Shown: positions 1-64,000 of the stretch, piece by piece
Layout of the letters: every line of letters begins with the position of its first letter
How positions within the stretch are numbered: the stretch's first letter is position 1
NCBI GenBank assembly: GCA_037043015.1
Contig: CM073330.1
Location: forward strand, 7,396,012-7,460,011
DNA: 64,000 bases
Direction of reading: 5' to 3'
Source: Bryum argenteum
Taxonomy: Eukaryota; Streptophyta; Bryopsida; Bryales; Bryaceae
Program-made: the position numbers and the translations under genes
Notes under the pieces: model-generated
The model's input: the letters and a program-made list of their open reading frames with translations, nothing else
Told to the model about the DNA's origin: nothing
Databases searched by the model: none

Positions 1-587
1 TCTGATTCCCGGTCTTCACCACCTCCCGCTGCACCACCTCGTGGATGATGTGGTGCCATCCGACCTGCATCTTCCCATCGTAATTCGCCATGATGGCCTT
101 CATCAGCTTCACGGTGCAGGTGGTTGGCTTGTCCGGGCTGAGTATGGGGAGGAGAAACCGGAGGAGGCGCATCTCCCGGGGGTCCTTGCAATCTTCCGGT
201 TTGAACCCGTCTTTCTCCGTTGGCCCCCTGCGGAACCGGTTCCTCAACCCGTCGTCGCCCTTCTTCTTGATGTAGCCAATCGGGGACCCCGGAAACTTGT
301 AGGTCGCCCTCCAATGGCGAGGCCCCCAGTTATCCGTCTTCCCCCTCAGGGGATGCGTCACGTACAGCTCGGGGAAGCGGTGGGTGACGATTTCCTCAAT
401 TATGAGCTGGTCCGCCAAATCCCACGGGCGTCGTAGAGCCCGACGCACCCCATCCGGAGGAGGTCCTCCCTCAGCTCCGCCTGGTGCAGTGGAAGCTCGG
501 GCACCTGCGGCTTCACCGACTTGAGGGGCATCGGCATCCCGGGTCGCCACGGGACGACCTCCCTTCTCTTCGTCATCGATCCGGTTC
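1..587 (-). CDS. Unrecognised open frame running off the left edge, probably repeat-derived
   Basis: The minus strand reads open for about 195 codons from near 587 to the window edge without a convincing start codon, so only part of a longer frame is seen. The first third is rich in Ala, Gly and Pro. The rest is basic and contains stretches such as LIIEEIVTHRFPELYVTHPL and LLPILSPDKPTTCTVKLMKA, followed by a conserved-looking WHHIIHEVV segment. I do not recognise a catalytic domain. The style (short helices, no organelle signal, next to a retroelement) resembles gag-like or other repeat-encoded plant ORFs, but this is inference. GC content is clearly higher than in the AT-rich flank to the right. 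Confidence 0.3.
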
Positions 588-1139
588 TACTCTCCTGCGG
601 ATGTCCGGGAGAAATCTCTCTCTGCCTTTCCGGATTGACTCCGGTAGAAACCCTACTCCCCGAAACCCTAACCTCACAAAACTCTGTTTTTCCAACTCTC
701 GCGGATTGCTGGGAGCGCAACAATGCCCGATCTCTCAAAATGCGCGGACTGGAATGGCTGAGAATCGTGGCAGCGGCTCCTAATAACAACAAACCGGAGT
801 TCTCCTTCCGAGACATCATCACCCCGCACTCGAGACGTACACTAGGAATTACCCCGGTCATAATTGAGCCGCCGGTGGTTCCATCGGGCGCCCGCGAGTT
901 TTCCGGCCTTTTCTCCGGGTCGACCGGCAGCCTCGGTCATCAACCCGGTAGGAGAACCGGCCCATCCGGTCATCTCAGGGCATCAGCCGGATACCAATAC
1001 GGGTATCCGGAAAGCTCTAAAATCCCCTAAGGTTAGCCGGAGGAATCCTAACACAAAATTACTATCTACTAACCGGTATAAACAGACCGATCTTTATTCC
1101 TATTTGCTAAAATTACCATTTTACTCCTAATTAATTTCT
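588..1139. other. No gene recognised; GC-rich repeat flank
   Basis: This stretch continues the GC-rich block at the left edge. It includes a telomere-like box near 660 (gaaaccctaacc) and repeated 'ccgg' motifs. I see no conserved protein in any frame and no RNA gene. Confidence 0.3.
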
Positions 1140-2540
1140 AAAAACAAAAATATTGGAGAACAGGGTTCGACAATGGCCTTAGCCGCAATCCACTTCCCAC
1201 CAAAAATGATGTCACCGGTGTTAAATGGCATGGTGAAGATGAGACCGTATCGTTGTCAGGATGGTACACTTCGATGTCCTTGAGTATTGTGGTTATGCAA
1301 GCAGATACCACCGAGGAAGCTATCGTGGCAACGGTAGATGTGAATGGAGGTGAAGAGTCTAAAGGCGCCAAAGACATATATGAAGACATCACTCTGATGG
1401 AGTTTTTGAAGAATGGAGAAGTAGTGCCTACTTGGTCTAATAAGTAGAAGAATCGGGTTCAACAACGAGCCAAACGGTTTGTATTGGAGGAGACTCATTT
1501 GCTAAGAGTATGGCCAAATAACACAAAGAAGGTAATGCCTTCACCAACCGAGAGGGTGAAGTAAATCAAAGATACACACGAAGAGCTTGGCCCATTTTGG
1601 AGTACGGAGGACATACAACTTACTTCAAATCCTTTATTGGTGAAGAGGGATGCAATCCCAATTGCAAGCGCTGGTGGTTGGATGTGTGTTTTGTGATCGT
1701 ATCAAGGCATCGTTTAATGCATCAATGCGACACTTGCAACCTTTATCCATCATGGGCTTAAGTTAGAGGTAGAGTTTGGATTTTGCAGGGTCGTTGCCTA
1801 TCACACCTCGATATAACAAATATGTGTTGGTGCTTATTGAGCATTCCTCTAAATGGATCGAGTTGGTGGCATTGCCTTACAAGTTGAGCAATGGAGTTGC
1901 TTACGTGTTTCGAGACTGTCTATTGAGCCGCTTTGGAGCGCCAACTGAGGTATTTAGAATTCAAGGACGAGAATTCTTAGGTGAGTTTCAAACTTTATGT
2001 GAGCAAGCTATGATTGACCATCGCAGTACTTCGAAAGACCACTCTGAGGCGGATGGCTTGGCAGAAAGAATGATTGAGACCATCAAAAGAGGATTATGAA
2101 AGTATAGTTTCAAAAAGGGACATCATCAAGATTAAGACTTGCAGTTATCTTGGATTGCCATGGGTTATCAGTTTAGTAAGCAAGCCTCCATATCTTCTTT
2201 TTCACCTTACTAATTAATTGTTTGGAAGACACCCGGACTTACCAAATGCTGTTGAAATAGATGCCAACACCGTGTTAGCTAACATGGATAACCCATATAT
2301 GTGGACTCAAATATGTGAGCAATGTGTTGAATTGTTCAAGTGTGTAATCCTTACAGTACTGAAGAACCTCTGTATTGCCCAACATCGGAGATACACTACA
2401 GTATGCTATGATACGAGGAGGAGGCCACCGGCCTCAAATACGTCGTTTTATGCATAAGAACTATGTGTAGTTGCAACAAGCAGCGCTGTCGCGTTGGAAT
2501 TGCTTCGAACGTGCACATTTTTAGTTTATACTAAGTTTTA
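1140..2540 (+). mobile_element. Ty3/gypsy LTR retrotransposon fossil (end of RNase H region through integrase)
   Basis: Pieces in + orientation follow the order of a plant Ty3/gypsy polyprotein. First comes the FLKNGEV linker after RNase H, near 1400. Then comes the integrase N-terminal region near 1450-1750. The integrase core at 1776-2099 shows DFAGSLPITPRYNKYVLV, KWIELVALP and the EADGLAERMIETIKRGL helix. A downstream GRHPDLPNAVEIDA / IAQHR segment lies near 2220-2400. The copy is a clearly broken, old fossil with several interruptions. No gag, protease or reverse transcriptase domain and no LTR pair could be recognised in the window, so it is also truncated. The family assignment rests on the integrase core and is fairly secure; the exact ends are not. 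Confidence 0.8.
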
Positions 2541-2599
2541 CGGTAACGCTAGTTAATAAAAGAAAACCACTTAGATCGTGATTAGAATCATGGTGGTTT

Positions 2600-2785
2600 G
2601 GGTTTAACACCTTTGGTGCTAAATTGTTGTCGCATATACAGCTAATGGGTAACTAGGCCGACGGTTGGATTTCATGCCTCGCTAGCGTGCCAAGTCGCGG
2701 CCACCCGAAGCGCTCAACGGGATTCGAACCCCGGACCGTCGGTATGGCAATTGACCACTGATTCCAACCCACCAAGTCTACAGCT
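2600..2785 (-). mobile_element. SINE-like tRNA-derived repeat
   Basis: On the minus strand, an A-box-like sequence TGGAATCAGTGGTCAA (2751-2766) is followed about 20 bp later by an exact pol III B box GGTTCGAATCC (2720-2730). This is the spacing of a tRNA-derived promoter. The bases around it do not fold into a full tRNA cloverleaf, and an unrelated body follows down to about 2600, so a SINE head fits better than a functional tRNA gene. No poly-A or T-rich tail or target-site duplication was established, so the ends are approximate. Confidence 0.45.
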
Positions 2786-2789
2786 TAGT

Positions 2790-4885
2790 AACTGGAATCC
2801 GCAATCAATAACCCTTATACATCTTAGATTTTTTGATGTGATTTCTATTTTCCTATTGGTATAGTAGAATTTCTTTGTTTACCAAGGCTTTGATAATTGC
2901 CTTGTAGTAAATAAAGGCAGTTAAAAGTAAAACTGCCGGCATTTGGATAGTGTAGTTGACTATTATGATGTTTTTGGATTTTTATAAAGGACCTAAATTG
3001 GAGGTATAGGCTGATGAAGAGTCACTCTTTTCCCTTAAGTGAAGAGGAAAGAAAGAAGAAAGAAGGAGGAAAAAGAGATTTCCTTCAAGTTTGTGTCAAG
3101 GTGGTGTCTTTGGTGTGTAGAAGGAGGGATTTTTAGAGGTGTGCTGAGGTTGTGTTGGGAGAAAATTTGTGACAAATTAAGTTTGTAATGTTGTTATTTG
3201 TGCAATTACCTTTGTATAGACACCTTTTATGAATGATTTGGACTAGTGAGCAAGAAGTTATGAGAGTTTGAAATTTTTGAGAATTTAAAGAATTTATAAT
3301 TACCCGATTGAGTAGTGAACTTTTCGGGGTTTATAATTCCCAACAACTTTTTTTTCCTCAAATCTTTCAGGGTGTTGTAGTTCTTGAAGCCTTCTATTCA
3401 TAAACACTTTGCACTTATAATTTGAAGCATTTTAGAGAGTTTTATGGTGATTTGAAGAAGGAGAAGTCTGCAGCAGACTTACTCTCAGTCTACATCTTTA
3501 GAGGCCTATAGTTTGTGGACATTAGGTTAGAATGTTTTGACATTTGGAGGAAAATCAGAAGGTGTTGTTAGCTTTCCAAATAGCTATTACACTTGTTCAT
3601 AGAATTTGTGAGTTGTTTGTGAGAGCCATTAGAAGTTGCGGAGCATTTTCTCGGAGTTTCGGACTTGCTTATTCAAAAATTTCCTCTGAGGTGAAAGCAA
3701 AGGTTGAATGTTGGAGATGTAAAGACACCAAGACTTGAAGACCTGAAGGGCCTTTAGGCTCTTATTTGTGTTGTGGCTTGTAGTCCGATTTCCTTCTTGT
3801 TGTTCCCAGCCGGTTTTGGAGGCTAGTTGTATTTCTTTTCTTGCATTGTAAACCCGTTGCAAGCTTTGTGTTTACACTTAGCTTCATGCTGTGTTGTGGC
3901 AACAAAGTACAGTTAACAACCCACATGGTTGATCTTATATGTTGTTTCTGCTCGTGAAGGCGCTGCTTAGTCACCGCAGGTTTGAAGTTTAAAGTCTATC
4001 TTACGAACGGCAGCTCGTATTTGTTGTTCCGTTCTATCCGTCTGAGGACATGTGGTTTCTTATTATCTACCCAACCAAAATCCTTACTTTGTAGAACCAA
4101 CCACAAGATAGGCCAACGAGCACGTGTTTGAAGATTGAAGACTGAAGACAAAAGATTGAAGAACCGAGACAGAAAATTGAAGAATGTTTATCTCACATCC
4201 TCTCACCGAGTTATTCCTAGTTGCAGCCAGACACCTCGTGTGTTCCCAAAGCGAGCTCCTTTGATACACGACAACGCCTACCACCTTAGATGTGACAGCG
4301 GACAGAGTGATATTGCGGATTCGTGAGGTATTAAATTCGGGTGTGTTATTGTTAGAGGGCCGTGATGATAAGTTGTAGAAGGGTCATACGCGCAATTTTG
4401 CACCTTGCCACTTACTACACTTTGATGATACTATACTTCTCGGCATCTCTCACATTTCTGCAGGTTTACAATGTCATTTATTTGGTAATGTCAAGAGGGC
4501 AACCACAATGGTCATTTGTGATTTTAGTTACACGGGGTCGCACTTAAAATGTTTAACTCCGCTTCTCTTAGAGATTGTGAGCCCAAAAACCACTATAGAG
4601 TGGCCTTTAGTCACAAGGAGAAAATAAAAAATGAGGTAAAATGAAGAGAAAAATAAGATACTAGAGGAGACAAGGAGGAGACGAGGTGCAAAGAAGAGAA
4701 GAAGAAGGAAACTGTCCGGCCGGCTCACCTTGGAAGTGACATGTGGTTTTTTGTTTGTCATTCTTTTGTCTTAACTCCGTTTGGGCGTGCCATAGCTTTT
4801 AAAAAGCTAAGTCTGTTGTGCATCTACTCCTAAAATCTCAAAGTCATTGGACCAGTACCTTAGGACTGATTGCAGAATGACTGGG
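2790..4885. other. Intergenic, no gene recognised
   Basis: About 2.1 kb of AT-rich DNA with only short open frames. None of the translated pieces (for example around 3544-3738 or 3762-3974) resembles a known domain. Sequence near 3750-3900 has the T/G-rich look of retroelement terminal repeats, but I could not find a partner copy, so no element is called. Confidence 0.35.
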
Positions 4886-5098
4886 TGTGAGAGCGTGTAA
4901 GCTCTCTTTTGCTTAAGTGTTACTAATAATGGATTTTTATTAATGAAGTGTTTGCAAACCATGACATCTTGAGGTAATTTGATGAATTTATGATAATTGA
5001 GTTTTGAATGCAATAAGTATATTAAAGATTAGTTGTCGCAAGGCCTTTGGTAGATTATTTAGCATAAATTATGAGCTTAGTTTAGATTAGGAGTGGTT

Positions 5099-5200
5099 GG
5101 TTCGATAAGGAAGGACTAGAGGAGGTAAAAAGCCCCCTAGTGGATCCTTGGTTCGATAAGGAAGGACTAGAGGAGGTAAAAAGCCCCCTAGTGGATCCTT
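5099..5200. repeat. 51 bp perfect tandem duplication (2 copies)
   Basis: The unit beginning ggttcgataaggaaggacta is present at 5099-5149 and again at 5150-5200. It lies in the left arm of the long-TIR element. The right arm has only one copy of the corresponding segment, so the duplication came after the arms diverged. Confidence 0.9.
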
Positions 5201-5684
5201 GGTTTGATTAGCGTAAGAATTAGGGACTTGGAGTTGGGTTAGAAATTTACCATGGGCCTTGTACAAGTAGTCTTTGATGTCCTTGTTGTGTTTGAAATTT
5301 GGTTGTTGAGAGATTCATTCATCTAACCTTGTGGTAGCATGTGGGAGCTACATCCATTGATGAAGTCGTTGATAGGATGGAGGCTTCAAGGACGGAGCGC
5401 GTGGAGTGGCGGTCATTCATCCATGCCTTAGTTAGGGCTTAGGCCTTAGTTAGGGTTATGGTGAGCCGCCTCTTTGGCGGCTCCCATTTGGTACTTAATA
5501 GCTTGTTTCCAAGCTATCTTCACCTCTTTCATTTCCTCTTAGTTTAGGTTAGAGTAGGAGAAGGGAGGCCTTGGGCCTCCTTCTCCTCCATTTTGTTCAC
5601 TTACCTATCCATCTATGTAGTTAGGAGGAGGAAGGCCATGGGCCTCCTTTTCCTCTTTGTTCACCTTGATCATCTTTCTTGAAT

Positions 5685-5829
5685 TGTTAGTAGTTTGGAG
5701 AAGGAGAGCCCTTCTCAAAATGATCTTGCTTTTGAAGTGTTAGTAGTTAGGAGAAGGAGAGCCCTTCTCAAAATGATCTTGTTGTTGAAGTGTTAGTAGT
5801 TAGGAGAAGGAGAGCCCTTTCCAAAATGC
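5685..5829. repeat. 53 bp tandem repeat (2.7 copies)
   Basis: Units start with tgttagtagt at 5685, 5738 and 5791, each carrying ggagaaggagagccctt. They differ at only a few bases. They sit in the pyrimidine-rich centre of the long-TIR element. Confidence 0.9.
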
Positions 5830-7309
5830 TTGTCTTGCCTCACTCATCTTCCTCCTCCTTATTGAGTTCCTTTGTTATTAAGATAAGAGCTTGTTCTTGC
5901 CCTATGAAAGCCAACCAGATTGTTTCCCCCATAACTCACTCGATTTTTCTTCAACTCCTCTGAAATTTCTACACTAGATAGAGCTCCAGTAGAGCTTTCC
6001 AATGGTATAAAGCATGCTCAATTCCGAGTTGTAGAGAGGGAGATATGAGCTTCCAAAGTCGGGGTGTTGAAAAAGTTTTCCCCCCGGCAGTGGCAAAAAC
6101 CGCCACAGTCAAACAGCAATCAGTCTTAGCTCGTTGATCTTCTGCCTTTGAGATTTTAGGGGCGGGTGCACATTGAGCTTAGCTTTCCAAAAAGCTATGG
6201 CAAGCCCCATTTGGACCTAAGACGAAGGAATGACAATCAAAAGAGTAGAAACCACTTCCAAGCCATCCGGCCGGTGGTTCTCTTCTTCTTCTTCTTCCCT
6301 ATTTCCTTGTCTTCTTCTTGTCTTCCTTCTTCCCCTCTTCTTTTCTCATCTAATCTTGCTCTTCAAAACCCCTTGTGACCAAATGCCACCTCATGGTGGT
6401 TTTTGGGTTCACAATGGGGCTTACTTTTCTACTGCTCGCGGGAAAAGGCCTTACTACACCCCCAACTTTGGAGGGGTGTTCTTCCCTGTCTACAACTCTG
6501 AATTAGACATGTCATATACCGATGAAAAGATTTACTTACAAGCTATACAGCCTGAAAGTCTTAGCCAACTTGGAAAAAAATGGAGTGACTGATGAGAAAA
6601 AAACTGAGAGAGATAAGGAAATGACACCACCCACACATTTCCTTATCTTTCTCAGTACTAAGTATGACAAGGAAGAGAAAAAAAAGACAGACAAAATTGA
6701 ATGGAGCGATTGACACAAGAAGGCACAAGATTGATTTCCCTTGAAAGAAGCTTGAAAACAAGCTCTTAAGTACAAAATATAGAGCCGTCAAAGTGGCAGC
6801 TAACCCTAACCCTAACCAAGGCTCAAAGCCCTACCTAAGGTCTTCTTGGATGAATGACGTCACTACTTCACGCGCTCCATCCTTCAAGCATCCAATCTAT
6901 CATCGACTCCATTAATGCAAGTAGCTCGCACATACTACCCAAAATCAAGTGAATAAAACCAAGACAACCAATCATAAACACTAACATAGACATCAGAGAT
7001 TAAAAATAAAAAACGGATGGCAAAATGTCTGACTCTAATTTAAGCAACTTGCATATTTCTACTTTTCAGGTTCACTAGGGGGATCTTCCCTCATCTAATC
7101 CTTCTCCACTAATCCTAACCTAAGGCTTAATTTCGTGCCAAACAATCTACCGAAAGCCTTCCAACAATTAACTTTTAATATACATTTTACATTCATAATT
7201 AAATTATCCTAATTCCATCAATTTACTTCCAAATGACATGGTTTGCTGACTTTTCACTAATAAAATCACATTAAATAATACTTTAACAAGAGCGCGTTTA
7301 CACGCTCTT

Positions 7310-7882
7310 ATAGAAGTAATATTGGGTTAGTGGTTACGTTTAGAGTGTTTAGTTCGTTGATAGTTTGAATACACAATGTCTAGTCAATTTATGAGTTAGA
7401 AGCGGTTAACGATGGGGCTCTCATTGCACCCGATCTACCTCTTTGTGTCTTAAGTCTATTAGCCTTTTTTTTGGGGATAAGTTTATGTGTATGGATTTTT
7501 TGAATTTTCCTTGTGGGTTCGATCTCTCATTCTTTTAGAATCAGTAGTTCGTCGATGTGAAAGGGGCTTCAGCACGGGCGAAGGAGGCGAGTAAAGAAGT
7601 CATATTTTACTACTGGGATATTGTAATAGTTTAAGTGATAGACGTCTTTTTCCTTTCTACTTTGTGTCTTGTGTTTGTATGTGTCAAGAGATGGTATTTT
7701 ATTTTGTGTGACAAAGTAACAATGATAGTTTGTTTGTTGCTGCTCATATTCATTTGATTGATGATCGTACATTCACATGTGTAGCCGATGTTATCTGGGC
7801 ACGATGTAGCGGTGCACGATAAATAATTGTTTAAAGTTTAAGATATAAGAAATTATATGATAAAGATTATTGACAAAAAAAC
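7310..7882. other. Spacer between two transposons, no gene seen
   Basis: AT-rich DNA with no convincing open frame. A B-box-like GGGTTCGATCTC near 7506 lacks an A box at the right distance. Confidence 0.4.
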
Positions 7883-8419
7883 TTAAGCTTTAAACGCCCG
7901 AGCATGCCCGAGGGGCATTTTCGAGAACTTTCGAGCACTGTAGCTCCGTAGTCGTCGCACGGAAACGATCATATCGATAGTCAAAGTGGTCAGCGTCCGA
8001 CAATGAATCCGTTTCAATGAATTCCGGGCTCAATTGTGAGGATTGCAATCCAGGAATCTCAAACCGCTAGGTACGGGTCATCAGCAAGGTGGAGTCGGGT
8101 CTGCCCGATTGCTGAAATCTTAGTTTCGCTTCTGTTGAAAGCTGTGTCAAAGCTTTCGATCTTCTATTAGCTGTCTTAGTCTCCAGAACGTTTCGTTTTT
8201 GCGGTTGCACCAACGGCTCCGCGCGATGGTGGCGGACTGGGTACTTCGTCGACGTTTGAGTCATGGTGCTGCTTTTCGAACGGAACTCGAACAGTGGCTA
8301 ATTCTCGCTCAACAACAATCAGAAACGGTAGTGCAACAGTGTCTAACATTGTTTGACGAGGAGAAATTATTATCGCTTTCGTTGCCTCCCAGGGTCGTTC
8401 TACCCAGTATCCATGGGTA

Positions 8420-8865
8420 AAGAATTTTTGGTTTCTTTTTTGAAGACAAGTCGCATCCGTCTTGCACTGGAAGGAGCGGAGAGAAGAAGGGGATACCCAA
8501 GGATTTACGGATAAGCTAAATAGCTTCATCCGGGACGTATGGTGGCCGGACAAAACCGCTGCGACCGTCCACGGCCACAGCCTCGACGATCGCACATTCA
8601 GGTGAGTCACAATTTGCAAATTCGGCAAAAAAAATATTTTAAGGTTTCGGGGCAATTGGCTTACTGTTGCGATGATCTTCTGTAGCGGTTTATTGCCATC
8701 AGGGCGACGAAACCAGAGCTTGCTTATTGCCTACGAGTCAGCAACGATCGGAATTGTCAAAAATCATGTTTCTGAGCCTTGTGATCCAGTACCGACGGTT
8801 TCTCATCAGCGGGAGCATTGCCGCTCATCTACGTCGAAGGAGCCGAAGCAGCCTAGAATGGACCA
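8420..8865 (+). CDS. Possible spliced cargo exons inside the piggyBac element
   Basis: Two open stretches are joined by canonical splice signals in matching phase. The first ends at TTCAG|gtgagt (8600) and encodes a segment like DKLNSFIRDVWWPDKTA. The second begins after ttctgtag near 8685 and continues open to ACCAG|gtaagc (8865). The product is not recognised. GC content is well above the surrounding DNA, which would fit a captured host gene fragment. No start codon or terminal exon was established, so it may equally be non-coding. Confidence 0.22.
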
Positions 8866-9529
8866 GGTAAGCTCCTGCCCTGCCTCCATTTCCGATTTCG
8901 ATGGAATTGGCCCGATTCATCTACCGAACTGTTGCACGGCACTCTGAGCAATGAGCTCCTCGAATACTGCCGAATGCCGCTAATGAACCTGCGACAACAC
9001 ATCACCGTCAGTAACCACTCAAAAGTTGACTTGAACTGCGTGAAACGCACCATGAACATCACAGACTAGGATGTTGTTACTCACTGATAGTATGTTCGTC
9101 GACACTCTACTCAGCACCAGAGCGCCCGTAATCTCAAATACAGCGGCGATCTGTTCGAGGCAGTTGATGTATTTATCATATTCCAATTCGTTCTACAATC
9201 CGGCAGTGCAAATGCTGCCGAATGCTGATTTCAGCTTTGTCTCATCGCTCGCTCGAGCTACCCACTCGAACGAATGGCTGGCAGTTGAATGGTGGCCACC
9301 ATCTAACCGCTCCTTCGGTTGGTTGTAATGGTGCAGGGTGCGAGGAATCGTGGAAACAGAGGAAGGATAGCTCAAAGATCCAGAGGTCGTGGAATTTCAC
9401 CGATCGCCAGTCAATAGCAGCCGATTGTGAATCTTGCACGTAATATAGATCAGAGGTTGGTCCTCACAGTGAGTGATTTTGTTGCAGGGACGGGCAGGTG
9501 TGTAAGGCATCATTTGGAGCTCGGGGAAG

Positions 9530-9770
9530 GAGGCTTGGTGGTCCTTGAACAGTCTATTATCGGACTAAGGCAGGCAGAGGAGACCAGAGGATTGAGGCAA
9601 CCGGAGGAGGCCGTAGAGCTTGGAGAGACCGGAGCGAGGTCATCCCTATTCGATCGGCAACCAGAAGAGGGCGGAGGCCAAGGGGAGATCGGAGCCAAGT
9701 CAGCTGCATACGTTTGGCAGGCAGAGGAGGCCGGAGCCTCAGAGGAGACAGAAGCCAGGCAGCCGTAGGC
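9530..9770 (+). repeat. Degenerate GC-rich minisatellite
   Basis: Purine-rich units built on 'ggca(a/g)(g/c)cagaggaggccggag' recur about three to four times at roughly 55-60 bp spacing. One frame reads as Glu/Gly/Ala-rich repeats (RQAEE, RQPEE, WQAEE), but there is no sign that it is expressed. Confidence 0.5.
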
Positions 9771-9900
9771 TCCAAAACGACAGAGCAGTAAACGTCGCGG
9801 TGGGATAAATGGAGAAAACTCCACATGTACGTCTCTAACCCAACCTTCCCATCATCTTCTAATTTTTGCCAATTTAGATTCTCCCCTTCAGAATCCTAAT

Positions 9901-10653
9901 GTGGTTGAATATGGGATTTTGCAGGCACCCGGTGAAGTTGGAGGAGAAACAGATAAAAATTTTGAGACGCTACAAGATGATAGTAGATGTGTGTTAGATA
10001 GTCATGCCTCAAGTGAATTTGAGCTTTTGTGGTCCAATGTCCATGTACCTCAAAGAAATGTCACTTTGAGAAGTGACTTAAACAAGAATTTGTTTGTTCC
10101 ATTGTTTGATCTTGGATGTTGTGAGACATGTGTGATTGTTCCAAAAATTGAGTTACCGGATTTGCATGTGCCATTAGATTGTGATGCCGCATACTTAGAT
10201 ATGCTTTGGAGCACGGTTGTCAATGAATTTTATGATCCCATGATGGCGGTTGAAATGTTGAGTGTTCTGCTTTTTGGTCCTTGGGGCACATTCAATGTGC
10301 CAGAGGCGGTTTGTAAGTTTGTTGATGAAACTTCCAATTATGGGAGAGTAAATGAGGTCCAATTGTGGGGTTCTAAGCTACAAACCCCTAATCCATCCAA
10401 TGGTAATACTTCCAATTCATCATATGTCCCCGGTCTAAATTCCCCCCAATTCTCAAGTGACATGGATAAGTTGGAAAATCTAGAATTAACCCCTAATTCA
10501 CGTAAGTGGTTCTTGAATTCATCACCCGCAACAAATGAAATTGGGTTAGATTATAATTTTTCTTTTACCGAATTCTCAAAATTACCGGAGCCAAAGCGTT
10601 TTGCCCAAGGCATGTGGAACTCTCCATTGAATAGTCTTCCCCCCGTTGTGTAG
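9901..10653 (+). CDS. Unrecognised 250-codon open frame upstream of the piggyBac transposase
   Basis: This long AT-rich open frame directly precedes the transposase on the same strand. A splice-acceptor-like ttttgcag lies at 9924, so the true coding part may begin there. The protein is acidic, with a Cys pair (GCCETC) and a segment LPDLHVPLDCDAAYLDMLW. It matches no family I know. Its position suggests an N-terminal extension or a second protein of the element. The stop codon sits in the loop of an 11 bp perfect hairpin (10634-10666), and the transposase resumes about 70 bp later in another frame. Confidence 0.4.
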   Translation: MVEYGILQAPGEVGGETDKNFETLQDDSRCVLDSHASSEFELLWSNVHVPQRNVTLRSDLNKNLFVPLFDLGCCETCVIVPKIELPDLHVPLDCDAAYLDMLWSTVVNEFYDPMMAVEMLSVLLFGPWGTFNVPEAVCKFVDETSNYGRVNEVQLWGSKLQTPNPSNGNTSNSSYVPGLNSPQFSSDMDKLENLELTPNSRKWFLNSSPATNEIGLDYNFSFTEFSKLPEPKRFAQGMWNSPLNSLPPVV

Positions 10654-10666
10654 TCGGGGGGAAGAC
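10634..10666. repeat. Perfect 11 bp stem hairpin
   Basis: GTCTTCCCCCC (10634-10644) pairs with GGGGGGAAGAC (10656-10666) around an 11-base loop that contains the TAG ending the upstream open frame. It lies between the two open frames of the piggyBac element. Confidence 0.85.
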
Positions 10667-10721
10667 AAGGGTTGGTAAATTCTTTACCCTTATGTAAAAC
10701 TCCTCTTAATTATTTTTTTTA

Positions 10722-12109
10722 CTTTTTTGGCCTAATGATGTTTTGGTTAGAATTGTAAGGATGACAAATCTTTATGCAACTACAAGCTTAGAGGGAGGGA
10801 AAACAAAGGGAGGACCACATTGGACCCCGCTAATGGTAAAAGAGCTTCTTACCTTTTTTGGCGTCTTGATATACATGGGAACCAAGAAAGTACCTAACAT
10901 AAGATTGCATTGGTCAAAATCGTTTAAGGATTTATTCCAAACGGAGGCAATAACGAATTATATGAAAAAGAATAGATTTGAAGCAATTCTTAGATGTTTA
11001 CATTTGGTAGATAACCGAAATGTAACAACGGATAAAACAAGTCCTAATTACAACAAGTTAGCTAAAACGGAGTGGTTAGTAAAAGATCATAACAGACTTT
11101 GTTCTCTTTTTTACTACCCGGAACAAAATGTATGTGTAGACGAAATGATGATAAAATACACGAGTAAATGCGCACCAATCCGTCAATACATGAAGGCTAA
11201 AACAACACAATACGGGTTAAAAATCTGGTGCCTTGCTGATTGTGAAAGTAAATATGAACAAAAAATAGAAATTTATTGTGGTGCTAGTGAATCTACAGAA
11301 GAGGGCAACGTCGGCGGCCGGGTGGTCCTAAACCTCATGGGGAGTTTAGAAGGTAAGGGGCACATAGTTACTTGCGATAATTTTTTTACCTCACCTACTT
11401 TATTTTGGACTTTGTTCGAACGTGGAATTTTTGCAACCGGGACATGTAGGACTAATCGTATTGGGTGGCCCCAAGCACTTACAAACTTGCCGGCGGCAGG
11501 ATCACGGGGGCAACTTTGGCATTTGGTGCATGCAAGCGAGAGAATGTGTGCGATTACATGGTATGATAATAAACCGGTAAATTTACTTTGTACGGCATGT
11601 AGTCCGGTAGATAGTTCCAAGTCTTTGTTCATTACCCGTTGACATGTAGGTGAATCCCGGTCTCCCCGGTTTTATTACACTACCAAGAGTGGATGAGAGG
11701 GGTAGATGTCCATGACCAATTGAGGGGTCATTATTCTTTGCAAAGGAGAGACCACAAATGGTGGCATAAGATTTTTTTTCACATCTTAGATCAATCGTTT
11801 TTGAATGCATATATTATGTACAAGCAAGCTATGGTGTGGAGAAACTCTAACCCTATGTCATATTTGAGTTTTTATATTAAATGTGCTAACTCATTGACCG
11901 AGGTGCCCGAGCCGAAACTTACATGCATGCCTAGGGCGGCAGTGCCAAATCCCGGCAAAAGACATTACACCATGGCTTGAAAAGACCATGAAGATCGAAA
12001 ACGGCGCCAATGTGTAATTTGCAAGAAGGTAAGGCAATGGTGTTGCCCTACATGCAAATATTGCCGTTTGCCAATGAGAGTGTTATGTAACCCTTCACTC
12101 ATGATTTGA
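10722..12109 (+). pseudogene. piggyBac transposase (DDD type), interrupted
   Basis: The frame reads FWPNDVLVRIVRMTNLYA, then the DDE_Tnp_1_7 fold: GVLIYMGTKKVPNIRLHW, NRFEAILRCLHLVDN, CVDEMMIKYTSKC with the first catalytic Asp near 11139, and IVTCDNFFTSPTLF with the second near 11376. The third Asp is in MRGVDVHDQLRGHYS near 11705, after a frame change around 11641. A stop codon at 11978-11980 precedes a C-terminal cysteine-rich domain (QCVICKKVRQWCCPTCKYC) that ends at 12109, as in other piggyBac proteins. All three acidic residues and the zinc-binding tail are present. I see two coding interruptions, and the N-terminal join to the upstream frame is unclear. An intron at one of these points cannot be ruled out. 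Confidence 0.9.
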
Positions 12110-12561
12110 ATAGTCTCTCTTATTGATGTTCTTATGTTTCTAAAATATGTATATATATTTTGTTTTTTTTCTTATCAATAAAATAACACACATCTCTTAT
12201 TTCATTTTATTTCAAAAGTGTGATATGTATGAATTGTAGATTTTATTGGATACTCGAATGGGCTTTTTTATCATATAACACTAGCATTTTGGTCTTCGCT
12301 GGTCGAGGCCGTTTTCCCGCCGTGTTTCCCTCGGCCGTTCCCGACAATGGCCTTGTGCCCGGGCTCCGTAGCATCCGCCGGGCTCTGTCGCTGCGACCCT
12401 CGCCGGTCCCTACGCGGCCGGCTACAGCACACAATCGCTTGCAGTTTCGAGCACCGTTTTCACGCTCCGCGCCCACCTAGCGAGCCTGCCCGATTCCCGC
12501 ATTACGCTGTTTTGATTCTCCGAACTGCCCCCTTTCCGGCCCAAGGGCGTTTAAGGGTTAA
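12110..12561. other. 3' non-coding end of the piggyBac element
   Basis: An AT-rich stretch is followed by a GC-rich subterminal block (about 12296-12550) and the terminal repeat with TTAA at 12558-12561. GC-rich subterminal DNA also lies just inside the left end. Confidence 0.5.
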
Positions 12562-13479
12562 TTTTGCAAGTTTTTGTCGTTATAACAAACTTCAATCGAA
12601 TAATTAAATTTCTTACTATCATTAAATATCGCAAAATTAATCAATCTTACGGATGTTGTCACTACTGACTCGTAAGTGCAAGTAGGCCGGAGCTTGTGGA
12701 TGCTGGTGTATTCAAGCTTGTAAACATTTAAAATCTAACATTGTAAACTTTACTTGGTTGAGTATTGAAAATCGAGTCATATTTCAATATTTTATCCTAT
12801 TTTTTGGAACGATCAATAAGATAAGTTTCATTCTAGATAAATTAGATATGATTTTTGTATTAAAATTATTACGATTTTAAATTATTCTTAAATGTTTAAG
12901 AACCTTTGATATTGTTCCTTTGTTTTTTCTGTTATAGTTCTTGAAAACCATAGTTTTGTTCGCTTTGTAATTTTGTGCAATCTTTGTAAAATTAATCAAT
13001 GTAAATCCCTCAAAAATCTCATTCTTGTGCTTTACGTTTATCAGATAGTTTTAGTTTTGAAAATGAATAAATCAACAAGGTTCCTTAAAAGTTGTTGAAG
13101 TCTTTCTCAAAGTTCTGTAAATAGAAGTACAAAAAACATGAACAATTTGGAGAAGGGCGATGGAGACTTACGAGCATTTTTGTCATTCGAAAATTATTTA
13201 GCACTTACATAAATCTGAGAGCAAATGAGGTGTGAACAGTCTAGATGTCTATAACTTTTCAAGATTTTATTTAACCGTGTGCAATTTGAATGAGGACGGG
13301 TTAAGTGAAAAAAATTAAATTATAGAATTTAACGTTTAATATTAAATAACTACCAAAGTCAATATATATTTTTTTACATATAATTGTCAATAAAATAGAC
13401 TTTTTATAGCGTGGCGAATTCTAGAGAGCAGACTATAGAATATAAATGGTAAACGCGTACTTATTCGCACAGACAACCT
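12562..13479. other. AT-rich intergenic DNA, no gene seen
   Basis: No open frame longer than 60 codons with recognisable content, and no repeat pair found within the window. Confidence 0.4.
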
Positions 13480-14190
13480 AAAGCTTGTGCTAACATGGTA
13501 GCATCGATGGGTGGTGTTTTACAAAAAATCCAAGATAGAATTAGGGGTTTCCAATTCTTTGGCATTATGGTGGATTTATCCACAAATATTTTAGTCTCAC
13601 GTAATTTCATTGTATTTAAAACAATTCCTGGAAGTGATTTGTTTGTTTGAGGTTTTCTTCTTTTGCTCTAAATTCCATGAAAAAAAAAAAAAATGTTGGT
13701 ATCATTTATGGTTTATTAACAACATTGTTGGACTAATGTAGTTTGGATTTTTTAAGTTTATTGCGTTTGGATCACATGTGGCAACATAAATAAGTGGAAA
13801 TTGCAACGAAGTGGCTACATGTTCCAAAGAGAAGGTTAATCCATTTTTATTGAGTATTCATTGTGTTGCACATACAGTGGTGCTTGGATTAGATGAATGT
13901 TTTCGGACGGACAAAAACGTGGATCTTATCCAAGCGTTGACCATAATGAAACAATGTCTCTTTGCATAATAAAGGGACAGGGACAACGTTCTTCACTAGA
14001 CGTTGATCTTAACGAGGTTGATCTTATCCAGGTACCACTATAGAACTAATCTTGCTTCATTGGATTCTCCAAACAGTGAAACTTGTAAAGTTGTTGCATC
14101 AATGCTTGATAATTTAATTAATGATATTGCATCCCACTTCAAGAGATCTAGTAAGGCTAATATCGAAGGAAGGAACTGGTTGGAGTAAGT
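13480..14190 (+). mobile_element. hAT-like transposase remnant
   Basis: Short in-register pieces recall hAT / TTF-type zinc-finger transposases: VLQKIQDRIRGFQFFGIMVD (near 13517), matching the IxxxRFFxIxVDES region; VNPFLLSIHCVAHT (near 13835), matching the CVAHRL motif; and LDNLINDIASHFKRSS (near 14105). The pieces are separated by frame changes and by a 160 bp MITE (13878-14037). No terminal repeats or 8 bp target duplication were found, so only the family hint is offered. Confidence 0.45.
13878..14037 (+). mobile_element. 160 bp MITE, copy 1 of 2 in the window
   Basis: It begins TGGTGCTTGGATTAGAT and ends with an imperfect inverted copy, ATCTTATCCAGGTACCA. A second copy lies in opposite orientation at 59173-59330 with about 85-90% identity by eye, which fixes both ends. 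Here it interrupts the hAT-like remnant, so it is the younger insertion. Confidence 0.8.
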
Positions 14191-14703
14191 GGCAGCAGGC
14201 CATGGCCGGTTGAATCCATCAATGACCGGTTGAATCCATCAATGACCGGTTGAAGTTTTGAAATGGGGGTTTTGGCTGCTTCATGCCAAATTCTCCCTGA
14301 CACCTAATTGGCACTACTGAGGGCCTTGCCACACCATCGGCAGGCCGCCCCTTCCTGCTGCCGCTGCTTTCTGTCCTTGTCTACTTTTCTTCTGAAATTT
14401 CTCCACTTTTCTCCAATTGCCGGTCCACTTCCAGACACTAGTGCCTGGTAGTTTTCAAGTGCCTCCCATGTGCCATGTCATTGCCATGTAGATCCCAAAG
14501 CAACATCCAAAGCAAACCCCAAAGCTACAAAGTTGCTCCATGTCACACTTGCCACTCTCCCTACTTCCTCTCATGTGGCAACCACTTGCTAATTAGAACC
14601 AATACGAATCTTCCATCTCACTGCCTTTCCTCCCATGTGGTATGGCCCTGAGAGACGAGGGTCGCCTTGTGCGTGCAGGGCAAGTATGGTCCAAACCGTT
14701 TGA
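14191..14703. other. Non-coding, short tandem repeat
   Basis: A 22 bp unit (accggttgaatccatcaatg) is repeated two to three times at about 14206-14252. The rest shows no recognisable gene. CCATGTG-like motifs recur between 14460 and 14640. Confidence 0.4.
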
Positions 14704-15142
14704 GGCCCGGTTCAGACTGGGACGTCCAGTGGAGGCGGACGAAATTCTCCGGACTTCCATTGGGCAATGTGGAGGTTTTGTCCGGTGGGGCTTTCACACT
14801 CGAAGGACGTCCGGTTTAGGGTTTTGCCACATAGACACATTTCCCTCCAAAAATCCAATGTATCCTTTTGTCTACCGGACAAGATTTGGGGTCACCTTGG
14901 GAGGTGACCCCAAATCTTGTCCAATGGACAAACCAAGGTCTTCTTGCCTCCTCGTCCCCTCCTTGCATGCACCACCTTTGCGTCATCGTCATAGGGTTTT
15001 GCCACGCCTTGCATGCACCACCTTTGCGTCATCGTCATAGGGTTTTGCCACGTAGGCGCCTTTCCCTCCACAATGTAGTGGACAAAATGGTGGACATCCG
15101 GTTTTGTCCGCCTCCACCGGACGTCCCAGTCTGAACCGGGCC
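14704..15142. mobile_element. 439 bp Tourist/Harbinger-like MITE with 37 bp TIRs
   Basis: The left end GGCCCGGTTCAGACTGGGAC (from 14704) is matched by its reverse complement ending at 15142. The repeat continues to about 37 bp with one visible mismatch. A TGA triplet flanks both sides (14701-14703 and 15143-15145) and could be the 3 bp target duplication typical of PIF/Harbinger elements. Inside are a perfect 20 bp palindrome (14877-14896 with 14903-14922) and a 47 bp tandem duplication (about 14964-15052). It has no coding capacity and lies 40-120 bp upstream of the MYND-esterase gene, where it may affect the promoter. Confidence 0.75.
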
Positions 15143-15194
15143 TGATCAATCACCCATTTAATCATATCTCCCATCTCACAATCCTCAACACTCA

Positions 15195-15215
15195 CTAGGG
15201 TTTAGGGTTTTTGGA
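15195..15215 (+). promoter_or_regulatory. Telo-box (AAACCCTA-type) upstream of the MYND-esterase gene
   Basis: CTAGGGTTTAGGGTTTTT lies about 50 bp before the start codon. Telo-boxes of this kind are common near transcription starts of plant housekeeping genes. Confidence 0.5.
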
Positions 15216-15260
15216 CAGGATCGGTCGTTTTACAGCTTTTCATTGATCGCAGTACTCGCG

Positions 15261-16214
15261 ATGGCAATTTGCGCTTCCTGCGGCAAAGAAACAGCCAAGG
15301 TTCGATGCTCACGCTGCAAATCTTCCTTTTACTGCAATGTTTCATGCCAACGCAAAGATTGGCACCTTCACAAACCCCTCTGCAAACTTCCTAACTCCCC
15401 TCTAATCTTACAAGAGGTTCCAACACTTTCATCGTCTCTGAAGAAGCTCGCTCCCAAACCTGAAGACTTCCCACTAGAGCTTCAATCGTTCTCGTACAGC
15501 AGCAGCGGAGACGGGGTAGACTCAAACCTCTTAATCCTCCTCCACGGACTCGGCGATAGTCACAAAAACTTCTTCGCCCTAGGCCAGAAAATGGCGCTTC
15601 CACAGACGGCCATTCTCGCAATTTCAGGCCCCATCAAGTTTCCCGAAGAGATTCTCTCCGGGCGAGCATGGTTTACCTCATTTGACGAGGATTGGAACGT
15701 CCTTCACAACGATGAGCGGAGGTTGAAGAGCCTGATTATCACCAGAAAGCTTCTGGAAAGTGCGATCAAGGGTTTGGCTAAGTATGGATGGGCTCGTGAC
15801 CGGATCCATTTGTTAGGATTCTCGCAGGGCAGTACCGTGGCGTTGGATCTTGCGCTTCACAGCTGTGGGGAGAATAGGAAGCTTGGAAGTGTTGTAGCAG
15901 TCTCTGGTTCCATTTTGCCTGAGTTTGAAGTATCGCCGGATGATTGTGCTTGTGGTGGTGATTGCACGAGTGTTTTGATTACTCATGGTGATCAAGATGA
16001 AGTTCTGTCGAGAAAAGAAGTGCATAGGACGAAGGATATCATTTTGAAGGTGCATCCGGAAGGTGATTTGGCATGGCGGTATTTCGATAAGGGCCATGCT
16101 ATGGTTGAGAGCGAGGAGGAGATGGGTTCAGTGATGAGGTTTTGGTCGAGGGTGCTTCATCGACGGATGGTTAACATGGAGAAGAATGCTACTTTGTATG
16201 AGGTTAAACAATGA
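15261..16214 (+). CDS. MYND zinc finger - alpha/beta hydrolase (phospholipase/carboxylesterase) fusion
   Basis: This single-exon frame of 317 residues starts at the first ATG (MAICASCGK). Residues 4-41 form a MYND-type zinc finger with ligands C4, C7, C16, C19, C25, C29, H37 and C41. Residues 85-300 are an esterase of the acyl-protein thioesterase/carboxylesterase family: LILLHGLGDS near 91-100, nucleophile elbow GFSQGS with Ser188, acid HGDQDEV with Asp246, and GHAM with His279. The full Ser-Asp-His set is therefore present. MYND fingers bind proline-rich partners, so the finger may direct the hydrolase to a protein partner; substrate and location are unknown. No signal or transit peptide is evident. 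The 3' flank contains splice-like signals (near 16220-16310 and 16430), possibly an intron in the 3' UTR. Confidence 0.9.
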   Translation: MAICASCGKETAKVRCSRCKSSFYCNVSCQRKDWHLHKPLCKLPNSPLILQEVPTLSSSLKKLAPKPEDFPLELQSFSYSSSGDGVDSNLLILLHGLGDSHKNFFALGQKMALPQTAILAISGPIKFPEEILSGRAWFTSFDEDWNVLHNDERRLKSLIITRKLLESAIKGLAKYGWARDRIHLLGFSQGSTVALDLALHSCGENRKLGSVVAVSGSILPEFEVSPDDCACGGDCTSVLITHGDQDEVLSRKEVHRTKDIILKVHPEGDLAWRYFDKGHAMVESEEEMGSVMRFWSRVLHRRMVNMEKNATLYEVKQ

Positions 16215-18114
16215 TTATGGTATGTACAACAATATTAACCACTCCAATCTGTCCAATTTAATTTTCAGCTCTTGATCCTGCCTTGATTCTTTATAAACAG
16301 GCTGTGAATGGCTGCATTGACATCAATCCGCAAAGCTTGAGAGCTCAGACGTTTCCTCGATGTGGAGAAGACGAGGTCGAAACAGAATGCCAGGAAGAAA
16401 GACACCGCCTATTTCTACAAGGTACGTACTTGAAGGGATTGTGAAATTTTCGAGGGAATATTTGAGACTTGCAAGTAATGTTGTCGGCAAAGAATTCAAG
16501 AGATTGATTGTGAAATCACTGCAAGTTGGTGTGAGTCGTTTCTGGTTTCTTGCTCTATGTCATTACTCTCAGCGAGCGGCACCTAGTTTGAGAATCTGAT
16601 ATTCTGATTGCCGACACAAGTCATCATTTTATGGCTAGCAAATTCAAAGGTGTCAATAAGCATGTCGAGGTTCCTCATAGTTGTTGATTTTGTCAACTTC
16701 TTTTCAAGGAGACACCCCTGTTTATACGGAATGTAATGTTGAACTTGACATCTAGCGGCGTCAAGTACGACCTTCTTAAGATCGCAGGATTTTAAGATCA
16801 GTGGAGAAAGCTTCGTGAGGTTGTTATTAGTGCTGAACCGTACACTGATGTGAGGGTTTCACTAATTGATTCTTATGTAGTCAAAAATTTCTGTAAGTGG
16901 ACATTGGGGTGTTTCTGGTTGCAGGTTGTAGCAGCAATTGCCGCAAAATCTCACTCCATTTGACATAACTGGTCGCCGCTGGAGCTTCTTTTGTACTATA
17001 TCTGGGTATGCAAGTGTTGAAATTCTTTCAATGAATTATGGGAGTCTGGATGCTTTTGTCAGTTAGTAATGCTGGCATCAAGTTTCACTTCGGTATGAGA
17101 TACCTGTTGCATTTTCTTACGAGAGAAGGATTCAGATGCTACTGGCTCCGAGGCATGTCTGTAAAGCATTCTCTTCCTAGGCAATCTAAGATTTCTTTTT
17201 GAATACAGTATCTGAACTTCCTGCTCAATATTCAACTCGATACCAGATCTGAATGGAACCATTAGCCATGTTTTGTGTCAAGATTGGACATTAAAATGGA
17301 TGATTTACAATATAAAAGAGCGACTACTACAGCACAAACCGGGTTGTTAAGAAGCAGGTTACCAGTTGAGGGGGTAGACTTGTTTCCTTTCTCTTTTTTT
17401 TATAGTTGTAGTAAGTGGTGAATGTGAAGTGGTAACTTTAAAAAAAAAAAATTGTATTGTAGAGAATGAAGGGTAGGATATGCTTCTACTAAATCTTTAA
17501 GAAAGTTACCAAATGACAATAATGAGACTATATATCTAGTTGACATATTGTTGCATTATTCATAATGTTGAGTTTAGCTTTCTCTCTTTTCAATCTGAGT
17601 TTTGTTTTCCCTCATTTAGATCTTGAGGTTTGCTTTACTTCATTTAGATTTTGAGTTTTGCTTTGCCTCATTTAGATCTTGGCTTTGCTTCCCTCATTTA
17701 CACGTCGATTTTTGCTTTTCCTCATTTCAAAATTCTTGTTGAATGTGAATGGTTGCTTTGAAGTGTAACTATGAAGTATCAAAGTTAAGAAAACTTGCAA
17801 TTGGATGATTAGAAATTTAAAACTCTACAAGTTGTTACGTATACTTGGATTTGATTTAACAACATTGGTGCAAACTTAATCTGAATTTGCTTTCTTCTAT
17901 GACCTCAAATCTGAAACAACCTAAAACGTATGTATCAAAGTAAGTAGAGGGTCAAATCACTGCTTGCGACACATTGGGAAGGAAGATAAGTATTAGAATC
18001 CCTCCTGCTAGTAAGGATTCAATCGAGCTTAAAAACAAATCAAATTCATATCAAACCCATCGACAAGCAATACAATGTCGTTAAAACTTCCACAGCGATG
18101 AGCAAACCACCTTG
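16215..18114. other. 3' flank of the MYND-esterase gene, no further gene recognised
   Basis: It includes possible transcribed 3' sequence with splice-like sites. Short open pieces near 16320-16440 and 16690-16890 may be gene relics, but they match nothing I know. A degenerate ~32 bp tandem repeat built on ctcatttagatcttga(g/t) runs from about 17592 to 17728. Confidence 0.35.
17592..17728. repeat. ~32 bp degenerate tandem repeat (about 4 units)
   Basis: Repeating units contain (c/t)(t/c)catttagatcttg followed by a ttttgctt tract, each differing by a few bases. Confidence 0.75.
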
Positions 18115-18514
18115 TTAACCCTTAAACGTCTAGCTATACGGTTTTGGGCAGCCCAGTATTGGATCACAACATCTTTTGGACTTGGGCATCATGAATAGTG
18201 CACTTTTTGAACTTGGGCATCATGAATAGTGCACTTTTTGAACTTGGGCATCATGAATGATCCAATCAATGATGAGCTTGCAAACTCCTACAAGTATTGT
18301 ACAACCCCAACCTACCTACCACAATCCTTTCAAAGCACAAAATCACTCATACAAATTGTGATTTGAATTGTGAAATTTCACTTTTTGAATGCATCAGAAG
18401 AAGGTGACCAATTTGACATCAAAATATAAGTGAAAAGTTGAGCACATTGAGAGCTACAGAGAAGATTCTGTTGGAAAAGGACCCCTCGGGTCACCTTAGA
18501 CGTTTAAGGGTTAA
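18115..18514. mobile_element. 400 bp piggyBac-type MITE with TTAA ends
   Basis: It begins TTAACCCTTAAACGTCTA (18115) and ends with the exact reverse complement TTAGACGTTTAAGGGTTAA apart from the last inner base (18514). The outer 12 bases equal the right terminus of the transposase-bearing element at 12561. Internally, a ~35 bp unit (acttgggcatcatgaatagt) is repeated three times at about 18179-18260. It has no coding capacity. Confidence 0.88.
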
Positions 18515-19118
18515 TCCCACCATATTATAGTTTATTGTTCAGATTCTGTCAGTGGGAGATGCTTCAATGATGCGCCTGTCAAATGTCAGCTACATGATCG
18601 CTATATATAAACTTGTCGTAGACTAGAATAGTTAAGAGAATATAATTAACTTCAAATCACAAATCAAAAATCCATATCTGCTAGAAATCAAGTGTCAACC
18701 TAGCACGCACTCTGAGCAAATTGCAGGAAGTGATACCGACTACAAATTCATCTTCTCCATTTCTAAATTTTAAGAATTCTATTGATAGCGGAGATGAATC
18801 TGAAGACAGGAAACATCAGCTGCCTTTGCAAAAGATACGGGGCAAGAGTATGAATGGTGCGGCAATAGACGTGGAGACCGGCTCATGGATTCAAATGCTC
18901 ATAAAATGATGTACATACTCTACAATCCCTTCCAGGAAGACCAAATTTAGCCCTCCTCCGGGACCTCCTACCTCACTCATTCATCAACCAGCGAATGGCA
19001 AATACCCCAACTCATTTTCCTCACCATTGATGCAGAAGTGTCAACAGATTACATGCCCTAATTTCACGAATCCCACTCGCATTCACTACAACACGACGAA
19101 TTCACGATTGGAACGGAA
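18515..19118. other. Downstream flank of the ATP synthase delta gene
   Basis: It contains the presumed 3' UTR of the minus-strand neighbour. A 62-codon frame at 18721-18909 has no recognisable domain and is not called. Confidence 0.4.
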
Positions 19119-19904
19119 TCAGAAGGCTCCGGCAGCCTGCTCCGCGGATGCGAACTGCGAAGCTAACCGGTCCAACTGCCCCTTCACGCTCATGTCGATG
19201 TACCGCGACCCGTCCTTGCCATACTGCACAATGAAGCCTGCAATCAACGATGGGTCCACCACGTTCTTGATCCTCACATTCTTCGCCCCACACAAGCTCT
19301 GGATCTTCTTCGCAATCAGCGCCAACTGCGGCTTCTCGATCTTCACCGCCGACATCACCGTCGCCACCTGCGTGTCCGTCAGCTCGTTGTAGATGGCCTC
19401 GAATTCCGTAATCACGCCCTTGATGAGCTCGATGCGCTTCTTGTCCACCAGCAGGTTCAGAAACGACAGCGTCACGTCGCTGAACTTGGCGTCCTCCGCC
19501 AGCGTCTTCAGAATGCTCTTCTTCTTGTCACCATCGATGACGGGCGACACCAGAAACTCGTACAGCTCGTTGTTGTTGAGCAACTCACCCAACCCCTCGA
19601 TATCCTTGTTGATCTTCTCCAGGTCGTTGTTGGCCTGAGAGAGCTCGGCCAGGGCCGCGGCGTAGCCTGCGGCTGCGGTCTCAGCCTTCATCACCACCAC
19701 GCCCCTGGAGCTCGAAGAGGACGGGGCCGAGACGGACTTGGCTACCTTGGCGACGAGGGCGGCATTGCCCTTGAATGCCGAAGAGCCACTACCGGCGACG
19801 AACCCCATCTTCACCTGCGCCACGCGCGAGTGTGCAACGCGGCCATTGTTGGCGACGGGGGCGACGGCCGCAGCCCGGGTCACAGATTGCTGCAATGCCT
19901 CCAT
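19119..19904 (-). CDS. ATPD: ATP synthase delta subunit, chloroplast
   Basis: This intronless gene encodes 261 residues when started at MEALQQSVTRAAAV (ATG at 19902-19904). The frame is open upstream to 20138, but the added residues do not look like a transit peptide. Residues 1 to about 75 are rich in Ala, Ser, Val and Arg and lack acidic residues, as expected for a chloroplast transit peptide, with the mature protein starting near KAETAAAGYAAALAEL. The rest is the OSCP/delta family: NNDLEKINKDIEGL, LNNNELYEFLVSPV, FLNLLVDKKRIEL, and the C-terminal IKNVVDPSLIAGFIVQYG signature. The subunit joins the CF1 head to the peripheral stalk of the thylakoid ATP synthase. The coding region is much more GC-rich than its flanks. 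Confidence 0.95.
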   Translation of the reverse strand: MEALQQSVTRAAAVAPVANNGRVAHSRVAQVKMGFVAGSGSSAFKGNAALVAKVAKSVSAPSSSSSRGVVVMKAETAAAGYAAALAELSQANNDLEKINKDIEGLGELLNNNELYEFLVSPVIDGDKKKSILKTLAEDAKFSDVTLSFLNLLVDKKRIELIKGVITEFEAIYNELTDTQVATVMSAVKIEKPQLALIAKKIQSLCGAKNVRIKNVVDPSLIAGFIVQYGKDGSRYIDMSVKGQLDRLASQFASAEQAAGAF

Positions 19905-20982
19905 GTCGACGAATTCTCTAAGATGTCCCCGCGTTGGAGCTTGAATCCGCTCTGCAACGAGCTTCTGAATCCGAGAACTCGAAACTCGGGCACAGCAGCT
20001 GCAAAATGGCCAGTGAGAGCGCCCGTCCAACGGACGGAGGCCAGCAAGATAAGGTGGGATAGGGGCGAAAAGCGTTTCTCCCTTCGTTCCAATAAAGCCC
20101 TTGTGGTCGTCGTTCACCTGCCCAGACCGTGTCTTCACTCATTCTCTTTCCCTTTTCCGTTCGCCGTGGATAGTGTGTTGTGAAAGTTGAATGTTCCGCA
20201 TTTTGATCGTTGCAATCTGGAGGGTCGGTATCAAGCCGTGTTTGTCTTCTAGGTTTCTCTGCGAACTTGAAATCCGATCAGTGTTGCGACATTCCCAAGA
20301 TAATTCTTGAGCATCCCGGAAAGAATCAGAGTATCATCCCAGAATGCAACAATTTCTACAAAAAGTAATCAGAAAACGCCATCTTCGATCACTCTAGCAT
20401 CCAAGCACCAATTCGGGTAGTGGTCCTTTCGAGCATTCTTGAGTTGCGAGGCACACCGAAAGTACTTTGACTGATCATGAAGTTCTCTCACATTCTAAGC
20501 ATGGAAGTGTTGATACTCAACAGAATACAGAATACATTCGAAGGGAGAGGCACCTATTCCTCTCAGAATCTGAGATCTGGACCATATAACTTGACTAGTA
20601 ACTGAGTTCCGGCATGCATCTGTGATCATGTTGAAGTCTGCATAATCTTGTTTTAGAGATTTTTGAGGTTCATGAGCTACAGAAACTCATATTTAACTTC
20701 AAATCCACCCAAACTCATCAAGGAAAATGTTGTCGTGTAGGACTTGTTCACTACAACCAAGACTTTCCTGAATGACTCAAGACAACTAATAAAATTATTG
20801 AACCAGTAATGAAAATCATTTTCTACTTGTAGAACGAGTCACTCAGATCATTGGAAGGGCAATCGATACATGAATTACCCACTAGATTTTGCAGACGTTT
20901 TTTTACATGGAGCCTCAATCTGCTGAACTAGTCTAAGAAAAGCATCATGTCGGTGAAAGCAAGCATGGGGGCGGTCGATCGA
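19905..20982. other. Promoter side of ATPD and 3' side of the dehydrogenase gene
   Basis: A pyrimidine-rich stretch near 20140-20165 probably lies near the ATPD transcription start. Nothing coding is recognised between 20200 and 20982. Confidence 0.35.
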
Positions 20983-23275
20983 TCAGACGGAGATGGTCTT
21001 GAGTCCATTTTCGATGGACTGCTTGACAGCGTCGACGAGCACTTGCGTCTTCCTAGAAATGTCAGGCCAGCGAGGGTCCACTTGCCCAGAGGCCACCAGC
21101 CTGGCGAATTCCCTCACCATGTGGGCTTCCTGCGGAATCTCAAGCTTCACCTCGTGAACCTCCTCCGTGCGGTGCCACCCCGCAAGCACGTCTTTCCATG
21201 CGGTGTTCGACACCACTTTGTATGAAGCTCGGTCGTCTTCCGCCGGCAGAGTGAAGTCGTCCGTCTCCAAGCTCCCGTTCACGCCCAACACCTGCCATGC
21301 ACATAAATCCATAAGAATCGAAAGAAGCCAAAAGCATAATCCTGCCATGATGTGGAAGTCCATCAGCTTACGAGGAATCGATCAATAACATAAGAACGGA
21401 ACAAGCAGAAGGTCGATCGACTTACCAGGAGCTTACTAAAGATATATCAATCATATGAGAGCGGAACATGCAAAAGGATGGAGTTGATATTAATAGATGA
21501 GAGAGATTCAAATACTATCTAAGTTTGAAGTCAAGTATTAGTATAAGCCTTTTGGAAAATAAACAAAAGTCCTTATTGTCTAGTCATCAATATGAAGTAA
21601 GGAGTTAAAATAAACAAAAGTCCTTATTGTCTAGTCATCAATATGAAGTAAGGAGTTAAAAGCATGGTTGTAACTATCTCACAACTTCGTTTGTAGTTAT
21701 TTATGAAGTTTCATTCCTACAGTTGGTTGACATATAAAAAAGGTTTGAAGGTTGTCAAATCCTTTGATAGAGTAGAAGAAGCTCCACTCCTGGGACATCT
21801 TCTCACAATATGATGAAACAGAGCTCCACGGAGTCGAGCCTTCGCCTTTGGGATGTGAGCCGATGTCCCTTAGGGTCCCCTTCCTCCACTATACCAGGGT
21901 TTCAAACCACAGTTTGATGTGTGGCATTGAAATATCATACAAAAGGCATTTGAATTACACGCATTATCAAACCTCCACCCATGCTTCTGCCCTTTCTCAA
22001 TAGGCTCACAGAGTACCAATATAATTTGAATATGTTCAATCACGTTGCTGCGTGCCTCTCTAATCTCACAACCCTTTCTACTTATCTCTAAAAGCCTTGT
22101 TATCTTTCTCTTTACTCACACAATAAGTAATTTGCAATACAAATACATAGTCAGTTTGGATAAAAATCTAAATTCAAAGAAATAATCACAAAGCTCACAC
22201 ATCATTCCCGAATATGCGAACGAAGCAAGCGACGGGATAATCCGGCCTTGTGGAGGTCGATAGGCTTACCAAGGATCGAGCAATAGTATGAGAATCGAAA
22301 CAAGCAGAAGGATGATTCGGCCATGCTATGGAGGTCGATCAGCTTGCCAGGGATCGATGAACAAGACGAGGACGAATACGAGCATGATTCGGCTATGTGA
22401 GTGGGGATCGATTGGCGTACCAGGAGCTTCATCACGTGGCCCGTGTTGAAGGAGGTGGTGAAAGTGGCGGTGCGATTTTCCTTCCCGGGCCACAGCAAAG
22501 TTGCCCCGCAGCTCACAATCACGCCCTTGTCGTTGAAATTCGCGCCCGGGTGCGCAGTCACAGACGCTGGCATCTCGTAGTCGAAGGCCCACAGAATGCC
22601 GCGCAGGCAGTACCAGCCGATGTCGCCCAACGCGCCCAGCCCGTCCAAGTCCGGGTTCCCTCGCACGTCTGCTCCTAGTCCGCCTTTTCTTCTGTAGGCT
22701 ACTTCCGCACTGTAGTTAAACACCGAATGAACCTGCAGCACCCAATCCGCTCAATCTTCAGTCCGATCATTCACTAATGGCAAGGGCTGGTGATCGATGG
22801 AGAGGAGAGGGGTTGCGACCTCGCAGATTTTGCCGATGAGGGAGGGGTCATGGAGCACGGACTCCATCTCCCGGGTGCGGGGGTGGTGCATCCACATGGT
22901 GCCGTCCATGTACTGGACGCCGTGCCGTTCCAGCGCTTGCAGCATGACGTCAAGCTCTTGTGCGCTGTGCGCGGGTGGCTTCTCCAGGAGCACATGCTTC
23001 TTCTTCTCAGCGGCTTTCACCACCCATTCGACGTGCAGGCCCGTGGGGAGTGGGATGTAGACGGCGTCGATGTCTGCGTCGTCCAGAAGCGCATCGTAGC
23101 TGCCGTATGCTATTGCTTTCTCCAAGCCGTTCGCTGCCGCGAACTCCTTCGCTTTTGCTTCACTTCGGCTCGCTATGGCGTGGATTCGAACCTCTGGTAG
23201 GAGTTTCATCGCTTTCACCAGAGTGCGGGCTATGTTGGCGCACCCTAAAATCCCAAATCTCACCTCCCTCGCCAT
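20983..23275 (-). CDS. Gfo/Idh/MocA-family NAD(P)-binding oxidoreductase
   Basis: Three exons: 23275-22820, 22732-22421 and 21291-20983, all GT-AG and in phase, giving 358 residues. Start MAREVRF was chosen because the Rossmann fold begins at once (FGILGCANIA, residues 7-16); an in-frame ATG lies 28 codons upstream at 23359. The EKP motif typical of the family is at residues 98-100, and GDIGWYCLRGILWA at about 188-201 matches the plant cytosolic relatives of dimeric dihydrodiol / glucose-fructose oxidoreductases. Length is normal for these plant proteins. The substrate is unknown. Intron 1 is 87 bp. Intron 2 is 1.13 kb and filled with short tandem repeats that carry donor-like sequence. The promoter side has a ~150 bp tandem array (23285-23870). 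Confidence 0.92.
21350..22425 (-). repeat. Tandem repeats with donor-like sites inside an intron
   Basis: Read on the minus strand, the real donor CTG|gtacgccaatcgatc (22421) is followed by at least two tandem look-alikes about 78 bp apart: CTGGCAAGCTGATCGACC near 22340 and TTGGTAAGCCTATCGACC near 22263. Two further diverged copies lie near the 3' end of the same intron (around 21425 and 21370), each with CTGGTAAG- or CTCGTAAG-like sequence followed by a gatcgacctt/atggactt block. Confidence 0.75.
21557..21658. repeat. 51 bp tandem duplication
   Basis: Two adjacent copies, identical by eye, of a unit containing caaaagtccttattgtctag lie in intron 2 of the dehydrogenase gene. Confidence 0.9.
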
Positions 23276-23284
23276 CTGCCATTT

Positions 23285-23870
23285 CACAAACCCAATTCGC
23301 ATCAGGTCAATCCATGGCGCACGGATTCCTTGATATTCTGTTCTGCGAGTTTCATTCAAGCCACTCCACTACTTCAAGCTCCCAACTAGTCATATCCAAT
23401 ACACACATTCATCAATTACCAATCGACCTGATACCCTAACCCGATTCGAATCAGATCAATTTATGGCGCCCGGATTACTTGAAATTCTCTGCTGTGAGCT
23501 TCATTTATCTCACTTCACTGCTTTAAGCTCCCATGTCTCATAACCACATTCACAACTACCAATCGGTACCATAGGCGATGCCCAATTCGATCCAATTCAC
23601 AAACCCCGTTCGAATCAAGTCAACCATGGAGCACCGATTACTTAAGATTTTATTCATTGATGCAATCCCACTGCTTCGAGCTCCCAACTAATCGTATCCA
23701 ATAGCCACATTCATCAATTACCGATCGATGCACAAATCCAATGCGAATCAGGTCAATCCCTAGCGCACCGATAACTTAAAACTCTATTCTGCGAGTTTCA
23801 TGCAAGCCACTCCACTGCTTCAAGCCCCCAACTAGCCATATCCGATACCCACATTCTATCATCGACCCTT
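23285..23870. repeat. ~150 bp tandem array (4 units) upstream of the dehydrogenase gene
   Basis: Units start near 23286, 23440, 23603 and 23731. Each contains aattcgcatcaggtcaatcc-like sequence, a ggcgcacggattacttgaa-like block, a cactccactgcttcaagctcc block and ccacattcatcaattaccgatcgat. They diverge by about 15-25%, and the first unit overlaps the start of the coding region. Confidence 0.85.
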
Positions 23871-24640
23871 GCAAGCGGAGGCTCATCCTCATGCTACTAG
23901 TCATCGAACAAGTTTTCGTCTTCGTCACTGCAAGCTAGTTAATTCTCTGCATGCTTCGGTTGATAGAGAGCGGAATGCGAAGTACCTGATTACCGAATGT
24001 TTTTAGACCAGAATTCGAACCACGCCTCGGCCTCAAGCAGTAAGAGAGTCGTCGGCCTTATCGCGACTGTGGCGAGCAAATTGTTCAGCTTAGAAATGGC
24101 AATGCAGGGGTGAGATGCAAATGTTGGGCGAAATTTCGAGAGATTGTGGAATCTTAGTGCGAGAAGCCAATGTGATGTATCAATGATCGCCAGAACCGGA
24201 ATTTCGCATTCAATTGGAAGTGATATGGATGCGTCGGCGGTGATGAGTGATGAGCGAGAGCCCGTCGGTGACGAGTGATGGTCGTCGCTTTGATTCCGTG
24301 TGACTTTTAGTATATTAGTGTGGATCGAAAATTAGTTCGAGCAATAATTGATGTTTTGATATCACTCTCGAATTATATTAAGTATTGCAAAGCATTTTTT
24401 ATTAACCTGAAAGATGGATTATTATACAAGCTCTTAAAGGAGCAACATAGAGCATTGGCCTTCACACAAAATTTGTATTTAGGTTTATTATAGCAGAAGA
24501 ATTTTCAGGATTATGGATAGGATAAAAATAATGAGAACAGTAGGATGATGCCATGCAACAACTGTTCTTTGTATTATGGTATGAGCTCCTAAAGCTGGGC
24601 ATCCCTGTAAGGGACTCAAAATTGCCCAAACTACAAAATA
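23871..24640. other. Promoter and intergenic DNA, no gene seen
   Basis: Part of this probably belongs to the 5' region of the dehydrogenase gene (GC-rich to about 24300), followed by AT-rich spacer. No coding signal is recognised. Confidence 0.35.
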
Positions 24641-24787
24641 TACTCATTTATTCTCAAAATCTGCCCAAAATCAATTTAATCACAAAATATATATTGGTCA
24701 CCTTTTAAATTAGTAGTACTCATTTATTCTCAAAATCTGCCCAAAATCAATTTAATCACAAAATATATATTGATCACCTTATAAATT
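24641..24787. repeat. ~74 bp tandem duplication next to a MITE
   Basis: The segment tactcatttattctcaaaat... occurs at 24641-24716 and again at 24717-24787 with few changes. The Stowaway-like MITE begins immediately after the second copy. Confidence 0.85.
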
Positions 24788-24788
24788 A

Positions 24789-24890
24789 CTCCCTCTGTCC
24801 CATTATGATTTTCCAGTAGGTTCTCTCAAATCTACCTTTGGAGGTAGATTTGAGAGAACCTACTGGAAAATCATAATGGGACAGAGGGAG
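24789..24890. mobile_element. Stowaway-like MITE, 102 bp perfect palindrome
   Basis: CTCCCTCTGTCCCATTATGA starts a 48 bp arm that is repeated exactly, in inverse, after a six-base loop (tttgga). TA dinucleotides flank both sides. The CTCCCTCYGTCCC terminus with TA target is the signature of plant Stowaway elements mobilised by Tc1/mariner transposases. Identity of the arms implies a recent or recently corrected insertion. Confidence 0.92.
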
Positions 24891-24892
24891 TA

Positions 24893-25552
24893 GTAGTTAT
24901 TATTGTATGTGCTTATAAATATTGTAAAAAAAGGATTTTTTTTTAATCAATATAGTTGCCAATCACCTAAATATAGTAAAATTGTGATTCCACCACTCCA
25001 AGCAGAGTGAATTCCTTAAATGTACAAAAATAGGTGTTCATACCTTAATGCATGTCAATGTTCATAATTTGAAAAGATTTGTAAGGTATAAAACTCTCCC
25101 ATCTTTCATGGTGGTGTCACAATTTTAGTAAATCCTTTACCATATTTTTAAGTTATTCCACTCCATAAACATCATTACTTTTGGCGTGTCATCAGTAAAT
25201 TTGAGAGTTAGGTATTTGGATCTCAACCCTATAATCTTGTAATAAACTTTTGTATAGTATATGTGGATAAATAATGAAGTTGTAAGATAACAAAGAGTAG
25301 GAGATTGTAAAGTGTTAGCGCTCTAAGAAGATTTTCAAATGTCATCAATTCAATTTGGAGATGAAATACTATTAATTAACCTACTGCAATCAAGCACGAC
25401 TAATGACACAAATGTTGACTATCATCTCAACACCACCCTTATGCCAAAAAAAATCATGAAAAGATATTCTTAGCTAAGACAATGGCCTTACCACGGTTAA
25501 AGTTACCCAAATCTCACATAAAAAATAGTGTTCATTACTCAACCTCTTGACC
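24893..25552. other. AT-rich intergenic DNA, no gene seen
   Basis: No recognisable coding or RNA feature. Confidence 0.4.
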
Positions 25553-26532
25553 TTAACCCCTAAACGCCCCAGCCTATTTTTAGCAGAAAAGCACATTTCC
25601 ATAGAAATCGTCATAGATGAAAATGAAGAGAAGCTATTAAGATCTCAACCGTACAAACTTGTAATAGACTTATCGAAGATCATGTGGACCAAAATTTGAG
25701 TCATGAGGCCTTATAGATCGGGAGATCATAACATATTAATACTAAAAACAAATTGCAAAATTTCATCATTTTCACTTTGAGGTGGAAATGCTACCAATAT
25801 ACCTATTGCAATGAAAAAATCACCAACTAGAAAGATGTTCACCTTCATCTTAATAAGTCCTTTACCCAACAAAAATTCATCAAAAAAATTTCTTGGCTCA
25901 AATAAAAGCCATGCAATGGTAAAAATTGCCAAAAATTTTACAAAGGAAAATTAGTCCAAAACTAGACCCTCTCCATTCAATTTCATGCCCTATCTTCAAA
26001 ACATCTTCGATCTTGTTAAGGTTTCTACCAATTAGACTAGACTCTAATTGGAGGCCATTCCAAAAAATTAAGTTGAAATCCAACGGTGGATGAAGGAGAT
26101 ATAGCTCCTCAAATATCATCCATTTTCTCACTTTATTTGTTGACAAAACATCATTGCAAATCCAATAGCAAAGTCATTTGGATCAAAAAACTTCTCACTA
26201 CAAAGTTGTTAGGAATCACCTTAAGATCATGACCATGAAAAAAAAATCATGAAAAACTTTTTTTAATTTCACATAATTGGCTTGCAATGGTAATACATGC
26301 CCCATGCTTGGAAACCCAAAAACAAGAGCTGTCTTCACTAAAGTGCATTCCATTAATTCATACTTTATTGTATGGGCTTGCAAATTCTACAACACAAACT
26401 AGACTTGATTTGGAACCTAACCCAAGTGATTTCATCCAAAACGGACCTCGGATGAAGAAGATATGGCTATTCAAAGTTGCTGCCTTCCATCCAAAATGTC
26501 GTTTTTCGACATTCGGCGCGTTTAGGGGTTAA
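25553..26532. mobile_element. 980 bp piggyBac-type non-autonomous element
   Basis: It begins TTAACCCCTAAACGCCCC (25553) and ends CGTTTAGGGGTTAA (26532), so the terminus matches the transposase-bearing copy. Its right half, read in reverse, is collinear with the element at 54805-55419: gaatgtcgaaaaacgacatt, then attttggat, cgttttgga(t/c)gaaatcact, and aaatcaagtctagttt. The two are therefore the same subfamily. No transposase fragment was found inside. Confidence 0.88.
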
Positions 26533-27730
26533 ATGCATGTCATGTCTTTAGAACATCTCATATTCAACTGAAGATTCTATCAAATAGATTATCTTTAAAT
26601 TGGAATCCAACTTAGCAAATACCGTTGATATCTAACAATAAGTGAAAGAGATACAACTCCTTCTAGAAACATGCATATTTTTTCACTATTTCTACTAACA
26701 ATGTCTCCTTCCACCAAACTTAAAAAATGCTGGTGGAATGAGCTTGACCACAATCCCTTCAACCTCAAAAGTAAACCGAAGGATCAACAAAATGAGAAAA
26801 CCAAAAAACAGTCCTGGTGTTGCATCGCAAACCATATTTTGCAATGATTTGCAATATCATTGTCTCATTTTATTTTCAATCAATGTATTATCAATTGAAA
26901 AATACATCTGCACCAAGGCAGAACAAACAGCTGTACTTCTACCCCTCCACCTTTCATCCTTCAGAGATTCATGATTTGCTCCCAAAAGAAAAGGGGAAAA
27001 AGGAGCTCTTCAACCTGGAATAGGTGTAATCATCTGGCTTCAGAAAGGAATTACGTGGAATCAGATTCAAGGTACTAAAGATAAAGATTCTGTAAAGAAG
27101 CACCATATTCGCAGGAATGTATTCCTTTTTGGACATGTGTGGTTCCACTGCATACGCGTCGACCGGCAATCTGAGGTTCACATGTCGTTGCATAGCCTCG
27201 TCCACTTGCCATTTACAGCTGCTTTCGATGAAGTTCATCAAGTCAAGTTCAAAAAAGTGAGAACAGCTAATCGCTCAAAAAGCGACCTTGGCCTAGAAAA
27301 TCTCAGACTACCATCTCTCGTTTACCTTGGAAAATTGAATAGATCATCAACATTTACGTTACATAACCAGATTCATTTAACGATCCTCTACCAGAGATTC
27401 TAAGATCTGTTTTAGGCGAGTCTACTATCTCGTCTGGTAAGGGCAATAGAGATATGACTTGAAACTCATCCATGGATTTCATTATCTAAGTAGAGTACAA
27501 TTGACCAGGGAATGCCAAGAGCCTTCGACAAAATCGACTTGGCTTTCACAGATCAAAAAGATTGGTGAGCATAAGATTGTGGAAGGATTTTCTTTTGAGT
27601 TCCTCTCATTGCAATCTGATGGACATATGTGCAATACTCGGGCCTTGCAAGACTCATTCGTCCTACCTAATGCACTAAGGAGAAAAGAATTGTAAGCATG
27701 AAAAGGAACAGAATTATCTACGAATTGTTT
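26533..27730. other. Downstream flank of the bL19 gene
   Basis: The first 200 bp resemble internal piggyBac-subfamily sequence around 25980-26140 (catcttc, accgttgatatc and gaaagagatacaactcct blocks), suggesting nested or tandem relics. The remainder shows no gene; 27459-27695 is open but unrecognised. Confidence 0.35.
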
Positions 27731-28974
27731 TCAGCAAGATGACATGCGGGCAATCTTGTCACGCAGGTAGAAGAGCTTCGCCCTCCGCGCCTTCCTCTTG
27801 TCAACGACCTTGATCTCCTTAATGTTGGGTGAGTACCTGTAGAAGGGTGAGACAGAAATCAGAATTCGACTAAAAAAGTCCCCGACTTATAAAAGAGATC
27901 GATTACTTTAAATAGGATGTTAAGATTCTTACAATGGGAAAACCATCTCGACTCCAACTCCGGCAATAACCCTCCGGATTCTAAAGGTGGTGTTGATTCC
28001 TGCATTGCGTCGCGAGATAACAATGCCTCTCAGCAAAGACACCCTACGCTTGGTTTCTGGTACTTCCTGCATAAAACGAAGCAAAGTATGGTAGGATGAG
28101 AGAACCATTCTTAGAAGCAGAACGTGATTCAGGTGCAGAATATCATTTTTAGGTCTGCTCAGGTTTATTGCAACAAGGAAAATGTAAGACGGTGCGTACC
28201 ACTCTCATTTGGATGACATCGCCTGGACGAATATCAGGGATAGCCTTTGCTTCATTAGCAGCATCAACGGCTGTGTTGTTGAGGATCTGGAGAGATCAGA
28301 ATAAGTTGCAGTTAGAGACCATCGGTGCAAAGAATAAATTTCTCTTTCTCGTAGCTTTCATCGCGAAGCAAGCCGACATAGCCTAATGAATAACGATAGT
28401 CGACTCCCTGGTCGAAGAGATTCGAGACATACTAACCTGCATGATGTGCTTGGGACGCGTCGTCTTCTTCGTCTTCACTGTGGTCGAAGGAGCATCCTCG
28501 GAGGTCTCTGGCACGCTCACTTCGGCGGTAGTATCGGCTTCAGCCTCGACTTCAGGGGTGGTACTAACAGCTTGAGCGAAGACGCTCGATTTGGACTTGG
28601 TCTTAGAAATAACTCCAACCTGCAATTCAAATAAGTGACCTAAGTTTATCTACACTGTAAACATACGCGATGATGATACTAGAGTTCTTCACTGTAATTC
28701 ATTGAAAGATCGCAGACATTAACACTGCTTCAACCAGAGCTACGAAACTCCGAGATCCTCAAACTCGCAGGAATCTTCAAGAAAAGCGACTCAAACTTAT
28801 CTTCCCTGAACACAATCAAGGCGAGGGACTAACCTGGAAAGTAGAGCGCAGTGGCTCGCACGCGTGTTTCAAGCAAGGCTGAACGGCGGGAGTGAAAGAA
28901 GGCGAAGAAAGTCCAACGACCTTCAATCCCTTAGGCACAGCCAATACTCTACTCTTGAGAGATAAGGTGGCCAT
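27731..28974 (-). CDS. RPL19: Plastid large ribosomal subunit protein bL19c
   Basis: Five exons: 28974-28834, 28619-28437, 28286-28200, 28066-27933 and 27836-27731. All have GT-AG borders and the phases join cleanly, giving 216 residues. Residues 1 to about 90 form a Ser/Thr/Val-rich chloroplast transit region with an acidic linker. The bL19 domain starts near [18 protein letters not shown] and includes [35 protein letters not shown], the family hallmark [19 protein letters not shown], and [15 protein letters not shown] at the C terminus. bL19 sits at the interface between the two ribosomal subunits. Nuclear coding with a transit peptide is the usual state in plants. Introns are 133-362 bp... 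all short and simple, with nothing odd in the gene. Confidence 0.95.
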
Positions 28975-29660
28975 CTACAGAACACCAAAATCATTCTAAA
29001 TCAGAATAGAACCTCTTCTCACAAACAAACTAAAAGTCTCAGAAAACCTCAGTGCCGTTTGAAACAAATCAATTACTTCGATGCCTGTCCTCCGCCAAAA
29101 TTCGCAAAACCTTATCCTAAAGTACAGCGCGCTAACTGTATCCATCTCCCAAAGTAAAACCTCAGATTCAAGCTGTGCAGATTTCTCTTCCGTCGCGGCG
29201 ATAACACCAAACTAAAAACTACCTTGCCTTATCCCCTAGAAACGACTGGCTGCAATGGCTATCAACTTCAAAATGCAAATTTCTTCCGAACCGAGACTTC
29301 GCCAGTTCTGCTGCGATTCAGCGACTCCGAATGCTCGACAGATATATACAAAGCATCAATCGGAGTGAAACGGCGAGTGTACCTGGCGGACGCAAGTGGA
29401 AGCCATCCTGCTGCCTTTCAACGCCTGATTGAAATCGCTTGTTGCGCTACTATCAAAGCCTCTACCGAAGCTGCAGAAGAAGGAGAGATTCAATGTCGAC
29501 AAATTTTGTCTGCGATTCTATCACTGCAATGCTCGAAGCAACAAAGAGGATGAGGATACGCTTGGGAAGAAGAGTGTAGTCACCACCTTGGCCCTCTCCA
29601 CTGTTGGATCTTTGATCGGACGGTCGGTTTCGACATCCTATCTCCTCTCTTCGGCCGCTC
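28975..29660. other. Promoter region of the bL19 gene
   Basis: GC content falls away from the start codon. Open frames on the + strand at 29224-29553 and 29429-29665 overlap each other and show no known domain, so they are not called as genes. Confidence 0.35.
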
Positions 29661-29966
29661 ATTAGATTCACTCCCGGTTGGTAGATTCAATCTGGGTTGG
29701 TGGGGGCCACTGCTTTTGATTTTCTCATTTTGTGGAGCCTCATGTCATTTTTTTTTTGAGATTTTAGATTCTTGGACCAAAAATATTATGAAATAGAAGT
29801 TTCCAAGGCTAACTCAGATTAATGGGAAGTTTGTGATTTATATTGAGAGTACTCTTAACCTATATTTAACAAATTATGGACTTATTTCCAACTTATGAGC
29901 TTTTTGCAACCAACGAAGAACCTTGCTTTTATCGGCCGCCATCCGGTACATCCCCACATCTGCGAC

Positions 29967-30108
29967 TTTCAAAAGGCCATAACTCACTCAAATTTTGTTC
30001 AAATCAATCATATGAGGTGTTTTTTGACATCTACATTTTCGTAGATATCAAAAAACACCTCATATGTTCAATTTGGACAAAATTTGACTGAGTTAGGACC
30101 TTTCAAAG
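29967..30108. mobile_element. ~140 bp foldback element
   Basis: The sequence catatgaggtgttttttgac (from about 30009) is inverted as gatatcaaaaaacacctcat around a short centre (attttc). The outer parts (ctcactcaaattttgtt against gacaaaatttgactgagt, and ctttcaaaagg against cctttcaaag) extend the symmetry to the stated limits. It is a long imperfect hairpin without coding capacity. Confidence 0.75.
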
Positions 30109-32099
30109 ATTACTCATGGAGTCTTAAGGTGATATTTTTGGACTATGAATTTGTTCATAATTAGTTAAATATCAGTTTCTTGGTCTATTTTGGTTTTATT
30201 GAGCTATTTATTTCAGAACAAGAATGTTCGCCAACCTAAAACATGACTTCGTGCAAATGAATAAACCACATCTAAAGGTTGTTCCTTCAAATGATTTTGG
30301 GACCGCGAATGTTGAGACCATTAAGTGCTTGACTTTTGGCACAAACAAGCTTACCAATAATAAGATGCTTGAACAATTCTAAGCTAAGAAAGTCCCAATT
30401 TTTACAAATAGTAGCATTGTAATGAATTTGCACATGATTGGTATTGATGACTTATAAAGGTGTGATATTATATATAGTGAGGAGGGATAATATTAATAAT
30501 GAAGAATTGGTGAGAATATGTAGGAGGAGGTGCAATATTATATTAGTCTGTGAGAGTGATATTTTAGAATCTACAGGGTTGAATAGGTGGGTGTGGTGTT
30601 ACAGAGTTTGGAGGGATGGCATTGTAAAGGTTGGAGATGTCAAGAGACATGGTACACAAATACATATGTTAGTGTTGATGACAACATAGGAGTTGAACGT
30701 GTCAAGAGATAGGGGTTCCCAAAGGATGGCATTACAAAAACTCATAGTGGTGCACAAATACATGTGTTGGAGGGATAACATTACAAAGGTTGGAAGGATA
30801 CCATTACAAAAAACCATAGGGATGACATTACAAAGAGTGAGTGTGTCCTTAGAACAGAGATACATTCTACCATATCACTAAAAAGGTCTCAAAGAATGCA
30901 TGGTTCAGTCTATTTATACTCTACGCCCATGCTTATAGAATTCCTGGGTGAAATCAACTTCACAAAACTCCATACCACATACTAAAATCGATCATAAATG
31001 ACATATTTAACTAAATATGGACAGTCCACGGTCTACAATTAAGAACAATAGTTGCAAAATGATTTTTAGAATCTAGGTTCTATGAAGATACTCTTCAAAT
31101 ATGTAGATTTTAAGGTCATGGATGAAGGGATCTCCCCATGTTTTAAAGTCCATAAATAAGCCCAAAGTCCATATTTAGTTAAATGATGCATATAACCTAC
31201 CCACAATCCAAAACACGATAATCGAAAATCAAAGCCTTGAAGATTCTGAAGATGAAGCTGGATACCGTAAATCGAATGTTCAAAAAGTCAGATACAACCC
31301 CCCGGAACTTTGAAATAAAATCTGTGGATCCACTACCAAGGAATTATTAGGATACAAGCTAAAGATGCAAAATGGATAGAGTGTCGGTGGGTCCACTTCT
31401 AAATTGGCTCTTTTAGGGAGTGCTGAATTCAAATCCTCTCACTGATTCTTAGATCTACAGTGATTTCATGTTGTTGTGAAGCTCATTGTTCTAATACCGT
31501 TTCTAATAAGTCAGATTCTGATACCGTTTCAAGCGTCAGTTAGTATATCCGTCATTGGATTGATAATGTATTTGTAGAAAGTTACATGACAATCATAATC
31601 TTGGAAAATAATGTTTACCGGGATGGTGCAATTTTATGAGTTACTAAACTATATCTTCATTCACGATTATCGGAGTACAGGAATATTCATGTATATCATG
31701 TTCTAAGGATCGCTTTACACTATGTTCCATGAAGATTGACCACATCTTTCTAAAATCTATGAATTCCACAAATTTCTATATTAGAGAGTAAAGTGCTCTT
31801 CGTCCCATTTGGCTTTACACTACCTTGAATAAATGAGAATGACCATTAACTTTGAGCTCCCAAAGTATGCTAAATTTTGCATAGTCCATAAAAATTTTCA
31901 TGATCTCCTTGATTATAGTTGAGTCCAAAGCAAATACCTGCACTCAACTACAATCAAGTAGACCATGAGACTCAAAATTCATTGATTGGCTAGTGTTCAA
32001 TTATTTAAAAACAAAGGAGGAAAAAGAGGAAAGTAAGAGAGAGACCAAAGTGGATTCATATTAGAAAATTGAGCTTAAACTTCTCATTGTCCAAATCCG

Positions 32100-32227
32100 C
32101 TTTACACTACAACAATGACCAAGCCACTCAAACATCTATTTCTCATTTATCATGGTGACGAAGAGCCATAACATGAAAAATGGTTTTAATTTTCTTGGTC
32201 ATGGCTCTTGGTCCTTAGTGTAAAGGG
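32100..32227. repeat. Small TIR repeat bounded by CTTTACACTA
   Basis: GCTTTACACTA at the left and TAGTGTAAAG at the right enclose about 128 bp, with accaagcca / cttggtcatggct as further weak inverted similarity. Single ends with the same CTTTACACTA motif occur near 31713 and 31812. Confidence 0.5.
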
Positions 32228-32420
32228 ACCCTACATGTCCATGTTCCGTATTCCACCCAAGGTTCAAGAAGTTTTATTAGCCAGACTTTTACTAGCTAAT
32301 AACCGGCATTTCCCACACCCAATCGATTTTTCACAGATCTCTTTCAGCAATTCCCTTATTTACACTGAGAATAAAAGATGATTTGTAATTTTCATCGATT
32401 TTTAGCCGGTGGTTTCATGA

Positions 32421-32498
32421 ATGGACCGGCCAATGTGCTGAATCCAATGGACGAGCCAATGTGCTAAATCCAATGGACAGGCCAATGTGCTAAATCCA
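32421..32498. repeat. 26 bp tandem repeat (3 units)
   Basis: Three head-to-tail units of atggac(c/g/a)(g/a)gccaatgtgct, starting at 32421, 32447 and 32473, differ at only a few positions. Confidence 0.9.
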
Positions 32499-33043
32499 TT
32501 CGCTGATAATGAACTAGCCGTCGGTTCTTCCCAATCATTGATTCCACCTCATGTTCCATCTTGCTAAAAAAATAAAAAATAAAAAAAAATCGGGTAACCC
32601 CTCCAAAAGCCTAGTAGTATGGAGCCTTGTACTAGCTTAAATATAGCATGTGCTGAGTAAGCAAGCCCTTCATTCAATACATACACAACAAAAGAATCTC
32701 GTAGCAAGCAAGCCATCTGGAGCTCCACGAGGGGCTTGTTCCGATCCGCCCCATAACGATTCAATGGAATATCAAGCCCGTCACTCAATCAGCAGATGGT
32801 GCATCTGTCACTTGCATTTTGGAAACAGTCAAAAAGCAATCAAGTTATGCTTCCGCCACGCAACGCGTACGTGGATACACCACGATCCAATCCCCACCGA
32901 CACCTCAACCCACTCCGATCGCACGCTCCTGCATATTCTTCTACAGGAAAATCAATCTATCTATCAACGGATGATATCTTGCTCCGTGGGTTACAAGCTC
33001 TCTTCCCGGACTGGTCTGACCCGGATGCTTCATTGATCGTTGA

Positions 33044-34614
<1,571 letters not shown>

Positions 34615-34633
34615 TGCTCAATTCTTCCGGGAA

Positions 34634-35317
34634 TGACAAGAAGGAGAGAGGAAACATAAAATTGCAACTGTGCTCCTCCATGCGATTCGCAAAAATCTCT
34701 CTCGAACCATTTCCATTCCCTAGACTTCCACAAAATCCTCCATACTCAATGCGAATGAGCATGGAAAACCTAGGGCAGAGTCGTACCTGGATCAGAGGCT
34801 AATTTCCTCGATACGACACCAATTGGCGTCGGGTTTGCCTCTGTTGGAAGAGTAGCGCATTCAAAATGTGTTGAAAGTGGCGCGTCGGTGCATTACCGAG
34901 CTGATTGTGACGAAGAAGGTGCGGGATTTTCGAGGCAGAGGAAAGGAGGAAGGAACCGCACAAGTCTGTCTAGTGTGGGTGGCTCTTTACTGACATAAAT
35001 GAATTAGTGAGGCTAATAATTTAGAGTGACTAGTCTATTTTAATTAACCCTGTTCCTGTGAGGTTGTTTATGATGAGACCTCTGTTTATAACTGGATGCA
35101 AGCGTGTGAACACATTCATTATCCCTTTTGCTTTCAATATGCTACTCCCTCTGTCCCATTATAAATGTCCAGTAGGTTCTCTAAAATTTACCTCCCAAGG
35201 TAGATTTGAGAAAACCTATTGGACAATTATAATGGGACGGAGGGAGTATATCAATTTTTTATTATTGTGATATTTTGAAAATTGATAATTTTTCGCACTA
35301 GATCCAAATTATGGTCT
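34634..35317. repeat. Left arm of 684 bp inverted repeat (PANC promoter and leader)
   Basis: Every base I compared is mirrored in 35877-36560 (positions sum to 71194). The arm includes the presumed PANC 5' UTR and promoter and a 102 bp Stowaway-like MITE (35145-35246). The mirror symmetry breaks exactly at 34633/36561 and 35318/35876. Confidence 0.95.
35145..35246. mobile_element. Stowaway-like MITE inside the left inverted-repeat arm
   Basis: CTCCCTCTGTCCCATTATAA ... GGGACGGAGGGAG, flanked by TA on both sides, 102 bp, same family as 24789-24890. Its own two arms differ at several bases, so it is older than the duplication that copied it. The mirror copy is at 35948-36049. Confidence 0.9.
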
Positions 35318-35876
35318 ACAACCTAACATAATAAAAAGCTCAAAATCTGAAAGTTGTGTCAAGTTAAAGACCGTATTGATTAAATGCAAATGGAAAGACC
35401 TTCGTCATTTGATGTTATACTTACTTCAATTGAATCATACAGCTTGATGAAATTTAATGCAGGGATAAATAATTATTGTAGTTGCTTGTGAGATTCCTCA
35501 TATAATGAGTTATTTGGTCAAATTGGCAAACTCTTCAAAAATATGATCACTACTTGGTTTATAGTGACTACAGAGGTTAATCTCAAAATTCGTCTTCAAC
35601 TTTTCTTTGAACCTCCTCCTATGGATACTCAAATAGACATTCAAGTTCCGTTTATGAATAATTATACATGTGCCGAATAAGTTAATCAAATTGTGCTATA
35701 TATTTTGGCACATCCATCAAGGAATTTTTTAGAGTTTCAGCATAATAGTGAATGGGGTTGATGATTAACCCCTAAAGACCCAAGGGGTTAGAGAAAAACT
35801 TAGATGTCTCATAAAATATGCATCCCGTAATCCTTATGAAGTTTTACTCAAAAGACAACAATTTGGATCTAGTGCG
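35318..35876. other. 559 bp spacer between the inverted-repeat arms
   Basis: Single-copy AT-rich DNA. It contains one piggyBac-type end, TTAACCCCTAAAGACCC at 35765, facing right, with no partner end before the right arm. Next to the right arm the motif atttggatctagtgcgaga occurs just outside the repeat and again just inside it, a short duplication at the junction. Confidence 0.5.
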
Positions 35877-36560
35877 AGACCATAATTTGGATCTAGTGCG
35901 AAAAATTATCAATTTTCAAAATATCACAATAATAAAAAATTGATATACTCCCTCCGTCCCATTATAATTGTCCAATAGGTTTTCTCAAATCTACCTTGGG
36001 AGGTAAATTTTAGAGAACCTACTGGACATTTATAATGGGACAGAGGGAGTAGCATATTGAAAGCAAAAGGGATAATGAATGTGTTCACACGCTTGCATCC
36101 AGTTATAAACAGAGGTCTCATCATAAACAACCTCACAGGAACAGGGTTAATTAAAATAGACTAGTCACTCTAAATTATTAGCCTCACTAATTCATTTATG
36201 TCAGTAAAGAGCCACCCACACTAGACAGACTTGTGCGGTTCCTTCCTCCTTTCCTCTGCCTCGAAAATCCCGCACCTTCTTCGTCACAATCAGCTCGGTA
36301 ATGCACCGACGCGCCACTTTCAACACATTTTGAATGCGCTACTCTTCCAACAGAGGCAAACCCGACGCCAATTGGTGTCGTATCGAGGAAATTAGCCTCT
36401 GATCCAGGTACGACTCTGCCCTAGGTTTTCCATGCTCATTCGCATTGAGTATGGAGGATTTTGTGGAAGTCTAGGGAATGGAAATGGTTCGAGAGAGATT
36501 TTTGCGAATCGCATGGAGGAGCACAGTTGCAATTTTATGTTTCCTCTCTCCTTCTTGTCA
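35877..36560. repeat. Right arm of 684 bp inverted repeat
   Basis: Reverse complement of 34634-35317 without visible mismatch. On the + strand it presents a copy of the PANC promoter and leader, including a good splice donor (GATCCAG|gtacga, 36408), pointing toward the membrane-protein gene at 37569. Confidence 0.95.
35948..36049. mobile_element. Mirror copy of the Stowaway-like MITE
   Basis: It lies inside the right arm, as the reverse complement of 35145-35246, and was carried along by the inverted duplication rather than inserted separately. Confidence 0.9.
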
Positions 36561-37544
36561 ATTTAGGGTTTTAACGATGCTCAAGTTTTTGAGTTACTCC
36601 TACGGACCATATGCTTTAGTACAAATGGACGCCCGATTGAATTTGACCTAGTCGCGAAATTTGCCATCGGTATTTTTGAGCCATCAGCCAAATGAGGATT
36701 CCAGCGTTCGATTGCGCGATTGTAATTCTTCTGTGTATCGCATTTAGAAGTCAGTCGTACTCTGTTTGCTCTGTGTGCTAGGGTTTTGAAGTTCGGGTCC
36801 AGTGTGCTAGCTAGAATGGCTTACTGTAACACAACGGCAATGAGAACCTGCTCTTGGTAGAAATCCGACGCGGATACAATTTGTCGAATGACCAAATGTA
36901 GATCTAATAGCGTCCTTTTTTGCTCTTCGTTACTTAAAAGTTTCCATTTCAACGACGTTTACTGGCTCAGCGAGGAAATAAAACACAGCAAGCTTAATTC
37001 TTCAGGTTTAGGCGCAAAATAGTTGCAAGTAATCAAAGCATGTAATTGACCCGAAACTGAGTGATCTAGCCATGAGCAGGTCGAAGTGAGCTGCACAGTA
37101 GGTATAGAAGCTCAAGACCTGAAGTCAGCTTACCTTCACTTAGTCTGTGAACGCTATCATGTGGCGCCAGGAGCATAGTCTTAGGGTGTTAGATTTTATA
37201 TCTTAATTTAAATCTCTTCATTTTCTGTGGCTGGATTCTGCTATTACAACACACAACCCAGAGATTTCGGGGTTTCGAAACTCATTGAATTGTTCTCGCA
37301 GGTTTTTTTCATTTACGTATGCGGCCTGGAGTATATGGAAGTGGGTGGAACGAATCGAACAGAAACATGAGTTGCGTATGTGAATCAATCTGGTAGTGGA
37401 TGGAACAGGAAGGCATTGACTCAACGGAACTGCTTTCAATTTTTTTATTGAACCGCGTAGACTGTGAAGGTATTGATCTCCTTACCCTTCTGAAATGGGC
37501 TGATCTGAGGAGAAGTGCAAGAGTTAACGTCAGTTTTCTTGCAG
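36561..37544 (+). other. Probable leader intron of the downstream membrane-protein gene
   Basis: No coding signal. It would be the main part of a 1.1 kb intron running from the donor in the copied leader (36408) to the acceptor tttcttgcag ending at 37544, 24 bp before the start codon. This transcript structure is inferred. Confidence 0.4.
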
Positions 37545-37568
37545 GGAGTTTTCTTCAGGAAGTTCAAA

Positions 37569-38307
37569 ATGTCACGCCCAATGGCCCTGGGTCTGGTCCT
37601 ACTGGTGCTGATCTTAACCAGTCAATCAGACTGGAAGCAGGACATGAAGCCAGAGCTGGACGACACCGCCTCTCCTGTCGCCAAACGCGATGTTGCTTTG
37701 ACCAACCTTGAAGTAGTCAGAAGAGAAGTAAGAATGCTCCCCCTGTCGCATGCGGCTCTTTGATACCCCACTTTTAATGTATGGGATTCTTAATGTTGCA
37801 AAAAAGATAAAACTCATAGAGCCCGGCACTTTACATAGCTGCATGCATACAAACAGAAGGATTTTGCTCAGCATGCAATTACTGACTATCACATTTTTCA
37901 TTTCCAGAGGTTTTTACGTATTGAACCATTGCTTTGTCTTTCCTTGGAATTTGAGGCGTCTTGGGATTTGCAGCACTTGTCTTATCAATCTTTTTGGTGT
38001 GCAGATCATTCTGATTCAGGAGAAGGAGATACATGAACTGAAACTGCGGGTGAAGATGTTGGAAGAACAGCTGAAGAAGTGTGAGATTGAGGTTCCAGAC
38101 AACTCGACTAATGAGGTCATGGTGGATTCAGAATTGGAGCAGGTGCCCGTAGACCCTAAAAAAGAGATGGTGGAGCCTGTTTCAGCGTATAACACTGCAA
38201 AGTTACGAGGGAATGTCCGAACATCTGAACGTCCGTCGGAGTTGTCAGTAACGGGAGACGCCTTCGAAGTTGTTGACGAGGAAGAGGAGAAGACTGGGAA
38301 CTGGTAG
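37569..38307 (+). CDS. Small single-pass membrane protein with coiled coil, plant-conserved type, function unknown
   Basis: Two exons, 37569-37727 and 38005-38307, encode 153 residues. Residues 4-20 (PMALGLVLLVLILTSQ) form a signal anchor or signal peptide, directly followed by DWKQ. The exon junction leads into a 30-residue amphipathic helix (IILIQEKEIHELKLRVKMLE) likely to form a coiled coil. The remainder is acidic and ends DEEEEKTGNW. I recall plant proteins with a similar MSRP...LTSQ-WKQ start, but no function. The start was chosen because an acceptor lies 24 bp upstream and the hydrophobic segment begins at once. Expression may be driven by the copied PANC promoter at 35877-36560. Confidence 0.8.
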
Positions 38308-39914
38308 ACAAATTGTCTTGCACATACTAAAACCTCTCCAAACCTCATCGTAAAAGCCTGCTCCAGAACTATGCAGGATATCTCTAGAGAGGTGCTTTGC
38401 AGTATGAGTATGGAGAGTTTGATTTGATCAAGAGCCTTTGTATCATAGTTGGTTCGGATATTAGTCCCTCTTGCTACCATTGACCTGTTCTTTTCGAAAC
38501 ATAGTTTTTTTTTTCTTCCGTATAGTACTCTATAGCTTGGCAGTGTGAAGTGAATATCATTCGATTCAGATTTTTTTGAACTGATATGTGCAAGAGGCTG
38601 GGGCATGTATATGCAGGTTGGTCTAAGAATGCGTGAGTACTGCCATTTCGATCAGTAATTACTTGTGAATTTCTCTTGTGAATTTCTCCTGATGCGTGCA
38701 GCAATTCAAGTACTTAGGGTTAATTTTCGCAACATACAAGATGGAGCTTCAAACCATGTTAAGTTCACTTTGATCCATATGAAGCCTTCAAGATGAGTCG
38801 ATGATCCTTTAAAGTGTCCTCTACTCTCTGAACTCTGTCACCACAATTTGTAAGCTTCATCTTGTATGTAACGTACCACTTTTATTTCCCTCATTCCACT
38901 TTTTCTTCAGGATTTTTTATGAGACTTACAATTTACTCCTCACACATGAAAATGCAGAGGAAAAACGTGATATTCTCATCAGATCAAAGCATGGTGTTTT
39001 CACTGTTTATGTTCCACAGCTTCGAAATCTAATACCAACCTTGGTAGGAAACGGAAACTAGCTTGCTAATGCAACCCCTGCGCAAGTTACAGATCAAGCT
39101 TGATAGACAACAAAAACCTGTACATGCCCTGTTAAAATCATGGCTTGGTTCTATCTAGCTTGTCTCGAGTGCTGTGCATGATGAGCTGCCGTATGTTGGG
39201 CGCCCGCACTTCACTGTCTGCTGTCAACGAATTCAGTAACTTTCACCACCTCTCGTCCTCCGACTGTACAGTACAGTACAATAAAGCATAATTCAGTATC
39301 TACATCCATTGTATAAGCATCGGTATATGTTACCTCGTGCATCAGAATTGAATGGGTGTTATGCTCCCACCTTACCTTCGCTTGGTCTGAGTATTTAAGA
39401 TGGTATGAGTATTCAGAAATCAAAGTCCCCCACTGGTGGTCCCTCTAATCGACTCTTCGGCTTTGATAATTTCCTCCGCTTGTCCTTTCGAAAGTGCGTA
39501 CAAGGTGTCTGGAAACGACAATATGATTATGTTTCTTGAAAGATAGAAAGCGAGGCTTGATAGATTGCAATCACACCTACTAAATGGTTTGCTTTCAGGG
39601 AATTCGTACTTACTTGGTGTTCATTGTCATGCTGCTCCACATCTGGGGTAGCCTCATCGGACGCCATCACTTGCAGCTAGATTCCGTAACCTTGAAAGAG
39701 GAGTCTAACAATCGACGAGTACTTAGAATGAACGAGTCCTGCAAAAGCTCCGAACCTAAGAGCAGGTTTCAGACTGTAGTAGGCTAATGTGGTGTTCCCA
39801 CTTCCAGTTGAGAGGGAGTTCAGATAGTCGGTGAGAGATCGGGTATGTTACCCACTTGGACTGCACAGAAGCAAGGAGCATGTGCATGAGCATGTGCATG
39901 AAATTTGTCAGTGT

Positions 39915-40215
39915 AAGAGATGCTTCTCTTGGGGAGTTAAGTCGATCATGAGATCGAGGGAGGAAAAAATTCCTTAAATGTGATTGGCCATCTGTTGAAA
40001 GATCTTGAATAGTCCAATCACACGAGACGAATTTATGCCATCTTTAGGTTGCATAATGGGTTTGACTCCCATGTAAAGGTCCCATTTACATGGGGAGCCA
40101 AGCCATTCATGGAACGATGGAGGGCAAAAATCCTATCATGCAATAGGTTTGTTTTTTGAAACATCTTGGATGAACCAATCACATGAGAGGATGTTTAGCC
40201 TCCTTTAGCCACATG
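39915..40215. repeat. Two copies of a ~120 bp dispersed repeat, arranged around an inverted junction
   Basis: Both copies contain ...aacatcttggatgaaccaat-like sequence (39995-40035 and 40160-40195) and a catgtaaa / tttacatgg border. At 40072-40098 the borders meet as ccatgtaaaggtcccatttacatgg. A third relative lies near 63040-63160 (ttggaccaatcagaagagag, ccccatgtaaagccc). Confidence 0.5.
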
Positions 40216-40399
40216 AATATCAAGACTAGCGTAATTTTCACCACAAAAAAGCTACAAGGATGTTACGAGCGCAAGCAATTTTCACACATGGTGAAAAATT
40301 AGATTAAAGCCATAGCGAGTGGACTTTTTTACATTGAGTTATGAATTTTCAAAGTTAGAAATACAAGTGTTCTTAAAATGGGTGTCACCCTCGAGTGAC

Positions 40400-40455
40400 A
40401 CCCTATAATCTTTGCAACCCTATAATCTTTGCAACACCCTATAATCTTTGCAACG
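40400..40455. repeat. Short tandem repeat ccctataatctttgcaa (3 units)
   Basis: Three near-identical units of 17-21 bp lie head to tail. Confidence 0.85.
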
Positions 40456-40959
40456 AGTACACAATAATGTTGCTTGTAGAAACTATTTTGTACATGTAGG
40501 TGAAGATTACTAAAGCTCCATTTTCAGCACTGCACCATTATTGACCGCTCCACTACACACAAGACAAGTCCTTCTTCACCAAGAATTGCCAAAAGAATCA
40601 CGCCTTTTCCAGAAGCTCCACCCTCCTCCTCATCGGTGCGATTATTCTTGCAAACCCGGATTGCCCAGTAAAAACGAAAACAACCGCAAAGCATCCAGGA
40701 GCAGACGCACCTGTAAAGCCAAAACCCTGCACGCTGGAAAGGGCAGGGACTCTCGCTTCCAAGGGCGGGGCCACTTCCACTCTGAGCGGGACACTTGGAG
40801 GGCCCTGGCTACCCGTCCTCAACTCAACCCGGCCCAGCCCGCTCTCCACGGCCTTCCAGTCACGCTCCTCGCCCTCCACAGCTCTTTTAGTGATTGCTCG
40901 TCCCCCCCTACTGCTCACTGCACTCTCGCCTTCTCAAAGAATTTGCATTTTCCCAATTT

Positions 40960-42342
40960 CGGTACGTCAATCTTTCTTCCACTCTGTGACTCTCGATCTT
41001 GGTTTCTACTTGTGATTGTGCCTTAAGCGAGTGATTGAATTTATTACCATGTCGACGTACAATTTAGTGCCAAATTGATGTTTCGTTTCGTACGGAGCGC
41101 ACGAGTTTGAGTCTCGCAATCTTGGTTTGTGTTCTCTTTTTGTGTGCGAGCGATTGTAGGTGCTCATGTTTTTTTTTTTTCATTTCAGCCGAAGTAGAAT
41201 TTCGTGCCATTCTTCGATGTTTCGTTTCGTACGGAGCGACCGTTTTTGTGTTTAGAGTGCGTTCTCTCGCATGGAGATGCAGAATAGTATTATTTTACTG
41301 ACGAGGGAACGTGTTTTTTCTGATAGTCAATTTTCTTGTGTCGGGTATGTGAGTTCTTTACTGGACCCTTGTCTGCCATTGTCATTCTAATTTCTCTTTC
41401 GTGACTCTCGATCTTTGTGCTTTAAGCGAGTGAGTGATTTTAGTACCAGCTGTGATCGTACCCTGTCGTTTCATTCCAGCCGAAGTACAATTTAGTGCCA
41501 TTAGTCTCAAATATGATGTTTCGTTTCGTACGGAGCGCACGAACTTGTGTTTATAGTGCGCAAATGCTTATTCTCACCCTCGCATGGAGATTCAGAGCAG
41601 TATTTACTTACGAGCAATTTTTCTAATTTTTATTATTTATTTATTATTATTTTTTTTTTTTTCTGATAGTCAGTTATCTGGAGTTGGGTATATGTGAGTT
41701 CTTTATTCGACCCTTATCTGCTATTGCCACTCTGATTTCTCTCAATCTTGGTTTGTGTAGCTACTCTTCGCGCTTGTGCTTGTGATCGAAGTTTAGTACC
41801 AGCTGTGATCATACCATGTCGTTTTGTTTCAGCCGAAATATTATTTAGTGTTATTATTCCTTAAATTGATGTTCGTTTCGCACGGAGCACGACTTTGAGT
41901 TTAGATGGTGCCCTCCTTTGCAAATTTTATTCTCATTACCCTCGCATGAAGATGCCGAAAAGCATTCACATTTTTTTTTCTGATAGTCGGTTATCTAGGT
42001 GCTGAAGTCAGTATCAACTGTGTTGGAACTCTGATTGCAACACAATCTATGAAGCTTTGCAATCATCTACGGGTTATGAAAACTTCTCCGCAGATATAAT
42101 AAGCTCATCAATGAAGAATTCGGTGTACTGGTAGGGCTTTTAGATGGTCTAAACATATGATTATAGCGCAATCTGATTTACATGCAATGATCGGCGAGTT
42201 CAGTAACTTCGAGTCCTGTATGAGCATTGAGTATCTGATTCTATGGTTGCTTATTCTTGTGAAATTTAGGTGCTGGGATTGGCAGAGGGTAGGCGTTACC
42301 TTACACGAAGATGTTAACTTCTTTCTTGTCCTGACTTGCAGG
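40960..42342 (+). repeat. Leader intron of the DUF639 gene built of four imperfect ~300 bp tandem units
   Basis: A donor-like TTTCG|gtacgt at 40961 and an acceptor tgacttgcag at 42342 bound a 1.4 kb intron before the coding region. Inside it, the block cagccgaagta-caatt-agtgcca followed by atgtttcgtttcgtacggag and cgcacga occurs near 41065, 41190, 41480 and 41830. Later parts of each unit (ctcgcatggagat, ttctgatagtc, ggtatgtgagttcttta) recur in the same order. Confidence 0.75.
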
Positions 42343-42394
42343 CGATCACAGCAATTTTGGCAGGCACTGTGTTCAACAGAAGATTTCTGCATAG

Positions 42395-45300
42395 ATGGTT
42401 GACATGGCAACAACGAAATATTCTGCGATCTTGAATAATGAATTAGTTGCAAATTCGCGAGTTAGAAATGGAAGAATACACGGTGGTGGTCGGAAAAGAA
42501 TCGGTGTTCAAACCTTACATCTCAACTTAAACAAGCATTTGGGAGTCTCCATTCGAGCCGGTATGTCCTCGTAAACCATAGCATATTGATAATTTCTATG
42601 GGACCATTTGTTCTGGTATCAAGTGGAAGCTGATGGGTACTTGTCATACAGAAGCTAAATCTGCCGATAAGCCTGCTGAGTCGAACCACTCATGGATTCC
42701 GGCTCAACTTGAAATACCCAAGCAATTGCGGTTCTGGGAAGCGAATGAGCAGCGGAAGGTGGCTGAAGGTGTATCGACTTCTAACGGAAATGGAAACGGT
42801 GAGGTTGCAGCACCGAGAGAGATAGCATACTCGGATTTTGAAGAGGAGCTTATTACGAAAGATCACACAGTCGATGCTCAAACGTCAAAAGGAAATCTCT
42901 CGCCAGCTGCCATAAACACCATCGAACAATTTAGCAGGTTGGTTTACTGATATCAGATTCTCGTTTACACTTTTTTATTGAGGGTGTGGTTTGAATCAGT
43001 TTTTTGACTTACTTTTTTGCTTTGCTATGGTTCAGATTAAATGGAATGACTGGAAAGAAAATGAAAGCCAATTTTGAAGCTACTGCGTCTGTATCCGTTC
43101 AGAATGAGGCCCAAAATCTTGTCGAGTTTTGCGTATTTCGCTATTTGGCTCGCTGTGGTGCTGATGTTCACCCTGCGCTCTGGGTAAATAACACGCTCCC
43201 ACTTTCATATTTTCATTATTATGATTGATGGCAATGGCAACCTCTGAACACATGGACTACCTTTGACTCTCCAGGATGCAGCCTTCAGGCGGTTGACGTT
43301 CACAGCTATGTTAGCATGGCAGCGGCCTTACCAAGAGGATCTTCTGAACATCGACAATTACCAACCTGTAAGTAATCTTCTCATCTAATTGAGCAACTTC
43401 AGTTCCTTTGGAATGTAGCATCACTATACATTCCATATTATTAGCAATGAGTGTCTGAAATATTTCTTACTTCGTGATATTGAATTCTGCTGCAGAGAAA
43501 GGGATTAGTTGGTGAAGAAGCGTTCGTCAGATTAGCCTCCTCAATTCCTGGGGCGGCGGATCGAGTGACAGCCCATTATTTGTATAAGGTCCTTACTCGT
43601 GGTTTGGATGGGATAGCGTTTGAAACTTGGGATTCATACATTACCGAGTTATGTGGGTGAGTACATCTGCCACAGATCCCATGTTATCAAAGTCCAGCGT
43701 TATTTCCATTCCTTTCTTTTGTGCTTAATCTGGACTTTCATACCGCAGTGTATTCGCGGAACGTAATAATTATATGGAGACGGAGGCTTCAACACTCGAC
43801 CTACAACCGGGTGAGGTGATCCTCAGTGTTGGCAATGATAAACGTCGACCAGTGCAAAAGTGGTCTGGAGCTTCGGTTTGGCCTGGTCGACTTACTGTTA
43901 CAGATCGCGCTTTGTACTTTGAGGTAAGCACTCCTTCTGAAAGCTTATTTCGTATATTTCCCTTTGGATGTTTTTTTCAAAGTCTGATGTTAGCGTGCAA
44001 TTCTTTGCAGGCCAATAATTTAACTGGACACAATTCTCCGGTTAGATTGGATCTGACGAGCAGGGACACTGTTATCAGCACGAGAAAAGTGGGACCGTTC
44101 GGCGTGGAAGTCTTTGACTCTGGTATCTCTGTAGCTTCTAGTCCAGAGTAAGCTCATCTTCCATAACTTTGTTGATTGCTATGTTGATTCTTGTCCTTAT
44201 TAAAAGTGCCTAAAACCGATCTTTGTTCTTGCAGTTCAGAGCCGTGGATACTGGAGTTTGTTGATTTTGGAAACGAGAAACGTCGTGACATCTGGTTAGC
44301 TATTCTGAAAGAGATTTATACAACGTACTGGTTCATTAGTGAGTATGGACCCAAAGAGGATGATCCTTCATTGAGTTACATGGAAGGATCGATAGAGGGG
44401 CGCAAGCGAACTATTACTTCTGCTGCTAACAGCATTGCTAGACTACAGGTATAGCTCTCAACACGATCTCTAAACATTAATAGGCTCATGCTTAGTCAGC
44501 TATCAAATGGCACGAAGTTTATGTTTATGAGTCGTAAGCTCAATTTTGGGCTGACGATATGGAACAGGCAGTGCAACATATGTTGGGGCATTCGCTCGAG
44601 GAACCAAGAGGCCTACTTCAATTCTCAGCAATCAAGGATGCTCCAAGCGTGGAGTTGGTATTTGAGTCACTAGCAGTGATGTATTGGGCGGGTCGCATGG
44701 ACTCAAGGTCGAAGGAGGCGAGCAACGCATCAACAAACGGAGCTGAAGTAGATCCGAAAGCACCTGCCATGGGCGAAGATGGAAGCTTGTACCTGTCCCG
44801 GTGGATGACAGCGCCAACTTGGAGCTCCACGAAGTCTCAGAACTTCTGGAAGCCCTACAAAGGCGGCCCCTCGAGAGGTTTGGTGCTGGGGAAGAATTTT
44901 GTTGTCGGAGGATTGACGAATCTTGACCGCGCTGTTCGGGCATGGCGAGAACAGACTCGTGTCATTGATAAAACCCAGGCTACTATTGACAAGTCTAAAC
45001 TGAAGGGTATTCCTAATAATGTGGATCTACTCAAGGTGTGTATCCTTTTCTCCTACCATGTCTTGAATGTCAAAAATGATCATGATGCAAGTCTATTGAG
45101 GCCGGGTTACATGTCATTAGAATCTGCATAGTACTGAGGATCTTCTGAAGGTGTGTTTCGTCTTCTGAGTATCCTGTTGTATTTCTCATGTTCTTAACAT
45201 GTCTCGAATGTCTTAACCCTTGAGAATGAAGTTTCAACTTGATATATTGCAAGTCTAATGAGGCTGGGTGTCATTTCATCAGAATCTGCATATTCCTAAC

Positions 45301-46551
45301 AATGTAGATTTCTGAGGGTCTCTTTCGCCTTCTGAGTGTCCTGTTCTTTCCCATGTTCCTATTATGTGTTGAAACTCTTAACCTCCTAGAACTTGTAAGT
45401 TCAAATATGAACATATCACAAGTCTTATGAGGTCGGGTTTCATGTCATTAGAATCTGCAAAAATCTGGTGAAGTGGATATGACTATTACATGTTCTCTTA
45501 ATTGGAAGCTGATTTTATATCGGACAATGTGTACGTATGTGTTGCAGGAGCTTTTATTGCCATTCTCAGTCATTGCTGTAAACCTCGAGAAACTAAAGAA
45601 ATGGGAGGAGCCAGGAGCAACTGCAGGGTTTTTGATTGTAACAATGGGCGTGGTGTACATGTACGCTTTCTTATATTTCTAAAGCCACCTCACATGATAT
45701 TTCCTGGTAAAAGTAGACTTTGAGTGCGGATAAGTACATCGTTACTCTTAGTCAGTTTTCAGAAGTTGGTTGCTGACATGTGCCTGTTGATTGATGCTCA
45801 GGAATTGGCTTCGTTACGTATTTCCCACCCTTTTGCTTTCAATGGCTGGAATCCTGTTCTCATTACGTGGCTTGAAAGCGCAAGGGCGACTTGGGGATGA
45901 TTTCGGAAAGTTGACCATCCGGGATCAACCACCCACGAACACAATACAAAAAATCATGGCGTTGAAAGATGCGTTGACAGCGTTGGAAGAATTTCTGGTG
46001 AACACTAATATCGCTCTTTTGAAGCTGAGGAGCGTTGCTCTATCACGACACTTGCATGTAAGTGAATCCTCCTCTCGCAAAATTCGTTGCAAACTTCACT
46101 CATATGGATGTGCAGATTCTGTAGTATGTGTAGTCCAATACACGAATGGAAACGAAAGGTTCACAACCGTGAGTAGTAGATAGTTGTTTGTAATACAGTG
46201 GCTGATTCAATGTGATCAATGCTTGTGGTGCAGTCAACAAACGAGGTGCTATGGTCACTTTTAGCAGCAGGGCTAGTGACATGGTTTGTACCATTCCGGT
46301 ACGTGTTAGCAGCGGTGCTAGTAGACCAATTCACAGCAGAACTGCCATTTCGAAGACAAAGTGTAGAGGAGTTTTTCGGCCGAGTCAAAGATTGGTGGTC
46401 CATGATTCCAGCTACGCCCGTGGAAGTGCTGCCTCCCCTGAAAACCTCCAACGACACAGAAGCTCATCTGCCGGAGAAGTCCAATGATGGACCCAGCCAA
46501 GGCGAAGCGTTGTTGCAAGCTCTCTCTGAGTGGTTAGGTGACGATCAATAA
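42395..46551 (+). CDS. DUF639-family protein, probably chloroplast-targeted
   Basis: Twelve exons, all GT-AG and in phase: 42395-42560, 42652-42937, 43036-43183, 43275-43367, 43496-43656, 43749-43923, 44011-44147, 44235-44448, 44568-45035, 45548-45660, 45802-46057 and 46234-46551, giving 844 residues. Exon 1 adds a basic Ser/Asn-rich leader (MVDMATTKYSAIL...) that looks like a transit peptide; a second in-frame ATG three codons on has the better context. The body matches the plant DUF639 family: KANFEATASVSVQNEAQNLV, CGADVHPALW, a GRAM/PH-like segment (GEVILSVGNDKRR, GRLTVTDRALYFE), RRDIWLAILKEIYTTYWF, and hydrophobic segments near the C terminus (GFLIVTMGVVYM, LLLSMAGILF, WSLLAAGLVTWFVPF). 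The molecular role is not known. Intron 9 carries three tandem ~150 bp units. Confidence 0.9.
45036..45475 (+). repeat. Three ~115-165 bp tandem units filling an intron, each starting donor-like
   Basis: Units start at 45036 (AAG|gtgtgtatcc, the real donor), 45151 (AAG gtgtgtttcg) and about 45317 (gggtctctttcg). Each continues with ctcatgtt/ccatgtt, cttgaatgtc-like and gcaagtct(a/t)atgaggc(c/t)gggt...catt(a/c)gaatctgca sequence. The exon end itself appears to have been included in the duplication. Confidence 0.8.
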
Positions 46552-46908
46552 TAGTAAGGTAAAGACACCTAGTTTTGTTTCTGAACTATTTTGAATTTTT
46601 GTACATTCTTGTAGACTAGTGTAGGAGGATTCCAACGCACTGTAGAATGTGTGATTTGGACATTGTATTGTATGCAAAAGTTATTGATAGTCAAGGCTTC
46701 AATTGAAATTCTCATTCAGATGTTTTAGAATTATCATTGATTAGAGGGTTTGAGGGTGAATCAAGTCTGTCACTAAGGTAGGTGTGCCCAACATAGCGCT
46801 TGCGTTAAGTATTTATATGTGGTTTATTACACACAATAACCATTGCACATAGCAAGCACTCATAGTGTTTCGGAAAAGTAGAAAATTAATGTGGGTTTGT
46901 TGAACACC
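46552..46908. other. 3' flank of the DUF639 gene
   Basis: Probable 3' UTR; no other feature seen. Confidence 0.4.
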
Positions 46909-47494
46909 TTAACCCCTAAAGATCCAAGAGGACCAAATCGGGCTTTTGCTATTTTGGGCAGCTTAGATGAATAGGTTAAAAGTAATATTTTTGCCTAAAT
47001 TTTTTAATGGGTGCTCCCTATACTGCAAAGTGTATGTGGTAAAATTTACAAAGCCAAATTCCAATTTTTGAGTCTTTTACAACAATTCTTGGTTTGCGAG
47101 CCGAACTGGGGCAGTTTAAATTTAGTATTTTTTTGAGATTTTTTTTTGGAAATATGTTCATGACCAAATCACTATTTAAGTTCCAAAGGGCCCCAAGTCA
47201 AAAAGTGTACCAATTTTACAAGGGCAGCCTCCAAAAGTGTCAAAAATAATCTCAACAATGCCCAAAAAAACTTCGTAGACAAACTTTGGATGTTATAATC
47301 TCTCAAATGGTAAACATCCAACGGTCAATTTTTATATCAGATACTGAAAATTGGCTTAGGTACAAGATCTTACGGTTGGAAGTTAAGAAAAGAATAAAAA
47401 AATTGTTTCGCACCCCTTGAAGTGCATAGAGGTAGAGAATTGGAGTTTTGAGGTTTTAAGCTCCCAAAAACACCCAAGGATCTTTAGGGGTTAA
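46909..47494. mobile_element. 586 bp piggyBac-type MITE
   Basis: The ends are TTAACCCCTAAAGATCC and its exact reverse complement GGATCTTTAGGGGTTAA. Read in reverse, its interior is collinear with the partial element starting at 63265 (tacctctatgcacttc, agattataacatccaaagtt). It forms a subfamily distinct from the copies at 25553 and 54805. Confidence 0.9.
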
Positions 47495-47800
47495 TGGAAT
47501 GTTATTTTAATTGATTGATGGAAATTATTCATTTATTATGGTTCCATAGTTCTGAAACATCACATTGGAGTCTATGTCCATAGCAGAATGGAGAGTGTTG
47601 TGTCAAAGGTTTGATATCCTTTATTCACATCATCCTCGAGATGAGGTAGCGAAGATGGTACTCCATAAGTTGGAATTCTTTTGTATCCTAGTTGTAAGGG
47701 TGCAAGTTGTGAGCTTTTACCTCCCTCTTCCTGTAAACCTATGTTTGTGATCTTGTATACATTGCTATGTGTGAATAGAACACTTTGAGCATTTAGATTT

Positions 47801-48663
47801 TTAATAACATATTTTTGTCGAAAAAATCAAATAAAATGCATGATTCTTGAGGAGTTATATTTCCTTCATCTCTTATTGAAATTTAGTGTCACTAGGTTGA
47901 ATTCTAGACCAAGTCTAGTTTGTGTGGTAGAAAGATAAATTGAATTGAGGATGTTTTGAAAAGAAAACATGCAATTTAGTACAAGAGATCTAGTTATGGA
48001 CACTAATACCTTCGAAAGATCTGGGGAGCTTTCGCTGTTGTAAGGCCATTATATTGGCCATGAATTTTTCTTCATGATTTTCTATTGTACAAGTTTGTTT
48101 TTGAGACAAAAATAAACCATTTTCTAGTCGGAGATTTCTTGATTGCTATAAGTTAGCTAATAGCATTTCAACTCTAAAGTGAAATTGATGATATTTCAAA
48201 TGTTTTTCTAAAAACTGATACATTACAATCTTGCAATCTTGAAGCCTTATGACTTCATTTTGGTGTAAATAATTTATGAATTGTTTGTTATAAGATCGCA
48301 CACTTGAGACCATAGTAACTAACTTTTGATTTCATTAAGTTAACTGAGAGTAAACTTTTGAACTCCAAGCAATCCAAACGAACACATAAGTGAGGCTTAT
48401 TTTTTGGCTTTGTGAGCAAGGCATGCCTTCAGTAGGAAAAGATATCACAAAATTTCCCAATAGTACACAAATACTCAAATCCCCCAATGTTGATCAATCA
48501 TCACAGTAACCATTTCAAAAACTTAAATTTTAAAATCTACATTATGTATAGATTTTTTCAGTGAGTAGAAATTTAGTTGAGATTTATTTGCATATGGCGT
48601 AGTGACACTCTAAAAGCAATAACGTATATATAGTGTAAAAACCAAGGGGCATTTAGGAGTTAA
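47801..48663. mobile_element. Diverged piggyBac-type relic
   Basis: The right end reads GGGGCATTTAGGAGTTAA (48663). The left end near 47801 is decayed (ttaataac...tttgtcgaaaaaat). The interior follows the 54805-55419 copy: agtctagtttgtgt, tctaaagtgaaattgatgat, acattacaatcttgcaatct and gaagccttatgact. It is therefore an old member of that subfamily. Confidence 0.65.
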
Positions 48664-48900
48664 CACCCTCAACAACTTACGTCAAGAAAAGTGGAAATGT
48701 GTATTCATGACTTGAAAGGATTTTACCTACAATTTTTGTCAAAATTTCACATATCATACGACATGTTGTATATGACAAAGGAAGAGATGACTTTACGAAG
48801 ATACATAGTAAGGATGAGGGGAAATCATACAAAAGAAAATTATACACTCTTTGAAGGGATTATTGGGTTGGCAATGGCAATTGTAGAAGGATCAAATGGA

Positions 48901-51900
48901 TTAATGAGCTGCTTCAGTAACTGGTGAAAAATCTTCATCTTTTGCTTTTTCAGCAATTAGAGTTGCGATTCGTTTAGAAGCCTCATTCCTGTAGATAGCA
49001 TTATAAATACAATAAGTTTCTTGAATAAAATTTTGGTATTAAAAATTTGATTCTTTCAATTAACTAAGCTAATTATATCATAAACTCAAGTATAGGATGT
49101 GCTAGTAAACTTTATTTTCAAACTATGAGCAATTGTATATTTCTATTCCACCTATAATATCTACTCATCGTGGAATAAATTAGTTCCTATGATGAATATA
49201 TATTGAATGCTATTTTAAATTAAAACACTCATTATTTTTGAATGATAGAAGGAGATCGTAACAACATACGTGATAAACTGTGGAATAGTCTCTTTATGCA
49301 ATACACCAACCATTTTATGTCCACGTTCTTGCCATTGTTTACCAACACGTGTGATTACTGGAAGTTGAAGCAAACTATGTAATTTCATCAATTCCTTTGC
49401 AGCTTGAAGACTTGTGTCTGGATAGCAAACCACAATCTTTGAAACATTTTCAATGTTACTAGTGCAAATTGCAGCAACCAATATTGCATCCGTCTGTGTG
49501 AAACAAAAAGTTCTTTAGTAAACAAATTATCCACTCTCTTCACATTCATTAGTGGTTACTTTGTCTATTTTACTCAATCTCTAATTCTCTTTGTGACAAT
49601 ATTTCTTACATTTATATCCTTTTCTATCTTGATATAAAGAAGTTGTATGAGAGAATAGGAAAACAAAGAGAGTTGTAGTTATAAGAAGTTGATAATCTCT
49701 ACTTCAATATGGTGAAATGGCACGGACCATGGTGAATAAATGTATTTTACCTCTACAGTTATTGGATCAACATATGATACAGATTCTTCAACAGCTCTAA
49801 AAACTTCTCGTTGCAAATCACTAGATGACATGATTCCCTCTAAGAGGTCATTTTCATCTACTACAAAAGCATATCGCTGTCCTCCAACTAACATTGCACC
49901 TATACTCTCTTTCACTGTTGTCATTGCATTTACTCTTACAAAGTCTTTAGACATAGCATCACATGTCTACAAAATTAGTACAAATGAGAATTTAGTTATC
50001 ATATCATACATATTCTATACAATAATAATTTTCATAGCACATAATTTTATCTAGCTCAATGATCTACAAGAATGATGTTTCTTTTTTTCTCAAAGCACCA
50101 TCAATCACTTATAACTATCAATGGTATTCTATCAACTACAAATACATGGTCTACATAACTTACTATTGTGACTACCTCATACATGAAAGAGTGAAAAATA
50201 AAACATTGAAAACGGGTCATAAAGTGTATGGTTTAGTAATATTTTGATGCATTATCCATACATGTACCTTATATTAACTCATACTGTAACTAAGTAGGCT
50301 AACTTTGTGATAAAATACAATGTATGCTATAACTAAGATCCTTCTATCACAAATAAGGCAAAAATTTTAAATCAAGCCATATATGAAATTTTAACTATGT
50401 GTAGTAAAATAGATATTTACATTTTAGAGTATACATTGAATGCACACTTCCAATAAGAAGCATACCTGACACTCATTCATTAAAACCTCATCATATACAT
50501 ATACATCAGCAGAATCTTCATCTTTGTTAGGGATAACAAGTTCAAGTTGAGGGCCTTTTCCTTGAACTCGGCGCCACACACGTCCACTTGGAGGTTTTAC
50601 ATCTGCAGCAGTACCTCTAAATAGACGCCATATACGTTGTGACATTGATAAAGTATTTGAAGTGTGCCCCAAAACACCAAGTTGATTGATAGTTTGTGCA
50701 TGGAGCTTTTTATGTAGAGCTGCTACCCAAATAGCAAGTCCTACTGCACCCTACAAAAAAAAAATGTTTTGTTGAGAAAAATATTAGAAGAGGGAGGTAG
50801 CCAATTAGTTTTGAGTTGTTATGGTTACTATCACTTCATATATAAATATATAATTTTCTTCTTTACAAGGTTATAACCTTCAACTACTATTTACAAAGGT
50901 AGATAAGTTTTCAAATGGTATAAAACCTAAAATAGTCTTAGATTTTTAGATTGGATTCTACATAACCATATGATAAAGAATAGATAAAATACATACCATA
51001 AAAGGAGAGCAAAAAGTTTTTTTTTAGAAAAAAGAAAAAAAAAAGGAAAAAAAAGATAGTATTGTAAGAATAGTAACGTAAATGGCATCTTACCATAAGT
51101 GGAAGCAGAATGCGATAATCTTTAGTAAGCTCAAAAAGTAGAAGAACAGATGTAAGAGGAACTGAACACATTGAAGCTAATAAACCTGCCATCCCTACCT
51201 GTTGTATGATCCTAAAACAACATTTATAGATCATTAAAAAATAAAAGATACAAAATAAAAATACAAAACAACTTATACCCCCTACTACTCTAAGGCTTTC
51301 ATAACCATCCACATAGGACCAATCGGAATAAAAGCTTTTACTTCTTACTCAACACTTTATATTAAAATATACTTATGTCAAAATATTAAAAGGTATAATA
51401 ACTTGTAGAACATGATAATAAAATCAATGATATTAGCTTACTATGTAGAACAAATAATTCCAAAATATACCAACGCATACGCTTGAGGATGAGCAGCAGT
51501 ATCACTTGAAGATATTTTATTGATAGCTTGTGCAACTATACTACCATATACGGCACCAACTGCTGATCCAATAAATAAACTAGGTGCGTATATTCCTCCT
51601 ACCAACCCAGAACCTTTGCACAATGCGGTTGCTACTATTTTTGCAATAGTAAGTTGTGTCAAAAGACTTTTACCAGGAGCTGTTGTAGTAAGACCAGCTT
51701 TCAAAGTTTCGTCAACATTTGTAAAACCCCAATAAAGAACTCCTGGATATTGTAAGGCAATGATTCCAGTTAATAGAGCTCCAATAGCCGGGGTCACTGA
51801 AGCTGGAACACCAAGTTGTCGCTTTAGGCGATCAAATATGCTAGTAAACCATTCAACAAGTCTAGTAAAAGTCACACTTAAAATGCCGCAAATACCTCCT

Positions 51901-54126
51901 AAAATTATGTATAATGGCAACTCTGCATTTGAAATAATCACATAAATATTTAATAAAGTATGGTCAAACTATGAAGCCTAGGATTTAGTAATTTTAATAA
52001 CTTCAATTTTAGTAACTTTTATTTTCCATGATATATGAAGATTAAGCATAATTGTAATGGTTTTTTGATTAATTATACCAGTAGCTGATCGTAATTCATA
52101 AGGTGGAACTGTGAATGCAACCTTCTCATCTAGTAGAATTTGAGTAATGGTGGATGATATCACTGCTGCCAATATAATCATTGCAGTTGTCAAAGGGGGA
52201 GAGTTTTCCGCATGTTGTGGTTTTAATACAGTTTCAATTGCAAAGAAAGTTCCAGCAACAGGTGCATTGAAACCTACATGACTAAGTGATCATTGTAAGG
52301 TCAAACTTACCAATGTGTACATTATAGATTTGATCATTGATAACAACAATTAATAAATTCAAACTGTTGCATGTTTTATGCAAAAATTTACATGATTACA
52401 CAATTGTCATTCATGGGCAAGTTTGCAATGGTTTCACAAGTTGTCTGCAATTAATTCTTCTTAAGTTGAAAAACAAAATAATGTAGTATTTAACCTGAAG
52501 CAATGCCCGCTGCTGCACCAGCTGCAACAAGAGCAATCCGCCTTTCTTTACTATTTTTCATGACATTGGAAAAACCGTGAGCCCAAGATTTACCAATATC
52601 AACACTTGGACCTTCAGGACCCAACGATGAACCTGTGCCAAGGGTCAATGCTGCTTGAAAAGCCTTAATAATTTGCTTAAGCGCTCCTAACCATTCAATT
52701 TTGTTGCTAGTGGATGCTTTTGAAGAATGCTGTTGAGTGGCTCGAATTATATCTAGAACATCTACAATACTATGAAACATTCCAACAAGAATTCCACCAA
52801 CAACTGGAACCATCAAGACTCGATGCCAAATGTCAACAAGTTTTTGTTGACGTAACCAAGCTGCTCCCTCCTCAGGTGTTTCTTTCCAAGCCATATTATG
52901 AATAAAGTGTATCTGCATTATAATGAGTATTTTTTAACATATCAATTAACAAGTTAGCAACAAAGGAAAAAGGTTAAAATTCAAAAAAGGGTCATGAACA
53001 ATGGTTATTAAATCCTGATATGAGTTATTTTATCATCTACGAAGCTATTAACATACAAAACTATGACTTTTCTAACCCAAAATTGATTTCCAATCTACAT
53101 GTTGATTTATATAAACATAATTTTATAAGAATACTTTTACTATTCATAAATTAGTGCAATACTTAACCTCTTAAGGAAATTCTGCAAAACAAATTTATTT
53201 TGAGGAATTAAAGGAAGACCTTAATAAATTATTATTCAGTAGCAAACATGCTTCAGAAAAAGTTGAACAATTGATGTCAACAACAAAGTGAATTATATAT
53301 TGATTGAACATACCCCTTTGTTAAAGATCACCACACTTATACCACTCGATAGACCTATTACACATCCTAAGAGAAGCACCACCCATTCTGGAGGCACTCG
53401 TTCTGTAATTGATTTCTTCAACTTTGACGGTATTAGAGATGCTTGAAGAACTTGGTCACCTCCTAAAAGCTTTGTTTCTTCATTTTCTTTGGCTTCAACT
53501 TCCTTTTCAACAAGTTTAGGTCTAGGTCTTAAAAGCTCAGTAAGTCTTTCAGCCATACTATTTCTTCTTTTATTAGGTTTTTGTGACCATAATTTTATAA
53601 CATTTTGTAATTTTTTTTGTGCTTCGTCAACATCTGAAGATTCAATACTGTTTGTTTCTAAAATTTCAACTGATCTCCTATCTACTCTACTGGATCGATC
53701 TCCTATAGATTGTGATGATAAAGTAAGTTGTTGATTATCCGATTTGATTTCATCCGTTCCAATTTCTGCACCCATTATATTGTCAATCTTCTCTACCAAT
53801 AAATCCTTACTTAGGTCTTTATTGATGTTAATTACTGAATCTTCAGTAAATATCCTCAAATCATCACGAACTTGTACAGCAGAATCCCATAAACTAGACC
53901 TTCGTACCCTATCATCGGGTACAATTAATGGTTCCGGTGTCCAAACTCTTTGTAGCTCTTCTCTACTTATAGTCTTTTCTTCTCCATTTATAGGCAAAGG
54001 TGCAGATCCAATAGGAATACGAATATCATTATTGTTTATATTGATTCTATCAAAAAAATTAGAATCAATGTCACTTCCAACCTTTTGTTTACCTTTAATA
54101 TCCATCTTCAAGGAGGAAAACTGCAA
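48901..54126 (-). CDS. CLC-type chloride channel/transporter, plant CLC-e/f branch
   Basis: Nine exons: 54126-53314, 52912-52495, 52273-52079, 51922-51471, 51198-51094, 50750-50466, 49966-49751, 49493-49270 and 48988-48901. All phases join, giving 931 residues. The first ~250 residues are a hydrophilic, Ser/Asn-rich extension; an alternative start MDIKGKQ lies at 54105. The channel begins at PPEWVVLLLGCVIGLSSG. The GxEGP signature LGPEGPSVDIG keeps the gating glutamate (about residue 371). The third signature, GLVGGIYAPSLFIGSAVGA, and PLTSVLLLFELTKDYRILLPL follow. Two CBS domains fill residues ~740-915. Arabidopsis relatives act in chloroplast or Golgi membranes, so location is uncertain. The gene is unusually AT-rich, with introns of 96-715 bp, compared with its neighbours. 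Confidence 0.93.
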
Positions 54127-54804
54127 TACAGGTCGTTTATCACTATCTCTGGTACTTTTGTGTTTCTCATGTAGTTAATTGTTCAAAACCTTCTTGCAAT
54201 CATATATAGAAGTGAATAGCAAGTTGCAACTTAATTTGAAAAATAATCATTGACTATATTGTATTTCTATCAAACAATTTTTGTAAACTAGGGTTTTTCT
54301 CAAATCTACAAATGATAATCGTCACTTTAACCATACTTGCTTAAAGTTATATGAAGAGTCCTTCTTTCTAAATTTCTCATACATTCGACAACATTGCTTG
54401 TACTTTGATATGCCATTGAATGTTTTGGAAGAGAATGAGTTGAAACACCTGAAAGTCCTTAGCAATGAGAATCTAAAATCTCTAATACCTCTTAAGGTTA
54501 AGATGCTTGTTCTTGGAGCAACTTTAACAAAAAAAAAGTAATAATTGCATAAATCTTGAAGAAATCCTCACTTGAACCATTTTTGTTTGACCTAGAAGCT
54601 CTTTGCTAAAAAAGAGTTTCGAAAGAACCACGATTGATTTCTGAAATTGAATCAAGAGTGGACTTGCAATATGATGGCATTATTTATTTCCTTCACTCAA
54701 CAAACAAGTCTAATAATTAGTTCTCCTTTTTGCAATACAATCTCTATCAACATCTACATGTCAAATTCATTATAATTACAACTTAAATAAATGTTGACCA
54801 ATTC
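54127..54804. other. 5' flank of the CLC gene, no other gene seen
   Basis: AT-rich promoter side; no recognised feature. Confidence 0.4.
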
Positions 54805-55419
54805 TTAACCCTTAAGCGGGCCGAATGTCGAAAAACGACATTTTGGATGACACCAACTTTGGAGAGCCATAACTTCTTCATCCGGACTCCGTTTTGGACG
54901 AAATCACTTGGGTTGGGTCCCAAATCAAGTCTAGTTTATGTAATGAAAATCTCAGACCCATACAATGAAGTATGAATTAATGGCATGCATTTCAGTGACA
55001 GCAGCCTAGTTTTAGACATTTTTTCCTTTGTAAAATTTAGGGCAGTTTTCACCATTGCAGGGCCATAATTTGCACAAAGAAATTTTTCTCATGGTTTTTT
55101 TTTGTTCAAGGATGCAACTGAGATGAAGGTGAACAACATTCTAATTGGTGACTTTTTCATTGCAATAAGTCTAATGGTAGCATTTTCACTTTAAAGTGAA
55201 AATGATGAAATTATGTGATCATTTTTGAGTATTAATACATTATGATCTCGCAATCTATGAAGCCTCATGACTCAAAATTTGACCCACATGATGTTCAATA
55301 TGTCTACGACAAGATTGTACGGTTGAGATTTGGATAACACACTTTTACCTCCACCTATGACAATGCTTTTGAGGATGTGTTCATTTTACTACAAATGAGT
55401 CAAACCATTTAGGGGTTAA
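54805..55419. mobile_element. 615 bp piggyBac-type non-autonomous element
   Basis: It begins TTAACCCTTAAGCGGGCC and ends CCATTTAGGGGTTAA. It carries a hairpin (aatgtcgaaaaacgacatt) just inside the left end that is shared with the copy at 25553-26532. The terminal repeats agree only in the outer ~10 bases. Confidence 0.85.
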
Positions 55420-58154
55420 ACCTTCAACATTCCGATAATCAAAAACCTTGTAAACTAGTTTTACAGTTACAATACTAAAATTATCATTCACTTATTAATC
55501 CCATTGTACACATCAATTCAACTCTTTATTCTCAAATTTTCACTTTAAAATGAATCATATCTATTTTTAAATATATATTCAATTGTGAAAGCCTCCACAA
55601 CACTTGTTTTGGTTATAGTGAAAAAATTCAAATCCTATCATATGGTCTTTTATAGGATTTATTGCTTCATCCCATCAAATCCTCAATAATAGGATGATTC
55701 GACTAAGTTAAAATATATTCATATTAGATTTAAGAAATACAAGTTGGTTCTAATGAGATGTTTTTTATCCGTAACTTCGAAATTAGAGAATATTCTGTCA
55801 AATTTTGAGAACGATAACTTATTGACATCCAATGGCAAATGAGACTTCTCTACTCAAAATAAGTAACCAAAATATTTGGGGATTTGGATTTATACTTCAA
55901 GATTTTGTCAATTCTAAAATCCTCTTGTAGGTGGAATCTCTATTCCCCTCTCATGTATCCAATTTGTAAGACTACCTCATGCTATAGTATATAACTACCT
56001 CAAAACTTCAAATAGTTCAAAACTAACACATTTCATGAATAGGATATGAACTAAAAGGAGAATTAATAAGGGATTTTTTGAGAAAGTACAAGTACCCAAA
56101 TTCCCCTCGTCAATCTTCAATGAGCATAGTAACCATTTCACAAAACTCAAATATCCGAAACTTGTTATGATCTAGATTTCTTGAATGAGTCCAAATTTTG
56201 CCTTTAATATGAGATTGTAGAAGCGTCCCTTACTATTAAGAGTATTTTAAATCACTATGTAAACGAAGAAAATCATGTTTATTCCTTCCGTTTCAAATCA
56301 AGCTAATGAGGCTATTGTTTCATGAGCAGATATAGGAAAGTTCAAACGTCATTATTATCAATTAATTCAAAAAGAAGTCCTCAACCCAAGGATTTTAAGC
56401 TAATCAATTTATTAATCATTGAAAAGATGGAGTATCAAAAGTAACAAGTCACTTAATTAACATATAAGAAGTACATAAGTATGGAAGTCATGTAAAATAA
56501 TAAAAGAATTGATTTTTGTTTGTCTGCTCTTATTTTGTATGGGTGGGAATGGGAATTCTTTGTGAAAGGCCAAATTTTGCTAGTGTGGAAATGAAGATTT
56601 TCCGTTAGAACAAAGGAACAAGGGAACATGGGGATGGAGGGAACAAGCAAACGTAGGAATGTGGGACCACGAGAATGCCAGAACTCAAGAAGGAGGGAAC
56701 AAAGTCCATAGCAAAGTGCTCAACTTGAACTTAGAACTCTCACGTACTCATACAATGGGTGTGTTTGTACAATGGGTCTCTACACTAGCAATTAATGATT
56801 AAAATCTAGTCTAAAGGACTCTTGTGACTTATGTACATCAAATTTCAAACAATGTGGATAAATTCATATTCAATGTACTTGTTATTATGTCTCTTATCAA
56901 CTATTAATTTCATTAAAATGTCATTACCGTGTAAAAATGGCACGTTGTGGGGTATGCAAAAGGTCACAATTTTTATGGATTTTCATTAAATGAATTATTT
57001 GGTGGGGCCTTTGGGTCCCATAAAAAGTCAACAATAACTCTGATTATTTAAATTGCACCTCTTTATAAACTTAACGGGAAAAATATCTATAGTCTTAGAT
57101 GCATCTCAAAGTGGAGAATCCGAAAAGTAATTTTTGATTTCTCATTGAATTTATGAAGTGCAATTTGAATGGTCAAGTTAATGTTGACTTTTTATGGGAT
57201 CGATGGAGCCGCCAATCGATTCAATTGTTGACCTTTGTGTTTTCAGGAATTGTCTAATAACATCGAAGGGCAATGTTCTTTTAGTGCATAAATCAACATT
57301 TTTTCATCATTTTTACAAATTTTTTCAAAAAAATGATTTTGCATTGCATTCACATTGAATAAGTTCTTATCCCATGTAAATCGTTTGGTTTGCTAAAGAA
57401 ATCTATGTAGCGATTCATAGATTGCCATTACATATCAAACGCGTAATAAACAATCATTGTGCACCTCTTTTTAAACATGTAATTTTATAAGCCTATTACT
57501 TATTTATTTGAGCTCTCACCTTCTTGCGCAAAGGGTGAAGTATTACTATTGGAAAACATGTAGACACATGGCACCATAAATACAACCAAAGCCATAGAAT
57601 GTTTTTGGGGACCTATTGGTAGGAAAAATAAGCATAACTTCAATCTCCATAATCTCGTAAATTATATAGTGGAATATTGCAAAAACTTGTGAGTGACTAA
57701 TAGAGATCAAGTACCCTCTTTAGTACAATAAGACCTACTTCAATGTTTTTATTGCAACTCACAATAAGCGCTCAATGTGTAAGAGTCCCATATAGAGTCA
57801 AGTAAGCCCAAAAATTCATAATAGTTCAAATAGCACAGATGTAACCAAACTACCATTCATCAATCTAAGTTAGCAACATCTTAAGAAGTTCACCTTTTAA
57901 TTATCTACAACTCCAATTTTACGAGAGAAATTATGTAGATCCAAAACAAATATTAGCATATCATTTCAAAAGGTTTAGCTTCGAAGAATGGCCCCTAAAA
58001 AAAGTATAAAGAAGTCAGGTCAAATCTCAAACACTTGATTTCATACATTGAATTCAAATGCTACCACAATATTTGCTCTTTCTTTGGATGTTGTAACTTC
58101 TTTTCTATATTCATTGTTTGGAATGAACTACTCTAAACAATTTCAAAGGATGCA
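55420..58154. other. 2.7 kb AT-rich intergenic DNA, no gene recognised
   Basis: The only structure found is the foldback element at 57018-57202. A purine-rich stretch with repeated gggaac lies at about 56590-56700. Confidence 0.4.
57018..57202. mobile_element. ~185 bp foldback MITE
   Basis: cccataaaaagtcaacaata at the left is inverted as taatgttgactttttatggg at the right. The symmetry continues for about 50 bp (aaattgcacctctttataaa against tttatgaagtgcaattt). It has no coding capacity. Confidence 0.75.
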
Positions 58155-59881
58155 ATGTTGGTTGAAGGTGAATTATTTGAAGATGGTGATGATCCTCATT
58201 AAGTGATTACTTATGTGCCAGTTATAGAACCACCACCCGAACCATTCTTCACAAAGTTTCCGGATAAGCCTAGATATGACGATATGTGGTTCGATGACCC
58301 GATTGAGGTATTTGACTTGCTCTATTGACAAACTTGATTTTTAGGGTTTCATTGAATAATCACATTTTTTTTCGTTCTTGGAAACATATAAAATTGAAAG
58401 GAATTCCATTGCAATATTGAACACAAGAATGTGATCAATCTTTGTCTTTGAACTATCGTGTAAAGTTTATGATCGAACCATTTATTTTTTCTGATACATA
58501 TCACTATTAGAAAGAGAGTCAGTTTCAACCAAGACCACAACCAAGCTTGGTGGGGGTCCAAGTGGAAACTGACCCTCTTTCAAGTTGTCTATAGATTTTG
58601 ACTTTCTTATGATTTGCATCCCATAACTCAAATTTTACATATCTAACCTTCAGGATCAAAAAATCAAGGATATAATATCTTATGAAATTGTTTGGAGGAG
58701 ATTCTTGTGTCTCTTCTATTGCGCTTTCTTGGAGTAAACAATTGTTGCAACTCATAAAATGATTAATTATGCAGGGTGAAGAGGCACTTCTTATGCAAAA
58801 GAGTTTGCAGCACAAAATCGAAGAGAAAGCCACTCCAATTCGAGTGTGGCTAGTGAGTGAATCACATCCTTTTCCACGATTGAGACATTCAATTGCAAAA
58901 AATCTAGATTCATAAACCGTTCAAAAGTAACATAGGTCCAATAATGGTTCAGTAGACTTTTATCACATAAGTACATCAGAGCTTTAAAGTCCAATTTTCA
59001 ACATCTCCTAAGTAGACATTTTAGGCCTTCATTTCAAAAAACACCCGGGACAAATTATGAAAGAGGTCAAATATGATGATTCCACTTGATCCCAATCAGT
59101 CACTTACTTTGCCCATACACAAAAATTGCTCACAATATTAACTTCACTATAGATTCACGATTTGTGACACAATGGTACCTAGATAAGATCAACCTCGTTA
59201 AGATAAACATCTAGTTAAGAACGCTCCATGTCCCTTTATTATGCAAAGAGGCATTATTTCATTATGGTCAGCGCTTGGATAAGATCAATGTTTTTGTCTG
59301 TCCGAAAACGTTTATCTAATCCAAGCACCACTCTACTATGTTAAAGCATGATAAATTTGTTGAATGTGCATGGAAAGCAGGAAAGGAACATAGTGCCACT
59401 CTTGCTTCAAGCACTAACAGCACTTGTAGCTCACAGGTACTAACATTGCAAACATTCAAAATCATGAAAGAGAACCACCTCTTGATAAAGAAAAACTATA
59501 AACCCGCTTCGATACTGCAAAATGTCAATCAATGGATGATGATGGTGGGTGTGCAGGCCAAGCAACCCCTGTGAATATTTAGCAGCATATCTCATAAAGA
59601 ACAATCCACTGAAATACCATTACCCAGAGGATGATCCAAAGCCGCCGAAGATCCTCGAGGAACCGATCCCTGATGTGGATGATGAGTACGACCCTTGTGG
59701 ATGCGATCGATTCAAAAAGAAGGAACCGCCTCCCGAGGAGCCTCCGAAAGAGCCATCACCTGCTCAGCTTGCGAAGAAGGGCACCATTGCAGCTGATGCA
59801 GCTTCGAAAGGCTCTGTTGCTCCTGATCCTGTTCGGGCGTCCGTTCTCGCTAAAGCTAAAGCAGGGAGCGTGAAAATATAG
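58155..59881 (+). CDS. Dpy-30-motif protein, probably axonemal/sperm-related
   Basis: Five exons are proposed: 58155-58167, 58222-58307, 58775-58852, 59381-59436 and 59557-59881, giving about 185 residues. Exons 2-5 join in phase with GT-AG borders. Exon 1 is uncertain because it is only 13 bp and its intron only 54 bp. Residues ~58-97 (RNIVPLLLQALTALVAHRPS then NPCEYLAAYLIKNNP) match the Dpy-30 dimerisation helix pair, which docks proteins in radial spokes, kinase anchors and chromatin complexes. A Pro/Glu-rich tail with CGCDRFKKK follows. Angiosperms keep few proteins of the ciliary type, so presence here hints at flagellate sperm. Intron 3 holds the second copy of the 160 bp MITE. It converges on the PRAT gene. 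Confidence 0.75.
59173..59330 (-). mobile_element. 158 bp MITE, copy 2
   Basis: Reverse-orientation copy of 13878-14037, with TGGTACCTAGATAAGATC and TCTAATCCAAGCACCA ends. It lies within an intron of the Dpy-30 gene. Confidence 0.8.
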
Positions 59882-60672
59882 CTATGTTTCATTGAGGTCT
59901 TGAGAGAAACAGCGAGTCATTGTTGAGATTCGAGATTGTAAACAACAAACTACGTCCATTTTTTAAAAACAGGAAGCTCCTAAGCGTGTACAATAAATAA
60001 CTGAAACAACAGTGGTTGACGAAACCCAAGAACGAGTGATGGCAGCAAATTCAAACAATGTTCATGTTTATGCATGCCGAGTTCTTCTACAAGTTTTTGT
60101 GTTTGCTAATTTTCATAAGGCTGCAAAAAATGCAAACAAAACGATTCCAGAAATCCTGATACAACACAATCACAAGCTAATTCGAAACTCCTTGTTAAGG
60201 TACGCAAAAAATGCAAACAAAACGATTCCAGCATTCCTGCTACAACACAATCACAAGCTAATTTGGAACTCCTTGTTAAGGTACGATAACCAAGCTAGGT
60301 CTATTCTTGCTAAAGCTAAAAGAAAAGGGAGCGTGTTGAATGAAAATGCTCACGAAAGTAGCATTAGTCGTTCGATTTCTCAACGTGACCAGAATGATGC
60401 CCAAGTACAAGACATTTGGAGAAATTCAATCTATATTCATGTCCATTCCAAGTATCAGGCACATTCTTAATTCCTTTCTGAACTTCCATCTGTCCACCTC
60501 CAGCTCCTTCAAAAGATCCAACCACTTGGCGAATACTATCCACAAAACCCATGCTTACAAACCAGAAATTCGGAGTGAAATTGAGCTCTTGTGGAGAATC
60601 CGAGAGATTCGAATGTAAACAAAAAAAAAATCCCATTTATAATGAACAAACCTCCTGCTACAACACGAACAT
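59882..60672. other. Convergent 3' flanks of the Dpy-30 and PRAT genes
   Basis: It contains an ~80 bp tandem repeat (60125-60288) and, at about 60290-60345, a diverged copy of the Dpy-30 gene's last codons (ILAKAKRKGSV against VLAKAKAGSV in the gene). No independent gene is recognised. Confidence 0.45.
60125..60288. repeat. ~82 bp tandem repeat related to the end of the PRAT coding region
   Basis: Two copies of aaaaatgcaaacaaaacgat ... caagctaattcgaaactcct are followed by a third, more diverged relative at about 60654-60722. The third lies in the last PRAT exon and its 3' UTR (ctacaacac, tcgaaactcctggttgagga). Confidence 0.8.
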
Positions 60673-62208
60673 TTACAAGGATTTCGAACTACCTCGAAAC
60701 TCCTGGTTGAGGAACGGCAACCCACCTGATGAGATAGGAGGTAAAGTAAAAGGAGCAAGAACTGGTAAACTAAACTGCAAGTGGAGATGGTCGTTCATGT
60801 TGGTCCTAGCTGAAGTTGCAGCTATGGCAGGCCGCGAGTGATTCATGTACTCCAAAATGAAGGAGAAAGCTCCGAAACTAAGACAGCCCTGTGCCAATGC
60901 TTGAGGCGTCCCTGAAAACAAAGCAGCAGAGAGATTATTGTCACAGCTTCGCTTGTGAAATTTCATCAAATAAAGCGATGAATAAGAACGTATACCTGGA
61001 GTGCTCAGTACTAATCCAGTTGCACAACCAGCAATTCCTGCGCTGAAAGCTGTGCCACCACAACCCCAAAGACAATGAGTATCAGTAAAAATATTCAAAG
61101 ACAAAACCATGGTGACAATCAAGTGGCGCGAACGAGGGCTTACCATCTTCTTTCCCTCGAACCTTTTTCAAGACGCACGATACAATGCTGTGGACACCGG
61201 ACAATATCGCAAACGTCTGCATGATCAACACAATTCAGTTTGAGCCACAACATTAGGGTATTGGGAAACGCTGAATTCTTCTTACAAAAGTTGCAGGATG
61301 CTAATCATGGTATCAAAAGGCAAATACGTTTCAGCTACTGCGTAATATTGGATCGAGGTTAATTCTATATTTGATCACATGAAGCTGGTTGAGGAGTTAG
61401 ACCTTGGCAGATGATCCACCCTCTCTCAAGGCTCCTTTAAATCCTTGTCTCTTGAACAGACCTGACCCTGCAAAACAGCAACACTGATAACGTGAGAAGC
61501 TACCACGAATAAACAAACAGAGGTTGCACCAAAAGATGCAGGAATGGTCTTCTCCTAAAGTTCTCGGCGATTACGAAAGCCTATGATTTTCAGTAATAAG
61601 CAAAAGCGTAGAGTTCCCGGCGATTTACAAAAAGCCTATGATTTTCGGCCTGGAATGCGCGTGCATGTTTCTATCAAAACCTCTCCCACGGAGTACCAGA
61701 TGAAGGATTTGAACAGTTTCTTCAAAATTAAAAACTTCTTATTATCAAGCGAAATGGACAGTGATTCCTCAGCTAAGAAAAGGTCTCAAAATTTACATTC
61801 TTTTGCTAAATCAACGATTTCCATGGAAAAGATCGCTGAACAAATTGAAACTTTCAACAACCTAAACCCTAAAACGTCGTAAAACCGGAAAAAGCTTCGC
61901 AATTGGCCGTAAGTAATCTCCTTCGATATCGAAAAGACCAAAATATGAAGATTCCCGTCAATGATTCTCTTTGAGCACTAAAACCAAAAGAGGCATCTAG
62001 TGTAGGGAAATAGGAGGAGGAGCTTACCAAATCCGAAGACGGAGCCCATGAGGCCGCCTGAGAGTCCATCCGCAGCGCCTTTGAAGAGGCAGAAGGTGGG
62101 GTGATTGGGTCCGCCCACACTCCAGCTGTTGAGCTCCGGCTGTGGCGATACTTCTGGAATTGCAGTGAAATCGTCGTCTCCTCCTCCTCCGCTCGGCACC
62201 ATCGCCAT
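60673..62208 (-). CDS. Tim17/Tim22/Tim23-family (PRAT) protein, plant TRIC/HP30-like
   Basis: Five exons: 62208-62028, 61467-61403, 61216-61144, 61049-60996 and 60911-60673, giving 203 residues. Start MAMVPSGGGG lies just downstream of a telo-box. Conserved PRAT features are GAADGLSGGLMGSVFGFG, FKGALREGGSSAKTFAILSG, HSIVSCVLKKVRGKED, AGIAGCATGLVLSTPGTPQA and GCLSFGAFSFILEYMN. The VRGKED-AGIAGC order is that of the plant chloroplast/mitochondrial preprotein-and-amino-acid transporter group related to Arabidopsis HP30/TRIC proteins, which import precursors or tRNA. Those are about 260 residues with a C-terminal SAM domain. Here the C terminus is short (LPVLAPFTLPPISSGGLPF) and the SAM domain appears to be missing. 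The last exon overlaps a tandemly duplicated segment. Confidence 0.88.
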
Positions 62209-62209
62209 C

Positions 62210-62226
62210 GCTTACTAAACCCTAAA
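62210..62226 (-). promoter_or_regulatory. Telo-box upstream of the PRAT gene
   Basis: Minus strand AAATTTAGGGTTTAGTAAG lies immediately before the start codon, like the telo-box before the MYND-esterase gene. Confidence 0.5.
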
Positions 62227-63252
62227 TTTGTCCAAAAGCTCCGAAAACACTGAGACTCTCTCTCGCTCTCTCTCCGAAATCCTTCAAGCTTTCTCTACTG
62301 GTGTTCGTCACCGACGTGGTTATGGATGAATGAATTTCTCTTCCAGGATGATATTCGTCGATATTCGTCGATATCGTTAGCAATGAAGTAGTAGGATTGT
62401 GTGATGGATTGAATAAGTAGGAATGGTTTACCAATATTGAAATTGGTAAGAATAAAATGTTGGCTTGTCTATTTGGAAATTTGGTTTAGATTCATAAATA
62501 ATGGATAACCCATGAATATCTTTGATGCAAAATTGTCTAAATTATGAAATATAACTTCTTTTTATTTCCAGGTATAAAATAATTCAATCTAAGTATTATC
62601 TTGAAGATTCCTCCGTAGGATCTTTATTTTTTATCTTTTATTTATTTAATTGCATGTCAAATTTGAAGAGTTGAATATTTTTCATTTGTGAGATTATAAT
62701 GGTTGAAGTTGGCTAATTATTTTTCTTACTGGAACCCTTAGAGGCCATTTTGGCTTTCTTGGATCTCTATGGGGGGCCAATTCCCATGTGTAAAGCCCTT
62801 GGGGACGATTTCTAGAAGGAAAAACAAGGCCATGGGGCCAATTCGTACTATTAGCGACATTCCATGCTTTCGATGTGTTCACATTAAAGTATTTTAGTGA
62901 GATAGTATTTTTTAATTGAAATCAAGAGACGGCTTCTAGGCCATGAATTGGCTTTTCATTCTTGTATCTCCCAACTTTTGGAGCGCGGGCCGTGTCATAA
63001 CTTGTCTCCCACCCATTATAATATAATTTCAGAAAATTGGCCTTAACTCCCCATGTAAAGCCCTTCGGGCCAATTTCAAGAATTGGACCAATCAGAAGAG
63101 AGGATTTGACCATGAATTGGCCCCATCAATGGCTTGGCCCCTCGTGTAAAGCGGCCCTTAAATAAATCCAACTTCATGGTGTGAACATTTAGTGAATGAG
63201 AACCTAAATAGAGTTCATAAGGAGGAGTTTGAATAACTTTACATCTTAGGGG
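62227..63252. other. Intergenic DNA with dispersed repeats, no gene seen
   Basis: 62740-63160 contains repeated catgtaaagcccttcgggcc-like sequence related to 39915-40215. No coding feature. Confidence 0.4.
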
Positions 63253-63264
63253 TTAAATTATTAC

Positions 63265-64000
63265 TTAACCCCTACATTTCCCTAATTTTTGGAAGTTGAA
63301 ACCTTAAAGCTAGGATTTTGTACCTCTATGCACTTCCAAGAATGTAAACCAAATCTTTTACATTATTTTAAAATTTTAATTGTAAAATCTTGTATATATT
63401 TCTAGTCATTTTGTAGAAATTTGACGATTGAATGTTTGTCAATTGTAAGATTATAACATCCAAAGTTTGTGCAAAAAAAGTTTTGATCATAGCTTGGGAG
63501 GCATTGTCTCCATATTGCAAAGGGAGAGTTGAAAATTGTTACATATCTTTCCATTTAGATAATCAAGTTGGGCAAAATTTTAGAGACTCATTCCTCTTTT
63601 TTGACATTCATGCTAATTAGTTTCTAGAAGAAGGTTGAAAATAACCATTTAGTACAACATGGGACAGTCATGTTAAATAAATTTGGTACTAGAAAAATGT
63701 GAACTATGATTAGGTGCCTTTATTAGTTTGTGATTTTTGGGAGAAAGTCTTTTTCAAAACTTTGAAGTTTTTGAAAAATATATTTAAAATATTATTAAAA
63801 CCTTGAACATGGTTCTTGTGATTTTTGGTAGAGTTGTAGAAAAGAATGGAGTTGCAAAATGGGTCCACAAATCCCGAGATATTGAATGTTCAAGTACTTT
63901 TCGCCCCCCAAATTACCAAACATTACAAAATGACCAAATTATAGATCTAGCAAATAAAATAAGAGACGCACGATAAAATTATATAAGTGGACGTGGCAAC
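63265..64000. mobile_element. piggyBac-type MITE, left end in window, right end not found
   Basis: TTAACCCCTACATTTCCC at 63265 begins sequence collinear with the reverse of the 46909-47494 copy (gaaacctt, tacctctatgcacttcc, agattataacatccaaagtt). Eight bases to its left another piggyBac end (CATCTTAGGGGTTAA, ending 63256) faces the other way, so two elements abut. The right end was not identified before the window stops. Confidence 0.7.

Follow-up and report, generated by a model that had tools for sequence, protein, structure and literature searches.

A decayed piggyBac-superfamily transposon and its probably long-resident relatives in a plant nuclear genome

Positions 7883–12561 of the window (the whole 64,000-nucleotide stretch of DNA analysed here) hold an element of the piggyBac superfamily, set in the nuclear genome of a green plant, probably a moss. 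With a probability of about 0.93, we consider this copy to be a decayed autonomous transposon of a resident plant lineage whose relatives stayed working until recently. It is a real but decayed member of a known superfamily and lies within an unusually rich plant population, which, judged from its sequences, appears to be long-resident and recently mobile in the plant rather than the product of contamination.

Boundaries and ends of the window element

A first-pass annotation of this DNA had described an element at 7883–12561 with TTAA at both ends, and both the coordinates and the tetranucleotides were confirmed. Four sister copies of the same subfamily, on C2 (6.88 Mb and 30.5 Mb), C4 (0.64/0.68 Mb) and C9 (14.72 Mb), contain pieces that are 82–96% identical to the window copy. 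Each of the four begins at element base 1; the C4 and C2 6.88 Mb copies end at base 4679 and the C2 30.5 Mb copy at base 4672, and the match to the C9 copy reaches only base 4314. The element ends are taken as fixed because the sister copies share them, and the features lie as follows.

7883..12561, plus strand: whole piggyBac element, 4,679 bp (TTAA at each edge; boundaries of sister copies)
7883..7886, no strand: left TTAA target-site copy (TTAA here also in the C4 and C2 sisters)
7887..7899, plus strand: left terminal inverted repeat (first three bases unlike the sisters)
7900..9327, plus strand: 5' leader, without a Pfam-matching frame
9328..12108, plus strand: broken transposase coding region (homology to the intact relative L002, 886 aa)
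10713..11812, plus strand: DDE_Tnp_1_7 catalytic core, split over two frames (Pfam)
11139..11141, plus strand: first catalytic aspartate, equivalent to T. ni D268 (alignment)
11376..11378, plus strand: second catalytic aspartate, equivalent to T. ni D346 (alignment)
11705..11707, plus strand: third catalytic aspartate, equivalent to T. ni D447 (alignment)
12011..12055, plus strand: cysteine-rich zinc-binding tail, first half, the remainder being frame-shifted (comparison with L002)
12545..12557, minus strand: right terminal inverted repeat (comparison of ends)
12558..12561, no strand: right TTAA target-site copy (read from sequence)

The ends of the window element are inverted copies of one another, with 21-nt arms that are 86% complementary, and are of the CCCTTAAACGCCC type with an altered left tip. 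The C4 sister has the termini CCCTTAAACGCCC with TTAA on both sides, so that the TTAA target duplication is seen at both this copy and the window element, and short terminal inverted repeats starting with CCC are found at the right end in the window and at both ends of the C4 sister. The C2 6.88 Mb sister has TTGA at its right end. A 35.8-kb insert in the C4 sister contains large frames at its edges that had no match in Pfam. A second gene was sought in the GC-rich 5' part of the window element, and the one frame tried, of 184 aa on the minus strand, gave only a sub-threshold match in Pfam.

Transposase identity and decay of the window copy

The frame at 10710–11642 matches the Pfam family DDE_Tnp_1_7 above the cut-off (1.6e-62), and the match carries on in the frame at 11654–11980 (2.2e-7). 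Among solved structures, the window sequence also matches the piggyBac transposase of T. ni (5.1e-21) and piggyBat (8.2e-9); the corresponding values for L002, a relative at C1:23.34 Mb, are 2e-29 and 7.4e-24. Identity to the T. ni enzyme is 27% (102/375 aligned positions). In that enzyme D268, D346 and D447 form the active site and D450 is important, according to passages in PMC7351741 and PMC2533014, and these four residues align respectively with D561, D640, D753 and D756 of L002. The aspartate codons of the DDD triad are present in the window copy at 11139, 11376 and 11705, in agreement with the piggyBac-type DDD transposase first proposed for this locus. The spacing between the first and second aspartates is 79 in the window copy and 91–95 in a second lineage (L004, L006 and L054).

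By analogy with the T. ni mechanism, an element in its working state would encode a single transposase of ~890 residues, the DDD core of which would cut the transposon ends; the TTAA flap would then form a hairpin, and the excised element would join a new TTAA, which would become duplicated.

The coding region was compared with that of L002, which has a single intact open reading frame of 897 aa, 886 aa when counted from the conserved first methionine. Homology places the coding region from near 9328 to about 12108, and not from 10722 as originally annotated. Where only two coding interruptions had been noticed, this comparison reveals premature stops at five positions (9415, 9766, 10651, 11640 and 11978) and indels that shift the frame at three (about 10711, 11652 and 12056); three insertions, of 3, 66 and 60 bases, keep the frame. 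The last frame shift falls within the cysteine-rich tail. A C-terminal cysteine-rich domain is present in the intact relatives L002, L006 and L008; the claim that the window copy keeps this zinc-binding domain holds for the first half, which is in frame to about 12055, but fails beyond that point, where the sequence is frame-shifted. An intact single open reading frame, taken as the mark of autonomy, is thus found in L002 and not in the window copy. Given these stops and frame shifts relative to an intact relative, the transposase gene of the window copy is dead. This copy would no longer make enzyme and would consequently be a relic.

Along the aligned 3' portion, the two copies nearest to the window copy match it at 94.1% (2,582/2,744) and 94.0% (1,478/1,572) of positions, and recent activity of this copy, which had been suggested from the small number of interruptions, is therefore unsupported; with eight coding lesions and the best sisters at 94%, we reject it.

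Genome-wide piggyBac population

The genome examined comprises 258.8 Mb in 25 contigs. Each of the 11 large contigs carries transposase matches. Of 775 first-look candidates, 116 were scored, and all of these lie above the Pfam cut-off. No internal stop was found in 93/116, and in 49/116 there is in addition an open frame 800 aa or longer. When the window core served as a protein query against the genome, 723 candidates came up, of which 128 were scored, yielding 132 matches.

A genome-wide search for the terminus, proposed as a check in the first-pass annotation, located TTAACCCTTAAACGCCCNNGG with at most one mismatch at 2,260 + 2,290 = 4,550 places, against 0 + 0 for the reversed-pattern control, a number well beyond chance expectation. 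A second terminus, TTAACCCCTAAAGGCCC, occurs at 1,469 + 1,502 = 2,971 places (reversed-pattern control 0 + 0). Among the first 100 of these places there are 37 facing neighbour pairs in three size classes, namely 22 of 268–273 bp, 2 of 586–588 bp and 13 of 5,700–5,716 bp. A third candidate terminus was sighted once, adjoining L008. The sister copies, the further transposase matches and the termini across the genome together bear out the idea of a resident multi-copy lineage. The window itself carries three further TTAA-bounded elements.

18115..18514, no strand: separate TTAA-bounded short derivative, 400 bp (terminus of the same type as the window element)
25553..26532, no strand: separate TTAA-bounded element, 980 bp (related terminus)
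46909..47494, no strand: separate TTAA-bounded element, 586 bp (second terminus type, two mismatches)

Lineages and selection

To place the window copy among its relatives, a tree was built from 25 rows, consisting of 22 genome loci, the window and two animal sequences as outgroups. The window falls inside a group of 18 rows (100/100) from which L004/L006/L054 (99/100), L003 and L008 are separate. Both animal sequences have very long branches and are of little use for inferring origin.

Selection was assessed by the Nei–Gojobori method on the core of 12 loci in which this part is open throughout; ten of them belong to the window lineage, and the window copy was left out. In window-lineage pairs with dS >0.9, drawn from these loci picked for their open frames, dN/dS was 0.04–0.09, showing constraint on the enzyme sequence. 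Near-identical pairs gave unsteady, higher values (0.26–0.97), and comparisons with the second lineage were saturated. The N-terminal region had no match in Pfam, and its single-sequence fold was uninformative (mean pLDDT 32).

The separation of the deep lineages in the tree, together with window-lineage sub-groups that lie dS 0.9–2.7 apart and have close copies within each, would also be expected if the several lineages had arrived by repeated horizontal invasions and not through long vertical residence. We take this possibility seriously but hold it to be somewhat improbable, as the 22 genome loci and the window form a group that excludes both animal sequences (96/98), a weak argument with only two long-branch outgroups.

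Recent movement of the relatives

Copies of 5.70 kb on C2, C4, C8 and C9 are 99.79–99.88% identical, and paired comparisons show 0–4 mismatches. They sit in different flanking sequence, and in each copy the four bases on one side are repeated on the other, TTAA in 3/4 and ATAA in 1/4. In three of them an 831-aa frame stops before the tail, which lies in another frame, and in the C2 copy the frame is split in two. Because the tail is off-frame from the core and one frame is broken, these four copies may have been moved in trans. For a 370-bp derivative, 40/43 listed matches are 98–100% identical (best 40 of 2,774 candidates scored); its left end resembles the autonomous 5' end and its right end the autonomous 3' end. 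Identities in the short-derivative comparisons refer to the best-scoring 40 of 2,774 and 40 of 2,851 candidates. Taken at the level of sequence, these data indicate recent mobility in this genome for a lineage other than that of the window and for the short derivatives. Related copies would have stayed functional over a long period and until recent times, giving rise to the near-identical full-length copies and to the matching ends in their thousands; many of these ends would belong to short derivatives moved in trans.

Could the window copy, although enzyme-dead, still be mobile in trans through usable ends? Its right end and both TTAA are intact and related enzymes with open frames exist in the genome; however, the first three bases of its left terminus are unlike those of the sisters and a near-identical daughter was not found, the best other copies being at 94%, and we regard such mobility as unlikely. 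A relic among relatives that stayed working until recently is the reading that we prefer.

Beyond the window, we hold evenly in the balance the broader proposal of a presumed moss, a land plant, with a piggyBac system that may still be moving, comprising several old lineages, long transposases with a ~400-residue N-terminal extension that Pfam does not recognise, and short derivatives in their thousands, moved in trans and concentrated on gene-rich chromosomes.

Plant context of the element

The window frame at 19119–20138 has as its best solved match the chloroplast ATP synthase delta chain (1.7e-47) and matches the OSCP family (1.3e-44). The light-harvesting family has 90 matches in the genome. 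For one light-harvesting protein the top row was 9vfj_2, a 620-aa chain matched in two stretches, and the best single-stretch solved matches were 8htu and 7xqp, with every listed chain from seed plants ranking below them; both of these structures come from Physcomitrium patens according to passages in PMC10005731 and PMC12589708. A moss is accordingly the likely host. The chloroplast ATP synthase delta frame and the light-harvesting matches uphold the plant nuclear context assumed at the outset.

The superfamily is described mostly from animals, with fungi named too, in passages of PMC10813416 and PMC12732532, as might be expected if a single element of animal or fungal origin had entered the plant assembly by contamination or a very recent transfer. 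We consider this very improbable. Transposase matches occupy all 11 large contigs, several lineages with dS >1 occur in one genome, the T. ni enzyme is a distant match (27%), and relatives of L002 were absent from viral contigs in one scan; contamination is rejected on this residence of multiple lineages on multiple chromosomes and on the plant genes that share the window. Retention of the catalytic residues would also suit a domesticated PGBD-like host gene, a negligible prospect against eight coding lesions, terminal inverted repeats with TTAA and sister copies elsewhere.

Comparison with known systems and significance

The plant elements share with T. ni piggyBac (PDB 6x67) a DDE_Tnp_1_7 core, the DDD triad, the TTAA target duplication and, in the intact relatives, the cysteine-rich tail. 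The T. ni chain has 594 residues, whereas L002 has 886, ~410 of them ahead of the core match. L002 aligns with piggyBat (PDB 9c0f) from the core through the tail (residues 414–884), although piggyBat is remote in sequence and its chain is shorter (578 residues). Passages in PMC10813416 give about 2.5 kb for piggyBac, in contrast with 4.7–5.7 kb for the plant elements; they also describe animal clades A and B, which are like the window copy in its spacing of 79 between the first two aspartates. Ends in animal clades A–G, too, commonly have CCCTT as their first motif. Intact beetle elements, according to a passage in PMC12732532, measure 2,074–3,465 bp and encode enzymes of 500–725 aa, and those of the plant are longer.

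The presence of piggyBac in plants is not new, since PMC4438587 tabulates PiggyBac among the superfamilies in all groups studied, land plants included, and the abstract of PMC10813416 names plants among piggyBac sources. In PMC10619864 the word occurs both times as 'piggybacking'. Among the papers listed by text searches of an open-access collection, outside which most subscription papers lie, none had a title or opening abstract lines on bryophyte piggyBac elements.

The value of these findings lies in the relatives, the window copy itself being only a fossil. piggyBac is one of the main tools for footprint-free genome engineering and has been studied mostly in animals. If the intact copies are active, they would constitute a native plant piggyBac. 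With its several lineages, a constrained enzyme sequence and recent, near-identical insertions, such a plant genome offers a natural setting for plant piggyBac biology, and opens the questions of how piggyBac lives in plants, how its short derivatives spread and whether a plant-adapted enzyme exists.

Further piggyBac-type elements in the window and genome

Besides the decayed piggyBac copy at 7883-12561, the window holds three more TTAA-bounded elements with piggyBac-type ends:
18115-18514, TTAA-bounded, piggyBac-type ends
25553-26532, TTAA-bounded, piggyBac-type ends
46909-47494, TTAA-bounded, piggyBac-type ends
The element at 18115-18514 has 40 more matches at 88-97% in the genome searched, among the matches listed.

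The same-subfamily sister copy on contig C4 is split by approximately 35.8 kb, which lies between the transposase-match loci L014 (C4:646240) and L011 (C4:682037). This insert is flanked on either side by a 10-bp direct repeat, GTTGGAAAAT, its inverted ends are imperfect and two edge frames gave no Pfam match; it may be a single, very large element with TIRs, or several nested elements. Elsewhere on C4, the related transposase L007 (13.94 Mb) has a glutamate at the second catalytic aspartate position and a stop within its frame. On C2, the stretch C2:1907221-1918618 is made up of a head-to-tail pair of 5.70-kb elements that share the TTAA bases between them.

Chromosomal distribution

Dense local clusters of LTR-integrase matches, which could mark centromeres, were found on each of several chromosomes, for example:
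C1 28.89-29.01 Mb, LTR-integrase cluster
C2 4.46-4.65 Mb, LTR-integrase cluster
C4 27.9-28.1 Mb, LTR-integrase cluster
C5 19.1-19.2 Mb, LTR-integrase cluster
C7 1.33-1.52 Mb, LTR-integrase cluster
C10 16.69-16.76 Mb, LTR-integrase cluster
Contig C1 (44.1 Mb, 17% of the genome) carries 24 of the 150 LTR-integrase matches, approximately its share of the genome. It looks poor both in genes, with none of the 132 kinase or 90 light-harvesting matches, and in piggyBac, with five of the 116 scored transposase matches and, among the matches listed in two short-derivative searches, 0/43 and 0/41. C1 is possibly a sex chromosome or a heterochromatic chromosome.
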